The notes beneath the pieces are model-generated. The model did not search any database. It was not told the origin of the DNA and worked only from the letters and a program-made list of their open reading frames with translations. A stretch of DNA of 56,473 bases from Candidatus Eiseniibacteriota bacterium. GTDB lineage: Bacteria > Eisenbacteria > RBG-16-71-46. Position 1 is the first letter of the stretch. The number at the start of each line of letters is the position of its first letter. A program made the translations under genes and the position numbers. Below, piece by piece: positions 1 through 56,473 of the stretch. The stretch is from the NCBI GenBank assembly GCA_025357055.1, contig JANXPZ010000131.1, positions 1-56,473 of the forward strand, in the 5' to 3' direction.

Positions 1-1012
<1,012 letters not shown>

Positions 1013-1340
1013 GGGCTCCCTTCTGGAATGGATCGGACGCGGGGCGAGGAGGGACGCCACGGGCCAATGGGTCAGAGCACTTATCGGCCCGATCTGCCCG
1101 CGGCTTGACCGGGGAACGTCACCGCCTCCTGGCCGCGCCGGCGGCGCCGCGTGGGTGGCCCTCAAGGCCCCGCGGGGGGCACCGACACTCAAGTGGGTGC
1201 CGTGCCCCAGATCCTGGCGTCGCGCGGCGCTTCGAACGTGCGCAGGAGCGGACCGCCAGGGGCGGCCCGCAGAGTGGCGCGCTGTCTTCGGCGTCCGGCG
1301 TCACGGTCGTGGTCCCAGGTCAAGCACGCGAGGAGCCCCG
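1013..1340. other. divergent intergenic region
   Basis: Holds the sigma28-like sequence for the minus-strand kinase. On the other side is a GC-rich leader for the phosphorylase gene, with an inverted repeat GGCACC...GGTGCC near 1178-1201. No further gene or clear promoter toward the phosphorylase was seen. Confidence 0.4.
1081..1108 (-). promoter_or_regulatory. possible sigma28 (FliA) promoter for the left-edge sensor kinase
   Basis: On the minus strand TCAAGCCG is followed 12 bases later by GCCGATAA. The -10 matches the FliA consensus exactly. The spacer is one base longer than in the other FliA-like sites of this window. It lies about 70 bp upstream of the proposed GTG start. If real, the kinase belongs to the late flagellar regulon. 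Confidence 0.45.
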
Positions 1341-3914
1341 ATGCACCCGGTCAAGACGTTCCACGTCAGCCCTCTGCTCCCCGAGCGCCTGGGTGTCCTC
1401 GAAGACCTCGCCTACAACCTTCGCTGGTCGTGGGACCACGAGACCATCAGCCTGTTCCGGCGGCTGGATCGCGACCTGTGGGAGACGGCCCACCACAACC
1501 CCGTGCTGATGCTGGGCAGCATCTCGCAGGAACGTCTCCAGGAGCTGGCGCAGGACGAGGCCTTCCTCGCGCACCTCGACCGCGTCGCCACCGACCTGAG
1601 GGACTACGTGGGGGGCACCGGAGTCTGGCATCGCAAGACGTTCGGGGCCGCGACCACACCCGACGTGGCGTACTTCTCGATGGAATTCGGGATCACCGAG
1701 TGCCTGCCGATCTACTCCGGCGGCCTCGGCATGCTGGCGGGCGACCACCTGAAGTCGGCCAGCGACCTGGGTGTGCCGCTGGTCGGCGTCGGACTGCTCT
1801 ACCAGAAGGGCTACTTCCACCAGTACCTGAACGCCGAGGGCTGGCAGCAGGAGAGCCATCCGGTCAACGACTTCTCGACCATGCCGGTGAGGCCTTGCCA
1901 CGACAACCACGGCCAGTCGCTGCGCGTCACCATCGATCTGGCGGGCAAGCCTCTGCAGATCCGGCCGTGGCGGGCGCAGGTGGGCCGTGTGAGGCTCGTG
2001 CTGCTGGACACGAACCTCCCCGAGAACCCGCCCCAGTTCCGGGACATCACCGACGAGCTCTACCGGGGCGGCGACGACTGGCGCATCCTCCAGGAGATCG
2101 TGCTGGGGATCGGCGGCGTGCGCGTCCTCGATGCCATCGGGCTGCGGCCCCGCGTCTTCCACATGAACGAGGGGCACTGCGCCTTCCTGGGCCTGGAGCG
2201 GATCCGCTCGCTGATGGCCGAGCAGGGGCTCTCATTCGCCGAAGCCCGTGAGGTGGTCGCGGCCAGCGGGGTCTTCACCACGCACACTCCCGTGCCGGCA
2301 GGCATCGACGTCTTCACGCCCGACCAGATGGAGCGCTACTTCGCCGCGTTCCGGGCCGAACTGGGCCTGTCCCGCGAGGCGTTCCTGGATCTGGGCCGCG
2401 TCCACCCGGGACGCCCCGCCGAGCCCTTCAACCAGGCGGTGCTGGCGATCCGCACCTCCAGTTCCGTGAACGGGGTCAGCCGGCTGCACGGGGAAGTCTC
2501 GCGCACGATGTGGCAGGATCTGTGGACCGGGGTGCCGCTGGACGAGATCCCGATCTCGCACATCACGAACGGCGTGCATCCGCAGTCCTGGATCTCGAGC
2601 GAGATGCGCGAGCTCTATGACCGCTACCTCGGGCCCCGCTGGGCCGAGGAGCCGGGGGACTCGAGCGTGTGGTCGCGCGGACAGCAGATCCCCGGCGAGG
2701 AGCTGTGGCGGACGCACGAGCGCCGGCGGGAGCGGCTCGTGGGCTTCGCCCGCCGCCGTCTTTCCGACCAGCTGCGCCAGCGCGGCGCCGGCCGTGCCGA
2801 GGTCGCCCAGGTCCAGGAAGTGCTCGATCCCGAGGCCCTCACGATCGGCTTCGCCCGCCGTTTCGCCACCTACAAGCGCGCCACCCTGCTGTGGAGCGAC
2901 CCCGATCGGCTCGCGCGCATCCTCAATGCCGCGGGCCGGCCGGTGCAGATCATCTACGCGGGCAAGGCGCATCCGCGCGACGACGAGGGCAAGGCCTTCA
3001 TCCGGCAGGTCATCCAGCTCGCCCGGCGCCCGGAGTTCCGCCGGCGCGTGGTCTTCCTCGAGGACTACGACACCGTGGTGGGCCGCTACCTGGTGCAGGG
3101 CGTGGACGTGTGGCTCAACACGCCGCGGCGCCCGTTCGAGGCCTGCGGCACGAGCGGCATGAAGGCGGCGTTCAACGGGGCGCTGAACCTCAGCATCATG
3201 GATGGATGGTGGGACGAGGCGGGCTCGCCGCGCACGGGCTGGTGCATCGGCCGGGGCGAGGACTACCAGGATCTCGAGTACCAGGACCGGCTCGAGGCCG
3301 GGGCCCTCTACGAACTGCTGGAGCGGGAGGTGGTGCCGCTCTTCTACGACCGGACCGCGGACAACCAGCCGCGGGGCTGGATCGAGCTCATGAAGAGCGC
3401 CATGGGTGAGCTCTGTCCGGTCTTCAACACGAACCGCATGGTCCACGACTACACGATCGCGGCCTACCGTTCCGTGCAGGAGCGCAGCGCGCGCCTGGAA
3501 GCCAACGGCCACCGCCGCGCGCGCGATCTGGCGCGCTGGCGCGACCGCGTCGCTCAGGCGTGGAGCGCGGTGCAGATCGTGCGCGTCGAGACCGTGCTGC
3601 CGCCCGCGACCCGCGTCGGCGCCGACCTCGAGGTGAGGGCCTGGGTGCGCACGGGGCAACTCGTGCCTGACGATCTCGCGGTGCAGGTCTACATCGGGAA
3701 GGTGGACGAAGACCGGCAGATCGTGGGCGCGACGACCGTTCCGATGATGCCCCAGGGCGAAACCGAGGGCGAGCCCGGCGGTGACGGGATCCTCTTCAAG
3801 GCCTGCATCCCCTGCCGCACGAGCGGCACTCATGGGTTCACCGTGCGCGTGATCCCCCGCCACGATGATCTCGCCCATCCGCATGCGACCGGTCTGATCC
3901 TCTGGGCGTCATGA
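1341..3914 (+). CDS. glgP: alpha-glucan (glycogen/maltodextrin) phosphorylase
   Basis: Releases glucose-1-phosphate from alpha-1,4-glucans with pyridoxal phosphate as cofactor; cytoplasmic storage-carbon metabolism. The 857-residue product matches the alpha-glucan phosphorylase subfamily found widely in bacteria and archaea. Landmarks are an N-terminal region with NLRWSWDHE, then AYFSMEFGITECLPIYSGGLG, the HMNEGHCAF stretch, FARRFATYKRA, and the C-terminal PLP motif EACGTSGMKAAFNGALN, whose Lys608 should carry PLP. The start is the ATG preceded by CGAGGAG; the frame is open upstream but lacks similarity there. The gene stands alone, followed by a kinase gene 55 bp downstream, and no other glycogen genes are visible. 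Confidence 0.95.
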   Translation: MHPVKTFHVSPLLPERLGVLEDLAYNLRWSWDHETISLFRRLDRDLWETAHHNPVLMLGSISQERLQELAQDEAFLAHLDRVATDLRDYVGGTGVWHRKTFGAATTPDVAYFSMEFGITECLPIYSGGLGMLAGDHLKSASDLGVPLVGVGLLYQKGYFHQYLNAEGWQQESHPVNDFSTMPVRPCHDNHGQSLRVTIDLAGKPLQIRPWRAQVGRVRLVLLDTNLPENPPQFRDITDELYRGGDDWRILQEIVLGIGGVRVLDAIGLRPRVFHMNEGHCAFLGLERIRSLMAEQGLSFAEAREVVAASGVFTTHTPVPAGIDVFTPDQMERYFAAFRAELGLSREAFLDLGRVHPGRPAEPFNQAVLAIRTSSSVNGVSRLHGEVSRTMWQDLWTGVPLDEIPISHITNGVHPQSWISSEMRELYDRYLGPRWAEEPGDSSVWSRGQQIPGEELWRTHERRRERLVGFARRRLSDQLRQRGAGRAEVAQVQEVLDPEALTIGFARRFATYKRATLLWSDPDRLARILNAAGRPVQIIYAGKAHPRDDEGKAFIRQVIQLARRPEFRRRVVFLEDYDTVVGRYLVQGVDVWLNTPRRPFEACGTSGMKAAFNGALNLSIMDGWWDEAGSPRTGWCIGRGEDYQDLEYQDRLEAGALYELLEREVVPLFYDRTADNQPRGWIELMKSAMGELCPVFNTNRMVHDYTIAAYRSVQERSARLEANGHRRARDLARWRDRVAQAWSAVQIVRVETVLPPATRVGADLEVRAWVRTGQLVPDDLAVQVYIGKVDEDRQIVGATTVPMMPQGETEGEPGGDGILFKACIPCRTSGTHGFTVRVIPRHDDLAHPHATGLILWAS

Positions 3915-3969
3915 GGCACCGGCGGCCGGGTCCATCAGCCAGGGCGGGCCGCCGCCAAGGTCGGATTCG

Positions 3970-8831
<4,862 letters not shown>

Positions 8832-8854
<23 letters not shown>

Positions 8855-9040
8855 CGACGATCTCTCCAGGTCCCGCGATCCCGGTGAACTCCGCGCCCGG
8901 ATCGACGTGGGCCGGCGCATGGTGGAACTGCGGGCCCGGCTGGCCGGGCACGTGGGGAACTCCAGCCGGCGTTGAGCGAGGTCCAGACCCTCCGCGGCAT
9001 CATCCCCAGCTGCGCGAACTGCAAGAGCGTCCGCGACGGG
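8832..9040 (+). pseudogene. remnant of a response regulator (receiver start plus C-terminal CxxCK tail)
   Basis: Reads RILIADDD, the start of a receiver domain, then jumps directly to DPGELRARIDVGRRMVELRA, which in intact relatives follows the receiver's last helix. About 100 codons of the receiver, including the phospho-Asp, are missing. A base is also missing in GTGGGGAAC near 8953-8960: adding one restores GELQPALSEVQTLRGIIP, then SCANCKSVRDG. The tail matches the known receiver-associated motif IIPxCxxCKxxRD. Similarity stops after RDG. It sits right behind the frameshifted hybrid kinase, so it was probably its partner. Confidence 0.7.
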
Positions 9041-9044
9041 GCGC

Positions 9045-9105
9045 CCGGCCCCGCGCCCCGGTCGCGTCGCTCCCGGCCCCGCGCTCCGGTCGCGTCGCTC
9101 CCGGC
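9045..9105. repeat. 28-bp tandem repeat, 2.2 copies
   Basis: A unit starting CCGGCCCCGCGC recurs with a period of 28 bp (9045-9072 and 9073-9100) with one mismatch. It lies immediately after the end of the response-regulator remnant. Confidence 0.8.
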
Positions 9106-9496
9106 TGCGGGACTGCAGCGGCGCGGGCGGCCGAAGCTGCCGCCGGGCGGCAAGCGCTTCCGGCCGGCAGCGCCGCGTTCGCGCACCCCGGGGCGCGTCG
9201 GTGTCGGAGGGCCGCGGCGCCAGGTGCTTGTCAGCACGGAGAATCCACGCTTCCAGCCAGCTTCGCCCCGCCCGGCCACGGGCGGCTCGTCCCGGCCTTC
9301 GGGCGCTGGAACGGTTCATGCCTTTCCCCTGACTTGCGACGGACTTCCGTGGCTGCGGGCCTGTGCGTCCGCGCGCACGCGAGCCCCGATACCCATCGGC
9401 GCCGGCGCTGGTGCTGATTCGCGACGAAAGGGCCAGCTGCGAGCTGCTGGTGGCTGGAGGGTCATTCCGCACCGACGCGGGAACAGGAGGCGAAGG
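9106..9496. other. non-coding stretch before the receiver-only regulator
   Basis: GC-rich sequence with open frames but no recognisable domain or good ribosome binding site until the AGGAGG before position 9497. It probably contains further debris of the decayed regulator and the promoter of the next gene. I see no confident promoter. Confidence 0.35.
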
Positions 9497-9874
9497 ATGA
9501 GCAAGATCCTGATCATCGAGGACGAGCCGGACATCGCCAAGGTCGTGCGCAAGCGGCTCATGGACCACGACTACGAAGCGATCTGCGCGCCGGACGGCTA
9601 CTCCGGTGTGCAGCTGGCGCGCAAGGAGGCGCCGGACCTGATCATCCTGGATCTCATGCTCCCCGCCGGCGGTGGATTGAACGCGTTGCAGAACCTCAGG
9701 CTCTCCCCGAAGACCCAGCTCACGCCGGTGATCGTGCTCACGGGGATGCAGGATGCGGAGTACAAGAAGAAGGTGCTCGATGAGGGGGTCGACGCGTACC
9801 TCGAGAAGCCGTTCGAGTCCAAGGCCCTGCTCCGGACGATCGGGTATCTGCTGAAACAGAAGAAGCCGAGCTGA
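9497..9874 (+). CDS. single-domain response regulator
   Basis: A 125-residue stand-alone receiver (CheY-like fold). Acidic pocket at IIEDE (residues 6-10), phospho-acceptor Asp52 in LIILDLMLP, the switch Thr in VIVLTG, and Lys in YLEKPF. There is no output domain, so it should act by protein contact or phosphotransfer. A strong AGGAGG precedes the ATG. It is followed 31 bp later by a PAS/GAF histidine kinase in the same direction, a likely partner. The exact pathway is not visible. Confidence 0.9.
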   Translation: MSKILIIEDEPDIAKVVRKRLMDHDYEAICAPDGYSGVQLARKEAPDLIILDLMLPAGGGLNALQNLRLSPKTQLTPVIVLTGMQDAEYKKKVLDEGVDAYLEKPFESKALLRTIGYLLKQKKPS

Positions 9875-9905
9875 AGACCGTCCCGGCACGACAGGAGAGA
9901 GGTCG

Positions 9906-12371
9906 ATGACCCGGAAGACCGGACGGTCCAGGACCAGTCCGATCGGCATCGCGGGCCTGCTCGCTGCGTTCCTCCCGGCGGTGTCGGTCCGGTTGCGGAG
10001 GGCGGCGCGGAACGGGCTGCGGGAGAAGGCGCGCGCGCTGAGGCTCCGGACCGAGGAGCTGGACCGCTTCTTCGACCTGAGTTCGGACCTGCTGTGCATC
10101 GCGGACGAGAGCGGCCGATTCCGGCGCCTGAACCCGGCCTGGGAGAAGACCCTGGGGACCTCGCGCGAGGAGCTCCTGGCGGGGCGCCTGCTCGACTTCA
10201 TCCACCCGGACGACGTGGACAACACGGCCTGGGCCATCGGCCAGCTCACCGCGCAGAAGGAAGTGGTCAACTTCGTCAATCGCTGCCGCTGCCAGGACGG
10301 CACCTACCGGTGGCTCGAGTGGCGGGCGGTCCCCTCCGGCGGGTTCTTCTACGCGGCGGCGCGGGACGTCACGGACCGGGAGCAGATCGAGACGGCGCTG
10401 TGGGAGAGCGCCGCCGAGATCATGGACCTCTACAACAACGCGCCCTGTGGCTACCACTCGCTGGACGCGGATGGCGTCTTCCTGCGCATCAATGACACCG
10501 AGCTCTCGTGGCTGGGCTATTCGCGCGACGAGGTCGTCGGGAAGAAGCGCTTCCCGGACCTGCTCGCCCCCGGGAGCCTCCAGGTCTTCGAGGAGAGCTT
10601 CCCGCGCTTCAAGCAGAGTGGCTGGGCGCAGAACCTCGAGTTCGAGATGGTCCGCAAGGATGGGAGCGCCCTGCCCGTGCTCATGAGCGCGACCGCGGTC
10701 AGCGACGCGGAGGGCAGGTACGTGATGAGCCGCTCGACCGTGTTCGACGTGACGGACCGCAAGCGCGCCGAGGAACAGATCCGGCTGAACGAGCTGCGGC
10801 TCGAGAGCATGGTCCGGATCGCCCAGTACCGCGCGCACGACGTCCAGGCGCTGCTGGACTACGCCCTGGACGAGGCCATCACGCTCACCGGCAGCACGAT
10901 CGGCTACATCTACGACTATGACCAGGATCTCAGCGAGTTCAGGCTCAGCTCCTGGTCGAAGGGCGGCGCGCGGGACAGCGCCGTGACCGCGCCCCGTACC
11001 GCGCACCCCCTGGAGACGACCGGACTGTGGGGGGAGGCCGTGAGGCAGCGGCGGCCGATCGTCGTGAACGACGACCGGGCGCTGCACGCCCTGAAACGCG
11101 GCGGTCCGGATGGGCAGGTCCAGATCCGCCGGCTCATGACCGTGCCCGTTCTCGACGGCGACCGGATCGTGGCCGTCATCGGGGTCGCCAACAAGGACTC
11201 GGACTACGACCCCTCCGACGTCCGCCAGCTGGTGCTGCTGATGGATTCGGTCTGGCGCGTCGTCGAGCGCAAGAACGCCGACGAGGTGCTGCGGCAGTCC
11301 GAGCAGAGACTGAACCTCCTGATCCAGCAGACTCCGCTGGCCGTGATCGAGTGGGACAACGACTCCCGGGTCGCCCGCTGGAATCCTGCGGCGGAGCGGG
11401 TGTTCGGCTACACGGCCGACGAGGCCGTCGGACGGCACGGGAGCTTCATCGTGCCGGACGGGGGCTGGCCGCTCCCGGAGGGCGACCGTGGCGACCTGCC
11501 GACGAGCGGCGGCGCACGAAGCATCCTCGAGAACGTGACGAAGGACGGCAGGACGATCCTCTGCGAGTGGCACAGCACACCGCTCACGACCGAGGACGGG
11601 GATCTGATCGGCGTCGCGGCCCTGGCGAGCGACATCACGGAGCTGCGGAAGGCGGAACGGGAGATGAAGGAGACGCTGGAGATCAAGTCCCAGTTCATCT
11701 CCACGGTCTCGCACGAGCTGCGCACGCCCCTGACAGCCATCAAGGAGAGCATCGAGATCGTCCGCGAGGAGACGGCCGGGACGCTCACCGCGGAGGCGGA
11801 GGACTTTCTCGACGTCGCCCGGAGGAACATCGACCGGCTGGCGCGGCTGATCCACAACGTGCTGACGTTCCAGCGGCTCGAGGCCGGAAACGTCCGCCTC
11901 GACCTGGGCCCGCAGGATCTCAACGAGATCGTCCGGGAGGTGGCCGCGGCCATGAACCCGCTGGCGGCCCAGAAGGAGCTGGAGGTCTCGCTCGCGCTGG
12001 AAGAGACGCTGCCGCGGGTCGAGTGCGACCGGGACCAGATCACGCAGGTGCTGACCAACCTGATCGGCAATGCGATCAAGTTCAGCGACCGGGGCCGCGT
12101 GCTCGTCGCCACCGGCGCGAGCGACGACCGGTTCATGGCGACCGTGACGGACACCGGATGCGGCATCTCGCAGGAGGACCTGCCCAGGTTGTTCCAGAAG
12201 TTCCGCCAGCTGGGTCCGTGGGACGCGAGGGCGGCGGGCGGCAGTGGACTGGGCCTGGCGATCTCCAAGGAGATCGTCGAGCGGCACGGGGGCAGCATCT
12301 GGGTCGAGTCGGCGTTGGGCGAAGGGACGGCGGTCCGGTTCGTCCTGCCGATCGGGGTGGACGCGGGCTGA
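9906..12371 (+). CDS. PAS-PAS-GAF-PAS sensor histidine kinase
   Basis: Cytoplasmic or weakly membrane-attached kinase of 821 residues. A short hydrophobic N-terminal stretch is followed by PAS1 (about 52-160), PAS2 (170-285), a GAF domain (310-455, with TGSTIGYIYDYD), PAS3 (470-585) and HisKA with His603 in STVSHELRTPLTAIKE. The HATPase has NLIGNAIKFS, DTGCGIS and GSGLGLAISKEIVERHGG. All catalytic motifs look intact. There is no attached receiver, so the receiver-only protein encoded just upstream is the obvious partner (inference). GAGAGAGGTCG before the ATG serves as ribosome binding site. Confidence 0.92.
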   Translation: MTRKTGRSRTSPIGIAGLLAAFLPAVSVRLRRAARNGLREKARALRLRTEELDRFFDLSSDLLCIADESGRFRRLNPAWEKTLGTSREELLAGRLLDFIHPDDVDNTAWAIGQLTAQKEVVNFVNRCRCQDGTYRWLEWRAVPSGGFFYAAARDVTDREQIETALWESAAEIMDLYNNAPCGYHSLDADGVFLRINDTELSWLGYSRDEVVGKKRFPDLLAPGSLQVFEESFPRFKQSGWAQNLEFEMVRKDGSALPVLMSATAVSDAEGRYVMSRSTVFDVTDRKRAEEQIRLNELRLESMVRIAQYRAHDVQALLDYALDEAITLTGSTIGYIYDYDQDLSEFRLSSWSKGGARDSAVTAPRTAHPLETTGLWGEAVRQRRPIVVNDDRALHALKRGGPDGQVQIRRLMTVPVLDGDRIVAVIGVANKDSDYDPSDVRQLVLLMDSVWRVVERKNADEVLRQSEQRLNLLIQQTPLAVIEWDNDSRVARWNPAAERVFGYTADEAVGRHGSFIVPDGGWPLPEGDRGDLPTSGGARSILENVTKDGRTILCEWHSTPLTTEDGDLIGVAALASDITELRKAEREMKETLEIKSQFISTVSHELRTPLTAIKESIEIVREETAGTLTAEAEDFLDVARRNIDRLARLIHNVLTFQRLEAGNVRLDLGPQDLNEIVREVAAAMNPLAAQKELEVSLALEETLPRVECDRDQITQVLTNLIGNAIKFSDRGRVLVATGASDDRFMATVTDTGCGISQEDLPRLFQKFRQLGPWDARAAGGSGLGLAISKEIVERHGGSIWVESALGEGTAVRFVLPIGVDAG

Positions 12372-12424
12372 GGCGCAGTCTCTCTGACCCCTGCGGCCGG
12401 GTCGGAGCCTGAGCCCGAGCGGGG

Positions 12425-12504
12425 GCTGCCGCGTCGCCCGGGCACGTCCTGACCGATCAAGGCACCGTGCGCTCGGCCAGAACGTGCCCGGGTGACGCGG
12501 CAGC
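12425..12504. repeat. 23-bp inverted repeat at the start of the tandem array
   Basis: GCTGCCGCGTCGCCCGGGCA plus CGT (12425-12447) is the reverse complement of 12482-12504 with one mismatch, leaving a 34-base loop. The right arm recurs in partly altered form in each 93-bp unit. It could form a long hairpin that ends transcription of the upstream kinase, or be part of a mobile repeat. Confidence 0.65.
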
Positions 12505-12691
12505 TTTGCGGACGCAGCCGGTCGTGGGATCCGGGCACGTCCTGACCGATCAAGGCACCATGCGCTCGGCCAGAACGGGCCCGGGCGACGCGGCAGCTTT
12601 GCGGACGCAGCCGCTCGTGGGATCCGGGCACGTCCTGACCGATCAGAGGCACCATGCGCCCGGCCCCGGCATGCGCGGGCGACGCGGCAGC
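12440..12691. repeat. 93-bp tandem repeat, about 2.7 copies
   Basis: Copies begin at 12440, 12533 and 12626 with GGGCACGTCCTGACCGATCA. The first two differ at about four positions. The third has a one-base insertion and loses similarity after GACGCGGCAGC. The period equals 31 codons, so both strands stay open, but no start signal or domain supports coding. The repeat fills most of the 465-bp gap between two kinase genes. The remainder has no recognised feature. Confidence 0.85.
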
Positions 12692-12836
12692 CGATTTCCC
12701 TATGGTATGCTGCCGGCGGCTGAGTTCGGACCCTGCCGGGGTCGATGGCGGATCGATGGGATGGGCCGCACGCGCGCGGCCGGTCCGTCAGAACCCACGC
12801 CGAGCCGATGGACCGGATGGAGTAGTCCCCGACCTG

Positions 12837-14546
12837 ATGCCCCAGAACGCGACGACATCGACTGCGTCACGTCCCGTCGGCCGGAGCCGCGATGTGCTCC
12901 GCCTCCTGCGCGGGCTCTGCGAGGCGGCGCGCCAGACCACAGGCGCGGACCATGCCTGGGCCGGGCTCCCGGGCGCAGAGGGCGCGCCCTTCCTGCAGGC
13001 CTACGTGTCCGGGAGCGCGGTGCGGAAGGCCTGGAAGGGTGAGGCGCATCCGACCGTCACGGGCCTGCTCCGCGACCTCGTCGAAGGGCGCGACCCCGGG
13101 CTCCACGAGCTGGACACGAGTGCCGAGGTCTTCGGCATGCCACCGTCCGCCCGCGTGCAGCTCGTCGTCGCCATCGAGACCCCAACGCGGGCCTATGGCT
13201 GCCTGTGCCTCGGCGGGAGCGACCGCGCCGCGTTCAGCAGCGCCCAGGAGTGGCTGGTCCGCCAGCTGGCGACCAAGCTGGCCCACTCCTGCGAACCGAC
13301 GCTGCAGGGACGGAATCCCCCGCCCGAACGGTGGCCCGCGACGCTTCTGCCGCCCCGGCCCGACCTGACTCCGCCGGCGAGGCCCGAGGAGGAACGCCGC
13401 CACGCCCAGAGGATGATGGAGGTCGGGCGACTCGCGGGTGAGGTCGCTCACGACTTCAACAACCAGTTGACGACCATCCTCGGTCACGGGGAGATGGTCC
13501 TGCGCAAGCTCCCGGCCGAGAGCCCGCTGCACCGTCACGTCCGCGAGATGCTGGAGGCGGTGGATCGGGCCGCCGGGCTCACGCGTCAGCTCCAGACCTT
13601 CAGCCATCGCCAGGCCGCGCAGCCCAGGGTGCTGGATCTGAACGCGGCGGTGTCCGAGATGGTCAAGATGCTCGGGCGTGTCATCGACGAGCGCATCCAG
13701 CTGACGACGGCCCTCGAGCCCGACCTGGATCGGCTCGAGGCCGACCCCGGGCTGCTGGAACAGGTGATCGTGAACCTGATCGTCGAGGCTCGTGACGCGA
13801 TCGGGGACGTGGGCCGCATCCACGTGGAGACCGCGCGATGGTTCGCCGCCGACGCCCCGGCCCGGACGCCGTTGCCGTCGCAGCGCGACGGCCGCTACGC
13901 GCTGCTGGTCGTGACGGGCTCCAGCCCTGACCTGGACGTGGCGCCGGGGACCTGTGGGCTCGAGTCCGCGGCGCCGGAGATGCCGTGCGGCGAGCGCTCG
14001 GGGATCGGCCTGGTGGCGGTGCGCGGCATCGTGGAGCAGCTCGGCGGGCAGCTGCTCGTCGAGGCCGGGCCCGGGAGGCGGACGGCCTTCCGGGTCTGCC
14101 TGCCTGCCTTCGCCGGGGAGCGACAGGCCGCGGCCGGCGAGGCTCCCGGCACCAGCCTTCCGCGCGGCACCGAGACGCTGCTGCTCGTAGAGGATGAACC
14201 GGCGGTCCGCGAGCTGGAGGTCTTCGTCCTGCGTGAGCAGGGCTACCGCGTGCTGGAAGCGGCGGACGGGCAGCAGGCGCTGGAGATGCTCCAGGCCCCG
14301 CTGGATCCGGTGCCCGACCTGCTGGTGACGGACCTCGCCATGCCGAGGCTCGGCGGTCGCGCGCTCGCCGACCTGGCCCGGGGGCTCTACCCGCAGATGA
14401 GGATCCTCTGCATCTCAGGCGACGCCGGGGATCCCGGGACCACGGATGAGTTCCCGGCCACCGCCACGGCGCTCCTGCACAAGCCGTTCACGATCGAGGA
14501 GCTGACCGGGAAGATCCGCGAGACGCTGGAGGGGCCCCCGGGATAG
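12837..14546 (+). CDS. histidine kinase-receiver protein with degenerate ATPase motifs
   Basis: A 569-residue protein: an N-terminal GAF-like segment (about 15-150), an NtrB-type H-box GEVAHDFNNQLTTILGH with His205, an ATPase-like domain (about 290-420) and a C-terminal receiver with Asp499 in LLVTDLAMP and Lys in LLHKPF. The ATPase looks damaged. The N-box reads VNLIVEARDAI instead of the usual VNARDA, and no DxGxG motif follows, only VTGSSPDLD; the GLG-like GIGLVAVRGIVEQLGG is kept. It may have lost kinase activity and act as phosphatase or scaffold (inference). The start is uncertain: the ATG at the first MPQNATT codon has only GGAG about 16 bases upstream, and the frame is open further up. 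Confidence 0.8.
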   Translation: MPQNATTSTASRPVGRSRDVLRLLRGLCEAARQTTGADHAWAGLPGAEGAPFLQAYVSGSAVRKAWKGEAHPTVTGLLRDLVEGRDPGLHELDTSAEVFGMPPSARVQLVVAIETPTRAYGCLCLGGSDRAAFSSAQEWLVRQLATKLAHSCEPTLQGRNPPPERWPATLLPPRPDLTPPARPEEERRHAQRMMEVGRLAGEVAHDFNNQLTTILGHGEMVLRKLPAESPLHRHVREMLEAVDRAAGLTRQLQTFSHRQAAQPRVLDLNAAVSEMVKMLGRVIDERIQLTTALEPDLDRLEADPGLLEQVIVNLIVEARDAIGDVGRIHVETARWFAADAPARTPLPSQRDGRYALLVVTGSSPDLDVAPGTCGLESAAPEMPCGERSGIGLVAVRGIVEQLGGQLLVEAGPGRRTAFRVCLPAFAGERQAAAGEAPGTSLPRGTETLLLVEDEPAVRELEVFVLREQGYRVLEAADGQQALEMLQAPLDPVPDLLVTDLAMPRLGGRALADLARGLYPQMRILCISGDAGDPGTTDEFPATATALLHKPFTIEELTGKIRETLEGPPG

Positions 14547-14557
14547 GACATCCCGGG
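14537..14557 (+). terminator. hairpin overlapping the kinase stop codon
   Basis: CCCGGGA and TCCCGGG pair around a 7-base loop that contains the TAG stop. No T-run follows, so termination is only likely. The converging flgM-like gene ends 158 bp away; nothing else was seen between them. Confidence 0.4.
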
Positions 14558-14714
14558 ACGACTCCTCCGCGCGGCGTGTTCAGCAGGACGATCGGACGCG
14601 CGCGCCTGGTGCCACCGCGCTCGCCGCTGACGCGCCCATCATCACCCGTCCGGTGCTTCCCGGGGACCGCGCCATCCATGGCGATCGGCTGCGAAGGTCC
14701 CCCCCCTCACCACT

Positions 14715-15053
14715 TCAGGGCCTGATGGGGGCCTTCGGTGGGTTCAATTCTTCTGCGATGGACTCGACCACGGCCCTGCGGACCTCGGGACGGTCGTAGA
14801 ACCCGTTGTTGAGTCGCTCGAGCACCTCGCGGAGGCGCCCGGGCGGCAGCTGAGCGACGAGCTCGAGCCGGTTCTGCAACTGTTCCTGGAGTCCACGCGC
14901 GGCATCCGAGATCTGGACCTTGTCGGGCGTCGCGCCGGTCGCTTCGGAGGTCGAGGTATCGGCGGGACGCGCGGGCGAGAGCGCTGCATTCCTGTCGAGC
15001 CGGCTGGTGCCCTGAGGGGGCGTCGAGCCAGGCTTCGTCGGTTGGATGGTCAT
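14715..15053 (-). CDS. flgM: FlgM-like anti-sigma28 factor
   Basis: Expected to hold FliA inactive until the hook is finished and FlgM is exported. The product has 112 residues. The disordered Pro/Ser/Thr-rich first half is typical. It contains the FlgM-family DKVQISDAAR motif near residue 44. Two helices follow, with RLELVAQLPPGRLREVLERL and NNGFYDRPEVRRAVVESIAEEL, matching the sigma-binding half. Context agrees: it closes the filament gene block, fliA is in the window, and a near-perfect FliA promoter sits about 97 bp upstream, giving feedback control. Similarity to enteric FlgM is weak, so family assignment rests on motif plus context. Confidence 0.75.
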   Translation of the reverse strand: MTIQPTKPGSTPPQGTSRLDRNAALSPARPADTSTSEATGATPDKVQISDAARGLQEQLQNRLELVAQLPPGRLREVLERLNNGFYDRPEVRRAVVESIAEELNPPKAPIRP

Positions 15054-15149
15054 GGCCTTCTCGCTTGCAGGCCGGGGTGCCGGGCCGGAAGTCCGCCTGG
15101 CGGGGTGGGGTACCCTGCTGGCGGTCCGGCCGCTTCGGCCTTACCCGGA

Positions 15150-15176
15150 TTATCGGCCCCCCCAGGACTGACTTTA
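15150..15176 (-). promoter_or_regulatory. sigma28 (FliA) promoter for flgM
   Basis: On the minus strand TAAAGTCA, 11 bases, GCCGATAA. Both boxes match the FliA consensus (TAAAGTTT-N11-GCCGATAA) with one difference. It is located just downstream of flaF, so flgM can be transcribed on its own. Confidence 0.8.
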
Positions 15177-15222
15177 GGGGGTGCGGCAATAGTTGCCGGC
15201 TTCCCTGCCGGAAACGCGTCGG

Positions 15223-15600
15223 TCAGGGGGCCGTGGCGGAGAGCCCGGACCCGATGTTGCGGTTGATGTCGATCAATGCCTGCAGCTTCTCCGGCTGCGG
15301 GTCGGCCATCAGCTCAAAGGTCCGCTTGTCCACGAACCTGCTGAGCTTCAACAGGTTGACCCGCATGTCCATCGGTACGTGTTGCTCAGGCTGCGCCATC
15401 TCGGCCTGGAACAGCGTCCAGAGACGCAGGTTGTGGCGCAGGGCTTCGTCCAGCGCCTCGGCCCGGCCTGGCGCGTCCCAGGACCGCTGGCAGGCCTCCA
15501 GCATGCGCGCGCACTTGAAGAGGGCGGCCGCTTCGAGCTGCCGGCTCGAGGTGGCGGTCTTGGCACCCTGCTCGTACGCCTGCCGCGCGCTATTGAACAT
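15223..15600 (-). CDS. flaF: flagellar biosynthesis regulator FlaF
   Basis: FlaF family, which in Caulobacter and relatives works with FlbT in flagellin synthesis and assembly. The 125-residue helical protein carries the family pattern: YEQGAKTATSSRQLEAAALF, then LRHNLRLWTLFQAEM, VPMDMRVNLLKLSRFVDKRT, and near the end LQALIDINRNIGSGL. The ATG overlaps the end of flbT (ATG inside its last codons), implying translational coupling; an upstream GTG would add five residues. It shows no membrane or export signal. Confidence 0.85.
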   Translation of the reverse strand: MFNSARQAYEQGAKTATSSRQLEAAALFKCARMLEACQRSWDAPGRAEALDEALRHNLRLWTLFQAEMAQPEQHVPMDMRVNLLKLSRFVDKRTFELMADPQPEKLQALIDINRNIGSGLSATAP

Positions 15601-15979
15601 CGGGCACCAGCTCACGCTCGCGGTGAAGCAGCCCGTGGGCGCCCTTGAGCGCCTGGTAGATGCGGCCCGCGCCGACCTGGTCCTCGATCGCCTGCAGGGA
15701 GGGGCCCAGGCTGGGAGCGGCCTGCAGCACCTCGGAGACGAGCTCCTCGTAGGTCACCTGGTGCTGGGCCGATCGCTCCTGGTCCACATACATGAGCTGA
15801 AGCGCGAGGTAGATGCGCTCGCACGGAGTGTGAACGGCGCTCGGGCTCAGGATGTCGGGTTCCCGGAGCACGGGGACCTCGTTCTCGATCAGCAGTTCGC
15901 AGCGCGACTCGCCGTTCCGGATCACCGCGCCGCCGACGATGACACGCTCGTGGGGTCTGAGGGTCAGACGGAGAGCCAT
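15590..15979 (-). CDS. flbT: flagellin translation regulator FlbT
   Basis: FlbT family. In Caulobacter FlbT binds the 5' region of flagellin mRNA and lowers its translation and stability until the hook is complete. The 129 residues show the family start MALRLTLRPHERVIVGGAVI, the NGESRCELLIEN strand, and CERIYLALQLMYVDQE. AAGGA precedes the ATG. It lies 140 bp downstream of the flagellin gene in the same direction, separated by a strong hairpin, so expression may depend on read-through. Its presence beside FliA/FlgM control is unusual and discussed separately. Confidence 0.88.
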   Translation of the reverse strand: MALRLTLRPHERVIVGGAVIRNGESRCELLIENEVPVLREPDILSPSAVHTPCERIYLALQLMYVDQERSAQHQVTYEELVSEVLQAAPSLGPSLQAIEDQVGAGRIYQALKGAHGLLHRERELVPDVQ

Positions 15980-16066
15980 GATGGTCCTTGGTTCGCGCGT
16001 GGCGGAAGGGGTGGATGGAGCCTCGGGTCCGGCCCCCGCGGTTCAAACGTCCCGGGCGCCCGTGAG

Positions 16067-16092
16067 GGGCGGCGGGCTTTCGCCCGCCGCCC
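16067..16092 (-). terminator. terminator-like hairpin after the flagellin gene
   Basis: An 11-bp perfect stem (GGGCGGCGGGC) with a four-base loop that reads GAAA on the minus strand, a stable GNRA tetraloop. No T-run follows, so it may act mainly as a 3' stabiliser of flagellin mRNA or as an attenuator between flagellin and flbT. Confidence 0.6.
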
Positions 16093-16119
16093 GTTCCCGG
16101 GTCCTGACCTGAATCAGTA

Positions 16120-16932
16120 CTAAAACAACCGCAGGATGCTCTGCTGCGCCTGATTGGACAGCTGCAGCGCCATGACACCGAGCTGCTGCCGGGTCTGCAG
16201 GGCCAGCATGTTCGCGCCTTCCTCGTTCGTGTCCGCCGCCGTCAACGCGTCGGCGCCGGTGGTCAGCGTGTTGATGAGGTTGGTCGTGAACTCCTGGCGA
16301 GTGGTGACCACGCCCGAGCTCGAAGCCAGCGTCTTGCCGTTCGTACGCAGCGTGCTGAGGGCCGCGTCGAGATCCGTCACGGCAGCATCGACGTCGGTCG
16401 AAGCCGCCCAGCCGGCCGCCGCGCCGGCGATACCGAGGCCGGTCGAGGAAGCGTCGAAACCCGTGATCGTCAGGACCGAGCTTGCGTCCTCATTGAAGTC
16501 CACCACCAGCTCGGCGCCGTCGAGGAAGTTGGTGCCCTTGTAGCCGGCGTCGGCGGCGAGCTCATCGACCTGGACCATGAGCGCGTCGAACTGGTCCGCC
16601 AGCGTGGCGGAGTCGGCCGTGCTCGCGCTGCGGGCAGCCGCGGTGAGACCCTTGGCCTGCTCGATCAGCTTGACCAGCGCGTCGATGCCCTGAGAAGCGG
16701 CCTTGACGGCCTGAATCGCCTCGCCCATCGCATCCTTGCGGGCGGCGAGGTCACCGGCACGGCTGCGGTGCGCGGCCGCGGCGAAGTAGGACGCCGGGTC
16801 GTCCGTAGCAGTGTTGACGCGCTTGCCCGTCGCGAGCCGCTCGGTCGTGCGCGACTGCAGCGCCGAGATGAGCTGGAGGTTGACGAGGTTCCCGCGCATT
16901 CCGCCGGCGAGGGTGATGTCATTGATAGCCAT
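16120..16932 (-). CDS. fliC: flagellin
   Basis: Filament subunit, exported through the flagellar type III system. At 270 residues it is short. The D0/D1 N-terminal half (MRGNLVNLQLISALQSRTTE, ERLATGKRVNTATDDPASYF) and the D0/D1 C-terminal half (NEEGANMLALQTRQQLGVMA then SNQAQQSILRLF) are joined by only a small central region, so no large variable D2/D3. The N-terminal pattern is the Alphaproteobacterial type that co-occurs with FlaF and FlbT. I set the start at the MAINDITL ATG, which has AAAGGGG about 10 bases upstream. A sigma28-like sequence lies 80 bp upstream. Only one flagellin gene is in the window. Confidence 0.95.
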   Translation of the reverse strand: MAINDITLAGGMRGNLVNLQLISALQSRTTERLATGKRVNTATDDPASYFAAAAHRSRAGDLAARKDAMGEAIQAVKAASQGIDALVKLIEQAKGLTAAARSASTADSATLADQFDALMVQVDELAADAGYKGTNFLDGAELVVDFNEDASSVLTITGFDASSTGLGIAGAAAGWAASTDVDAAVTDLDAALSTLRTNGKTLASSSGVVTTRQEFTTNLINTLTTGADALTAADTNEEGANMLALQTRQQLGVMALQLSNQAQQSILRLF

Positions 16933-17011
16933 GGTCCCATACCCCTTTCTAGGGTCTGAGGAGTCCGACGGGCCTTCTGCCCGGTGCCGGCCCAGTGCCG
17001 ACACCACGAAG

Positions 17012-17037
17012 AGTCGGTGGCAGGTGCGGGAACTTGA
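17012..17037 (-). promoter_or_regulatory. sigma28-like promoter for flagellin
   Basis: Minus strand: TCAA, 16 bases, CCGACT. Spacing equals that of the flgM and flgL sites; the -10 differs by two bases from CCGATA. The leader to the flagellin ATG would be roughly 70 bases, long enough for FlbT binding. Confidence 0.6.
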
Positions 17038-17141
17038 GGCCCCCCGGGACCCGTCCGAGAGAGGCTACCTCGGTGCGTCAGGCGAGCTTGCGAGATGCAA
17101 TGTCGTGGGGGAGATGGCCCCGCCAGGCGGGTGCGACCGGA

Positions 17142-18008
17142 TCAGCGAAGGTAGTCGAGCAGGTTGGTGGACATGACCTTGCTGATGGCGGCGTAGGCCC
17201 GTTCGAGCGCCGACTGAGCCATGATGACCTTGACCGAGGCCTCCGCGGGGTCCACATCGCGCAGGGCGTCCCGCTGGTCCAGCAGGTTCGCCGTGCGCAG
17301 GGCCAGGCCGTTGGTCGTGGCCGAGATCTGCTGGAGACGGGTGCCGGTCTCGGACTGGGCGAGCACGATCTGGTCCCCGGCAGTCTGGAGATCGTTCATC
17401 GCCGTGTTGATGGATGCCTGGGTGCCGGTCCGCAGTTCCTGCTCGAGGTCGGCGAGTCCCTGCAGGGCGCTCGAGAAGACGCTGTCTCCGGCGTGGTTCG
17501 TGGGAATGAGCACGCCGCGGTCGATCTCGATCTGGCGCACGACATCGTCGCCGACGTAGGTGCCATCCGCCTGGAACGGCGGGGTGGTCGAGCTCGCGCC
17601 GCCAAAGATGTACTCGTTGCCGACGCGGGTGTTCCCGAACGCCACCAGTTCCTGGCGCAACTGCCCGATGGCCGCGGCCATCGCCTGCCGCTCGGGGTCC
17701 GCCGGATCCCTGCTGGCCACGCCGACGGCCAGGCCGCTTGCCTGCTTGAGCAGGTCGCGGGCGCTGGTCAGCACCACGTCCTCGGTGCCCATGCGGGTCG
17801 AGGCCTCGATGCCGTTGAGCCGGAACTGCTCGAAGTCGCGGGCCTCGGCTTCCGCCCGCATGATCTGAGTGGCGGCGCCGGGGTCGTCCGAGACCGTGCG
17901 GACACGGCGGCCGGTCGTCGCCTGCTCCTGCAGGCGGGCGAGCGTCTCCTGGTTGCCGCGGATGGAGCGCAGCGCGCTGTCCTGCAGCATCCTGGTCGAG
18001 ATTCTCAT
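17142..18008 (-). CDS. flgL: hook-filament junction protein FlgL (HAP3)
   Basis: Joins hook-associated FlgK to the flagellin filament. The 288 residues begin MRISTRMLQDSALRSI and contain the FlgL/flagellin coiled-coil pattern TTGRRVRTVSDDPGAATQIM. The central GNEYIFGG sequence is diagnostic for FlgL. The C-terminal helix SALERAYAAISKVMSTNLLDYLR closes the D0 pair. It lies upstream of flagellin in the same direction with 209 bp between them. Its usual partner flgK is about 28 kb away in another operon. Confidence 0.92.
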   Translation of the reverse strand: MRISTRMLQDSALRSIRGNQETLARLQEQATTGRRVRTVSDDPGAATQIMRAEAEARDFEQFRLNGIEASTRMGTEDVVLTSARDLLKQASGLAVGVASRDPADPERQAMAAAIGQLRQELVAFGNTRVGNEYIFGGASSTTPPFQADGTYVGDDVVRQIEIDRGVLIPTNHAGDSVFSSALQGLADLEQELRTGTQASINTAMNDLQTAGDQIVLAQSETGTRLQQISATTNGLALRTANLLDQRDALRDVDPAEASVKVIMAQSALERAYAAISKVMSTNLLDYLR

Positions 18009-18041
18009 GGGACCCCCCGGAGAGAGTGACAGTCCCTCCAG

Positions 18042-18067
18042 TATCGGTTAGATTCCGCGCGGATTGA
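18042..18067 (-). promoter_or_regulatory. sigma28-like promoter for flgL
   Basis: Minus strand: TCAATCCG, 11 bases, ACCGATAC (TCAA-N16-CCGATA). It lies 34 bp before the flgL ATG. It overlaps the short region shared with the divergent sigma54 activator gene. Confidence 0.7.
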
Positions 18068-18090
18068 GTCCATCCTCACGTGAGAGGGCC

Positions 18091-19461
<1,371 letters not shown>

Positions 19462-19691
19462 GAGGGGAGCGCGGCGCACGGAAGCCCGCGCCGCGCAGTG
19501 CCGCAGCCGGTCGCCACGACCGGAAAGCCCCTCCGGGTCTCTGCGGCAGTTTCTGCCGATAGGAACCCGGCAGGCTCATCCCCCGGTCCCCCGGGCCCTC
19601 CCCGTTGCGGTCGCCGCGCCGCGCGCAACCCGCGCCGGCGCCTTCGGTTCGCCCCGCGCGGGACGCCTGCCGGTCTGTCTCCCGTCGGTCG

Positions 19692-19707
19692 CGGCACACG
19701 GGTTGCT
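19692..19707 (+). promoter_or_regulatory. sigma54 promoter of the flgB operon
   Basis: CGGCAC-N5-TTGCT, with the invariant GG and GC separated by 10 bases (consensus TGGCAC-N5-TTGCW). The predicted start leaves a leader of about 29 bases with AGGAGG before flgB. The 284-bp gap upstream could hold activator sites; none was identified. Confidence 0.72.
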
Positions 19708-19745
19708 CCTTCCCGGCTCGCTGCTCCCATCGAACAGGAGGCACG

Positions 19746-20039
19746 ATGCTCAAGGCGCTGTTTGGTCCTTCGACCCTCACCAGCATGCTTCGCGGCGGAC
19801 TCGAGGAGGCGAGCGCGACGCACCGCGCGATCGCGCAGCGCGTGGCCGGGGCGCTTCCAGCCAGCTCCAGCGTGGGGTTCCCGGATGCGCTCGCCGCGCA
19901 GAACGCACAGAAGCCGGCCAGCGAAGCGGACCTCGAGAATGACATGACCGCGCTCGCCGACACCCAGCTGCGGTACGAGGCCGATGCGAAGCTCCTGAAG
20001 TCCGCCTACGCGCGGCTGCGGTCGGCGCTCCGTGGCTAG
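19746..20039 (+). CDS. flgB: proximal rod protein FlgB (short, divergent N-terminus)
   Basis: Rod subunit exported through the flagellar type III gate. At 97 residues it is shorter than the usual 110-135. The C-terminal half fits FlgB: ASEADLENDMTALADTQLRY then EADAKLLKSAYARLRSAL. The N-terminal half has lost the rod signature: where relatives have NIANANTPGY, it reads IAQRVAGALPASSSVGF. Position as the first gene before flgC-fliE-fliF supports the name. AGGAGG precedes the ATG. Confidence 0.8.
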   Translation: MLKALFGPSTLTSMLRGGLEEASATHRAIAQRVAGALPASSSVGFPDALAAQNAQKPASEADLENDMTALADTQLRYEADAKLLKSAYARLRSALRG

Positions 20040-20451
20040 CATCCCCGCCTTCCCGCTCTGGCCGCGGCCCGTCCGCCAGTTGTTCGGTCCGATGGAGACG
20101 AGCGCGCGCGGGATGGGGGTCCAGCAGCGCTTCCTGGAGACCATCGCCACGAACATCGCGAACGCGCAGACCACGCGCACCCCCGAAGGCGGCGCCTATC
20201 ACCGGCAGATCGCGCTCTCGGGCGCGGATGCGGCTGGCGGCGAGACCCTGACGGTCGCCGACCCCACGCCGGGCCGCCTGGTCTACGACCCGGGGCATCC
20301 CGACGCGAATGTCGACGGATTCGTCGAGTACCCGAACGTGGATGTGAGCGTCGAGACGGTGGACCTGATGCTGGCCCGCCGCGTCCACGAAGCGAACGTC
20401 AGCGTGTTCCAGGCCGCGAAGAGCATGCTGCGGCGCGCCATCGAAATCTGA
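20032..20451 (+). CDS. flgC: proximal rod protein FlgC
   Basis: Rod subunit. The 139 residues contain the rod signature TIATNIANAQTT and the conserved middle GFVEYPNVDVSVETVDLMLA. The C-terminal helix ANVSVFQAAKSMLRRAIEI fits the family. The GTG start overlaps the flgB stop by 8 bases. The stretch before METSARGM is longer than usual, so a later ATG at 20092 is possible but would cut off the segment that aligns with FNALDISASGL in other FlgC proteins. Confidence 0.92.
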   Translation: MASIPAFPLWPRPVRQLFGPMETSARGMGVQQRFLETIATNIANAQTTRTPEGGAYHRQIALSGADAAGGETLTVADPTPGRLVYDPGHPDANVDGFVEYPNVDVSVETVDLMLARRVHEANVSVFQAAKSMLRRAIEI

Positions 20452-20465
20452 GCCACGAGGTCCTC

Positions 20466-20726
20466 ATGAACGTCCAGGGTCCCGGTTCCCCGCTCCATCG
20501 CATCGCGCCCACGCAGGCGCCGGTCCGCCCGGCGGTGCCATCGCCCCGCACGGGCGCGCCCGCTCCGGCTGCGCAGGAGCCCTCGTTCCTGGACCTGCTC
20601 ACGGTCGAGGAGCGCGAGTTCTTCGCCCAGCAGACCGCGCTCGGGCCGCTCACCTACGGGCCGCGCTCCGCGCGCTCCGACGCGACGCCGGGCCCGCTCG
20701 GCCAGCGCATCGACGTGAAGGGCTGA
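20466..20726 (+). CDS. small unknown protein between flgC and fliE
   Basis: I do not recognise this 86-residue protein. The first half is Pro/Ala rich and probably unstructured. The second half has a helix-like patch EPSFLDLLTVEEREFFAQQ followed by LGPLTYGP. There is no signal peptide or membrane segment. It has GAGG before its ATG, GC-rich third positions like its neighbours, and sits 14 bp after flgC and 3 bp before fliE, so it is almost certainly translated and co-transcribed. A role in rod or export-gate assembly is only a guess from position. Confidence 0.75.
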   Translation: MNVQGPGSPLHRIAPTQAPVRPAVPSPRTGAPAPAAQEPSFLDLLTVEEREFFAQQTALGPLTYGPRSARSDATPGPLGQRIDVKG

Positions 20727-20729
20727 GCC

Positions 20730-21029
20730 ATGGATCCCATCGGAATCGGATCGTCCACCATCAGCAGTGCGATCGAGAAGGCGCGCCAGACGGTCACCAC
20801 CGAGGAGAGCGGGCCGTCCTTCGGCGATGTCTTCAAGCGCGCGATCAACGACGCGTCTTCGCTGCAGGGCGAGGCCCAGGACCTGATCGGGGCGTTCCTG
20901 CGCGGCGAGCCGGTCGAGCTGCACCAGGTCATGGCGGCCAGCGAGGAGGCTTCCATCTCCCTCGAACTGCTGGTCGAGATCCGCAACAAGCTCGCCGAGG
21001 CGTATCGCTCGGTGATGAGCATGTCATGA
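20730..21029 (+). CDS. fliE: MS-ring/rod junction protein FliE
   Basis: Connects the MS ring and export gate to the proximal rod. The 99-residue length is typical. Family pattern: FGDVFKRAINDASSLQGEAQ, the conserved FLRGEPVELHQVMAASEEAS, and the C-terminal SLELLVEIRNKLAEAYRSVM. It lies between the small unknown gene and fliF. Confidence 0.95.
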   Translation: MDPIGIGSSTISSAIEKARQTVTTEESGPSFGDVFKRAINDASSLQGEAQDLIGAFLRGEPVELHQVMAASEEASISLELLVEIRNKLAEAYRSVMSMS

Positions 21030-21045
21030 GTCCCGGGCGGGCCCG

Positions 21046-22521
21046 ATGAGCGAGACGTCCTTCCCCATGTCACGCGCGAAGGGTGGCTTCCGCGGCAACC
21101 GGCGCTTCCTGGCGCTCGGCGTCGCCGTCCTGCTGGTGGTCGGCGTGTGGTACGCGAGCCGCTGGATCTCGGCGCCGACCTACATGACCCTCTATCGCGA
21201 CCTCGAGCTCAACGAGGCCGGCACCATCGCGGAGCGTCTGGGCAAGGGCGGCATCCCGTACCGGCTGGAGGCCGGGGGCACGGAAGTGATGGTGCCGGTC
21301 GCGGAGGCGGCGCGCGCGCGCGTCACGCTCGCGAAGGACGGCCTGCCGCAGAACGGGCGCCCGGGCCTCGAGCTCTTCGACAAGCCGTCGTGGGGCATGA
21401 CCGATTTCACGCAGCGGGTGACCTTCCAGCGGGCCCTCGAGGGCGAGCTGGCGCGCACCATCGGCGGCCTGCAGGGCATCGAGCGTGCCCAGGTGCACCT
21501 CGTGATGTCCACCACCAGTCCGCTGCGGCGCCTCGAGCGGCCCGCGGGCGCCTCGGTCGTGTTGAAGCTCAAGGCGGGCGCCGTGCTCTCCTCCGACGCG
21601 GTGCAGGGGATCACCTACATCGTCAGCAACAGCGTCGAGCAGCTCTCGAGCGACAACGTCGCGGTGATGGACGACGCAGGGCGGGTGCTCTCGGTGCCCT
21701 CCGCGGCCGGCTCGATCTCCGGCCTGACGTCGCGTCAGCTCGAGTTCCAGCGGACCACCGAGGGACGCCTGACGGAGAAGATCGAGGCCATGCTCGGCAC
21801 GGTGCTCGGCGCGGGCCGCACGCGCGCCCAGGTCGCCGCCCAGCTCAGCTTCGACCAGGTGGACGAGACCGTGGAGACCTTCGACCCGGACGGGCAGGTG
21901 CTCCAGAGCGAGCAGCGCAGCGAGACCGGAGCCGGGGCCGACGCCGCGGGCACGCAGACCGTCGTCAGCAACGCCTACCAGAACTCGCGCCGGACGGAGA
22001 AGCGCGAGGCCGCGGTGGGCACCGTGACGCGCCTCACGATCGCGGTGCTGGTGGATGAGAAGGCCCTGCGCGCCACGCCGAACGTGCGCCTCGAGGGCAT
22101 CGAGGGGATGGTCCGTGACGCGGTCGGGGCCGACAGCACGCGCGGCGACCGCGTCACCGTCATGGCCGTGCCGTTCGAGCAGGCCACGCTCCCCGTCCCG
22201 CCCGGCGGCACCTCCTCGCAGGACAAGCCCAAGGTCGAGCCCCTGCAGATGGTCGAGCGCTACGGGCGTCCGGCGGTGAACCTCGTCGCCATCATCATCC
22301 TGGGCGTCATCGCGCTGCAGGCCCTGCGCATGATGGGCTCCCCCCGGGGCGCCGCCGCCCCGGCGGGCACCGAATCGGCCCCGATCTTCGAGGCCCCCCT
22401 GCTGGCCGCCCCGGTCGCCAACTCGCCGGCGGCGCTGCTCCGCAACCGGCTGCAGGCCGAGACGGCTGAGCGGCCCGAGACCATGGCCCAGGTGCTGCGC
22501 GCCTGGCTGTCGGAGAACTGA
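21046..22521 (+). CDS. fliF: MS-ring protein FliF
   Basis: Forms the membrane MS ring that houses the export gate. The product is 491 residues, rather short (about 530-570 is common). TM1 at about 22-40 (FLALGVAVLLVVGVWYAS), then YMTLYRDLELNEAGTIAERL, the ring-building motif region with EGELARTIGGLQGIERAQVH, and TM2 near 408-428 (VNLVAIIILGVIALQALRM). The short C-terminal tail, RLQAETAERPETMAQVLRAW, is the FliG-binding segment. The stop overlaps the fliG start (TGATG). Confidence 0.95.
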   Translation: MSETSFPMSRAKGGFRGNRRFLALGVAVLLVVGVWYASRWISAPTYMTLYRDLELNEAGTIAERLGKGGIPYRLEAGGTEVMVPVAEAARARVTLAKDGLPQNGRPGLELFDKPSWGMTDFTQRVTFQRALEGELARTIGGLQGIERAQVHLVMSTTSPLRRLERPAGASVVLKLKAGAVLSSDAVQGITYIVSNSVEQLSSDNVAVMDDAGRVLSVPSAAGSISGLTSRQLEFQRTTEGRLTEKIEAMLGTVLGAGRTRAQVAAQLSFDQVDETVETFDPDGQVLQSEQRSETGAGADAAGTQTVVSNAYQNSRRTEKREAAVGTVTRLTIAVLVDEKALRATPNVRLEGIEGMVRDAVGADSTRGDRVTVMAVPFEQATLPVPPGGTSSQDKPKVEPLQMVERYGRPAVNLVAIIILGVIALQALRMMGSPRGAAAPAGTESAPIFEAPLLAAPVANSPAALLRNRLQAETAERPETMAQVLRAWLSEN

Positions 22522-23558
22522 TGGCGAAAGCGGTCAACCTGCGCTCGAAGGCGAACGAGTCCCTGACCGGGGCCCAGAAGGGTGCCGTGCTCTGCATGGC
22601 CCTGGGCAGCGATAGCGCGGCCCGCGTCCTCAAGGCGCTCTCGCCGAGCGAGGTCGAGCTGGTCACGCGGGAGATCGCCGCGCTGCCGTCGGTCGGCAGC
22701 GATGTCGTGACGGCCGTGCTGGAGGAGTTCCAGCACGTCTCGAAGGCCGTGGAGTCGGTGGCGCGGGGCGGTGTCGAATACGCCCAGCAGATCCTCGAGA
22801 CGGCCCTGGGCGCCAACCGCGCCCGGGCGGTGCTCGACCGGATCCAGGAGCAGATGGTGGACTCCGGACTCAAGCGCCTGCGCAAGGCCGCGCCCGAGGT
22901 GCTGGCCGGGATCCTGCGCGGCGAGCACCCGCAGACCATCGCCCTCATCCTGGCCCATCTCGACGTCCGGCAGGCCTCCAAGGTGGTCGAGGCCATGGAC
23001 CTCGAGCTCGCCGGTGACGTGCTCTACCGCGTCGCGCGGATGGACAAGATCTCTCCCGAGATGCTGGCGCTGGTCGAGGCCGGATTGAGCAGCAAGACCG
23101 ACCTCACGCTCACCGAGGAGATGACGCTGAGCGGCGGGCCGGAGGCGGTCGCCAAGCTCCTGAACTTCGCCCCGGGCTCGCTGGAGAAGCAGCTGCTGGA
23201 GGCCATCGGCATGCGCAGCTCCGACATCGCCGGCGAGATCGAGAACCTGATGTTCGTCTTCGAGGACCTGCTGCTCATCGACGGGCGCGCCATCCAGCGC
23301 GTGCTGCGCGACATCGACACCAAGGAGCTGGCGCTCGCCCTCAAGGCGGCCAGCGAGGATCTCAAGAAGCACATCCAGTCGAACATGTCCGAACGTGCCG
23401 CGGGTGCGCTCGAGGAGGAGATCGAAGTCATGGGCCCGGTGCGCGTCCGGGACGTCGAGGCTGCGCACACCCACATCATCGAGGTCGTGCGCGGGCTCGA
23501 GCAGTCGGGCGAGATCATGATCCGCAAGAACGGGAGCAACGATGAGATCATCGCCTGA
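22521..23558 (+). CDS. fliG: motor switch protein FliG
   Basis: Rotor protein that transmits torque from the stator and sets direction. The 345 residues begin with an N-terminal FliF-binding region (KGAVLCMALGSDSAARVLKA), and the EHPQ motif of the middle domain is at about residue 135 (GEHPQTIALILAHL). The C-terminal torque helix region reads LMFVFEDLLLIDGRAIQRVL. Length is normal. The stop overlaps the start of fliH by 17 bases. Confidence 0.96.
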   Translation: MAKAVNLRSKANESLTGAQKGAVLCMALGSDSAARVLKALSPSEVELVTREIAALPSVGSDVVTAVLEEFQHVSKAVESVARGGVEYAQQILETALGANRARAVLDRIQEQMVDSGLKRLRKAAPEVLAGILRGEHPQTIALILAHLDVRQASKVVEAMDLELAGDVLYRVARMDKISPEMLALVEAGLSSKTDLTLTEEMTLSGGPEAVAKLLNFAPGSLEKQLLEAIGMRSSDIAGEIENLMFVFEDLLLIDGRAIQRVLRDIDTKELALALKAASEDLKKHIQSNMSERAAGALEEEIEVMGPVRVRDVEAAHTHIIEVVRGLEQSGEIMIRKNGSNDEIIA

Positions 23559-24207
23559 GCCCCCGCCAGCCTTCCTGCTGCCCGAACTCCCGGCCAGCTC
23601 CGGCTCGTACGCCGTCCTCTCCGCGCCCTTCGGGGAGCGGGCGGATGGTGCGCTCGAGCTGCCGGAGCTGAACGGCGGGTCGGCCGCCGACGCGGACGGC
23701 CCGGCGTCGCGCCGGACGGAGGCCGACGAGGCGCACGACCGTGGCTTCGCCGAGGGCCTGCGCGAAGGCACGGTCCGCTCGGAGCAGCGCGTGCACGTGG
23801 CGCTCGAGACGCTCGGGCGCGTGGGAGAGTACCTGCACACCGCCCAGAGCGCGTTCGTGCAGGACCGCGCGCGCGACCTGCACGGCCTCGCGCTCGCCGT
23901 CGCCCGCAAGCTCGTCCAGCGCGAGGTGACGGCCGACCCGGCCCTGCTGCGCGAGCTGGTGGACCGGGCGCTCGAACTGGTGCCGCTGGAGCCGCACCTC
24001 GAGGTCCGGCTCCACCCGGACGACCTCTCCGTGCTGCTGGGCGGGCCGACGGCCCCCGAGGCCGACGGGAAGGGCACCGCGATCAAGTGGCTCGGGGACC
24101 CGGCCATCGAGCGCGGCGGGTTCGTGGTCGAGAGCCCCCTGCGCGTCGTGGACGGACGCACCGACTTCGCGCTGCGCAGCCTCTACGAAAGGCTCGAGTA
24201 TGAGTGA
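23542..24207 (+). CDS. fliH: flagellar export ATPase regulator FliH
   Basis: Binds the FliI ATPase and links it to the C-ring. The 221 residues have a Pro/Ser-rich start followed by the FliH/YscL-type region: DRGFAEGLREGTVRSEQRVH, a long helix, LALAVARKLVQREVTADPAL, and EVRLHPDDLSVLL before WLGDPAIERGGFVVESP. The latter is the conserved C-terminal sheet of the family. The start ATG lies within the last codons of fliG; the stop overlaps fliI. Confidence 0.9.
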   Translation: MRSSPEPPPAFLLPELPASSGSYAVLSAPFGERADGALELPELNGGSAADADGPASRRTEADEAHDRGFAEGLREGTVRSEQRVHVALETLGRVGEYLHTAQSAFVQDRARDLHGLALAVARKLVQREVTADPALLRELVDRALELVPLEPHLEVRLHPDDLSVLLGGPTAPEADGKGTAIKWLGDPAIERGGFVVESPLRVVDGRTDFALRSLYERLEYE

Positions 24208-25555
24208 GCGGATCCTGACCACCTGGCTCGACGACGCACTGGCCCACGTCGAGGCCGTGCCGCGCTTCACGGCGTGCGGCCGCGTCACGCGGGTGATCGG
24301 TCAGGTCGTCGAGGTCTCGCCGCTCCCGGTCGGAGTGGGCGACGTCTGCCGCATCGCGCCCGACGACCATCACGGCATCCTGGCGCAGGTGGTGGGCTTC
24401 CACGAGCGCGGCATCATGCTCATGCCCCTCGACGAGACCGTCGGCATCCATCCGGGCGCGGTCGTCATCCCGCTCGGCCGCACGCTGTACGCGAACGCCA
24501 GCGACCGCCTGGTCGGGCGCGTGCTGGATGGCCTCGGGCGTCCGATCGACGGCAAGGGCCCGCTCGGCCCCACGCGGCGCTGCTCGTTGAGCGCGAATCC
24601 GCCCGATCCGCTCGAGCGCGCACGCATCAGCGAGCCGCTGGGCACCGGCGTGCGGGCCATCGATGGGCTCGTCACGCTGGGCAAGGGCCAGCGCATCGGC
24701 ATCATGGCCGGTTCGGGCGTGGGCAAGAGCGTGCTCATGGGCATGGTCGCGCGCCACACCACGGCCGACGTCAACGTCATCGCCCTGCTCGGTGAGCGCG
24801 GCCGTGAAGTGCGCGAGTTCATCGAGCGCGATCTCGGCCCGGAGGGGCTGCGCCGCTCGGTGGTGGTGGTCGCGACCAGCGACCAGGCGGCCGTCGTGCG
24901 GGCCACCGGGGCGCTCGTGGCCACCACCATCGCCGAGTACTTCCGCGACACCGGCCGCGACGTCATGCTGATGATGGACTCGGTCACGCGCGTGGCCATG
25001 GCCTGGCGCGAGATCGGGCTGGCGGTGGGAGAGCCCCCGACCACGAAGGGCTACCCGCCCTCGGTCTTCGCCGCGCTGCCGCGATTGCTCGAGCGCGCCG
25101 GCACGGCGAAGCAGGGCAGCATCACCGGCCTCTACGCCGTGCTGGTCGAGGGCGACGACTTCAACGAGCCCATCGCCGACGCGGCGCGCTCCATCCTCGA
25201 CGGTCACATCGTGCTGTCGCGCCGTCTCGCCAACGCCAAGCACTTCCCGGCCATCGACATCCTGGAGAGCGTGAGCCGTGTGCGCGACCAGGTCATCAGC
25301 AGCCGGCACCTCGACGCTGCGAACGACTTCCTGAAGCTCGAGGCCGCCCACCATTCGCATGAGGACCTCATCGCGGTCGGGGCCTACAAGGCCGGCGCCG
25401 ACCCGCTGGTGGACCGGGCGATCGCGCTGCGTTCCCAGACCCGGGCCTTCCTTCAGCAGACCGCCAGCGACCATTCCGATCTGGACGAGGCGTTCGCCCG
25501 GCTGCATCAGCTCTCCAGCCTCGCGGCCGTCCCGAACCGTGGAGACTCCGCATGA
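24200..25555 (+). CDS. fliI: flagellum-specific ATPase FliI
   Basis: Hexameric ATPase of the export apparatus, related to F1-beta. The 451 residues include Walker A GSGVGKS at about residue 171, the catalytic LLGERGREVREFIE, and Walker B region DVMLMMDSVTRVAMAWREIG. The family signature GEPPTTKGYPPSVFA and GSITGLYAVLVEGDDFNEP also match. The ATG overlaps the fliH stop and the stop overlaps fliJ. Confidence 0.97.
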   Translation: MSERILTTWLDDALAHVEAVPRFTACGRVTRVIGQVVEVSPLPVGVGDVCRIAPDDHHGILAQVVGFHERGIMLMPLDETVGIHPGAVVIPLGRTLYANASDRLVGRVLDGLGRPIDGKGPLGPTRRCSLSANPPDPLERARISEPLGTGVRAIDGLVTLGKGQRIGIMAGSGVGKSVLMGMVARHTTADVNVIALLGERGREVREFIERDLGPEGLRRSVVVVATSDQAAVVRATGALVATTIAEYFRDTGRDVMLMMDSVTRVAMAWREIGLAVGEPPTTKGYPPSVFAALPRLLERAGTAKQGSITGLYAVLVEGDDFNEPIADAARSILDGHIVLSRRLANAKHFPAIDILESVSRVRDQVISSRHLDAANDFLKLEAAHHSHEDLIAVGAYKAGADPLVDRAIALRSQTRAFLQQTASDHSDLDEAFARLHQLSSLAAVPNRGDSA

Positions 25556-26004
25556 AGGGATTCGTCTTCCGTCTGGAACGCCTGCTCGAGCTTCGTTCCA
25601 CGGCGGAGCGTGAGCGGGCCCAGGCCCTGGGCCAGGCGATGCGCAGGGAGGAGACCCAGCGACAGGCTCTCGCGGATGCCAGCGAGCGGCTCGGCAGCTG
25701 CAACGACCAGATCGCCGGCGTGCTGGACAACGTGGCGCCGGCCGGCGCCCTCACCAACCTCCGGCTCGCCATCGAGGCCGCCATGCGGCAGGTGGATTCG
25801 GCCGCGGTCTCACACCAGGCCGCGCTGGATCAGATGCAGCAGGAGCGGGAGCTCTTCAGCCAGGCACGGGTGGAGCGCCGGGTGGTGGAGCGTCTGCGCG
25901 AGAAGCGGCGCGCGGCCTGGACCGAGGAGGCCTCGCGCGTCGAACAGGGCGAGCATGACAGTGTCGCGCGCAGCCGGCGCAGCGCCAGCGGAAGGTCGAA
26001 ATGA
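25552..26004 (+). CDS. fliJ: flagellar export chaperone-escort FliJ
   Basis: Coiled-coil stalk inserted in the FliI ring and contacting FlhA. The 150 residues start FVFRLERLLELRSTAERERA, typical of FliJ, and are almost wholly charged helix, ending in a basic tail. Sequence identity in this family is low, so the call rests on the start motif, coiled-coil composition and place after fliI. Confidence 0.85.
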   Translation: MKGFVFRLERLLELRSTAERERAQALGQAMRREETQRQALADASERLGSCNDQIAGVLDNVAPAGALTNLRLAIEAAMRQVDSAAVSHQAALDQMQQERELFSQARVERRVVERLREKRRAAWTEEASRVEQGEHDSVARSRRSASGRSK

Positions 26005-26579
26005 AGTTCCTGATCAGCGGAGCAGCCGCGTTCGTCGTCGCGCTCATCGCCGGCACGCTCGTCCCGGTCCTCACGACGCCCGTGAAGCCCGCACCTGCGT
26101 CCCCGGCGGCGCACGCCGAGGCCGCAAAGGACGAAGGAGCGCCGGCGACCGCCGCGACCCCGCCGGGGGCCGCGGCAGACACGAGCCACCCGACCCCGGC
26201 CCCTACGCCGGCGCCGGATGCCGTGGTCGCGGGGAACCCCGCTGCCACGGCTGTGGAGCCGCCGGCCACGGCCCCCGCCGGGAAGCCCGCCGTGCCGGCC
26301 GAGGCCGAGCCGCCGCCCCTTCGTCTGCCGCCGCCCGCGGTCGGTCCTGTCCGTATCGAAGCCAGGTCGTACTCCGACGTCGCGAAGATCCTGGTCAACA
26401 TGAAGCCGGCCGAGGTCGGCCCGATCCTGGCGCGCATGAGCGACGAGAACGTCGAGGGCATCCTGGCGCAACTGGGCCCGCGCCCGGCGGCATCGCTGCT
26501 GGCGCAACTGCCGGCCGAGCGGGCCGCGGCGATGAGCCTGCGCCTCATCAATCGTGGACCACGGGAGAAGAAACCATGA
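26001..26579 (+). CDS. MotE-like protein (MgtE N-terminal-type domain)
   Basis: A 192-residue membrane-anchored protein. A hydrophobic segment at 5-25 (ISGAAAFVVALIAGTLVPVL) is followed by a Pro/Ala linker (30-110). A helical domain similar to the N-terminal domain of MgtE covers about 125-185 (YSDVAKILVNMKPAEVGPIL, ILAQLGPRPAASLLAQLP). Genes of this kind often lie next to fliJ; in Rhizobiales MotE is reported to act with the MotC stator factor. The start overlaps the fliJ stop and the stop overlaps fliK, so it belongs to the operon. The predicted site of action is the periplasm or inner-membrane face of the basal body. Confidence 0.78.
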   Translation: MKFLISGAAAFVVALIAGTLVPVLTTPVKPAPASPAAHAEAAKDEGAPATAATPPGAAADTSHPTPAPTPAPDAVVAGNPAATAVEPPATAPAGKPAVPAEAEPPPLRLPPPAVGPVRIEARSYSDVAKILVNMKPAEVGPILARMSDENVEGILAQLGPRPAASLLAQLPAERAAAMSLRLINRGPREKKP

Positions 26580-28273
26580 ACCCCATCGCCTTCACCTCCG
26601 TAGACGCGCTATCCGAGCCGAGAGGCGAAAGCCCGGCGCCCGGAGTCACCGGAGATGCCGACTCCGCCGAGTTCGGTCTCGCGCTGGCGATGGCGGCTGC
26701 CGCCCAGTCGCCGGCCGCGGTCGTGCCCCGGCCGTCGCCCGCCGCCGTTCCCGTCCCCACCGGTGATCGCCCGGATCCCGCGCTCGCCGATGCGACCCGC
26801 GCGATCGCGGACGATGTGGCCGATGCGCTGGCTGCGGTCCCGCGGCCGGCGCCTCCGGGCTCCGCGCCGCTCCCGCTGGACGCCGCCGGGACCGCGAGGC
26901 CGCCGATCGCGCCGTTCCCGGCGCGAGCCGCGGGCGCGGGGCGCGAAGGAACGCCGCTTCCCGCCTCGCCGGCGGGACCGGAGGCGAAGCTGCCGCTGCC
27001 GCTCCCGATGACGGTCGCCGCGGGCGCGGAGCTCGAAGGAGCGCCGCTGGCCTCCGCGCCGGTGCGGCCGGAACCCGCCAGCTCCCCGGCAATCCCTGCG
27101 GGGAACGCCGCTGCGTCAACGACCCCGGTCGCGGCGGAGGCGGCCGCCGTGGCGCGCGACGCGTCGCTGCGAACGGCCGACCTGCCGCTGACCATCCGCG
27201 TGCTCGAGCTGGTGCGCGGCATGACCGAACAGGCGGCCCGGGTCGCGCTCGACACGGCCATGTCGACCGGTCCGGCGCAGGGCTCTCCGCTCGAGACGGC
27301 GCCGCAGTCCGGCCGGCTCGCGGGTGCGCCCCGGCAGGACCTGGAGGCGCCGCTCGCAGCGGCGGTCGTTTCCCGCCAGGCACTCGCGACCAAGGCGCTC
27401 GAGGCGCTGCCGGGCCCTGACCTGCTCGAACGCGGCCGGCCCGCGTCACGGGCCCCGCTCCGGCCGGCATCCGAGGCCGTGGCGCAGAACGAGGCCGCGA
27501 CCTCGGGCGAAGTCTGGATGGCGCGGAGCGCGATGCTGCCGCGAGCCGCCGCACCGGCCGGTCCGCCGCTGCCTGTCCTGCGGGGCGACGTGCGCCTGGC
27601 GCCCGGGGTTCCGACGCAGGCCGTGCCGCTGCCGGGGGTCGAGGCCGGCGAACGGGGCCGCGGCCGGCCCGTGGAGCCGGCGCCGGATGGTGACGGCCCG
27701 ACGCGAGCGGCGGGCGCGATGCTGGCGGACGTCTCCGCGGCGGCGCGCGCGTCCCTGGCGGGCGAGCCCGTCCCCGCGTTCGCGGGGCCGGACTCGTCGG
27801 TCCCGCAGAACGCGCGGCCAGCGGCCGGGTCCGTGGATCCGGCGGCGGGTTCCATGCGGGCGGCGCCCGCGGAGCCGCACACGCCTGCGCGCCTGGGTGA
27901 CCAGGTCACGCTGCAATTCAGCGGCGAGGACGGTCTCGAAGGACAGCTGCGCGTCGCGGTGCGGGGACAGAACGTGCGCGCCACCATCCTTTCGGACGAT
28001 CCGGTCTCAGCCGAGCGGTTCGCGCGCGGGCTCGACGGCCTGCAGCGGGCCCTCCTCGACCGCGGCTTCTCCGAGGCGCGCCTGAACGTGCAGCAGACCC
28101 CGCGGAGTGAAGGCCCGGCGTCCGGTTACGTCCCGCGGGACGGCAACCAGGGAGAATCCCAGCCCCGCGGCGAGAGCCGCGACCGATATCCGTCCTCGCG
28201 CCAGGAGCGCGAGCCCGCCTCCCCCGAGGACCGTCCGGACCGGCGCCCATCACGCCAGCGGACAGAAAGGTAG
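26576..28273 (+). CDS. fliK: hook-length control protein FliK
   Basis: Molecular ruler that measures hook length and switches FlhB specificity. The 565 residues are mostly an Ala/Pro-rich, low-complexity ruler. The C-terminal FliK domain (about 435-505) contains LGDQVTLQFSGEDGLEGQLR, then RVAVRGQNVRATILSDDPVS and LDGLQRALLDRGFSEARLNV. A basic, disordered tail follows. I place the start at the ATG overlapping the MotE-like stop; the frame stays open far upstream only because it shadows fliJ and the MotE-like gene. Confidence 0.88.
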   Translation: MNPIAFTSVDALSEPRGESPAPGVTGDADSAEFGLALAMAAAAQSPAAVVPRPSPAAVPVPTGDRPDPALADATRAIADDVADALAAVPRPAPPGSAPLPLDAAGTARPPIAPFPARAAGAGREGTPLPASPAGPEAKLPLPLPMTVAAGAELEGAPLASAPVRPEPASSPAIPAGNAAASTTPVAAEAAAVARDASLRTADLPLTIRVLELVRGMTEQAARVALDTAMSTGPAQGSPLETAPQSGRLAGAPRQDLEAPLAAAVVSRQALATKALEALPGPDLLERGRPASRAPLRPASEAVAQNEAATSGEVWMARSAMLPRAAAPAGPPLPVLRGDVRLAPGVPTQAVPLPGVEAGERGRGRPVEPAPDGDGPTRAAGAMLADVSAAARASLAGEPVPAFAGPDSSVPQNARPAAGSVDPAAGSMRAAPAEPHTPARLGDQVTLQFSGEDGLEGQLRVAVRGQNVRATILSDDPVSAERFARGLDGLQRALLDRGFSEARLNVQQTPRSEGPASGYVPRDGNQGESQPRGESRDRYPSSRQEREPASPEDRPDRRPSRQRTER

Positions 28274-28280
28274 GCACGAC

Positions 28281-28967
28281 ATGATCAACTCCGTCACGAA
28301 CTCGGCGCTGTTCGGCGCCACGGCCGGTTCCACGGCCCCGAAGAAGAGCCTCGACAAGGATGCGTTCATGACGCTGCTCGTCACGCAGCTGAAGAACCAG
28401 GATCCCATGAACCCGTCGGACTCCTCCCAGCTGGCGGCCCAGCTGGCGCAGTTCACGAGCGTCGAGCAGCTCACGCAGCTCAACGAGGCGGTGACCTCGC
28501 AGGAGATCTCCCTGCGGGAGGCCACGCTGCTGAGCAAGACCTCCCTGAGCGCCGCGCTCATCGGCCGGCGCGTGATCGCCGAGGGGAACCAGGTGAACGT
28601 CCCGACCACGGGCGCAGCCCAGGTCCGCATCGAGGTGGGCGCGGGCGGCGGCCAGGCGAAGCTGCGCCTGCTCGACTCGCTCGGCAACGAGGTGGCCACG
28701 CGCGAGCTCGGCGTGCTCCCGGCGGGTCGTCAGACCATCACCCTGCCCGCGGACCTGCCGGTCGGGACCTACCACTACGAGATCACGGTCACGGGGGCCA
28801 AGAACACCAGCGTCGCCGTCGCCACCTTCACCCGGGGGATGGTGGACGGCGTCAGCTTCAAGAACGGCCAGATCGTGCTGCGCATCGGCGGCATGGAGGT
28901 CGCGCTGGACGACCTGGCCGAGATCGAACCGGAGTCCGTGCCGGGCCCGGTGGTGGCGGGCCCCTGA
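28281..28967 (+). CDS. flgD: hook-cap assembly protein FlgD
   Basis: Caps the growing hook and is discarded after completion. The 228 residues carry the FlgD signature DKDAFMTLLVTQLKNQDPMN, then SSQLAAQLAQFTSVEQLTQL. A FlgD Ig-like/Tudor region follows, with RLLDSLGNEVATRELGVLPA and GTYHYEITVTG. Start: the MINSVTNSAL ATG. It follows fliK by 7 bp. Confidence 0.95.
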   Translation: MINSVTNSALFGATAGSTAPKKSLDKDAFMTLLVTQLKNQDPMNPSDSSQLAAQLAQFTSVEQLTQLNEAVTSQEISLREATLLSKTSLSAALIGRRVIAEGNQVNVPTTGAAQVRIEVGAGGGQAKLRLLDSLGNEVATRELGVLPAGRQTITLPADLPVGTYHYEITVTGAKNTSVAVATFTRGMVDGVSFKNGQIVLRIGGMEVALDDLAEIEPESVPGPVVAGP

Positions 28968-29085
28968 CGCCCCATCCGAGAGCGCTCAGCGCGGCAGGAG
29001 GGATTCTCGCGAGCACCGAAATCGCCTTGATTCGTTCCGTCACCGATCCGAAGTGGTTCGACCCCAATCAGGAGAACATTGACCT

Positions 29086-30336
29086 ATGATGCGCGCTCTC
29101 TTTGCCGGAGTCTCGGGCCTGCGCAACCATCAGACCCGGATGGACGTGATCGGCAACAACATCGCCAACGTCAACACGATCGGCTTCAAGTCTTCGCGGG
29201 TCACCTTCAAGGAGGCCTTCGCCCAGCTGATCGAGGGCGCCTCCCGGCCGTCGGGGAACCTCGGCGGCATCAACCCGATCCAGGTCGGCACCGGCATGAA
29301 CGTCGGCAGCATCGACCAGCTCTTCACGCAGGGCAGCCTCGAGACGACGGGCCAGCCGCTCGACCTGGCCATCCAGGGCGAAGCCATGTTCGTGCTCCAC
29401 AACGGATCGCGACTGGTCTACTCGCGCGCCGGCAACTTCCAGCTCGACGCGAACGGCCGGCTGATCTCGCCCAGCTCGGGCTTCGTGGCGCAGGGCATCA
29501 ACGCCGACTCGGCCGGCAACTTCACCACGACCAACGCCATCGGCGACGTCCAGATCCGCCTCGGTGACAAGGCCCCGGCCTCGTCCACGAACCTGATCTC
29601 GCTGACGGGCAACCTCGACGCGAGCGCCGTCGTCGGCGCGACCCACAACATGGGCATCACGGTCTACGACGTCACGGGCAACCCGCACCAGTTGCAGGTC
29701 GTCTTCACGAACACGGGCCCCAGCACGTGGACCTGGGAAGCCACCTGCGCCACGGCCCCGGTCACGCCGGCCGGCACCGGCACCGCCACCTTCGGCGTCA
29801 ACGGCAGCCTGTCGACCTTCACCTTCCCGGGCGGCGGTACGAGTCTGACGCTCACGCCGACCTCCGGAGCGCCGTTCGACATCTCCATCAACCCCGGCAG
29901 CATCAACGGCATCGACGGCCTGGCCGGGTTCACCAACCCCTCGAACGCCGTGGTGAACAGCCAGAACGGCTACCAGGCCGGTGACCTGGTCAACATCAGC
30001 GTGGACAACAAGGGGGTCATCGCCGGCTTCTTCAGCAACGGCGTCACCCGCAACCTCGCGCAGATCGCGCTGGCCACGTTCAACAACCCCGGTGGCCTGC
30101 TGCGCTCCGGCGACAACATCTACGAGGAATCCGCGAACTCCGGGACGGGCGTCATCGGCTTCGCCGGTGGCACCAGCCGCTCGACCCTGACCCCGGGCGC
30201 GCTCGAGACCTCGAACGTGGACATCTCGCAGGAATTCACCAACATGATCGTCGCGCAGCGCGGCTTCCAGGCGAACGCGCGAGTGATCACGACCGCCGAC
30301 CAGATGCTGAACGAACTCGTGAATCTGCGCGGCTAG
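29086..30336 (+). CDS. flgE: hook protein FlgE
   Basis: Hook subunit, 416 residues. The rod/hook/HAP N-terminus MRALFAGVSGLRNHQTRMDV is followed by the signature IGNNIANVNTIGFKSSRVTF. A domain with LDLAIQGEAMFVL and a Thr/Gly-rich outer domain come next. The C-terminal D0 helix is LETSNVDISQEFTNMIVAQR, GFQANARVITTADQMLNELV. Two ATGs lie in tandem; AGGAG is about 12 bases upstream. The 118-bp gap after flgD contains no convincing promoter. Confidence 0.96.
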   Translation: MMRALFAGVSGLRNHQTRMDVIGNNIANVNTIGFKSSRVTFKEAFAQLIEGASRPSGNLGGINPIQVGTGMNVGSIDQLFTQGSLETTGQPLDLAIQGEAMFVLHNGSRLVYSRAGNFQLDANGRLISPSSGFVAQGINADSAGNFTTTNAIGDVQIRLGDKAPASSTNLISLTGNLDASAVVGATHNMGITVYDVTGNPHQLQVVFTNTGPSTWTWEATCATAPVTPAGTGTATFGVNGSLSTFTFPGGGTSLTLTPTSGAPFDISINPGSINGIDGLAGFTNPSNAVVNSQNGYQAGDLVNISVDNKGVIAGFFSNGVTRNLAQIALATFNNPGGLLRSGDNIYEESANSGTGVIGFAGGTSRSTLTPGALETSNVDISQEFTNMIVAQRGFQANARVITTADQMLNELVNLRG

Positions 30337-30352
30337 TCCCGACCGCACCGGT

Positions 30353-30380
30353 GGCGCCGCTCCCGCAGGGGGGCGGCGCC
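30353..30380 (+). terminator. hairpin after flgE
   Basis: GGCGCCGC and GCGGCGCC pair perfectly over 8 bp around a 12-base loop, followed by GCTTTCC. It lies at the left end of a 335-bp gap that also holds the sigma54 promoter of fliL; no gene was seen in the gap. It likely separates the flgB-flgE and fliL-fliA transcripts. Confidence 0.6.
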
Positions 30381-30582
30381 GCTTTCCGGCAGGGGACGCC
30401 GCTTCCCGGGAAGACTTTTCCGTCTGACCCCGTTCGCCGTCTCCAGCCGCGACCGATCCTTCCGCCCCGCTCCAGCCCGCGGTCACCCGCCTCCAGCGCA
30501 ACCGATGGCCCCCGCGCGAGATAGCCGGTCCAGACCGTCGCCTGCCCTTCCCGGTCATCAACTCCGTTTCCGCCGGACACGT

Positions 30583-30598
30583 TGGTACGGCCGTTGCT
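30583..30598 (+). promoter_or_regulatory. sigma54 promoter of the fliL operon
   Basis: TGGTAC-N5-TTGCT with GG and GC 10 bases apart, one mismatch in the -24 box. The transcript would start about 60 bases before the fliL ATG. Confidence 0.72.
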
Positions 30599-30671
30599 CA
30601 ATGCAAGGTCGGACTTCCGGTGTCTGTGCCGGCGTCCCCCCACGAAGCCAGATCCGGACACGAGGCGCCCC

Positions 30672-31433
30672 ATGAGCGAAGAGCCCAAGAAGGACCCGAA
30701 GCCGACCGCCGATGGAGCCGCGGGCGCCGCCCCGGGTGCAGCCGACGCGAAGGCGCCGGCCAAGGGTGGGGCCGCGGCCCAGGAAGCAGAAACGGCCGCC
30801 GGCAAGGACGAGGACAAGAAGAAGAACGAGGAGAAGAAGAAGGACAAGGGCAAGGACAAGGACAAGGACAAGAAGAAGGGCAAGGAATCAGGAGAGGAGA
30901 AGGCTCCCGCCAAGCCGTTCAAGATCCCCGAGCCCGCCCTCCTGGCGGCCACGATCGTGGCCGCGTTGACCGTCGGCTCGCTGCTCGGGGGCCTGCTCAT
31001 CGCGCCGAAGGTCATCGCGGCGCGGAACGCACGGCCCGCGGCTCCGGCCCGGACGGAAGCGGCCGAAGAGGGTGGCGGAGCACCGGAAGCCGAAGGCAAG
31101 AAGGGCGGAGGCAAGAAGGGCGAAGGAGAGAAGTCCGCCGTCTACAGCATCGACAACATCGTCGTGAACCCCGCCGGCTCGGCCGGCACCCGCTTCCTCA
31201 TGGCCAGCGTGGCTTTCGAGCTGCCCGACGAGAAGGCGGTCGAACTGTTGCGCGAGAAAGAGGTCCAGATCCGTGACGCGGTGATCGCCACGCTCGAGAG
31301 CCAGACGCTGGAGATGCTCGCGGCCCCCGGGTCGCGCGAGGTCATCAAGCGGCAGCTCGCCGTCGCCGTCAAGTCGTTCGTGCCCGGCCACCGGCAGCTG
31401 CGCGTCTACCTGCCGCAGTTCGTCCTCCAGTAG
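30672..31433 (+). CDS. fliL: stator-supporting membrane protein FliL with long Lys-rich N-terminus
   Basis: FliL surrounds and stabilises the MotAB stator. The 253-residue product is longer than the usual 150-180 because of a cytoplasmic extension. Residues about 45-75 are almost all Lys, Glu and Asp. The membrane helix is near 87-112 (LLAATIVAALTVGSLLGGLL). The periplasmic FliL domain has YSIDNIVVNPAGSAGTRFLM, then ELLREKEVQIRDAVIATLES. It ends GHRQLRVYLPQFVLQ, as FliL proteins do. The start is the MSEEPKKD ATG; its ribosome binding site is weak. Confidence 0.92.
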   Translation: MSEEPKKDPKPTADGAAGAAPGAADAKAPAKGGAAAQEAETAAGKDEDKKKNEEKKKDKGKDKDKDKKKGKESGEEKAPAKPFKIPEPALLAATIVAALTVGSLLGGLLIAPKVIAARNARPAAPARTEAAEEGGGAPEAEGKKGGGKKGEGEKSAVYSIDNIVVNPAGSAGTRFLMASVAFELPDEKAVELLREKEVQIRDAVIATLESQTLEMLAAPGSREVIKRQLAVAVKSFVPGHRQLRVYLPQFVLQ

Positions 31434-31441
31434 GGGCCGCG

Positions 31442-32464
31442 ATGTCACAGACGCTCACTCAGAAAGAGATCGACCTCCTCCTCTGCGGCACGGCGTCGCT
31501 CAGTCCGTCGCAGACGAACGAGCCCATCGCCGCGGCGGAGATCGTCGCGTACAACTTCATGAGGCCCCCCCGGGTCAACAAGGACCGCCGCTCCACGCTG
31601 GAGTCGATCCACACGCGGTTCGCGCTCTCCATGCAGGCGATGCTCACCTCGCGCCTGCGCACGCCCATCGACCTGGTGCTGAGCAGCGTCGAGCAGGCCA
31701 ACTTCTCGGAGTTCATCCTCTCCCTCGCCTCTCCCTGTGCCGCCTACGTGTTCAAGATCGGCGACCGGCTGGGAAGCCAGGGGGTCATCGACTTCAGCAC
31801 GGACGTCGCCTACCACCTGGTGGACCGGATGTTCGGTGGGCCCGGCGAGCCCTGCGAGATCCGCCGCAGCCTCACCACGCTCGAGCAGACGGTCGTCCGC
31901 GGCATGGCCGACCGCGGGGTCGGCCTGCTGCGGGACGCCTGGCAGGGCCAGCTCGCGATGAATCCCGAGGTGGTCCTGTTCGAGTCCATCCCGGACATGC
32001 TGCAGATCACGAGCCGTGAGGACACCGTCCTGCTGATGACGTTCGAGATGCGCACGGGCGGCTTCAACGGCTTCATCACCATCTGCCTGCCGATGGGCAT
32101 CATCGAGCAGTCGCTGCAGAGCCGGCAGGCTGCCCGGCAGCTCCAGTCCCGCGGGGGTGGCGCGGACGTGAGCGGCGCCCGCGCGCTCGTCGAGGCCAGT
32201 CTCAAGACCGCCCAGCTCGTGCTGCAGGCGCGCCTGCCGGTCTTCCGGCTCAGCGCCCGCGACGTCAACAACCTCCAGGTCGGTCAGGTCATCCAGGCCG
32301 GGCTCCTCCTGGACGTTCCCGTCGAGGTCCTTGTCAACGGCCGGGTCAGCTACCTGGGTTCCCTGGGTCAGCAGCGCCGGCGAGTCTGTCTTCGCATCAC
32401 TCATCCGGTCACGACCTCGGTCACCGAGCGGTCGGAGCATGACCGGCAGGGGAGAGTGCTATGA
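31442..32464 (+). CDS. fliM: motor switch protein FliM
   Basis: C-ring component and receptor for phospho-CheY. The 340 residues begin with TLTQKEIDLLLCG, the counterpart of the CheY-binding LSQDEIDALL peptide. The middle domain contains TRFALSMQAMLTSRLRTPID, FIITICLP-like sequence (GFNGFITICLPMGIIEQSL), and the C-terminal FliN-like domain has VLQARLPVFRLSARDVNNLQ. The chemotaxis operon carrying cheY is in the same window. Confidence 0.95.
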   Translation: MSQTLTQKEIDLLLCGTASLSPSQTNEPIAAAEIVAYNFMRPPRVNKDRRSTLESIHTRFALSMQAMLTSRLRTPIDLVLSSVEQANFSEFILSLASPCAAYVFKIGDRLGSQGVIDFSTDVAYHLVDRMFGGPGEPCEIRRSLTTLEQTVVRGMADRGVGLLRDAWQGQLAMNPEVVLFESIPDMLQITSREDTVLLMTFEMRTGGFNGFITICLPMGIIEQSLQSRQAARQLQSRGGGADVSGARALVEASLKTAQLVLQARLPVFRLSARDVNNLQVGQVIQAGLLLDVPVEVLVNGRVSYLGSLGQQRRRVCLRITHPVTTSVTERSEHDRQGRVL

Positions 32465-32793
32465 GCCCAGTCGAAGCCCAGAAGATCCCGGAGCCGGCTC
32501 CGCAGGACCTCACCGTGGTCGGCCGCGCCGAGAGCGCGGCGACGCTCGACGCGCTGCTCGACGTCTCGATGCCCATCGTGATCGAGATCGGGCGCGCCCA
32601 GATGACGGTCCAGGAAGTCCTGCAGCTCGGCGCCGGTTCGGTCATCCAGCTCGATCGCATCGTGGGCGAGCCCGTGGACATCTACGTGAGCGACCGGCGT
32701 CTGGCGCAGGGCGAGGTCGTGGTGGTGGGCGAGTACTTCGGCGTGCGCATCACCCGCGTGCTGGTGAACCAGGGCGTCGAGAGCGCCGCGTGA
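32461..32793 (+). CDS. fliN: motor switch protein FliN
   Basis: Lower C-ring component, with FliM and FliG. 110 residues, with the SpoA-fold pattern LLDVSMPIVIEIGRAQMTVQ, EVLQLGAGSVIQLDRIVGEP and VDIYVSDRRLAQGEVVVVGE. The ATG overlaps the fliM stop, and the stop overlaps the GTG of the fused fliOP gene. Confidence 0.95.
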   Translation: MSPVEAQKIPEPAPQDLTVVGRAESAATLDALLDVSMPIVIEIGRAQMTVQEVLQLGAGSVIQLDRIVGEPVDIYVSDRRLAQGEVVVVGEYFGVRITRVLVNQGVESAA

Positions 32794-34010
32794 TCACCTC
32801 CGGCTTCATCGGGGTGCTCGGCGCGCTGGCCGCCACGATCGGCGTGCTCGTGCTCGCGCTCCGGATGGTCCAGCGCATGCAGGGCGGTGTCTCCCAGACC
32901 GGTCGCGGCGTCACCCTGCGCGTCCTGCAGCGCGTCCCGCTCGGGCCCCGGCAGGGGCTCGCGGTCGTGCAGGTCGCCGACCGGGTGCTCCTGGTCTCCC
33001 TGGCCGAGGGCGGAACCCGGCTGCTGACCGAACTCGAAGGGCCCGCACGCGACCAGCTGCTGGAGTCCGAGACCGAGCGCCGCGCCGCGCCGTTCGGGCG
33101 GCCCTGGCGGCTGCCCTTCCTGGGTCGCGTCGCGCTCGTGCTGATGCTGCTCGGTGCCCCGCTGGCGGTTCACGCCCAGACCTCCGCACCCGCGCCCGCG
33201 CCGCGCGCGGCTGCCGCGGGACCGGCGCTGACGGCCCGGCCGGTCGTGAAGCGCGCTGCCGTCTCCGCCGCGATCCCGGCGCCCGCGACGCGCGGCCCGG
33301 CGTCCAAGACGCCCGCCGTCCTGTTCGGCGGCCCGGCGGCGCCCCGGATGGAGGTCCGTATCGGAGAGGGACGCGACGCCCTGCAGCTCTCGGGGGCGGT
33401 GGGCCTGGTCGTGTTCATCGGCGTGCTCACGCTGCTGCCCGCGATGTTCCTGCTCATGACCAGCTTCACCCGCATCCTCATCGTGCTCCACTTCCTGCGG
33501 TCCGCGCTCGGCACCCAGACCGTTCCGCCCAACCAGCTGCTCGTGGCCCTCACCGTGCTGCTCACCGGCGTGGTCATGAACCCGGTGCTCCAGCAGGCGA
33601 ACCGCGAGGCGCTCCAGCCCTACTTCAACGGGCAGATGACCCAGGTGCAGGCCTACGAGCAGGGCGTCAAGCCGTTCCGCGAGTTCATGCTGGCGAACAC
33701 GCGCGAGCAGGACCTGACCCTCTTCACCGAGTTGAGCCACGCCTCGGACGTCAAGTCCGTCGAGGATCTCCCCATCTTCGTCGTGGTCTCCGCGTTCGTG
33801 ACCAGCGAGCTGCGCACGTCGTTCCAGATGGGCTTCGTGATCTTCCTGCCCTTCGTCGTCGTGGACATCATCGTGGCCTCGGTGCTCATGAGCCTCGGCA
33901 TGTTCATGCTGCCGCCGGTGATGATCTCGCTCCCGCTCAAGCTCCTCCTCTTCGTGCTCGCCGACGGCTGGACGCTGGTGGTCCAGAGCCTCGTCGCGAG
34001 CTTCCGGTAG
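32790..34010 (+). CDS. fliOP: FliO-FliP fusion, export gate protein
   Basis: One uninterrupted 406-codon frame. Residues 1-107 are FliO-like: a membrane helix (GFIGVLGALAATIGVLVLAL) and the cytoplasmic FliO domain LRVLQRVPLGPRQGLAVVQV then ADRVLLVSLAEGGTRLL. From about residue 108 a second hydrophobic segment, LPFLGRVALVLMLLGAPLAV plus HAQ, resembles the cleavable signal of FliP. A Pro/Ala linker follows, then FliP proper (about 190-406) with LLMTSFTRILIVLHFLRSAL, GTQTVPPNQLLVALTVLLTG and VVDIIVASVLMSLGMFMLPP. No stop or good start separates the parts. FliO normally is a separate chaperone for FliP assembly. GTG start overlaps the fliN stop. Confidence 0.88.
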   Translation: MITSGFIGVLGALAATIGVLVLALRMVQRMQGGVSQTGRGVTLRVLQRVPLGPRQGLAVVQVADRVLLVSLAEGGTRLLTELEGPARDQLLESETERRAAPFGRPWRLPFLGRVALVLMLLGAPLAVHAQTSAPAPAPRAAAAGPALTARPVVKRAAVSAAIPAPATRGPASKTPAVLFGGPAAPRMEVRIGEGRDALQLSGAVGLVVFIGVLTLLPAMFLLMTSFTRILIVLHFLRSALGTQTVPPNQLLVALTVLLTGVVMNPVLQQANREALQPYFNGQMTQVQAYEQGVKPFREFMLANTREQDLTLFTELSHASDVKSVEDLPIFVVVSAFVTSELRTSFQMGFVIFLPFVVVDIIVASVLMSLGMFMLPPVMISLPLKLLLFVLADGWTLVVQSLVASFR

Positions 34011-34015
34011 ACCGC

Positions 34016-34285
34016 ATGTCCTCCACCCTCGCCGTGGAGCTCATCCGCCAGGCCCTCACCGTGGCGCTGCTGGTGGCGGCCCCGCTGCTCATCACCTCGC
34101 TCGCCGTGGGCATCCTGGTGAGCCTGATCCAGGCCGTGACGCAGATCCAGGAGCAGACCCTGACCTTCATCCCGAAGCTGCTCGCGATGGCGGCCGTCTT
34201 CGTGATCCTCCTGCCGTGGTCGCTCTCCCAGCTGGTCCAGTACCTGGTCGGCGTGCTGCAGAGCTTCCCGACGTTGGCCTCCTGA
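34016..34285 (+). CDS. fliQ: export gate protein FliQ
   Basis: Two-helix subunit of the FliPQR gate. 89 residues with family pattern LIRQALTVALLVAAPLLITS, GILVSLIQAVTQIQEQTLTF and IPKLLAMAAVFVILLPWSLS. The stop overlaps the fliR ATG. Confidence 0.96.
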   Translation: MSSTLAVELIRQALTVALLVAAPLLITSLAVGILVSLIQAVTQIQEQTLTFIPKLLAMAAVFVILLPWSLSQLVQYLVGVLQSFPTLAS

Positions 34286-35082
34286 TGCCCGACTTCCTCG
34301 AGCAGGTCCTGGCCCCGGGGCGCTGGCCCGCCTTCGTGCTCGTCTCGGCGCGGCTCTCGGGGCTGATGCTCACGGCCCCGCTCTGGTCCATGACGAATCT
34401 GCCGGCGCGCGCGCGGGCGGCCATCACCGTGCTGCTCTCGATCGTGCTGCTGCCGTCGGTGCCCGTCATGAGACTGCCCGACGAGCTGCTCGCGCTGCCC
34501 CTGCCGTTCGCGCTGGAGATGGTCGTGGGGATCGTCATCGGCCTCACCGCCGCCATCCTCGTGCAGGGCGTCGCGCTGGCCGGCGAGATCATCTCGCTCC
34601 AGATGGGCCTGTCCCTGGCGCCGCAGCTCGCGCCCATGCCCGACCTGCAGGTCTCGGGCATCGGGCTGGTCCTGAGCAACCTCGTGCTGCTCATCTACGT
34701 GGGCATCGGCGGGCACCTCATGCTGCTGCGGGGGCTGGCGGACAGTCTCCAGACGCTGCCGCCCGGCCAGCCCATGGACCTGACCGGCGGCCGGGACGCC
34801 GTCCTGGCGGCGGGGGCCGTGTTCCGCTGCGCGCTGAGCGCGGCGGCGCCGGTGATGGTGACCCTGCTGCTCGCCGAGCTCTCGGTCGCGCTCCTGAGCC
34901 GCGCCGTGCCGCAGATCAACGCGATGATGATCTCGTTCCCGATCGCGATCGGGGTCGGCCTGGTCATGACCGGCGCCGCCCTGCCCTTCCTGGCCACGAG
35001 CATCGAGGGCTGGATGCACCAGCTTCCCGGCAGCGTGGTCACTCTCCTGGGGGCGCTGCAGGCCGCCCCGGCAGGACCCTGA
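34285..35082 (+). CDS. fliR: export gate protein FliR
   Basis: Polytopic subunit of the FliPQR gate, 265 residues with about six membrane segments. Typical stretches are LVSARLSGLMLTAPLWS, PLPFALEMVVGIVIGLTAAI, and GEIISLQMGLSLAPQLAP. The C-terminal region has LAELSVALLSRAVPQINAMM. The ATG sits in the fliQ stop (TGATG). Confidence 0.95.
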   Translation: MPDFLEQVLAPGRWPAFVLVSARLSGLMLTAPLWSMTNLPARARAAITVLLSIVLLPSVPVMRLPDELLALPLPFALEMVVGIVIGLTAAILVQGVALAGEIISLQMGLSLAPQLAPMPDLQVSGIGLVLSNLVLLIYVGIGGHLMLLRGLADSLQTLPPGQPMDLTGGRDAVLAAGAVFRCALSAAAPVMVTLLLAELSVALLSRAVPQINAMMISFPIAIGVGLVMTGAALPFLATSIEGWMHQLPGSVVTLLGALQAAPAGP

Positions 35083-35085
35083 GCC

Positions 35086-36195
35086 ATGGCCGACGGATCG
35101 AGCGGACAGGACCGGACTGAGAGTCCGACCCCCAAGAAGCGCGACGAGGCGCGCAACGAGGGGCGGATCGCGCGCAGCCAGGATCTGAGCACGGTCGCCG
35201 TGCTGCTGGCGGGCACCCTGCTGCTGGCGGGAGTGGGCGGGCGGGAACTCGGCGGGTTCGCGGTCCGCCTGCTCCAGGAGAGCGCGCGCACGCTCGCCTC
35301 CGGCCCGCTCACCTCGCTGGGCGCGATCCAGATCCTGCGGGACACGGCGCAGGGCCTGGTCCTGGCGATGCTTCCGTTCGGGCTGGGGCTGACGGGCATC
35401 GTGGTCTGCGTGAACCTCGCGCAGGCGCGCGGCGTGATCTCCCTGAAGCCCATCACCCCGTCGTTCTCGAACGTGAGCCTGCTCGGGGGCCTCAAGCGCA
35501 TCGTGAGCCTGGACTCGGTGGTCACGCTGCTGAAGTCCGCGGTCAAGATCGCGCTCCTGGCCTTCATCACCTGGCAGGTGGTGCGGTCGAGCCTGCCCGA
35601 GCTCGTCTCGCTGGCGGGGGCGGGCCCGACCGAGATCGGACTGGTCACCCGGACGCTCACGCTCAAGCTCGGCCTCACCGTCGGGCTCGCGTTCCTGGTC
35701 ATCGCCGGAGCCGACTACTGGTATCAGTGCCTCCAGTTCGAGAAGAGCATGCGCATGACCAAGCAGGACGTCATCGGCGAGCACAAGGATTCCGAGGGCA
35801 ACCCCATGATCAAGGGGCGCATCAAGACGCTCGCGCGGACCCTTGCCCGCCAGCGGATGCTTCGCGATGTGCCGACCGCCGACGTCGTCGTGGTCAACCC
35901 GACCCACGTCGCCGTCGCCCTGAGGTACGACGTCGACGTGGCCCCGGCCCCGATCGTCGTGGCGATGGGCGAGCGCAAGCTGGCCGAGCGGATCAAGGCC
36001 CTGGCCCACGAGGCCAACGTTCCGGTGATCGAGAACCGTGCCGTGGCGCGCGCGCTGCTCGCCACCGCCACGGTCGGGCAGATGGTCCCCTCCGCCCTCT
36101 ACGCGGTCGTGGCCGAGATCCTGGCGTTCGTGTACCGGCAGCGGGTCGCCCGCAGCGGGGCGCTGCCCGCCTCGCCTGAGCGGAGGACGCCGTGA
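35086..36195 (+). CDS. flhB: export switch protein FlhB
   Basis: Substrate-specificity switch of the export gate. The 369 residues have four membrane segments and a cytoplasmic C-terminal domain with the self-cleavage motif NPTH (Asn271-Pro272). The N-terminus is typical, with ESPTPKKRDEARNEGRIARS. The linker is highly conserved: MTKQDVIGEHKDSEGNPMIK. FliK, its partner, is in the upstream operon. Confidence 0.96.
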   Translation: MADGSSGQDRTESPTPKKRDEARNEGRIARSQDLSTVAVLLAGTLLLAGVGGRELGGFAVRLLQESARTLASGPLTSLGAIQILRDTAQGLVLAMLPFGLGLTGIVVCVNLAQARGVISLKPITPSFSNVSLLGGLKRIVSLDSVVTLLKSAVKIALLAFITWQVVRSSLPELVSLAGAGPTEIGLVTRTLTLKLGLTVGLAFLVIAGADYWYQCLQFEKSMRMTKQDVIGEHKDSEGNPMIKGRIKTLARTLARQRMLRDVPTADVVVVNPTHVAVALRYDVDVAPAPIVVAMGERKLAERIKALAHEANVPVIENRAVARALLATATVGQMVPSALYAVVAEILAFVYRQRVARSGALPASPERRTP

Positions 36196-38369
36196 GCGTC
36201 GTGACCCTTCCCAACGCGATCGCCCCGGTGCCCGGCGCGGCCGTGGGGAGCGCGGCCGGCGGGCGCTCCGCGCACGGCGCGGCGGCCGGCGCGGCCGGCG
36301 GGGGCGTGCCGCTCGCGCGCCGTCTGCTGTCCTCGACGGCCGAGACCTACCTCGCGATCGGCGTGGTCGGCGTGGTGGCCCTGCTGGTCGTGCCCCTGCC
36401 GCCGTTCCTGCTGGACGCCTGCCTCGCGCTGAGCTTCGCGCTCTCGATCATCATCCTGCTCGTGGCCCTGTCGTCGCGCGATCCGCTCGAATTCAGCATC
36501 TTCCCGAGCCTGCTGCTGCTCATCACCCTGCTGCGCCTCGGCCTCAACGTGAGCAGCACGCGTCTCATCCTGAGCACCGGCCGCGCGGGTGAGGTCATCG
36601 CCGCCTTCGGCAACTTCGTGATCGGCGGCAACTACGTGGTCGGGCTCGTCATCTTCCTGATCCTGGTCATCATCAACTTCATGGTCATCACGAAGGGAGC
36701 CGGGCGCGTCGCCGAGGTGGCCGCGCGGTTCACGCTCGACGCGATGCCCGGCCGCCAGATGAGCATCGACGCGGACCTGGGCGCGGGCTTCATCGACGAG
36801 ACCGAGGCGCGGCGGCGGCGCGAGGAGATCAACCGCTACGCGGACTTCTACGGGTCCATGGACGGCGCGGCGAAGTTCGTGCGGGGCGACGCGGTGGCCG
36901 GGCTCGTCATCACCGGCATCAACCTGATCGGCGGATTCATCATCGGGATGACCCAGCACGGCATGACCGCCCGCGAGTCGCTCTCGACCTTCACCGCGCT
37001 CACGGTGGGCGATGGGATCGTGACCCAGATCCCCGCGCTCATCGTGAGCACGGCGGCCGGTCTGCTCGTGACCTACGGGTCCTCGGGCATGCCGGTGGCC
37101 TCTTCGATCGTGGGCCAGCTGACCAGCAGTCCGCGCTCGTTGTGGACCGCGTCGGGCATCCTCGCGCTGTTCGCCGTGGTCCCCGGGTTGCCGATGCTGC
37201 CCTTCCTGGCGCTCGCGGGGGCCTCGGCCGGCGTGGCCTACGCGATCCGCGGTCGCCGCCCGGGCCCGGCGGCGGCGGCGGCGCCCGCGGCGGCCGAGCA
37301 GGAGTTCCCCACCGGGATGCCGCCGCTGCTGGAACTGCTGGCGGTCGAGCCGCTGGAAGCCGAGATCGGCTACGCGCTGGTGCCGCTCGTGGACGAGACC
37401 CAGCAGGGCGACCTGCTCCAGCGGGTGCGGGTCATGCGCAAGCAGCTGGCCTTCGAGCTCGGGATGATGGTGCCGGCGGTGCGCATCCGCGACAACATCC
37501 AGCTCCCCTCGAACGAGTACGTCATCCGGTTGCGGGGCGCGCGGGTAGCGAGCGGGGCGCTCATGCCCCGCCAGCTGCTCGCGCTCGACACCTCGGGGAC
37601 GGCGACGCCCATCGAGGGCACGGCCACGACCGACCCCAGCTTCGGCCTGCCGGCGGTGTGGATCTCGCCCGATCAGCGCAGTCAGGCGGAGGCCGCGGGA
37701 TACAACGTGGTCGAGCCGCAGACCGTGCTCTCGACCCACCTCATGGAGACCATCCGCGACCACGCCTCCGAACTGCTGAGCCGCCAGAACACGCGCGAGA
37801 TGCTCGATGAGCTCAAGGGCACCCACCCGGCGCTCGTCGAGGACGTCGTTCCCAACAAGCTCTCGCTGGGCGTCGTGCACCGCGTGCTGCAGCGGCTCCT
37901 GCGCGAGGGTCTGCCGATCCGCGACCTGGTGAGCATCCTCGAGGCGCTCTCCGACGCGGCCGAGCAGACCAAGGACCCGGAAGTCCTCACCGAGCACGTC
38001 CGGCGGAGCCTGTCGACCGTGATCGTGCAGATGCTCGGGGGCGGCGAGGCGCCCATCCGGGCGATCACCGTCGGTCCGAGGCTGGAAGTCGGGCTGATGC
38101 AGCTCTTCAGCCCGCGGGGTCGCGAAGGACAGCGCACCCTCGAGCCCGAGGAGCTCACCTCGGCCCTGCACTCGCTGCACCGCATCGTCGAATCGTCGCG
38201 TCGCGACGGCCAGATGGCGCCGCTCGTGACTCCGCCCGGGCTGCGAGTCGGCATCCGCCGGCTCGTGGAGCCGATCCTGCCGCGTCTGCCGGTGATCTCG
38301 CTTGGCGAGTTGCCGGCCCAGACCCCCATCCAGAACATCAGCACCTGGGAGCTGACCCGTGCCGACTGA
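36192..38369 (+). CDS. flhA: export gate protein FlhA
   Basis: Nonameric export gate protein. The 725 residues have an Ala/Gly-rich N-terminal lead, about eight membrane segments (30-320), and the FHIPEP-family loop with GRQMSIDADLGAGFIDETEA then RRRREEINRYADFYGSMDGA. The large cytoplasmic domain reads LEAEIGYALVPLVDETQQGD and contains ELLSRQNTREMLDELK. The GTG start has GGAGG nine bases upstream and overlaps the flhB stop. Confidence 0.96.
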   Translation: MSVVTLPNAIAPVPGAAVGSAAGGRSAHGAAAGAAGGGVPLARRLLSSTAETYLAIGVVGVVALLVVPLPPFLLDACLALSFALSIIILLVALSSRDPLEFSIFPSLLLLITLLRLGLNVSSTRLILSTGRAGEVIAAFGNFVIGGNYVVGLVIFLILVIINFMVITKGAGRVAEVAARFTLDAMPGRQMSIDADLGAGFIDETEARRRREEINRYADFYGSMDGAAKFVRGDAVAGLVITGINLIGGFIIGMTQHGMTARESLSTFTALTVGDGIVTQIPALIVSTAAGLLVTYGSSGMPVASSIVGQLTSSPRSLWTASGILALFAVVPGLPMLPFLALAGASAGVAYAIRGRRPGPAAAAAPAAAEQEFPTGMPPLLELLAVEPLEAEIGYALVPLVDETQQGDLLQRVRVMRKQLAFELGMMVPAVRIRDNIQLPSNEYVIRLRGARVASGALMPRQLLALDTSGTATPIEGTATTDPSFGLPAVWISPDQRSQAEAAGYNVVEPQTVLSTHLMETIRDHASELLSRQNTREMLDELKGTHPALVEDVVPNKLSLGVVHRVLQRLLREGLPIRDLVSILEALSDAAEQTKDPEVLTEHVRRSLSTVIVQMLGGGEAPIRAITVGPRLEVGLMQLFSPRGREGQRTLEPEELTSALHSLHRIVESSRRDGQMAPLVTPPGLRVGIRRLVEPILPRLPVISLGELPAQTPIQNISTWELTRAD

Positions 38370-39225
38370 GACCTTCTGCGGACCCGACTTCCCCACGTTG
38401 CTCGCCCAGGCCCACGCGGTGTTCGGCGATGACGCCATCGTGGTCTCGTCGCGCCGGGTCTCGGCCGACCCGGTCGGCGGATTCGAGCTGGTGGCCGCCG
38501 ATTCCGCGAGCTCGATCCCGCGGCGGCGTGACCTGCCGTCGCCGGCTCACGACCCGGCCCGGGCCGGCATGGGGCCCGCCACGGACCTCGATCCTGCCAC
38601 CCGGGGAGGCCGTCCGCTCGTCATCGCGCTGGTCGGGCCGACGGGCGCCGGCAAGACCACGACCATCGCCAAGCTCGCCAACCACCCGCAGGTGTTCGGC
38701 GGGCACTCGGTCGGCCTGCTCTGCCTCGACACCTACCGCATCGGCGCGGTCGAGCAGTCCCGCATCTACGCCGAGCTCTCGCGGATCCCGCTGGAGGTCG
38801 TCTACGAGACGCACGAGCTGAAGCGCGCGCTGCGGCGGCTCGCAGGCTGCGAGGTCGTGCTCGTCGACACCGCTGGACGCGGGCCTGCGGCCCGTGGGGA
38901 CGTGGCCGCCACCTGTGTCGCCCTGCGCGAGCTGGCGCCGCACGAGGTGCATCTCACGCTGCCCGCGGGGCTGCAGACCCGCCTGGCCCGCCGCCTCGTG
39001 GACGACTTCCGGGAGTGGGGCGTCACCCACCTGCTTCCGACCAAGCTGGACGAACTGCCCGGTGACAGCTCCCTGTTCGAGCTGGCAGCCTCGTGCGGAC
39101 TGCCCGTGCGCTGGGCGGCCGACGGACAGGAGGTGCCCGCCGACCTGCGGGCCGCGGCGCAGTTCGCGGCCAGGTCCTCGTCCCCGCGGCCGCCGCGCGA
39201 GTTCGCCATGGCAGGAGCGCTGTGA
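38359..39225 (+). CDS. flhF: SRP-type GTPase FlhF
   Basis: Places new flagella at the cell pole; a signal-recognition-type GTPase. At 288 residues it is short, mostly because the N-terminal B domain (1-85) is reduced. The NG domain has P-loop GPTGAGKTTTIAKLA at about 95, LLCLDTYRIGAVEQSRIYAE, the G3 region VLVDTAGRG, and TKLDELPGDSSLFELAA (G4). The GTG start overlaps flhA by 11 bases, and the stop overlaps flhG. Confidence 0.93.
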   Translation: MPTETFCGPDFPTLLAQAHAVFGDDAIVVSSRRVSADPVGGFELVAADSASSIPRRRDLPSPAHDPARAGMGPATDLDPATRGGRPLVIALVGPTGAGKTTTIAKLANHPQVFGGHSVGLLCLDTYRIGAVEQSRIYAELSRIPLEVVYETHELKRALRRLAGCEVVLVDTAGRGPAARGDVAATCVALRELAPHEVHLTLPAGLQTRLARRLVDDFREWGVTHLLPTKLDELPGDSSLFELAASCGLPVRWAADGQEVPADLRAAAQFAARSSSPRPPREFAMAGAL

Positions 39226-40082
39226 TGGACCAGGCCGCGGCCCTTCGCAGCCTCGCGGTGCCCTCCCCGCGTCATCCGCAACCGGCATCGCCGGGCGCGG
39301 AGGTCTTCGTCGTGGGCAGTGGCAAGGGAGGCGTGGGGAAGTCGGTGCTCTCCGTGCTGTTCGCCACCGCGCTGGTCCGGAACGGGCGGCGCGTGCTGCT
39401 GGTGGACGGCTGTCAGAACCAGGGCAACCTGCACATCCTGCTGGGCGTGCGCCCCGCCGGCCGGCTCGAGGACCTGCTGACCGGTGATGCCGACCTGGAG
39501 CAGCTTCCGGTGGCCGTGAGCCCCGGCCTCTGGCTCCTGCCCTCCGACTCCGGCGCCGAATCGCTCTATGCCCTGAGCCGCGTGGACCGGGCGCGGCTGC
39601 ACCATCAGCTGAGTTCCCTCTACGAAGGCTTCGACGCGGTCGTCGTGGACGGCGGCCCCGGCATCGACAACGTCGTGCGCGTCGCCTCGATGAACGCCAA
39701 CCGGCTGGTCGTCGTCACCGTGCCGGAGCCGACGGCGCTGAGCGACGCCTACGCCCTCATCAAGATCGTGAGCCTCCAGATCCCCGCCCTGCCCGTTTCC
39801 GTGCTGGTGAACCGCACGCAGAGCGGGGAGGAGGGCCTCGCTGCCTTCGAGCGGCTGAGTCTGGCCGCGTCGCGTTTCCTCGGCCGGGAGCTCGACTACC
39901 TCGGCGCCCTGCCGGAGGACGACGTGCTGCGCGCCGACATCCGCCGGCCGGGCGCGCTGCTCGCCGCAGCGCCGCGCGAGGTGGACGACGCCATCACGCG
40001 CCTGATCGGATCGAAGACGTCCGGAGCGCGGGGCATGGATGCGGACCCGCCCCGGTCACCCCACACGACGAGCGTGCCATGA
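39225..40082 (+). CDS. flhG: MinD-like ATPase FlhG (FleN)
   Basis: Regulates flagellar number with FlhF. The 285 residues contain the deviant Walker A GSGKGGVGKSVLSVLFATAL at about 30-50, LLVDGCQNQGNLHILLGV in the switch I region (the usual DADLG is DGCQNQ), and VVVDGGPGID as Walker B. A later stretch reads VTVPEPTALSDAYALIKIV, characteristic of FlhG. A Pro-rich tail is at the end. The start overlaps the flhF stop, and the stop overlaps fliA. Confidence 0.93.
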   Translation: MDQAAALRSLAVPSPRHPQPASPGAEVFVVGSGKGGVGKSVLSVLFATALVRNGRRVLLVDGCQNQGNLHILLGVRPAGRLEDLLTGDADLEQLPVAVSPGLWLLPSDSGAESLYALSRVDRARLHHQLSSLYEGFDAVVVDGGPGIDNVVRVASMNANRLVVVTVPEPTALSDAYALIKIVSLQIPALPVSVLVNRTQSGEEGLAAFERLSLAASRFLGRELDYLGALPEDDVLRADIRRPGALLAAAPREVDDAITRLIGSKTSGARGMDADPPRSPHTTSVP

Positions 40083-40843
40083 CCGACATCAACGAAGCCC
40101 TGTGGGAGCGCTACCGGACCCATGGTGACCCGGAGGCCCGCTCCCAGCTGCTGGATCGCTACATCGGCCTCGTCCATCACGCGGCGCGCGAGATCATCCG
40201 GCGGGCCCCGCGGGAGATCGAGCTCGACGAGCTCGTGAGCGCGGGCACGCTCGGGCTGGTGCAGGCCCTCGAGGGCTTCGATCTCGAGCGCCGGCTGGCG
40301 TTCAGCAGCTACGCGGTCCCGCGCATCCGGGGAGCCATGCTCGACGAGATGCGCGCGCAGGACTGGGTGCCGCGCTCGGTGCGGACCCGCGGCCGCCAGT
40401 TGTCCCGCGTGCGCGACGACCTCGCGCAGCGCCTGGGGCGCGCCCCGGCGGCGGTGGAAGTGGCCCGGGCCCTCGACGTGGACATGGACACCTACTACCA
40501 CTGGGCGGAGCAGGCCGAGGGCCGCGTCCTGCTGGCGCTCGACGCGCCCGGCGGCATGGGTGAGGAAGGGGATGCGCTGCTCTCCGAGACCATCCCCGAT
40601 ACCGAATCGGCGGACCCGGGCGTCGAGCTGACGCGTGCCGAGGCCCTGCAGGGGCTGCACGAAGCCTTCGCCGCGCTCCCGGCCAAGGACCGGCTGGTGC
40701 TGTCGCTCTACCACTACGAGCAGCTGAGCCTGAAGGAGATCGGTGACGTCCTGCACGTCAGCGAGTCACGGGTCTCCCAGATCCGCACCCGGGCGCTGGG
40801 GCGCCTGCGGGAAGCCATCACCCGCAACGGAGGTGAGCCATGA
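40079..40843 (+). CDS. fliA: flagellar sigma factor FliA (sigma28)
   Basis: Sigma factor for late flagellar genes. The 254 residues have region 2 (YIGLVHHAAREIIRRAP, ELDELVSAGTLGLVQALEGF, LAFSSYAVPRIRGAMLDEMR), then AQDWVPRSVR, region 3 (QRLGRAPAAVEVARALDV), and region 4 with the helix-turn-helix QLSLKEIGDVLHVSESRVSQ. The order flhF-flhG-fliA is shared with many polar flagellates. Sites matching its expected promoter occur before flgM, flagellin, flgL, motA and cheY, and FlgM is encoded 25 kb away. Confidence 0.96.
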   Translation: MTDINEALWERYRTHGDPEARSQLLDRYIGLVHHAAREIIRRAPREIELDELVSAGTLGLVQALEGFDLERRLAFSSYAVPRIRGAMLDEMRAQDWVPRSVRTRGRQLSRVRDDLAQRLGRAPAAVEVARALDVDMDTYYHWAEQAEGRVLLALDAPGGMGEEGDALLSETIPDTESADPGVELTRAEALQGLHEAFAALPAKDRLVLSLYHYEQLSLKEIGDVLHVSESRVSQIRTRALGRLREAITRNGGEP

Positions 40844-41388
40844 GAAGGAAGCTCTGGACGGCGGTCCTCGTCACGGTCGCGCTGCTGGTCCTCGCGGGGA
40901 ACCTGCCCGGTCGCATCCCCGCCTCGTGGCTCGTCGCCGGCTCTGCGCTGTGGGACGGCATCGTCGCCCGCGTCCCGACGCAGTGGGAAGGCATCGTCAT
41001 CGCCGGCTCCGCGCTCTGGGGCGAGTTGCTCGCCCGCCTTCCGGCGCTGGCGCTGGAACTGCAGACGCCCGCGTTCGCCGTGGGCTCGGCTGCGCTCCTG
41101 GCCGCGCTGGCGGGCGCCTGCTTCACACTCGCCCTCGTCTGCCGCCGTCGCGACCCGTTCAAGACCGTGGTCCGCCAGGTGCGCGGCGGCCGTCAGATCG
41201 CCGGTGTCGCGCGCCGCACGCGGCTGGCCCAGGACGCCGTGCGCACGCTTCTGCGTCCCGACCGCGCCGAGCGCCGCCGTTCCCGCCGCCGCCGGGAAGA
41301 ACCTTCCGTGCCGGAAGGGTTGGCCCCCCGGAACGGCCGCGGTCAGACGCCCGTCGCGCGCGGGATGCGATGGATCGAAAGCAGTTAG
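40840..41388 (+). CDS. unknown membrane protein after fliA
   Basis: I do not recognise this 182-residue protein. It has an N-terminal hydrophobic segment (6-22), a second strong one at about 87-105 (VGSAALLAALAGACFTLALV), and then a basic cytoplasmic tail. Within the tail, FKTVVRQVRGGRQIAGVARR, TRLAQDAVRTLLRP looks like the small helix-turn-helix patch of DUF2802/DUF6115-type proteins that sit near flagellar genes (weak match by eye). The last 50 residues are Arg-rich. The ATG overlaps the fliA stop, so it is translated with fliA. Function unknown. Confidence 0.7.
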   Translation: MRRKLWTAVLVTVALLVLAGNLPGRIPASWLVAGSALWDGIVARVPTQWEGIVIAGSALWGELLARLPALALELQTPAFAVGSAALLAALAGACFTLALVCRRRDPFKTVVRQVRGGRQIAGVARRTRLAQDAVRTLLRPDRAERRRSRRRREEPSVPEGLAPRNGRGQTPVARGMRWIESS

Positions 41389-41414
41389 CCGGTCGCCCGC
41401 GACCCTGGCGCGCA

Positions 41415-41430
41415 CGGCATGCGCCTTGCT
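41415..41430 (+). promoter_or_regulatory. sigma54 promoter of the flgF operon
   Basis: CGGCAT-N5-CTTGCT (GG and GC separated by 10 bases); one or two mismatches from TGGCAC-N5-TTGCW. The predicted start is about 45 bases before the flgF ATG. Confidence 0.65.
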
Positions 41431-41446
41431 GACAGGGGAGTGGAAC

Positions 41447-41465
41447 CCCGGCGCTCAGCGCCGGG
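41447..41465 (+). promoter_or_regulatory. stem-loop in the flgF leader
   Basis: CCCGGCGC-TCA-GCGCCGGG forms an 8-bp stem right after the expected sigma54 start site and just before the flgF ribosome binding site (AGGAGG). It may stabilise the 5' end or modulate translation. Confidence 0.5.
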
Positions 41466-41484
41466 AACGGAGGCAGGAGGAACC

Positions 41485-42180
41485 ATGTCGATGCGGGGCA
41501 TCGTGAACACGGCCCGCACCCTCTCGTACTACCGGAGGCTCCAGGAAGTCACGGCCAACAACCTCGCGAACGCGAACACCGACGCGTTCAAGGCCGACCG
41601 GATGACCGCCCGGCAGCTCCCGGGCCTGGAGTACCCCGTGCCGATCGAGCAGACGGACATCGAGCAGGGACGTCTGCACGAGACCGGCCGGCCGCTCGAC
41701 GTGGGCCTCGAGGGCCCCGGCTACTTCGTCGTGAGCACCGCGCGGGGGGAGCGCCTGACCCGTGGTGGCTCTCTCCGGCTGGACGCCTCGGGGTGTCTCA
41801 TGGACGGGCGGGGCGATCCGCTGGTGGGCGCGGAGGGCCCCATCCGGGTGAACGGCGCCCAGGTCGAGATCAAGGCCGATGGCACGGTGCTCGTGGATGG
41901 CAACAGTGCCGGACGCCTGCGGATCGAGACCGTGGATGATCCAGCCTCGCTCCTCAAGGAGGGCTCCGGACGCTACGTGCCCGGTGGCGCGCTGCGTCCC
42001 GTGCCCGACACCCAGGTGTTCGTGCGCCAGGGCTCGGTGGAGGAAGCCAACCTCGATCCGCTCCTGTCCATGGTGGAACTCGTGACCATCCAGCGCTCCT
42101 ACAGCGCCAACATCGATGCGTTGAAGGTCCTGGACGGCGTGCTGGGCGCCGTCACCAATTCAGTGGGCAGGGTCCAGTGA
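41485..42180 (+). CDS. flgF: rod protein FlgF
   Basis: Proximal-rod protein, 231 residues. It contains the rod signature VTANNLANANTDAFKADRMT, LDVGLEGPGYFVV and the C-terminal helix MVELVTIQRSYSANIDALKV. It is distinguished from FlgG by order and by the shorter, less Gly-rich middle. A very strong AGGAGG lies before the MSMRG ATG. Confidence 0.9.
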   Translation: MSMRGIVNTARTLSYYRRLQEVTANNLANANTDAFKADRMTARQLPGLEYPVPIEQTDIEQGRLHETGRPLDVGLEGPGYFVVSTARGERLTRGGSLRLDASGCLMDGRGDPLVGAEGPIRVNGAQVEIKADGTVLVDGNSAGRLRIETVDDPASLLKEGSGRYVPGGALRPVPDTQVFVRQGSVEEANLDPLLSMVELVTIQRSYSANIDALKVLDGVLGAVTNSVGRVQ

Positions 42181-42244
42181 CCGGGCCCGCAGGGCGAGGC
42201 GCAGGCGCCACGGGCGTCACGCGACTCCGCCGGGAGAACGACCG

Positions 42245-43033
42245 ATGAATTCGAGCCTGCGAACCTCCGCGAGCGGCATGGCCGCGCAGCAGCGCATGAT
42301 CGACGTGATCGCCAACAACCTCGCCAACGTGAACACGACCGGTTTCAAGCGGAGCCGGATGAGCTTCGAGGACGTGCTCTACGAGACCCTCCAGGGGCCC
42401 CGCTCCGCGACCGCGCAGGGTTCCGAGACCGTCGGGCCGGTGCAGATCGGCAAGGGCGTGCGCATCGGCGCGGTGCTTCGCCTCCACGGGCAGGGCGCCC
42501 CCGAGACCACGCAGCGCCCGCTGGACGTCGCCATCGAGGGCGACGGCTTCTTCCAGGTCCGGCGTCCCGACGGCACCACGGCCTACACCCGCGACGGCAG
42601 CTTCACGCTCTCGGATTCGGGCACCCTCGTGACGAACGGCGGCCACGCGGTGCTGCCGGTCATCACCGTGCCCGCGGACTCGACCTCCATCACGATCTCT
42701 CCCGACGGCACCGTGAGCGCGCTCGCCGCCGGTGACCAGACCCCCGTCGAGCTGGGACGCATCGAGCTGGCGCGCTTCGTGAACTCGTGCGGCCTGCTCA
42801 GCATCGGCGAGAACCAGTACGCCGAGACGCCGGCCGCGGGCCAGCCCATGACCGGCTCTCCCCAGGAGGACGGCTTCGGCCGCGTGCTCCAAGGCGCGCT
42901 CGAGACCAGCAACGTCGAGATCGTGCAGGAGATGACCGACATGATCGCAGCGCAGCGCGCCTACGAGATCAATGCCAAGGCGATCACCGCCAGCGACGAC
43001 ATGGCGAAGGCCGCCAGTGGCCTTGTTCGCTAG
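42245..43033 (+). CDS. flgG: distal rod protein FlgG
   Basis: Distal rod subunit, 262 residues of normal length. MNSSLRTSASGMAAQQRMID, VIANNLANVNTTGFKRSRMS, and the FlgG-specific segment with ETTQRPLDVAIEGDGFFQV. The C-terminus GALETSNVEIVQEMTDMIAA plus QRAYEINAKAITASDDM is typical. Follows flgF after 64 bp with GGGAG upstream. Confidence 0.96.
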   Translation: MNSSLRTSASGMAAQQRMIDVIANNLANVNTTGFKRSRMSFEDVLYETLQGPRSATAQGSETVGPVQIGKGVRIGAVLRLHGQGAPETTQRPLDVAIEGDGFFQVRRPDGTTAYTRDGSFTLSDSGTLVTNGGHAVLPVITVPADSTSITISPDGTVSALAAGDQTPVELGRIELARFVNSCGLLSIGENQYAETPAAGQPMTGSPQEDGFGRVLQGALETSNVEIVQEMTDMIAAQRAYEINAKAITASDDMAKAASGLVR

Positions 43034-43688
43034 CCTCTTCGTCCTCCTGCAGCTCGTGGCCCCCGCACCCGCGGTGGTCCCGGACTCCGCGGCGGCGCGC
43101 GTGGGCAGCTGGCTCGCCCGGGAGTGGGGCGTGTCCGAACCTGCGGTCCGACTCGAGTGGGGCCGGCTGTCCGCCGCGCTGCCCGGCGGAGCGCTGCCGT
43201 TCCGCGTCACGGGCCGGGGTGTGGCGGGCTGGTTCGTCGTGGTGTTCGGCCCGTCCGGCCGGGGCGCCGTGGCCGTCCGCCTGCGCGCCGGCGTGGAGGA
43301 AACCGTACCCGTGGCCGCGCGGCCGCTCGTGGCCGGCAGGATCCTCGACCCCGCTGACGTGCGGCTGGAGCCGCGCGTGTGCTGGGGGCCGCCCGCGCCG
43401 TCCTCCGAGTCCCGCCCGGGACCCGGCTGGGAGGTGCGCCGCGCCCTCGCGACCGGCGAGACGCTGGCGCGTCCCGCGGTGGTTCCGCCCGTGCTCGTCG
43501 CGGCGGGCGACCCGGTGCGGCTGGTGTGGGCCGGAGGCGCGGTCCAGGTCTCGGTGGCCGGCATCGCGCTCAATCGCGCGCGTCAGGGTGAGTCCGTGAG
43601 GGCCCGGGTGGAGGGCAGGACCGACCGGCTGGTCGGGACCGCCACCGCCACGGGCACCGTGGTGATCTCGAGTGGGGGAGACCGATGA
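43017..43688 (+). CDS. flgA: P-ring assembly chaperone FlgA
   Basis: Periplasmic chaperone for FlgI. The 223 residues start with a signal peptide (VALFASLFVLLQLVAPAPAV). The SAF domain follows (EETVPVAARPLVAGRILDPA, then TGETLARPAVVPPVLVAAGD) and it ends GQSVRARV-like sequence (QGESVRARVEG, GTATATGTVVI). I chose a GTG inside the end of flgG because the hydrophobic signal begins there. Confidence 0.88.
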   Translation: MALFASLFVLLQLVAPAPAVVPDSAAARVGSWLAREWGVSEPAVRLEWGRLSAALPGGALPFRVTGRGVAGWFVVVFGPSGRGAVAVRLRAGVEETVPVAARPLVAGRILDPADVRLEPRVCWGPPAPSSESRPGPGWEVRRALATGETLARPAVVPPVLVAAGDPVRLVWAGGAVQVSVAGIALNRARQGESVRARVEGRTDRLVGTATATGTVVISSGGDR

Positions 43689-44329
43689 GAGCGTCCCTTG
43701 CCGTCTTGATACTGGCCGCGCTGGCGGTCCCGGGGGCTGCCACCGCGCAGACCCCGGAGCCGCCTGCCGCGGGATCCGTCCCCGATTCGAGCGCCGCTGC
43801 GCCCGCCGGGCTCACCGGGCGCGCACCCGCGCGCCTCTCGTGGACCTCCGACCGCATGCCGCTGCGCGTGGGGGATCTCCTCACCGTCGTGGTGGACGAG
43901 GCCACCGCGGCGAGCGAGCGGGTCTCCAGGGTCGCCACCGGCGATCACGCCATTCGTGCCGACCTGAACGCGGGGGTAGGCGCGGATGTGATCGTCGGTC
44001 CGGCGAAGTCCTTCGGCTCGGGTTTCAAGAGCAACTCGCGCGACGTGGGGGAGGCCGGCCGGCAGGGCGACCTCACGGCCGTGCTGACCGTGCAGGTCAC
44101 CGGGATCGAGGGTGACGGCACGATCCGGATCGAAGGCAAGAAGAAGGTCACCGTGGACGGAAGTGTGCAGGACCTCACGCTCAAGGGCCTGGTCCGCTCG
44201 CAGGACGTCTCGCAGACCAACTGCGTGCTCTCCAACCGGGTCGCGAACGCGGAGATCACCTACAAGGGGAAGAAGATCGCTCCGACCATGGGCATCGTCG
44301 GCCGCTTCCTCGCGATGTTGTGGCCATGA
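43685..44329 (+). CDS. flgH: L-ring protein FlgH without an obvious lipobox
   Basis: Outer-membrane L-ring subunit, 214 residues. Matches include LRVGDLLTVVVDEATAASER, GDLTAVLTVQVTGIEGDGTI, RIEGKKKVTVDGSVQDLTLKG-like region and VRSQDVSQTNCVLSNRVANA. FlgH is normally a lipoprotein with Cys after the signal. Here the N-terminus MRASLAVLILAALAVPGAAT then AQ lacks Cys and looks like a signal peptidase I site. The ATG overlaps the flgA stop. Confidence 0.93.
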   Translation: MRASLAVLILAALAVPGAATAQTPEPPAAGSVPDSSAAAPAGLTGRAPARLSWTSDRMPLRVGDLLTVVVDEATAASERVSRVATGDHAIRADLNAGVGADVIVGPAKSFGSGFKSNSRDVGEAGRQGDLTAVLTVQVTGIEGDGTIRIEGKKKVTVDGSVQDLTLKGLVRSQDVSQTNCVLSNRVANAEITYKGKKIAPTMGIVGRFLAMLWP

Positions 44330-45369
44330 GCGCGCGTCCCCTGGGCATCCTCGGTGCCCTGTTCCTGCTGCTGGCCCTGACCGTGCCCGCGTCGGCCGAG
44401 GGCCGCATCGGCGACCTCACCCTGCATGCCGGCGACGTGCCGCGCCGCCTCGTGGGCTACGGGATCGTGGTCGGTCTCGACGGCAGCGGCGACCGCAGCT
44501 TCGGACGATCCACCGCCGGCACGCCCACGGTGCGCTCGGTGGTCAACCTGCTGCGCCGGTTCCAGATCGAGGTGCCGGCCGAGCAGATGCGCATGCGCGA
44601 CGTCGCGGCGGTGCTGGTGACGGCGGAAGCCTCTCCGTACCTGCGCGCCGGAGGTCGCTTCGAAGTCCAGGTCTCCGCGATCGGCGACGCGACCTCGCTG
44701 CGGGGTGGCGTGCTGTGGATGACCCCGCTCGTGACCGACCCCGGGCAGCCGCCGCTGGCGACCGCGCAGGGCACGGTGCTGGTGTCCGACGACGGGGAGT
44801 CCCGCTCCCTCCGCGCCCGGCAGGGCAACACGGGGCGCATCCCGCAGGGTGGCCTGCTCGAGGTGGAGCTGCCCGCGGAGGCCATCTCCACGCGGCTGCT
44901 GCTGCGCCGCCCGGACCTCTCCACCGCGAGCCGCATCGCCGATGCCGTGAACGCGGTCTTCGGCGCGAACACGGCGAAGGCGGACGACCCCGGGGCCGTG
45001 ACACTGACGCTGGCCGCCGGACGCACCGAAGGGGTGAACGCCTTCCTCGCCGCCGTGGACACCGTGCTGGTGACCACCCGCGAGCAGGCGCTCATCATCA
45101 TCGGCGGGCGGGACGGCACGGTGGTCGCCGGAGGCGGCGCGACGGTGGGCCCGGCTTCCGTGAGCCACGGCAACCTGACCCTCCTGGTGGGTGGTCAGCC
45201 CACGACGGGCGGGGTGGCGGGCAGTCTCGTGCGCGTCGAGCCCCAGGCCTCCGTGCTGGACGTGGCCGCCGGGCTGCACGCCGCGGGGGCGAAGCCGGAG
45301 GAGATCGCCGCCATCTTCGAGGCGCTCCAGGCGGCCGGCGCCCTCCAGGCCCAGGTGGTGGTCCGATGA
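44326..45369 (+). CDS. flgI: P-ring protein FlgI
   Basis: Periplasmic ring subunit, 347 residues with a signal peptide ending near ASAEGR. Family sequence: LVGYGIVVGLDGSGDRSFGR, VAAVLVTAEASPYLRAGGRF, VQVSAIGDATSLRGGVLWMT, and a C-terminal region AEEIAAIFEALQAAGALQAQ-like. The ATG overlaps flgH's stop. An in-frame GTG two codons earlier is possible. Confidence 0.96.
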   Translation: MSARPLGILGALFLLLALTVPASAEGRIGDLTLHAGDVPRRLVGYGIVVGLDGSGDRSFGRSTAGTPTVRSVVNLLRRFQIEVPAEQMRMRDVAAVLVTAEASPYLRAGGRFEVQVSAIGDATSLRGGVLWMTPLVTDPGQPPLATAQGTVLVSDDGESRSLRARQGNTGRIPQGGLLEVELPAEAISTRLLLRRPDLSTASRIADAVNAVFGANTAKADDPGAVTLTLAAGRTEGVNAFLAAVDTVLVTTREQALIIIGGRDGTVVAGGGATVGPASVSHGNLTLLVGGQPTTGGVAGSLVRVEPQASVLDVAAGLHAAGAKPEEIAAIFEALQAAGALQAQVVVR

Positions 45370-45683
45370 GCGCGGTGCGCGGGCCCGCGGGGCTGGCGGT
45401 GGCGCCGCGTCCCGATACGCACGCCCAGCTCCGCAAGATGGCCCACGAACTGGAAGGCGTATTCCTGAATCAACTCTTCAAAGCGATGCGCGCGAGCGTG
45501 CCAGAGGACGGCCTCATCGAGGCGGCACCGGGTCAGGAGCTCTTCACCTCCCTGCTCGACGAGCGGCTGGCCAGTCAGGCCGCGGAGCGGATGAAGGGTG
45601 GTCTCGGCGAAGCCCTGTATCGTCAGATGGCGAGGCGGCTCCCGCCCGAAGAAACCTCACCGACACCGGAGGTCAGGCCATGA
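45366..45683 (+). CDS. flgJ: rod-binding protein FlgJ (N-terminal domain only)
   Basis: Rod-cap-like protein. Its 105 residues match the FlgJ N-terminal rod-binding domain: RKMAHELEGVFLNQLFKAMR, then EDGLIEAAPGQELFTSLLDE and ERMKGGLGEALYRQMAR. The muramidase domain of enteric FlgJ is absent, as in most phyla, so a separate hydrolase should open the wall. Overlaps flgI's stop and the next ATG. Confidence 0.9.
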   Translation: MSAVRGPAGLAVAPRPDTHAQLRKMAHELEGVFLNQLFKAMRASVPEDGLIEAAPGQELFTSLLDERLASQAAERMKGGLGEALYRQMARRLPPEETSPTPEVRP

Positions 45684-46234
45684 AGCCGCAGTCGTTGAAC
45701 CTGGTGCTGGAGGGGGCGCGGCCCGCAGCGCCCGCGGCCTCCGGGACGGCGCAGTCGCTCGAGCGGCTCACCGCCGCGCTCGAGCACGAGATCGTGGCCG
45801 TCCGCGAGCTGGGGGAGGCCCTCGTGCAGCAGCGTTCCGCGGTGGCCGCCAATGACGTCGCCGCGGTGAACGCCAGCGTCGACGACGTGGGGCGGCTCCT
45901 GCTGGCGGTGGACGGATCGCGCCGCCACCGCGTGGCGGTCGTGGCCGAGCTGGGTGGCAGTCCGGGCACCTCGCTCGAGGAATTCGAACCACCGCCCGGT
46001 GCCCAGGGCGCGGGCGCCTATGCCGCGGCGCGGGCCGCACTGCGCCGCGAGGCGGAGAAGGCCGCTCACGAGGCGGCCGTCAATCGGACCGTGCTGCGCA
46101 GCGCCGTCGAAGCCGGGAACGCGTTCCTCCAGGCGCTGTTCTCCTCCTCGGAGGATCCCCCGCCGGTCTACAAGGCGACCGAGCGCCAGGATCCTCCGAG
46201 AAGCCCCGGCTTCATCCTGAACCGGAGGGCCTGA
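45680..46234 (+). CDS. flgN: FlgN-like export chaperone
   Basis: Likely chaperone for FlgK and FlgL. The 184 residues are helical, with the FlgN pattern LERLTAALEHEIVAVRELGE, ALVQQRSAVAANDVAAVNAS and RRHRVAVVAELGG. The family has little fixed sequence, so the call rests on helix pattern and place right before flgK. The ATG overlaps flgJ; GGAGGTCAGG precedes it. Confidence 0.72.
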   Translation: MKPQSLNLVLEGARPAAPAASGTAQSLERLTAALEHEIVAVRELGEALVQQRSAVAANDVAAVNASVDDVGRLLLAVDGSRRHRVAVVAELGGSPGTSLEEFEPPPGAQGAGAYAAARAALRREAEKAAHEAAVNRTVLRSAVEAGNAFLQALFSSSEDPPPVYKATERQDPPRSPGFILNRRA

Positions 46235-46236
46235 CC

Positions 46237-47601
46237 ATGTCCCTCGCCAGTCTGCTGAGCATCGCCCGCTCCGCGATGTTCGCCCAGCAGCGCGCGATGA
46301 GCGTGACCGCGCACAACGTCGCGAACGCCCAGACCCCAGGCTACAGCCGCCAGCGGCTCGAACTCTCCGCGGCCTCTCCCGAGCTCACGCCGATCGGTCC
46401 CCTGGGCCGGGGCGTGACCGAGGTCAGCATCGAACGCGTGCGCAACACCTTCTTCGACTCCCGCTATCGCAGCGAGTCCGGGCTGCTGGGCAACTCGGCC
46501 ACGATGGGAGACTTCCTGGGCCAGGTCGAGGCGGCCGTCAACGAGCCCTCGGCCGACGGGCTGGCGGCCTCGCTCGACGGGCTCTTCGGCTCGTTCGCGA
46601 ATCTGGCGAACAATCCGGCCAGCTCCACCAGCCGTTCGCTGGTCCAGCAGGCCGGACGGCGCTTCGTCCAGCAGCTCAAGCAGCTCGACGCCACCGTGCA
46701 CCAGGTCGCCGACGGCGCGGCCACGCAGATGCGCGACCAGGTGGGCCAGGTGAACGAACTGACCCGCCGGATCGGCGAGCTCAACCAGCAGGTTCTCTCC
46801 ACCGGAGGGCCGAACGGGACCTCCCCCGACCTGCAGGACCAGCGCGACATGCTCGTGGACCAGCTCTCGAGCCTGGTCGGCGTGCGGGTGCTGGACCGCA
46901 GCGACGGCACCATCGCCGTGGTCGCGGGCGACACCATGCTGGTGGACGGCGCGAACGCCCAGACCGTGTCCGTGAACCCGCTGGCGGGGGGCGGCTTCAG
47001 CCTGACCACGGGCGGGGGTGGCACGATGGACCCGAAGTCGGGGAGCCTGCGCGCGCTCTGCGAGCTCACGACGACGACCCTGCCCGGCATCCTGCGGCAA
47101 CTGGACACGCTGGCCCAGACGCTGGTCACCACCGTGAACGCGATCCACCGCTCGGGCTACACCCTGAACGGCACGACCAACACCGACTTCTTCGACCCGG
47201 CGGGGGTGACCGCGCAGAGCATCGCGCTGGCGCCCGCGGTCGTCGCATCGGGAGACGCCATCGCGGCGGCCGGGATCGCGGCCCCCGGGGATGGCACGAT
47301 CGCGCAGCAACTCGCGGCCCTCACCACGACCGGTGTCGCGGCGCTGGGCGGGAGGAGCTTCCGGGACTTCTACATCGACCTCGCCGGGGTGATCGGCTCC
47401 GACGTGAGCGGCGCCTCACAGGACGCGCAAGCGCACCTGGCGATGGTGGACCAGGCCGACACGCTGCGCGCCAGCGTGAGCGGTGTCTCGGTGGACGAGG
47501 AGATGGTCGCGCTCATCAGCCAGCAGCAGGCCTACACGGCGGCCGCACGCATCGTGAACGTCGCCAACGAGATGATGCAGTCCGTGCTCGAGATGATCTA
47601 G
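46237..47601 (+). CDS. flgK: hook-associated protein FlgK (HAP1)
   Basis: First hook-filament junction protein, 454 residues. It starts with SLLSIARSAMFAQQRAMSVT, AHNVANAQTPGYSRQRLELS. In the middle is LDGLFGSFANLANNPASSTS and the C-terminal D0 helix VDEEMVALISQQQAYTAAAR plus IVNVANEMMQSVLEMI. Its partner flgL is under sigma28-type control elsewhere, while flgK is in this sigma54-type operon. Confidence 0.95.
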   Translation: MSLASLLSIARSAMFAQQRAMSVTAHNVANAQTPGYSRQRLELSAASPELTPIGPLGRGVTEVSIERVRNTFFDSRYRSESGLLGNSATMGDFLGQVEAAVNEPSADGLAASLDGLFGSFANLANNPASSTSRSLVQQAGRRFVQQLKQLDATVHQVADGAATQMRDQVGQVNELTRRIGELNQQVLSTGGPNGTSPDLQDQRDMLVDQLSSLVGVRVLDRSDGTIAVVAGDTMLVDGANAQTVSVNPLAGGGFSLTTGGGGTMDPKSGSLRALCELTTTTLPGILRQLDTLAQTLVTTVNAIHRSGYTLNGTTNTDFFDPAGVTAQSIALAPAVVASGDAIAAAGIAAPGDGTIAQQLAALTTTGVAALGGRSFRDFYIDLAGVIGSDVSGASQDAQAHLAMVDQADTLRASVSGVSVDEEMVALISQQQAYTAAARIVNVANEMMQSVLEMI

Positions 47602-47670
47602 CCCGGGCCAGCCCGGACGATCTCCGGGTCGCTGCTTCGACCGCGATCCGCGATGGCAGGGCCGCGGGCC

Positions 47671-47762
47671 GCTGCCCGGTGCGTGGCCGCTGCCCGGCGC
47701 GTGGCCTGCCCCCGGCGGTGGACCATCGTCCCTCGACCGGCGCCGGACCATCGCCCCTCGAC
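47671..47762. repeat. two short tandem duplications in a convergent gap
   Basis: GCTGCCCGGTGCGTGGCC is repeated directly (47671-47688, 47689-47706; one mismatch). GGACCATCGTCCCTCGAC recurs with a 25-bp period (47720 and 47745; one mismatch). The gap lies between the converging ends of flgK and the receiver/HD-GYP gene. Confidence 0.75.
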
Positions 47763-47786
47763 GTGACCTGGGGCCCGGCCCGCGCC

Positions 47787-48977
47787 TCAGGCGGAGGGCC
47801 GTACGACTGTTGCGCCTTCCAGCAGCGGATGGAGGCGGTGCCTCCGCCAGATGGTCTCCAGCACCGAGGCCGACAGGCGGGTGCCCCGTGCGAGCAGCTT
47901 GAGGCCCGAGTCCGTGCAGAGGTCCTCCGCCAGCACCATGCCCGCCCGGAGGTCCGGGACGGCCAGCCGGACGCGCGAGTCGCGCAGTTCCCGCTGGGGC
48001 CCGCTGGCGAGCATCTCCTGGAGCTGCACGATCACCATGGGGTCGTAGCACGTGCCGCGGCGTTCTTCGAGCCCGTCCATGATCTCATCGACGGAGAGGT
48101 CGCCCGGGGCCGCGAGCGCGGTCGTGAAGTCGATGATCACGCGCAGGATCCGGGAGCGCAGCGGGATCTGGCCGTGCTGCAGGTGGCTTGGGAAGCCGGA
48201 GCCGTCCCAGTTCTCGAAGATCGCGCCGACCAGGTCCCCGGCCTCGCGAAGGCCGTCCACGCGCTGCAGCAGGGCGCGGGTGGCGAGCACGAAGCGCCGG
48301 TCGTGGACGCCCGGTGGGTGCGTCTCGGCATCGGGCTCGTCGCTCCCGGCCAGCACGCGGCCCATCTCGTGCAGGCGGGCGGCGATGTCGAGGTCGCGGC
48401 ACATGGAGGCCGGGATCTCGAACCGTTCGGCGAGCCCCCGGGCCAGCTCCACGGCCTGCTCGCCGCGCGCGGCGGCCCCGGGGAGCCGCATGTCCACCAG
48501 GCTCACGAGCAGCTCGAGCAGGTGGTCGAAGCCCAGGCGGAGCTCCACGTGCAGCCGCTCGAGCTCCAGACGGTCGGAGCGGAGTTCGTCATTGACCCGC
48601 TTGATGCGCTGCATCCAGCGCACCTTCGCGAGCAGGTCCGCGGGCTGCACCGGCCGGGTCAGGTACTCGTCCACGCCGACGGCGAGCCCCAGGCGCTTGA
48701 ACTCGGCGTTGTCGGCGGACACGACGAGCACGATCATGGCCTCGGCCATGCCCGGCTGGGCGCGGAGGCTGCGGCAGAGGTCGAAGGCGCGGGCGCCGAT
48801 GAGCTCGTGGTCGACGATCACCAGCTCCGGCTGCTGCTCCCGCACCAGCGCCAGCACCTCCGCTCCCCGGGGGGTCGCGAGCGGGCGGACCCCGGGCTCG
48901 AGGGCCAGCATCGCGCGGAAGCCCTCCACCATCGCGTCATCGGCCGACGCGAGCAGCACGGTCGCCGGGCCGCTCAC
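47787..48977 (-). CDS. response regulator with degenerate HD-GYP domain
   Basis: A 396-residue protein. N-terminal receiver-like domain (3-120) with Asp in LVIVDHELIG; the conserved Lys is replaced by Arg (YLTRPV). A helical linker follows. The HD-GYP-like domain (about 165-320) has LHEMG where active enzymes have LHDIGK, ENWDGSGFP where HHE..DGxGYP is expected, and VIIDFTTA for VADVYDA. Cyclic-di-GMP cleavage is therefore doubtful; a binding or regulatory role is more likely (inference). The C-terminal about 70 residues end RRHRLHPLLEGATVVRPSA. GTG start overlaps the motB stop, so it is co-expressed with the stator. Confidence 0.85.
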   Translation of the reverse strand: MSGPATVLLASADDAMVEGFRAMLALEPGVRPLATPRGAEVLALVREQQPELVIVDHELIGARAFDLCRSLRAQPGMAEAMIVLVVSADNAEFKRLGLAVGVDEYLTRPVQPADLLAKVRWMQRIKRVNDELRSDRLELERLHVELRLGFDHLLELLVSLVDMRLPGAAARGEQAVELARGLAERFEIPASMCRDLDIAARLHEMGRVLAGSDEPDAETHPPGVHDRRFVLATRALLQRVDGLREAGDLVGAIFENWDGSGFPSHLQHGQIPLRSRILRVIIDFTTALAAPGDLSVDEIMDGLEERRGTCYDPMVIVQLQEMLASGPQRELRDSRVRLAVPDLRAGMVLAEDLCTDSGLKLLARGTRLSASVLETIWRRHRLHPLLEGATVVRPSA

Positions 48978-49831
48978 GTGGACGTCCCGGTCGCCGGCGG
49001 ACGGTTGCCGCCCGCCGTGGAGTCGGAGGGCAGGCCGTCGGGCGACTTCGTGTCGGGCCGCCGCGCGTACTCGATCAGCATGGTGATGGTGATCCGCCGG
49101 TTGCTGGCCGAGTACGGGTTCGCGGGATCGCGCAGCTCGTGGTCGGCGAGGCCGCGGATCTGCACCACCTGGTCGGGCCCCATGCCGCTCCGCCCGAGGA
49201 CGCGCCGCGCGGCGTTGGCCCGGTCGGCGCTCAACTCCCAGTTCGTGTAGGCGCTGTTGCCCGAGTACGGGCGGGCGTCGGTGTAGCCCTCGATGCGCAC
49301 GGCGTTGGGCAGGGAGCCGAGCTCCCGGCCGACCAGCGCCAGGATCTGGACGCCGCGCGGGTTGGGCACGGCGCTGCCCGTCTCGAAGAACACCCCGGTC
49401 GAGTCCTCGAGCAGCTGGATGCGCAGCCCGTCGCTGGTGAGCTGGACCTCGATCTTGTCCCGGGCGGCGCCGAGATCGGTCAGTTCGTCGAGCTGGCTCT
49501 CCAGGTGCTGGGCGAGCGCCCCCAGCCGGTTGCGGCGCATGTCCATCACTTCGGTCGGCGTGAGCGGTCGCACCGTGGAGGTCTGCGCGCCCTCGCCGGG
49601 CATGATCGAGCTGCCGAACTCGTCGGAGCGTCCGAGCGGGTCCTGGAAGTAACCGGCGACCGCCGAGCGGATGTCGGTGCTCTGGTTCACGATCCACATC
49701 ACCAGGAAGAGCGCGAACATGGCGGTCATGAAGTCGGCGAAGGCGACCTTCCAGGCGCCGCCGTGGTGGCCGCCCCCGTGCACCTTCTTCTTCACGATGA
49801 TGATGATCGGTGCTTCGCGGTTCTTGTTCAC
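48974..49831 (-). CDS. motB: stator protein MotB
   Basis: Stator subunit anchored to peptidoglycan. The 285 residues have the plug/TM region with the proton-binding Asp33 in FADFMTAMFALFLVMWIVNQ. A periplasmic OmpA-like domain follows with FFETGSAVPNPRGVQILALV, EGYTDARPYSGNSAYTNWEL, SADRANAARRVLGRSGM and NRRITITM. A Pro/Thr-rich tail is at the end. GTG start overlaps the motA stop. Asp33 agrees with proton or sodium drive; the ion cannot be told from this. Confidence 0.95.
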   Translation of the reverse strand: MNKNREAPIIIIVKKKVHGGGHHGGAWKVAFADFMTAMFALFLVMWIVNQSTDIRSAVAGYFQDPLGRSDEFGSSIMPGEGAQTSTVRPLTPTEVMDMRRNRLGALAQHLESQLDELTDLGAARDKIEVQLTSDGLRIQLLEDSTGVFFETGSAVPNPRGVQILALVGRELGSLPNAVRIEGYTDARPYSGNSAYTNWELSADRANAARRVLGRSGMGPDQVVQIRGLADHELRDPANPYSASNRRITITMLIEYARRPDTKSPDGLPSDSTAGGNRPPATGTST

Positions 49832-50709
49832 CTCGCCCCTCCGGCCTTGGCCTGCGCCTTGAGGCTCTTGCAGGCGGCCTCCATCTCGGCGAAGGTCGGC
49901 CGCGACTCGGCGAAGATCGCGCGCCGTCCGAACTCGACCGCGACGATGGGGGAGAAGCCCTTCGCGAAAGCCACGACGCACGCCTTGGTGACGTGGAAGA
50001 TGCGGGCCTCGGAGTTGTTGATGTGCTCGAGCCCGGCGGTGATCGGGTTCACGAAGCCGTAGGCGCAGAGCACCCCGAGGAACGTCCCGACCAGGGCCGC
50101 CGCCACCTTCTCGCCGATGATCTCCACCGGGCCGGAGATCGCGCTCATCGTGACGACGATGCCCAGCACGGCCGCGACGATGCCGATGCCGGGCAGCGCG
50201 TCGCCGACCCTCGCCATGGTCGTCACCGGCATCGCCTCCTGCTCGTGGTGGACGTCGATCTCGCCGTCCATGAGCGCCTCGAGGTCGTGGGGCGGCACGC
50301 TGCCGACCAGCACCAGCCGCAGCGAGTCGCACAGATAGACGATCGCGTGGTGGTGGCGCAGGACCGTGGGGTAGCGGGCGAAGAGCGAACTCTTCGCCGG
50401 GCCCTCGATGTGGGCCTCGATGGCCACCAGGCCATCGCGGCGGGCGGTCTGGAAGATCTCGTACAACATCTTGAGGACTTCGACATAGAACGTCTTGCCG
50501 AAGGGGGAAGGCTGCACGATCTTGGGCAGCTTGGCGCCGAGCGACTTGAGGACCGCAGGGGGGGTAGCGATCAGCACCGTTCCGGTGGCCGTCCCGAGGA
50601 TGACGACGAGCTCCGAGATCTGGAAGAGGGCAATGAGCTTCCCCCCGGCGATCGTGAAACCGCCGGCCACGGACGCGATGACGACGATCAGTCCGATCAG
50701 GGCGATCAT
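49828..50709 (-). CDS. motA: stator protein MotA
   Basis: Four-helix stator subunit, 293 residues. TM1 (ALIGLIVVIASVAGGFTIAG), TM2 (SELVVILGTATGTVLIATPP), TM3/TM4 (PGIGIVAAVLGIVVTMSAIS, ALVGTFLGVLCAYGFVNPIT) are clear. The proline residues before TM3 and TM4 match the conserved ones. Cytoplasmic loop with charged residues sits between TM2 and TM3. A sigma28-like promoter lies about 57 bp upstream. Confidence 0.95.
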   Translation of the reverse strand: MIALIGLIVVIASVAGGFTIAGGKLIALFQISELVVILGTATGTVLIATPPAVLKSLGAKLPKIVQPSPFGKTFYVEVLKMLYEIFQTARRDGLVAIEAHIEGPAKSSLFARYPTVLRHHHAIVYLCDSLRLVLVGSVPPHDLEALMDGEIDVHHEQEAMPVTTMARVGDALPGIGIVAAVLGIVVTMSAISGPVEIIGEKVAAALVGTFLGVLCAYGFVNPITAGLEHINNSEARIFHVTKACVVAFAKGFSPIVAVEFGRRAIFAESRPTFAEMEAACKSLKAQAKAGGAR

Positions 50710-50765
50710 TCGCGTACTCCCATGGGCTTCGACCAGGACCGGCGGACGCCCGGCCGTGCATCCAG

Positions 50766-50791
50766 TATCGGTTTGGCAGACCGTGGCTTGA
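50766..50791 (-). promoter_or_regulatory. sigma28-like promoter for motA
   Basis: Minus strand: TCAA, 16 bases, CCGATA. Same geometry as the flgL site. Confidence 0.7.
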
Positions 50792-50841
50792 GTGCCGGAT
50801 GCGGACCGTGGCGGCGGGCTGGCGGAGGTGCCGAAAGAGCC

Positions 50842-50867
50842 TCAAGGAATCCGCCCCCGGCCCGATA
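50842..50867 (+). promoter_or_regulatory. sigma28-like promoter for the chemotaxis operon
   Basis: TCAA, 16 bases, CCGATA on the plus strand, 94 bp before the cheY start. The two -35 boxes of motA and cheY are about 50 bp apart and back to back. Confidence 0.7.
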
Positions 50868-50960
50868 CTCAACAATGACTCCGGACGGCCCCTGGCCCGC
50901 CTGGAGTGCCGATGTCCCGGTCGGGGACGTGTCCTGTGTCGCTCAACTCGAGGCGGATCC

Positions 50961-51332
50961 GTGAGCAAGAGCGCCCTGGTGGTGGATGATTCCGCGACGA
51001 TGCGGGAGATGGTTTCCTACACGCTGAAGCAGGCAGGCTTCGAGCCCCTGGTCGGGAAGAACGGCCAGGATGGGCTGGAGCAGCTGTCCGGCGCACCGAT
51101 GGATCTGATCATCACCGATCTCAACATGCCGGTGATGGACGGTCTCGCCTTCATCAAGGCGGTCCGGGCCCGGGACGAGTACAAGTTCACCCCGATCCTG
51201 ATGCTGACGACGGAGTCCCAGGCCGACATGAAGGCGCAGGGGAAGGCCGCCGGCGCCACGGGCTGGCTGGTGAAGCCCTTCAATCCGGAGATGCTGCTGC
51301 AGGTGATCGCGAAGGTCGTACCCAAGACTTGA
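50961..51332 (+). CDS. cheY: chemotaxis response regulator CheY
   Basis: Single receiver of 123 residues: VVDDSATMRE (acidic Asp9-Asp10), Asp53 in LIITDLNMPVMDG, the switch Thr in MLTTES, and Lys in WLVKPF. The pattern ATMREMVSYTLKQAGFE is CheY-type. GTG start with GAGG upstream. First gene of the operon that ends with cheA. Expected to bind the FliM N-terminus. Confidence 0.94.
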   Translation: MSKSALVVDDSATMREMVSYTLKQAGFEPLVGKNGQDGLEQLSGAPMDLIITDLNMPVMDGLAFIKAVRARDEYKFTPILMLTTESQADMKAQGKAAGATGWLVKPFNPEMLLQVIAKVVPKT

Positions 51333-51393
51333 GCGGAGACGATCCATGCAACCCCGCGCGGGTCGTGGTGGTGACCATCCCACGGAGGACACG

Positions 51394-52008
51394 ATGACAA
51401 CTGGTCCGGCCGGTGACGTGACCGCCGCGATGAACGCTGCGGCCGACGCGGCCCGTTGGGATGGAGCCCCGGCGCCGATGCCCGATCTCCGGGACCGCCT
51501 GTACCTCCTGCGCGACGAGGTGCACACGACGCTGCACAGCGAGTTCGACACGACGGCGGTGGACCTCGAGCAGCTTCGCGGGATCCTGGCGGATGCCGCC
51601 GAGAAGCTCTCCGCCGCGTTCTGCGTGATGACCGGGAGCCTTTCCGAGCTGGTGCGCCTGATCGAGGCGGCCCCGGCCACGCCCGGCGTGGCGCCGCTGT
51701 CCGAGGTCGCGCTGATCGCCCGGGACATCACCTCGAGGACGGGCAGCACGGTCCAGAGCCTGCAGTTCGAGGACATGGCCACCCAGCTGCTCCAGCACGT
51801 GGGCCGTCGTCTGGCCACGCTCGAGCTGTTCTCGAAGGACATGGCGATCCTGCACCCCCATCCCGACAATCCCCGGGCCCCCTTGACGGACGAGGTGCTG
51901 GACGATCTCTTCCGGCGGCTCGATCTGCACCGCACGGAGCTCCTCGCGGTGGGACGCAAGACGGTCCAGCAGCAGTCACTGGATTCCGGCGGCATCGAGC
52001 TGTTCTGA
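51394..52008 (+). CDS. cheZ: CheZ-like CheY-P phosphatase
   Basis: A 204-residue helical protein. The motif LQFEDMATQLLQHVGRRL matches the CheZ catalytic stretch QDFQDLTGQ: Asp127 and Gln131 keep the D-x3-Q spacing of the catalytic pair. The long helices flanking it fit the four-helix bundle of CheZ, and the short acidic/hydrophobic end GGIELF could be the CheY-docking tail. The position after cheY supports this. Overall similarity to enteric CheZ is low. GGAGG precedes the ATG. Confidence 0.75.
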   Translation: MTTGPAGDVTAAMNAAADAARWDGAPAPMPDLRDRLYLLRDEVHTTLHSEFDTTAVDLEQLRGILADAAEKLSAAFCVMTGSLSELVRLIEAAPATPGVAPLSEVALIARDITSRTGSTVQSLQFEDMATQLLQHVGRRLATLELFSKDMAILHPHPDNPRAPLTDEVLDDLFRRLDLHRTELLAVGRKTVQQQSLDSGGIELF

Positions 52009-52012
52009 AGCC

Positions 52013-53377
52013 ATGAAGGCCCTCGTGGTGGACAACGACCGCATCTCGCGCGCGGTGATCAAGCGCCTGCTCAGCCATCTCAACGTCGAGGTGGTGGAGG
52101 CGGACAACGGTCTCACGGGGCTGCAGCAGCTCGAGCTGGTGGACCCCGACTTCCTGGTGCTCGACATCGAGATGCCGATCCTGAACGGGCTGGAGGCCCT
52201 GAGCGCCATCCGCCAGTCCCCCCAGCGGGCGGACGTCCCCGTCATCTGCGTCTCGGCGTCGAGCAGCAAGGAGAACGTGACCCGCATGCTGGGGCTCGGC
52301 GTCGCCGACTACATCCTCAAGCCCATCAACCCGGTCGATGCGCTGCCGCGTTTCAAGAACGTCATGTTGCGCTCGACGCAGTGGCGCCAGCGGCGCGAGG
52401 GCGGGACCTTCAACACCCTGCTCATCGTGGACGCGGATCCGAACTTCCTGGCCTTCGTGCGGCCGCTCCTCGAACAGGAGTTCGACGTCACCGACGTCTC
52501 CTCGAGCACGCAGGCGGCCGTGCGCTTCCAGGATTCGGCGGTGAAGCCCAGCCTGGTGTGCGTGGCGGAGGGGCTCCCGCTCATCAGCGAGGACGTGCTG
52601 GTGGACGTCATCCGCAAGATGTCCATCCAGGACGGCTCGACCCCGCCGCAGATCTTCCTGCTCTCGAACTCGGACGTGGACGCCGAGAAGGCGGTGCGCT
52701 ACGCGGGGGTGGTGCGCAAGTCGTTCGTCCCCGAGCAGTTCCTGGAGGAGTTCCGCCGGGTGGTGCTGCGCGACCAGAACACGTTCGAGAAGCTGCGCCA
52801 TCTCGTGCGCGAGGGCCTGCGCAAGGAGCTCGTCACGGCGACCCAGCAGACCATGGGCGTGATGATGGGCAAGGAGGTCACGGCCTTCGGCGAAGAGGAC
52901 CAGAAGGGCGTCGAGTGCCCCACCGGCGTGTGCGCGCGGGTCACCCTGCGCGACGCCGAGAGCGGCACCACCCTGCACACCGAGCTCGTCATCGGCCGCG
53001 CCCAGGCGGAGAAGATCGGTTCGCAGGTGCTGAGGCGCGAGAGCACGTTCGAGGACGGTGGTTCCGAGGTGCTCTACGAGCTCGTGAACACCATCGCCGG
53101 CCGCATCCGCGCAGGGCTTCACTCGCGCGGCTTCGATCTCAAGATGGGGCTGCCCGAGGTGGTGACGGAGGAGGTGGGGGAAGTGCCTTCCGACCTCACG
53201 GCCGTGTTCCGCTGCCTGGAGGGCGAGGTGTTCAGCCTCGGCCTGCGCGTGGTGAAGGGCGAACTCGATCTGCTGGGTGAAGCGCAGTCCGCGAAGCCGG
53301 CGTCCGGGGCGACCGCCCCTGCCGGGGCTCCCGCCGAAGCCGTGGCCGCACAGGCTGTGGACGACGTGCTCTTCTAG
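52013..53377 (+). CDS. REC-REC-CheX-type phosphatase fusion
   Basis: A 454-residue three-domain protein. REC1 (1-120) is intact: VVDNDR, Asp51 in FLVLDIEMP, Lys in YILKPI. REC2 (about 138-255) lacks the phospho-Asp: LVCVAEGLP stands in its place, and the Lys is in VRKSFVP. The C-terminal domain (about 270-420) resembles CheX/CheC-type phosphatases; SEVLYELVNTIAGR matches the E-x2-N catalytic helix. A phosphatase carrying its own receiver suggests phosphorylation-controlled signal termination (inference). An Ala/Pro tail ends in VDDVLF. Confidence 0.85.
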   Translation: MKALVVDNDRISRAVIKRLLSHLNVEVVEADNGLTGLQQLELVDPDFLVLDIEMPILNGLEALSAIRQSPQRADVPVICVSASSSKENVTRMLGLGVADYILKPINPVDALPRFKNVMLRSTQWRQRREGGTFNTLLIVDADPNFLAFVRPLLEQEFDVTDVSSSTQAAVRFQDSAVKPSLVCVAEGLPLISEDVLVDVIRKMSIQDGSTPPQIFLLSNSDVDAEKAVRYAGVVRKSFVPEQFLEEFRRVVLRDQNTFEKLRHLVREGLRKELVTATQQTMGVMMGKEVTAFGEEDQKGVECPTGVCARVTLRDAESGTTLHTELVIGRAQAEKIGSQVLRRESTFEDGGSEVLYELVNTIAGRIRAGLHSRGFDLKMGLPEVVTEEVGEVPSDLTAVFRCLEGEVFSLGLRVVKGELDLLGEAQSAKPASGATAPAGAPAEAVAAQAVDDVLF

Positions 53378-53387
53378 GAGTGACCTG

Positions 53388-53756
53388 ATGGGAACCTGCA
53401 GGACGGATGGATCCGTGCAGCCGCTCCGCGTCGAGACGGACGGTCAGCAGCAGCGCCTCTGCCTCGAGGGCGTGGTCAACGCGGCGCAGGCGCGCCGGCT
53501 CAGGGAGGAGGCGCTCGTCGCGCTCGCCGGGGCCGGGCCGGTGACGGTCGATCTCGCGCGCGCCGAGTACCTGGACGGTGCCGCGATGCAGGTCCTGCTC
53601 GCGCTGCACATGGAACTCGTCGCGCGGGGACGCGCTTTCAAGGTGGTGGCGATGGCTCCCTCGGTCGAGGACACGTTGCGGGTCGTCGGGCTCGCGGAGG
53701 CTTTCGCCGCCGATCCGCGAACTGCCCTCGAGTCGGGGGGGGGTGAGCTCTCATGA
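53388..53756 (+). CDS. STAS-domain protein in the chemotaxis operon
   Basis: 122 residues, with a STAS fold: QQQRLCLEGVVNAAQARRLR, PVTVDLARAEYLDGAAMQVL, LALHMELVARGRAFKVVAMA and VEDTLRVVGLAEAF. At the position of the phosphorylated Ser/Thr of SpoIIAA-type proteins (DSSG) it has DGAAM, so phosphorylation there is unlikely. Located directly before cheA with a 4-base overlap. Role inferred as an adaptor or partner of CheA. Confidence 0.85.
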   Translation: MGTCRTDGSVQPLRVETDGQQQRLCLEGVVNAAQARRLREEALVALAGAGPVTVDLARAEYLDGAAMQVLLALHMELVARGRAFKVVAMAPSVEDTLRVVGLAEAFAADPRTALESGGGELS

Positions 53757-55783
53757 AGGTGGATCTCAAGCGTTTCCACGAGACCTTCTTCGAAGAGGCC
53801 TTCGAGCACCTCGCCACCATGGAGGCCGGCCTGCTCGAGCTCGAGACCCGCGGGGACGATGCCGAACTGCTGAACACCATCTTCCGTGCGGCTCACTCTA
53901 TCAAGGGGGGCAGCGGCAGCTTCGGCTTCACCGAGATCGCGCGCCTCACCCACGTGCTCGAGAACGTGCTCGACCGCCTGCGCGGCGGCCGGCTGGCCAC
54001 GGAGCCCGCGCTCACGGCCCTGCTCCTCAAGGCGACCGATCTGCTGCGCGACCTGGTCGAGGCGACGCGCTCCGAGCAGGCCGGGACGGTCCCGATCGAC
54101 GAGACGGTGGCGGCGCTGGAGGCCACGCTCAGCGTCGAGCCGGCGGCGGCCGGGCCGGCCTCGGCGCGCGCGCCCGCGGGCGCGGGTCCTGGAGCCGTCT
54201 GCGAGATCAGCTTCCGCCCGCACGCGGGTTTCTTCCGCCAGGGGCAGGACGTGTTCCTCCTGCTGCAGGAGGTCGCCGAGCTGGGCGAGGTGCTGGAGGC
54301 GAAGTGTGACCGCTCCCGGCTCCCGGCGCTGGAGGCGCTGGATCCGGAGGCCTGCTACCTGTCCTGGACCTACCGGCTGCGCGGGGTGACCAGCGAGGCG
54401 GCCGTCCGCGACATCTTCATGTTCGTCGAGGACGCCTGCGATCTCATGATCACGACCGTGGCGGAGACGACTGCGTCGTCGTCCGCGGCGGCGCCGGCAT
54501 CCGCTGGAGCGCTCGCGCCGAAGCGGCAGGCCGATGCGTCCTCGATCCGCGTGCCCACCGAGAAGGTGGACGCGCTCATCAACCTGGTGGGCGAGCTGGT
54601 CATCGCGCAGGCGATGGTGAGCCAGGTCGCCAGCGGCATGACCGGCGAAGGCCTGATCCAGATCCAGGAGGCCCTGGGCATGGTCGTGCGCAGCACCCGG
54701 GACCTGCAGGAGCGCGTGATGTCCATCCGCATGCTGCCGGTAGGGTCCGTGTTCAACCGCTTCCCGCGGACCGTGCACGACCTGGCCCTGTCGCTGGGCA
54801 AGCACGTGCGCCTGGAGATCTCCGGCGCGGACACCGAGCTGGACAAGAGCGTGATCGAGCGCCTCGGCGACCCGCTCACGCACCTCATCCGCAATTCCGT
54901 GGACCACGGCATCGAGTCACCCGAGGAGCGCGTGCGCTGCGGCAAGCCCGAAGAGGGCGTCGTGCACCTGCGGGCCTTCCACGAGGGCGGCAGCGTCGTG
55001 ATCGAGATCGCGGACGACGGCAAGGGTCTCGATCGTGAACGCATCCGGCAGAAGGCCGTCGCCCAGGGCCTGGTGCGTGCGGACGCGGTGCTCGCCGACG
55101 AGGACATCCATGCGCTGCTCTTCCGCCCCGGCTTCTCCACGGCGACCGTCGTCACGGACGTCTCGGGACGCGGGGTGGGGATGGATGTGGTGAAGCGCAA
55201 CGTCGATGCGCTCAACGGCGCGATCATCGTGTCGAGCGTCGCGGGACAGGGCAGCCGCTTCCGCATCCGGCTTCCCCTCACCCTGGCCATCCTGGACGGG
55301 CTCTCCATCCAGGTGGGCCGGGAGATCTTCATCTTCCCGCTCCTCGCCATCGCGCAGTCGGTGCGCCCTGCGCCCGGCGCGATCAAGACCGTGTTGGGCG
55401 GCCGGGGCGAGATCTTCGTGCTGCGGGGCGAGCAGGTCCCGCTGCTCCGGCTGGATCGTCTGCTGGGCATCGCCGGGGCGGTGACCGATCCGTACCAGGG
55501 CATCGTGGTGGTGCTGGAATCGGACAGCTGCCGGTTCGGGGTGCTGGTGGACGACGTGCTGGGGCAGTCCCAGGTCGTCATCAAGAGCCTGGAGCAGAAC
55601 TACCGGAAGGTGGACGCCGTCATGGGAGCGACGATCATGGGGGACGGCCGGGTCGCGCTCATCATGGACGTGGTGGAATTGCACCGCATCGCCGTCCGGC
55701 GCCAGGATGAGACGGAAGCAGCTGCCGCAGAGGCGGACGCGGAGACGGGCGCAGAGGCCGTAGTCACGGCCTCGGTCCCCTGA
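53753..55783 (+). CDS. cheA: chemotaxis histidine kinase CheA
   Basis: 676 residues. Hpt/P1 with His48 in FRAAHSIKGGSGSFGF; a P2-like domain (about 147-235, ISFRPHAGFFRQGQDVFLLL); P3 dimerisation (about 255-325, VDALINLVGELVIAQAMVSQ); P4 ATPase with LTHLIRNSVDHGIESPEER (N-box), IADDGKGLD (G1) and DVSGRGVGMDVVK (G2). P5 CheW-like domain (about 505-640, FIFPLLAIAQSVRP, LLRLDRLLGI, GVLVDDVLGQSQVVIKSLEQ). The Ala/Glu tail is short. All kinase motifs are intact. No cheW follows; after it comes a terminator. Confidence 0.96.
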   Translation: MKVDLKRFHETFFEEAFEHLATMEAGLLELETRGDDAELLNTIFRAAHSIKGGSGSFGFTEIARLTHVLENVLDRLRGGRLATEPALTALLLKATDLLRDLVEATRSEQAGTVPIDETVAALEATLSVEPAAAGPASARAPAGAGPGAVCEISFRPHAGFFRQGQDVFLLLQEVAELGEVLEAKCDRSRLPALEALDPEACYLSWTYRLRGVTSEAAVRDIFMFVEDACDLMITTVAETTASSSAAAPASAGALAPKRQADASSIRVPTEKVDALINLVGELVIAQAMVSQVASGMTGEGLIQIQEALGMVVRSTRDLQERVMSIRMLPVGSVFNRFPRTVHDLALSLGKHVRLEISGADTELDKSVIERLGDPLTHLIRNSVDHGIESPEERVRCGKPEEGVVHLRAFHEGGSVVIEIADDGKGLDRERIRQKAVAQGLVRADAVLADEDIHALLFRPGFSTATVVTDVSGRGVGMDVVKRNVDALNGAIIVSSVAGQGSRFRIRLPLTLAILDGLSIQVGREIFIFPLLAIAQSVRPAPGAIKTVLGGRGEIFVLRGEQVPLLRLDRLLGIAGAVTDPYQGIVVVLESDSCRFGVLVDDVLGQSQVVIKSLEQNYRKVDAVMGATIMGDGRVALIMDVVELHRIAVRRQDETEAAAAEADAETGAEAVVTASVP

Positions 55784-55801
55784 GGTCGGCGGGGCCCGGC
55801 C

Positions 55802-55831
55802 AGCCCGCACGATTCATGAAGCGTGCGGGCT
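55802..55831. terminator. bidirectional hairpin between cheA and a minus-strand gene
   Basis: AGCCCGCACG and CGTGCGGGCT pair over 10 bp around a 10-base loop. It can end cheA transcription and also overlaps the TAG stop of the minus-strand gene. Confidence 0.7.
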
Positions 55832-56150
55832 AACGGGCCCCGTTTCGCCTGCGGTTCTGCGACTCGAGGTCCAGCGCGATGCAGTTCAGGTCGATGAGCG
55901 CGTCCTGGATCTTGTCCAGCACCCGCGCGGGCGAGTCCGCCATGCGGGCCGCGGCCTCCTGGAAGCGCGCCGTTGCCTGGTAGAAACCCTCGGCCACCGC
56001 CGCCGTCTCGTCGTGCGAGGCCGCGATCTCCCGCTGACGTGCGGCGGTTTCGTCCGCCAGCGCTTCGAGTGCGGCGCGCTGCCCGGCGGGCAGGTCGGCG
56101 ATGCGGGCGCGGAGCTGGTTCAGCGTCTGGTCGTAGCGCGTGGTGTCCAT
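55830..56150 (-). CDS. small helical protein of unknown function
   Basis: A 106-residue protein that I do not recognise. It is predicted to be almost entirely helix: LNQLRARIADLPAGQRAALE, ETAARQREIAASHDETAAVA and RVLDKIQDALIDLNCIALDL. There is no signal or membrane segment. Such a charged helical protein beside chemotaxis genes could be an adaptor or an alternative coiled-coil regulator, but nothing proves this. GGGAGG precedes the ATG; TACAAT is centred about 22 bp upstream, a possible -10. It converges with cheA. Confidence 0.72.
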   Translation of the reverse strand: MDTTRYDQTLNQLRARIADLPAGQRAALEALADETAARQREIAASHDETAAVAEGFYQATARFQEAAARMADSPARVLDKIQDALIDLNCIALDLESQNRRRNGAR

Positions 56151-56169
56151 GGTGTCCTCCCTGGACACG

Positions 56170-56175
56170 ATTGTA
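56170..56175 (-). promoter_or_regulatory. possible -10 box for the small helical gene
   Basis: TACAAT on the minus strand, a strong vegetative-type -10 in an AT-richer island. No clear -35 was found 17 bp upstream. Confidence 0.35.
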
Positions 56176-56237
56176 AACGACCGCGTTTTCGCGAAGCCAG
56201 GAAATAACGCCTGCCCGCTCCGCCCGGGACGCTCCCG

Positions 56238-56254
56238 TCGTGCAAATTGCACGA
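56238..56254. promoter_or_regulatory. palindromic operator candidate
   Basis: TCGTGCAA-A-TTGCACGA, a perfect 8+1+8 palindrome with low GC for this DNA. It lies upstream of the small helical gene (minus) and of the gene starting at the right edge. Confidence 0.5.
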
Positions 56255-56439
56255 TGCCTGCCCAAGTCTTCAAGGATCCGGCGCACGGAGCGACACTCAA
56301 TCCTGGATAGGATTCCGCATGCGTCCGTGCTCACGCGCGGACTCTGCCGTCAGGTGGCCCGTCGCGCCGCCGTGTCCGCAGACACGGGGTGGACGCTGAA
56401 GTGCCGCCCGCCTGCCTGTCCGGGACGGAGGAAGTGGAC

Positions 56440-56473
56440 ATGGAGAAGCACGAGCAGAACGTCTCCGGGATCA
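56440..56473 (+). CDS. start of an unidentified gene (cut by the window end)
   Basis: ATG with GGAGGAAG about 7 bases upstream, opening MEKHEQNVSGI. Only 11 codons are visible, so no function can be given. Given the operon context it could be a further signalling or chemotaxis gene. Confidence 0.35.
   Translation, partial: MEKHEQNVSGI

Follow-up and report, generated by a model that had tools for sequence, protein, structure and literature searches.

A single gene for FliO and FliP

The window, that is, the whole stretch of 56,473 nucleotides that was analysed, contains a flagellar gene cluster in which FliO and FliP are encoded by one gene, fliOP (32790..34010, + strand). This gene has 406 codons and reads in order through a FliO domain, an internal signal-peptide-like segment, a linker and FliP; its frame runs from a GTG start at 32790 to a TAG stop at 34008-34010 with no stop inside. 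The start overlaps the stop codon of fliN (32461..32793, +) as GTGA, an arrangement found likewise in G009, G016, G018 and G025. Immediately 3' of fliOP lies fliQ (34016..34285, +, identified by Pfam), followed by fliR (34276..35082, +), whose start we set at 34276, with an in-frame GTG upstream at 34216. On the 5' side the cluster holds a rod protein gene, fliE, fliF, fliG, fliH, fliI, fliJ, flgD, flgE, fliL, fliM and fliN, and on the 3' side fliQ, fliR, flhB, flhA, flhF-like and flhG-like genes, a sigma factor gene, two rod-protein genes, flgH, flgI and flgK, some of these names being assigned from Pfam family and gene order. The surroundings of fliOP are those of an ordinary flagellar cluster. 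When the whole genome, a draft in 234 contigs, was searched with profiles, fliOP was the only match to FliP and also the only match to FliO.

The N-terminal part of the product has the layout of FliO, a transmembrane helix followed by a small cytoplasmic beta domain, as judged from hydropathy and a predicted model. The helix spans approximately residues 6-25 (32805..32864, +; KD19 2.56; helix 3-30 in the model) and is predicted to lie N-out/C-in. The FliO domain PF04347 covers residues 27-99 (32868..33086, +) with an E-value of 9.5e-12 and 45.3 bits against a cut-off of 22, while the FliO equivalog TIGR03500 of NCBIfam scores 43.9-46.9 bits, under its cut-off of 55.25. An AlphaFold model of FliOP, which has a mean pLDDT of 57.7 and served for local secondary structure only, places a four-stranded beta core at residues 43-82 (block pLDDT 73-82), with strands at 43-50, 56-62, 65-72 and 75-82.

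The signal-peptide-like segment VALVLMLLGAPLAVHA occupies residues 114-129 (33129..33176, +) and ends in a predicted signal peptidase I motif, VHA129|Q130. Beyond it, an Ala/Pro-rich periplasmic linker, residues 130-186 (33177..33347, +), is variable among relatives and has pLDDT below 50. A short beta hairpin, MEVRIGEGRDALQLSG, residues 187-202 (33348..33395, +; model strands 188-191 and 198-201), stands ahead of FliP helix 1, and from this matching position we infer that it is the homologue of the beta-cap hairpin of Salmonella FliP. The FliP core PF00813 is complete at residues 210-401 (33417..33992, +), with an E-value of 1.6e-74 and 250.5 bits (cut-off 26.9). The best NCBIfam match is TIGR01103 fliP, at 251.3 bits above a cut-off of 217.45; the yscR equivalog reaches 169.5, under its cut-off of 208.6, and the broader subfamily model NF009438 passes its cut-off of 179 with 190.7. 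Both the flagellar operon and the best NCBIfam model show that this FliP is of the flagellar, not the injectisome, type.

Among the neighbouring genes, fliL (30582-31433, +) encodes an unusually long N-terminal extension, approximately 110 residues ahead of the membrane helix and mostly made up of KDEDKKKNEEKKKDKGKDKDKDKKKGKESGEEK, a run rich in Lys, Asp and Glu; Pfam places the FliL domain at residues 187-283 only.

Distribution of the fusion

The first-pass annotation had read positions 32790-34010 as a FliO-FliP fusion in one frame and had proposed a profile search with a count of relatives. Both PF04347 and PF00813 are matched by the 406-residue protein, and the fusion recurs in eight further species, so that FliO shares a frame with FliP in nine species instead of being a separate single-pass protein. 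The window genome was placed in the Gemmatimonadota, a lineage of soil and water bacteria, by its nearest named relatives. When relatives were searched with the whole protein, G009, G005, G018 and G016, all of the window's family, matched in frame over the full length, as did L027 and L028, two Gemmatimonadetes/Gemmatimonadales MAGs among the named GTDB records; G025, from another family of the same class, is fused as well. In G003 the fusion is split across contig ends, but both ends encode one stretch of about 40 residues (LLARLQATPAPAAMLAQKL...), and we therefore read it as one frame. Seven of the eight further species can be aligned in full to FliOP, at 55-64% identity, and the nine include every FliP-positive genome of the window's family, six in all.

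Overall, 14 of 47 Gemmatimonadota genomes were FliP-positive, seven of them fused (counting G003) and seven unfused (families f2, f6, f9 and f10); G019 and G036, in which the FliO frame leaves its contig, stand outside this count. According to the first-pass annotation, relatives with two separate genes at the same spacing would have spoken against the fusion. Instead, the close relatives are fused, and in the distant ones, all seven of the unfused genomes, FliO and FliP lie in different frames, mostly with the stop of FliO near or overlapping a start of FliP, as in the ATGA of G042 and the GTGA of G028.

Outside the phylum, we compared 77 loci, 45 from named records and 32 from four other phyla, using a FliO profile built for the purpose. 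The 32 were picked nearly all for long FliP frames, with L100 as a short-frame comparison; the underlying searches yielded 413 FliP-positive genomes, of which long frames only were read and, for one search, those among the matches listed. In 65 of these loci no FliO was detected in the FliP frame at E 0.01, and the further 12 gave nothing better than E 0.13, while five fused controls gave an in-frame FliO at 1e-29 or better. A separate upstream ORF with FliO was found at 59 of the 77 loci. The long FliP frames met elsewhere (329-480 aa) are shadow frames rather than fusions, any FliO detected there being in another ORF. One genus of another phylum (G448, G450 and G452; loci L097-L099) appeared to be a second fusion, since its FliP frames run to 343-347 aa, compared with 241-243 in its siblings, but the extension is not FliO.

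Three minor observations came from the same searches. In that small-genome phylum, L097-L099 carry, upstream of FliP, an in-frame open stretch of about 100 residues that their siblings do not have, including a SIAKNL-FF stretch that resembles a translated repeat. Seven genomes of family f5 (G023, G027, G030, G033, G035, G037 and G039) have FliO Pfam matches above the cut-off and no FliP match; they carry FliO-like genes but no export gate, a situation reported for some non-flagellated species (PMC12403147). Finally, in the phylum of G054, most of 46 genomes have two or three FliP-family genes, the best scoring approximately 230-255 bits and the others approximately 70-195, which suggests that a single genome holds several type III secretion systems.

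Coding evidence at the junction

The junction between the two domains is open in every fusion. Simple shuffles of each junction would be open with probability 0.08-0.52, giving a joint probability of about 8e-5 over eight genomes, a figure that precedes any requirement of a shared frame and ignores common ancestry. In the window, codon-position GC across the junction is 0.83/0.69/0.92, with the high value at the third position that characterises the coding frame, as in DNA translated in that frame. These data bear on the concern, raised in the first-pass annotation, that a sequencing error hides a stop here. With 234 contigs the window genome is of draft quality, and a lost stop or a frameshift could join two normal genes. 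Against such an assembly or sequencing artefact, the junction is open and the frame shared in eight further species, from independent assemblies, and their FliP proteins form one clade; we regard the artefact as having a negligible probability.

It had also been noted that no internal start with a ribosome binding site is visible, and our scan bears this out. Between the FliO core and the predicted site, the only ATG, GTG or TTG codons in the window gene are GTG117 and ATG119, 13 and 11 residues ahead of the site, with Shine-Dalgarno matches of 3/6 and 2/6. By the same scan, no start in the window gene could supply FliP with a complete signal peptide. If FliP were nevertheless also made from an internal or non-canonical start in the junction, the long frame would be a read-through product of little use. 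In-frame candidates do exist 19-35 residues ahead of the site in three other fusions (ATG108/ATG113 in G016, TTG112 in G005 and TTG106 in L028), and non-canonical codons such as CTG are conceivable. However, these candidates are not conserved among the fusions, those of the window have just 11-13 residues before the site, lack a positive n-region and show a Shine-Dalgarno match of at most 3/6, and it would be left without explanation why nine species lost the fliO stop. We therefore consider an internal start improbable.

A conserved candidate cleavage site

The suggestion of an internal signal-like segment, cut near residue 130, held up well in the comparison of fusions. The site was called on FliOP from motif, conservation and hydropathy combined. 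All nine fusions have an AxA-type candidate site at the end of the segment: VHA|Q in the window, then ASA|Q, ASA|Q, ASA|M, ALA|Q, SSA|Q, SAA|Q, ALA|Q and VLA|Q. In eight of the nine the residue at +1 is Gln (binomial P 1.8e-10 against a background of 4.6% Gln, with relatedness ignored, although the fused rows have shared ancestry). In an eight-row alignment of the fusions, A129 is the sole invariant residue between E81/L82 and P136, which makes VHA129|Q130 the likely site. Since AxA motifs arise by chance in Ala/Ser-rich segments, the argument is carried by the conserved Gln at +1 and the invariant A129.

Other features of the segment resemble a signal peptide. Its N-flank is positive, with a stretch of net charge +3 in the window gene, and the uncharged run before the site is 16 residues long there and 16-24 across the fusions. 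In the eight complete fusions the KD19 of the internal segment (1.56-2.33) is always lower than that of the FliO helix (2.38-2.68). A signal peptidase I gene was found in the window genome. In other words, the signal peptide expected at the N-terminus of FliP appears to be present but internal, with a conserved AxA|Q site at which it would be cut, and an internal signal peptide whose site is conserved in relatives is what a polyprotein processed by signal peptidase would be expected to show. Cleavage at the site would give a FliO part of 13.7 kDa and a mature FliP of 29.7 kDa, as predicted masses, from an uncut FliOP of 43.3 kDa.

A probable processed precursor for the export gate

Based on these sequence comparisons, fliOP is probably the gene for a polyprotein of the flagellar export gate that acts in cis and is processed by proteolysis. 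FliO would be translated first, its N-terminal helix inserting in the membrane and leaving the beta domain on the cytoplasmic side. The segment that was once the FliP signal peptide and has become internal (approximately residues 114-129) would insert second with its positive N-flank cytoplasmic, and signal peptidase I would cut after A129 to release a FliO of about 13.7 kDa and a mature FliP of about 29.7 kDa beginning at Gln130. The old signal peptide would stay on the released FliO and give it a second membrane segment, while FliO and FliP would be made 1:1, side by side, ahead of FliP5-FliR assembly. Insertion, cleavage, the fate of the remnant and any advantage in assembly are what we infer; helper and client, FliO and FliP, would probably be synthesised in equal quantity before being separated. 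The comparison with Salmonella fits this topology. FliO there is N-out/C-in (PMC2947984) and ends in the cytoplasm, so that a FliP signal peptide can follow directly with topology kept, and the signal peptide of Salmonella FliP is cut at A21|Q22 during insertion (PMC12403130; PMC2947984).

The other possible fate is that FliOP remains uncleaved or partly cleaved, so that in the finished gate FliO would be bound covalently to each FliP by way of another transmembrane helix and a linker that is flexible and periplasmic. The linker from site to hairpin has 20-74 residues in the eight complete fusions, which exceeds that of the unfused Gemmatimonadota and makes such a tether sterically conceivable, and in four fusions (G016, G018, G025 and G003) the uncharged run, at 20-24 residues, is of helix length. 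Despite this, the conserved AxA|Q site argues against a tether, and long linkers also occur in unfused FliP of other phyla (for example, L057, L065 and L101). Linker length is thus no mark of tethering, and we dropped it as specific evidence. In Salmonella, moreover, the mature FliP N-termini form a beta-cap at the gate tip (PMC12403130) and the completed gate is reported to lack FliO (PMC5542437, PMC7911332), so that, by this comparison, five tethered FliO would crowd the gate tip. We judge an uncleaved or partly cleaved FliOP unlikely, and find it equally doubtful that FliO is a lasting, membrane-tethered part of the gate, with up to five FliO domains on the cytoplasmic side of five FliP. 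If it were, a former assembly chaperone would have turned into a gate component.

The first-pass annotation held that either fate changes how the gate assembles, which overstates the case. With the site cut, topology and mature FliP would be essentially conventional, and the changes would be 1:1 synthesis in cis and an extra membrane segment on FliO. The assembled gate would be altered in the uncleaved form only, and the sequence evidence makes that form the less likely one.

Comparison with known systems

FliO assists flagellar assembly almost universally, and both its stoichiometry and the stage at which it acts are matters of debate. The Bradyrhizobium fbcH product is a cytochrome b/c1 precursor with an internal signal sequence that has been shown experimentally to be cut by signal peptidase. 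As proposed for FliOP, a membrane protein and a downstream protein are joined there through an internal signal sequence, and the working principle would be the same; the proteins are unrelated, and processing is experimental in that case but inferred in ours. Clostridia have a joined gene for FliR and FlhB, again two export-gate proteins in one chain. The partners differ, and both are lasting components of the gate, whereas the FliO of FliOP is an assembly factor. In C. difficile, flhB is listed as a 'bifunctional flagellar biosynthesis protein' (PMC10889297).

The closest comparison is with Salmonella, where FliO aids FliP stability and FliP-FliR assembly, and where the same two domains are found with the same order, operon place and topology (PMC2947984, PMC5542437, PMC5542435, PMC12403130). 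The FliP signal peptide is cut there between Ala and Gln, as predicted for FliOP. However, Salmonella has two genes and two proteins, while in FliOP there is one frame, and the FliP signal peptide is internal with FliO upstream. A 2025 survey of more than 30,000 genomes describes FliO variants with AMIN or LysM domains (PMC12403147). In these variants, too, the architecture of FliO differs by lineage within a conserved gate, but they add extracytoplasmic domains, whereas in FliOP the partner joined to FliO is its client. No FliO-FliP fusion is mentioned in the main text of the survey (PMC12403147). We found neither such a fusion nor a Gemmatimonas fliP in the open literature searched, and we claim no priority. 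The persistence of the fusion across genera indicates that 1:1 synthesis in cis is tolerated and perhaps favoured. The fusion is also a ready genetic tool: with a single cleavage site blocked, it could reveal whether the gate works while FliO remains on FliP.

Origin of the fusion

In a tree of FliP cores, the nine fused proteins form one clade with support 100/100, on a long stem and apart from the unfused Gemmatimonadota; judging from this tree, the fusion probably arose once. The long stem might be taken for a consequence of the fusion, but FlhA splits in the same way, with 65-73% identity inside the fused group against 40-49% outside it (long alignments). The stem is thus a sign that this flagellar lineage has diverged, for which the fusion is not needed as a cause, and we rejected that reading as unsupported. 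The simplest route to the fusion would have been a frame change at an overlapping or adjacent fliO stop and fliP start, as found in the unfused relatives. The flagellar system does not simply follow taxonomy. For example, the FliP of G025 (L008), a genome of a different family and of lower GC3, nests among the fused FliP of the window's family, while that of G020 (L009), from the window's own order, is unfused and distant; transfer or differential loss is possible. Separately, the flhA of G016 (G016:C208:8234-10417) contains one in-frame TAG, possibly a pseudogene or an assembly error.
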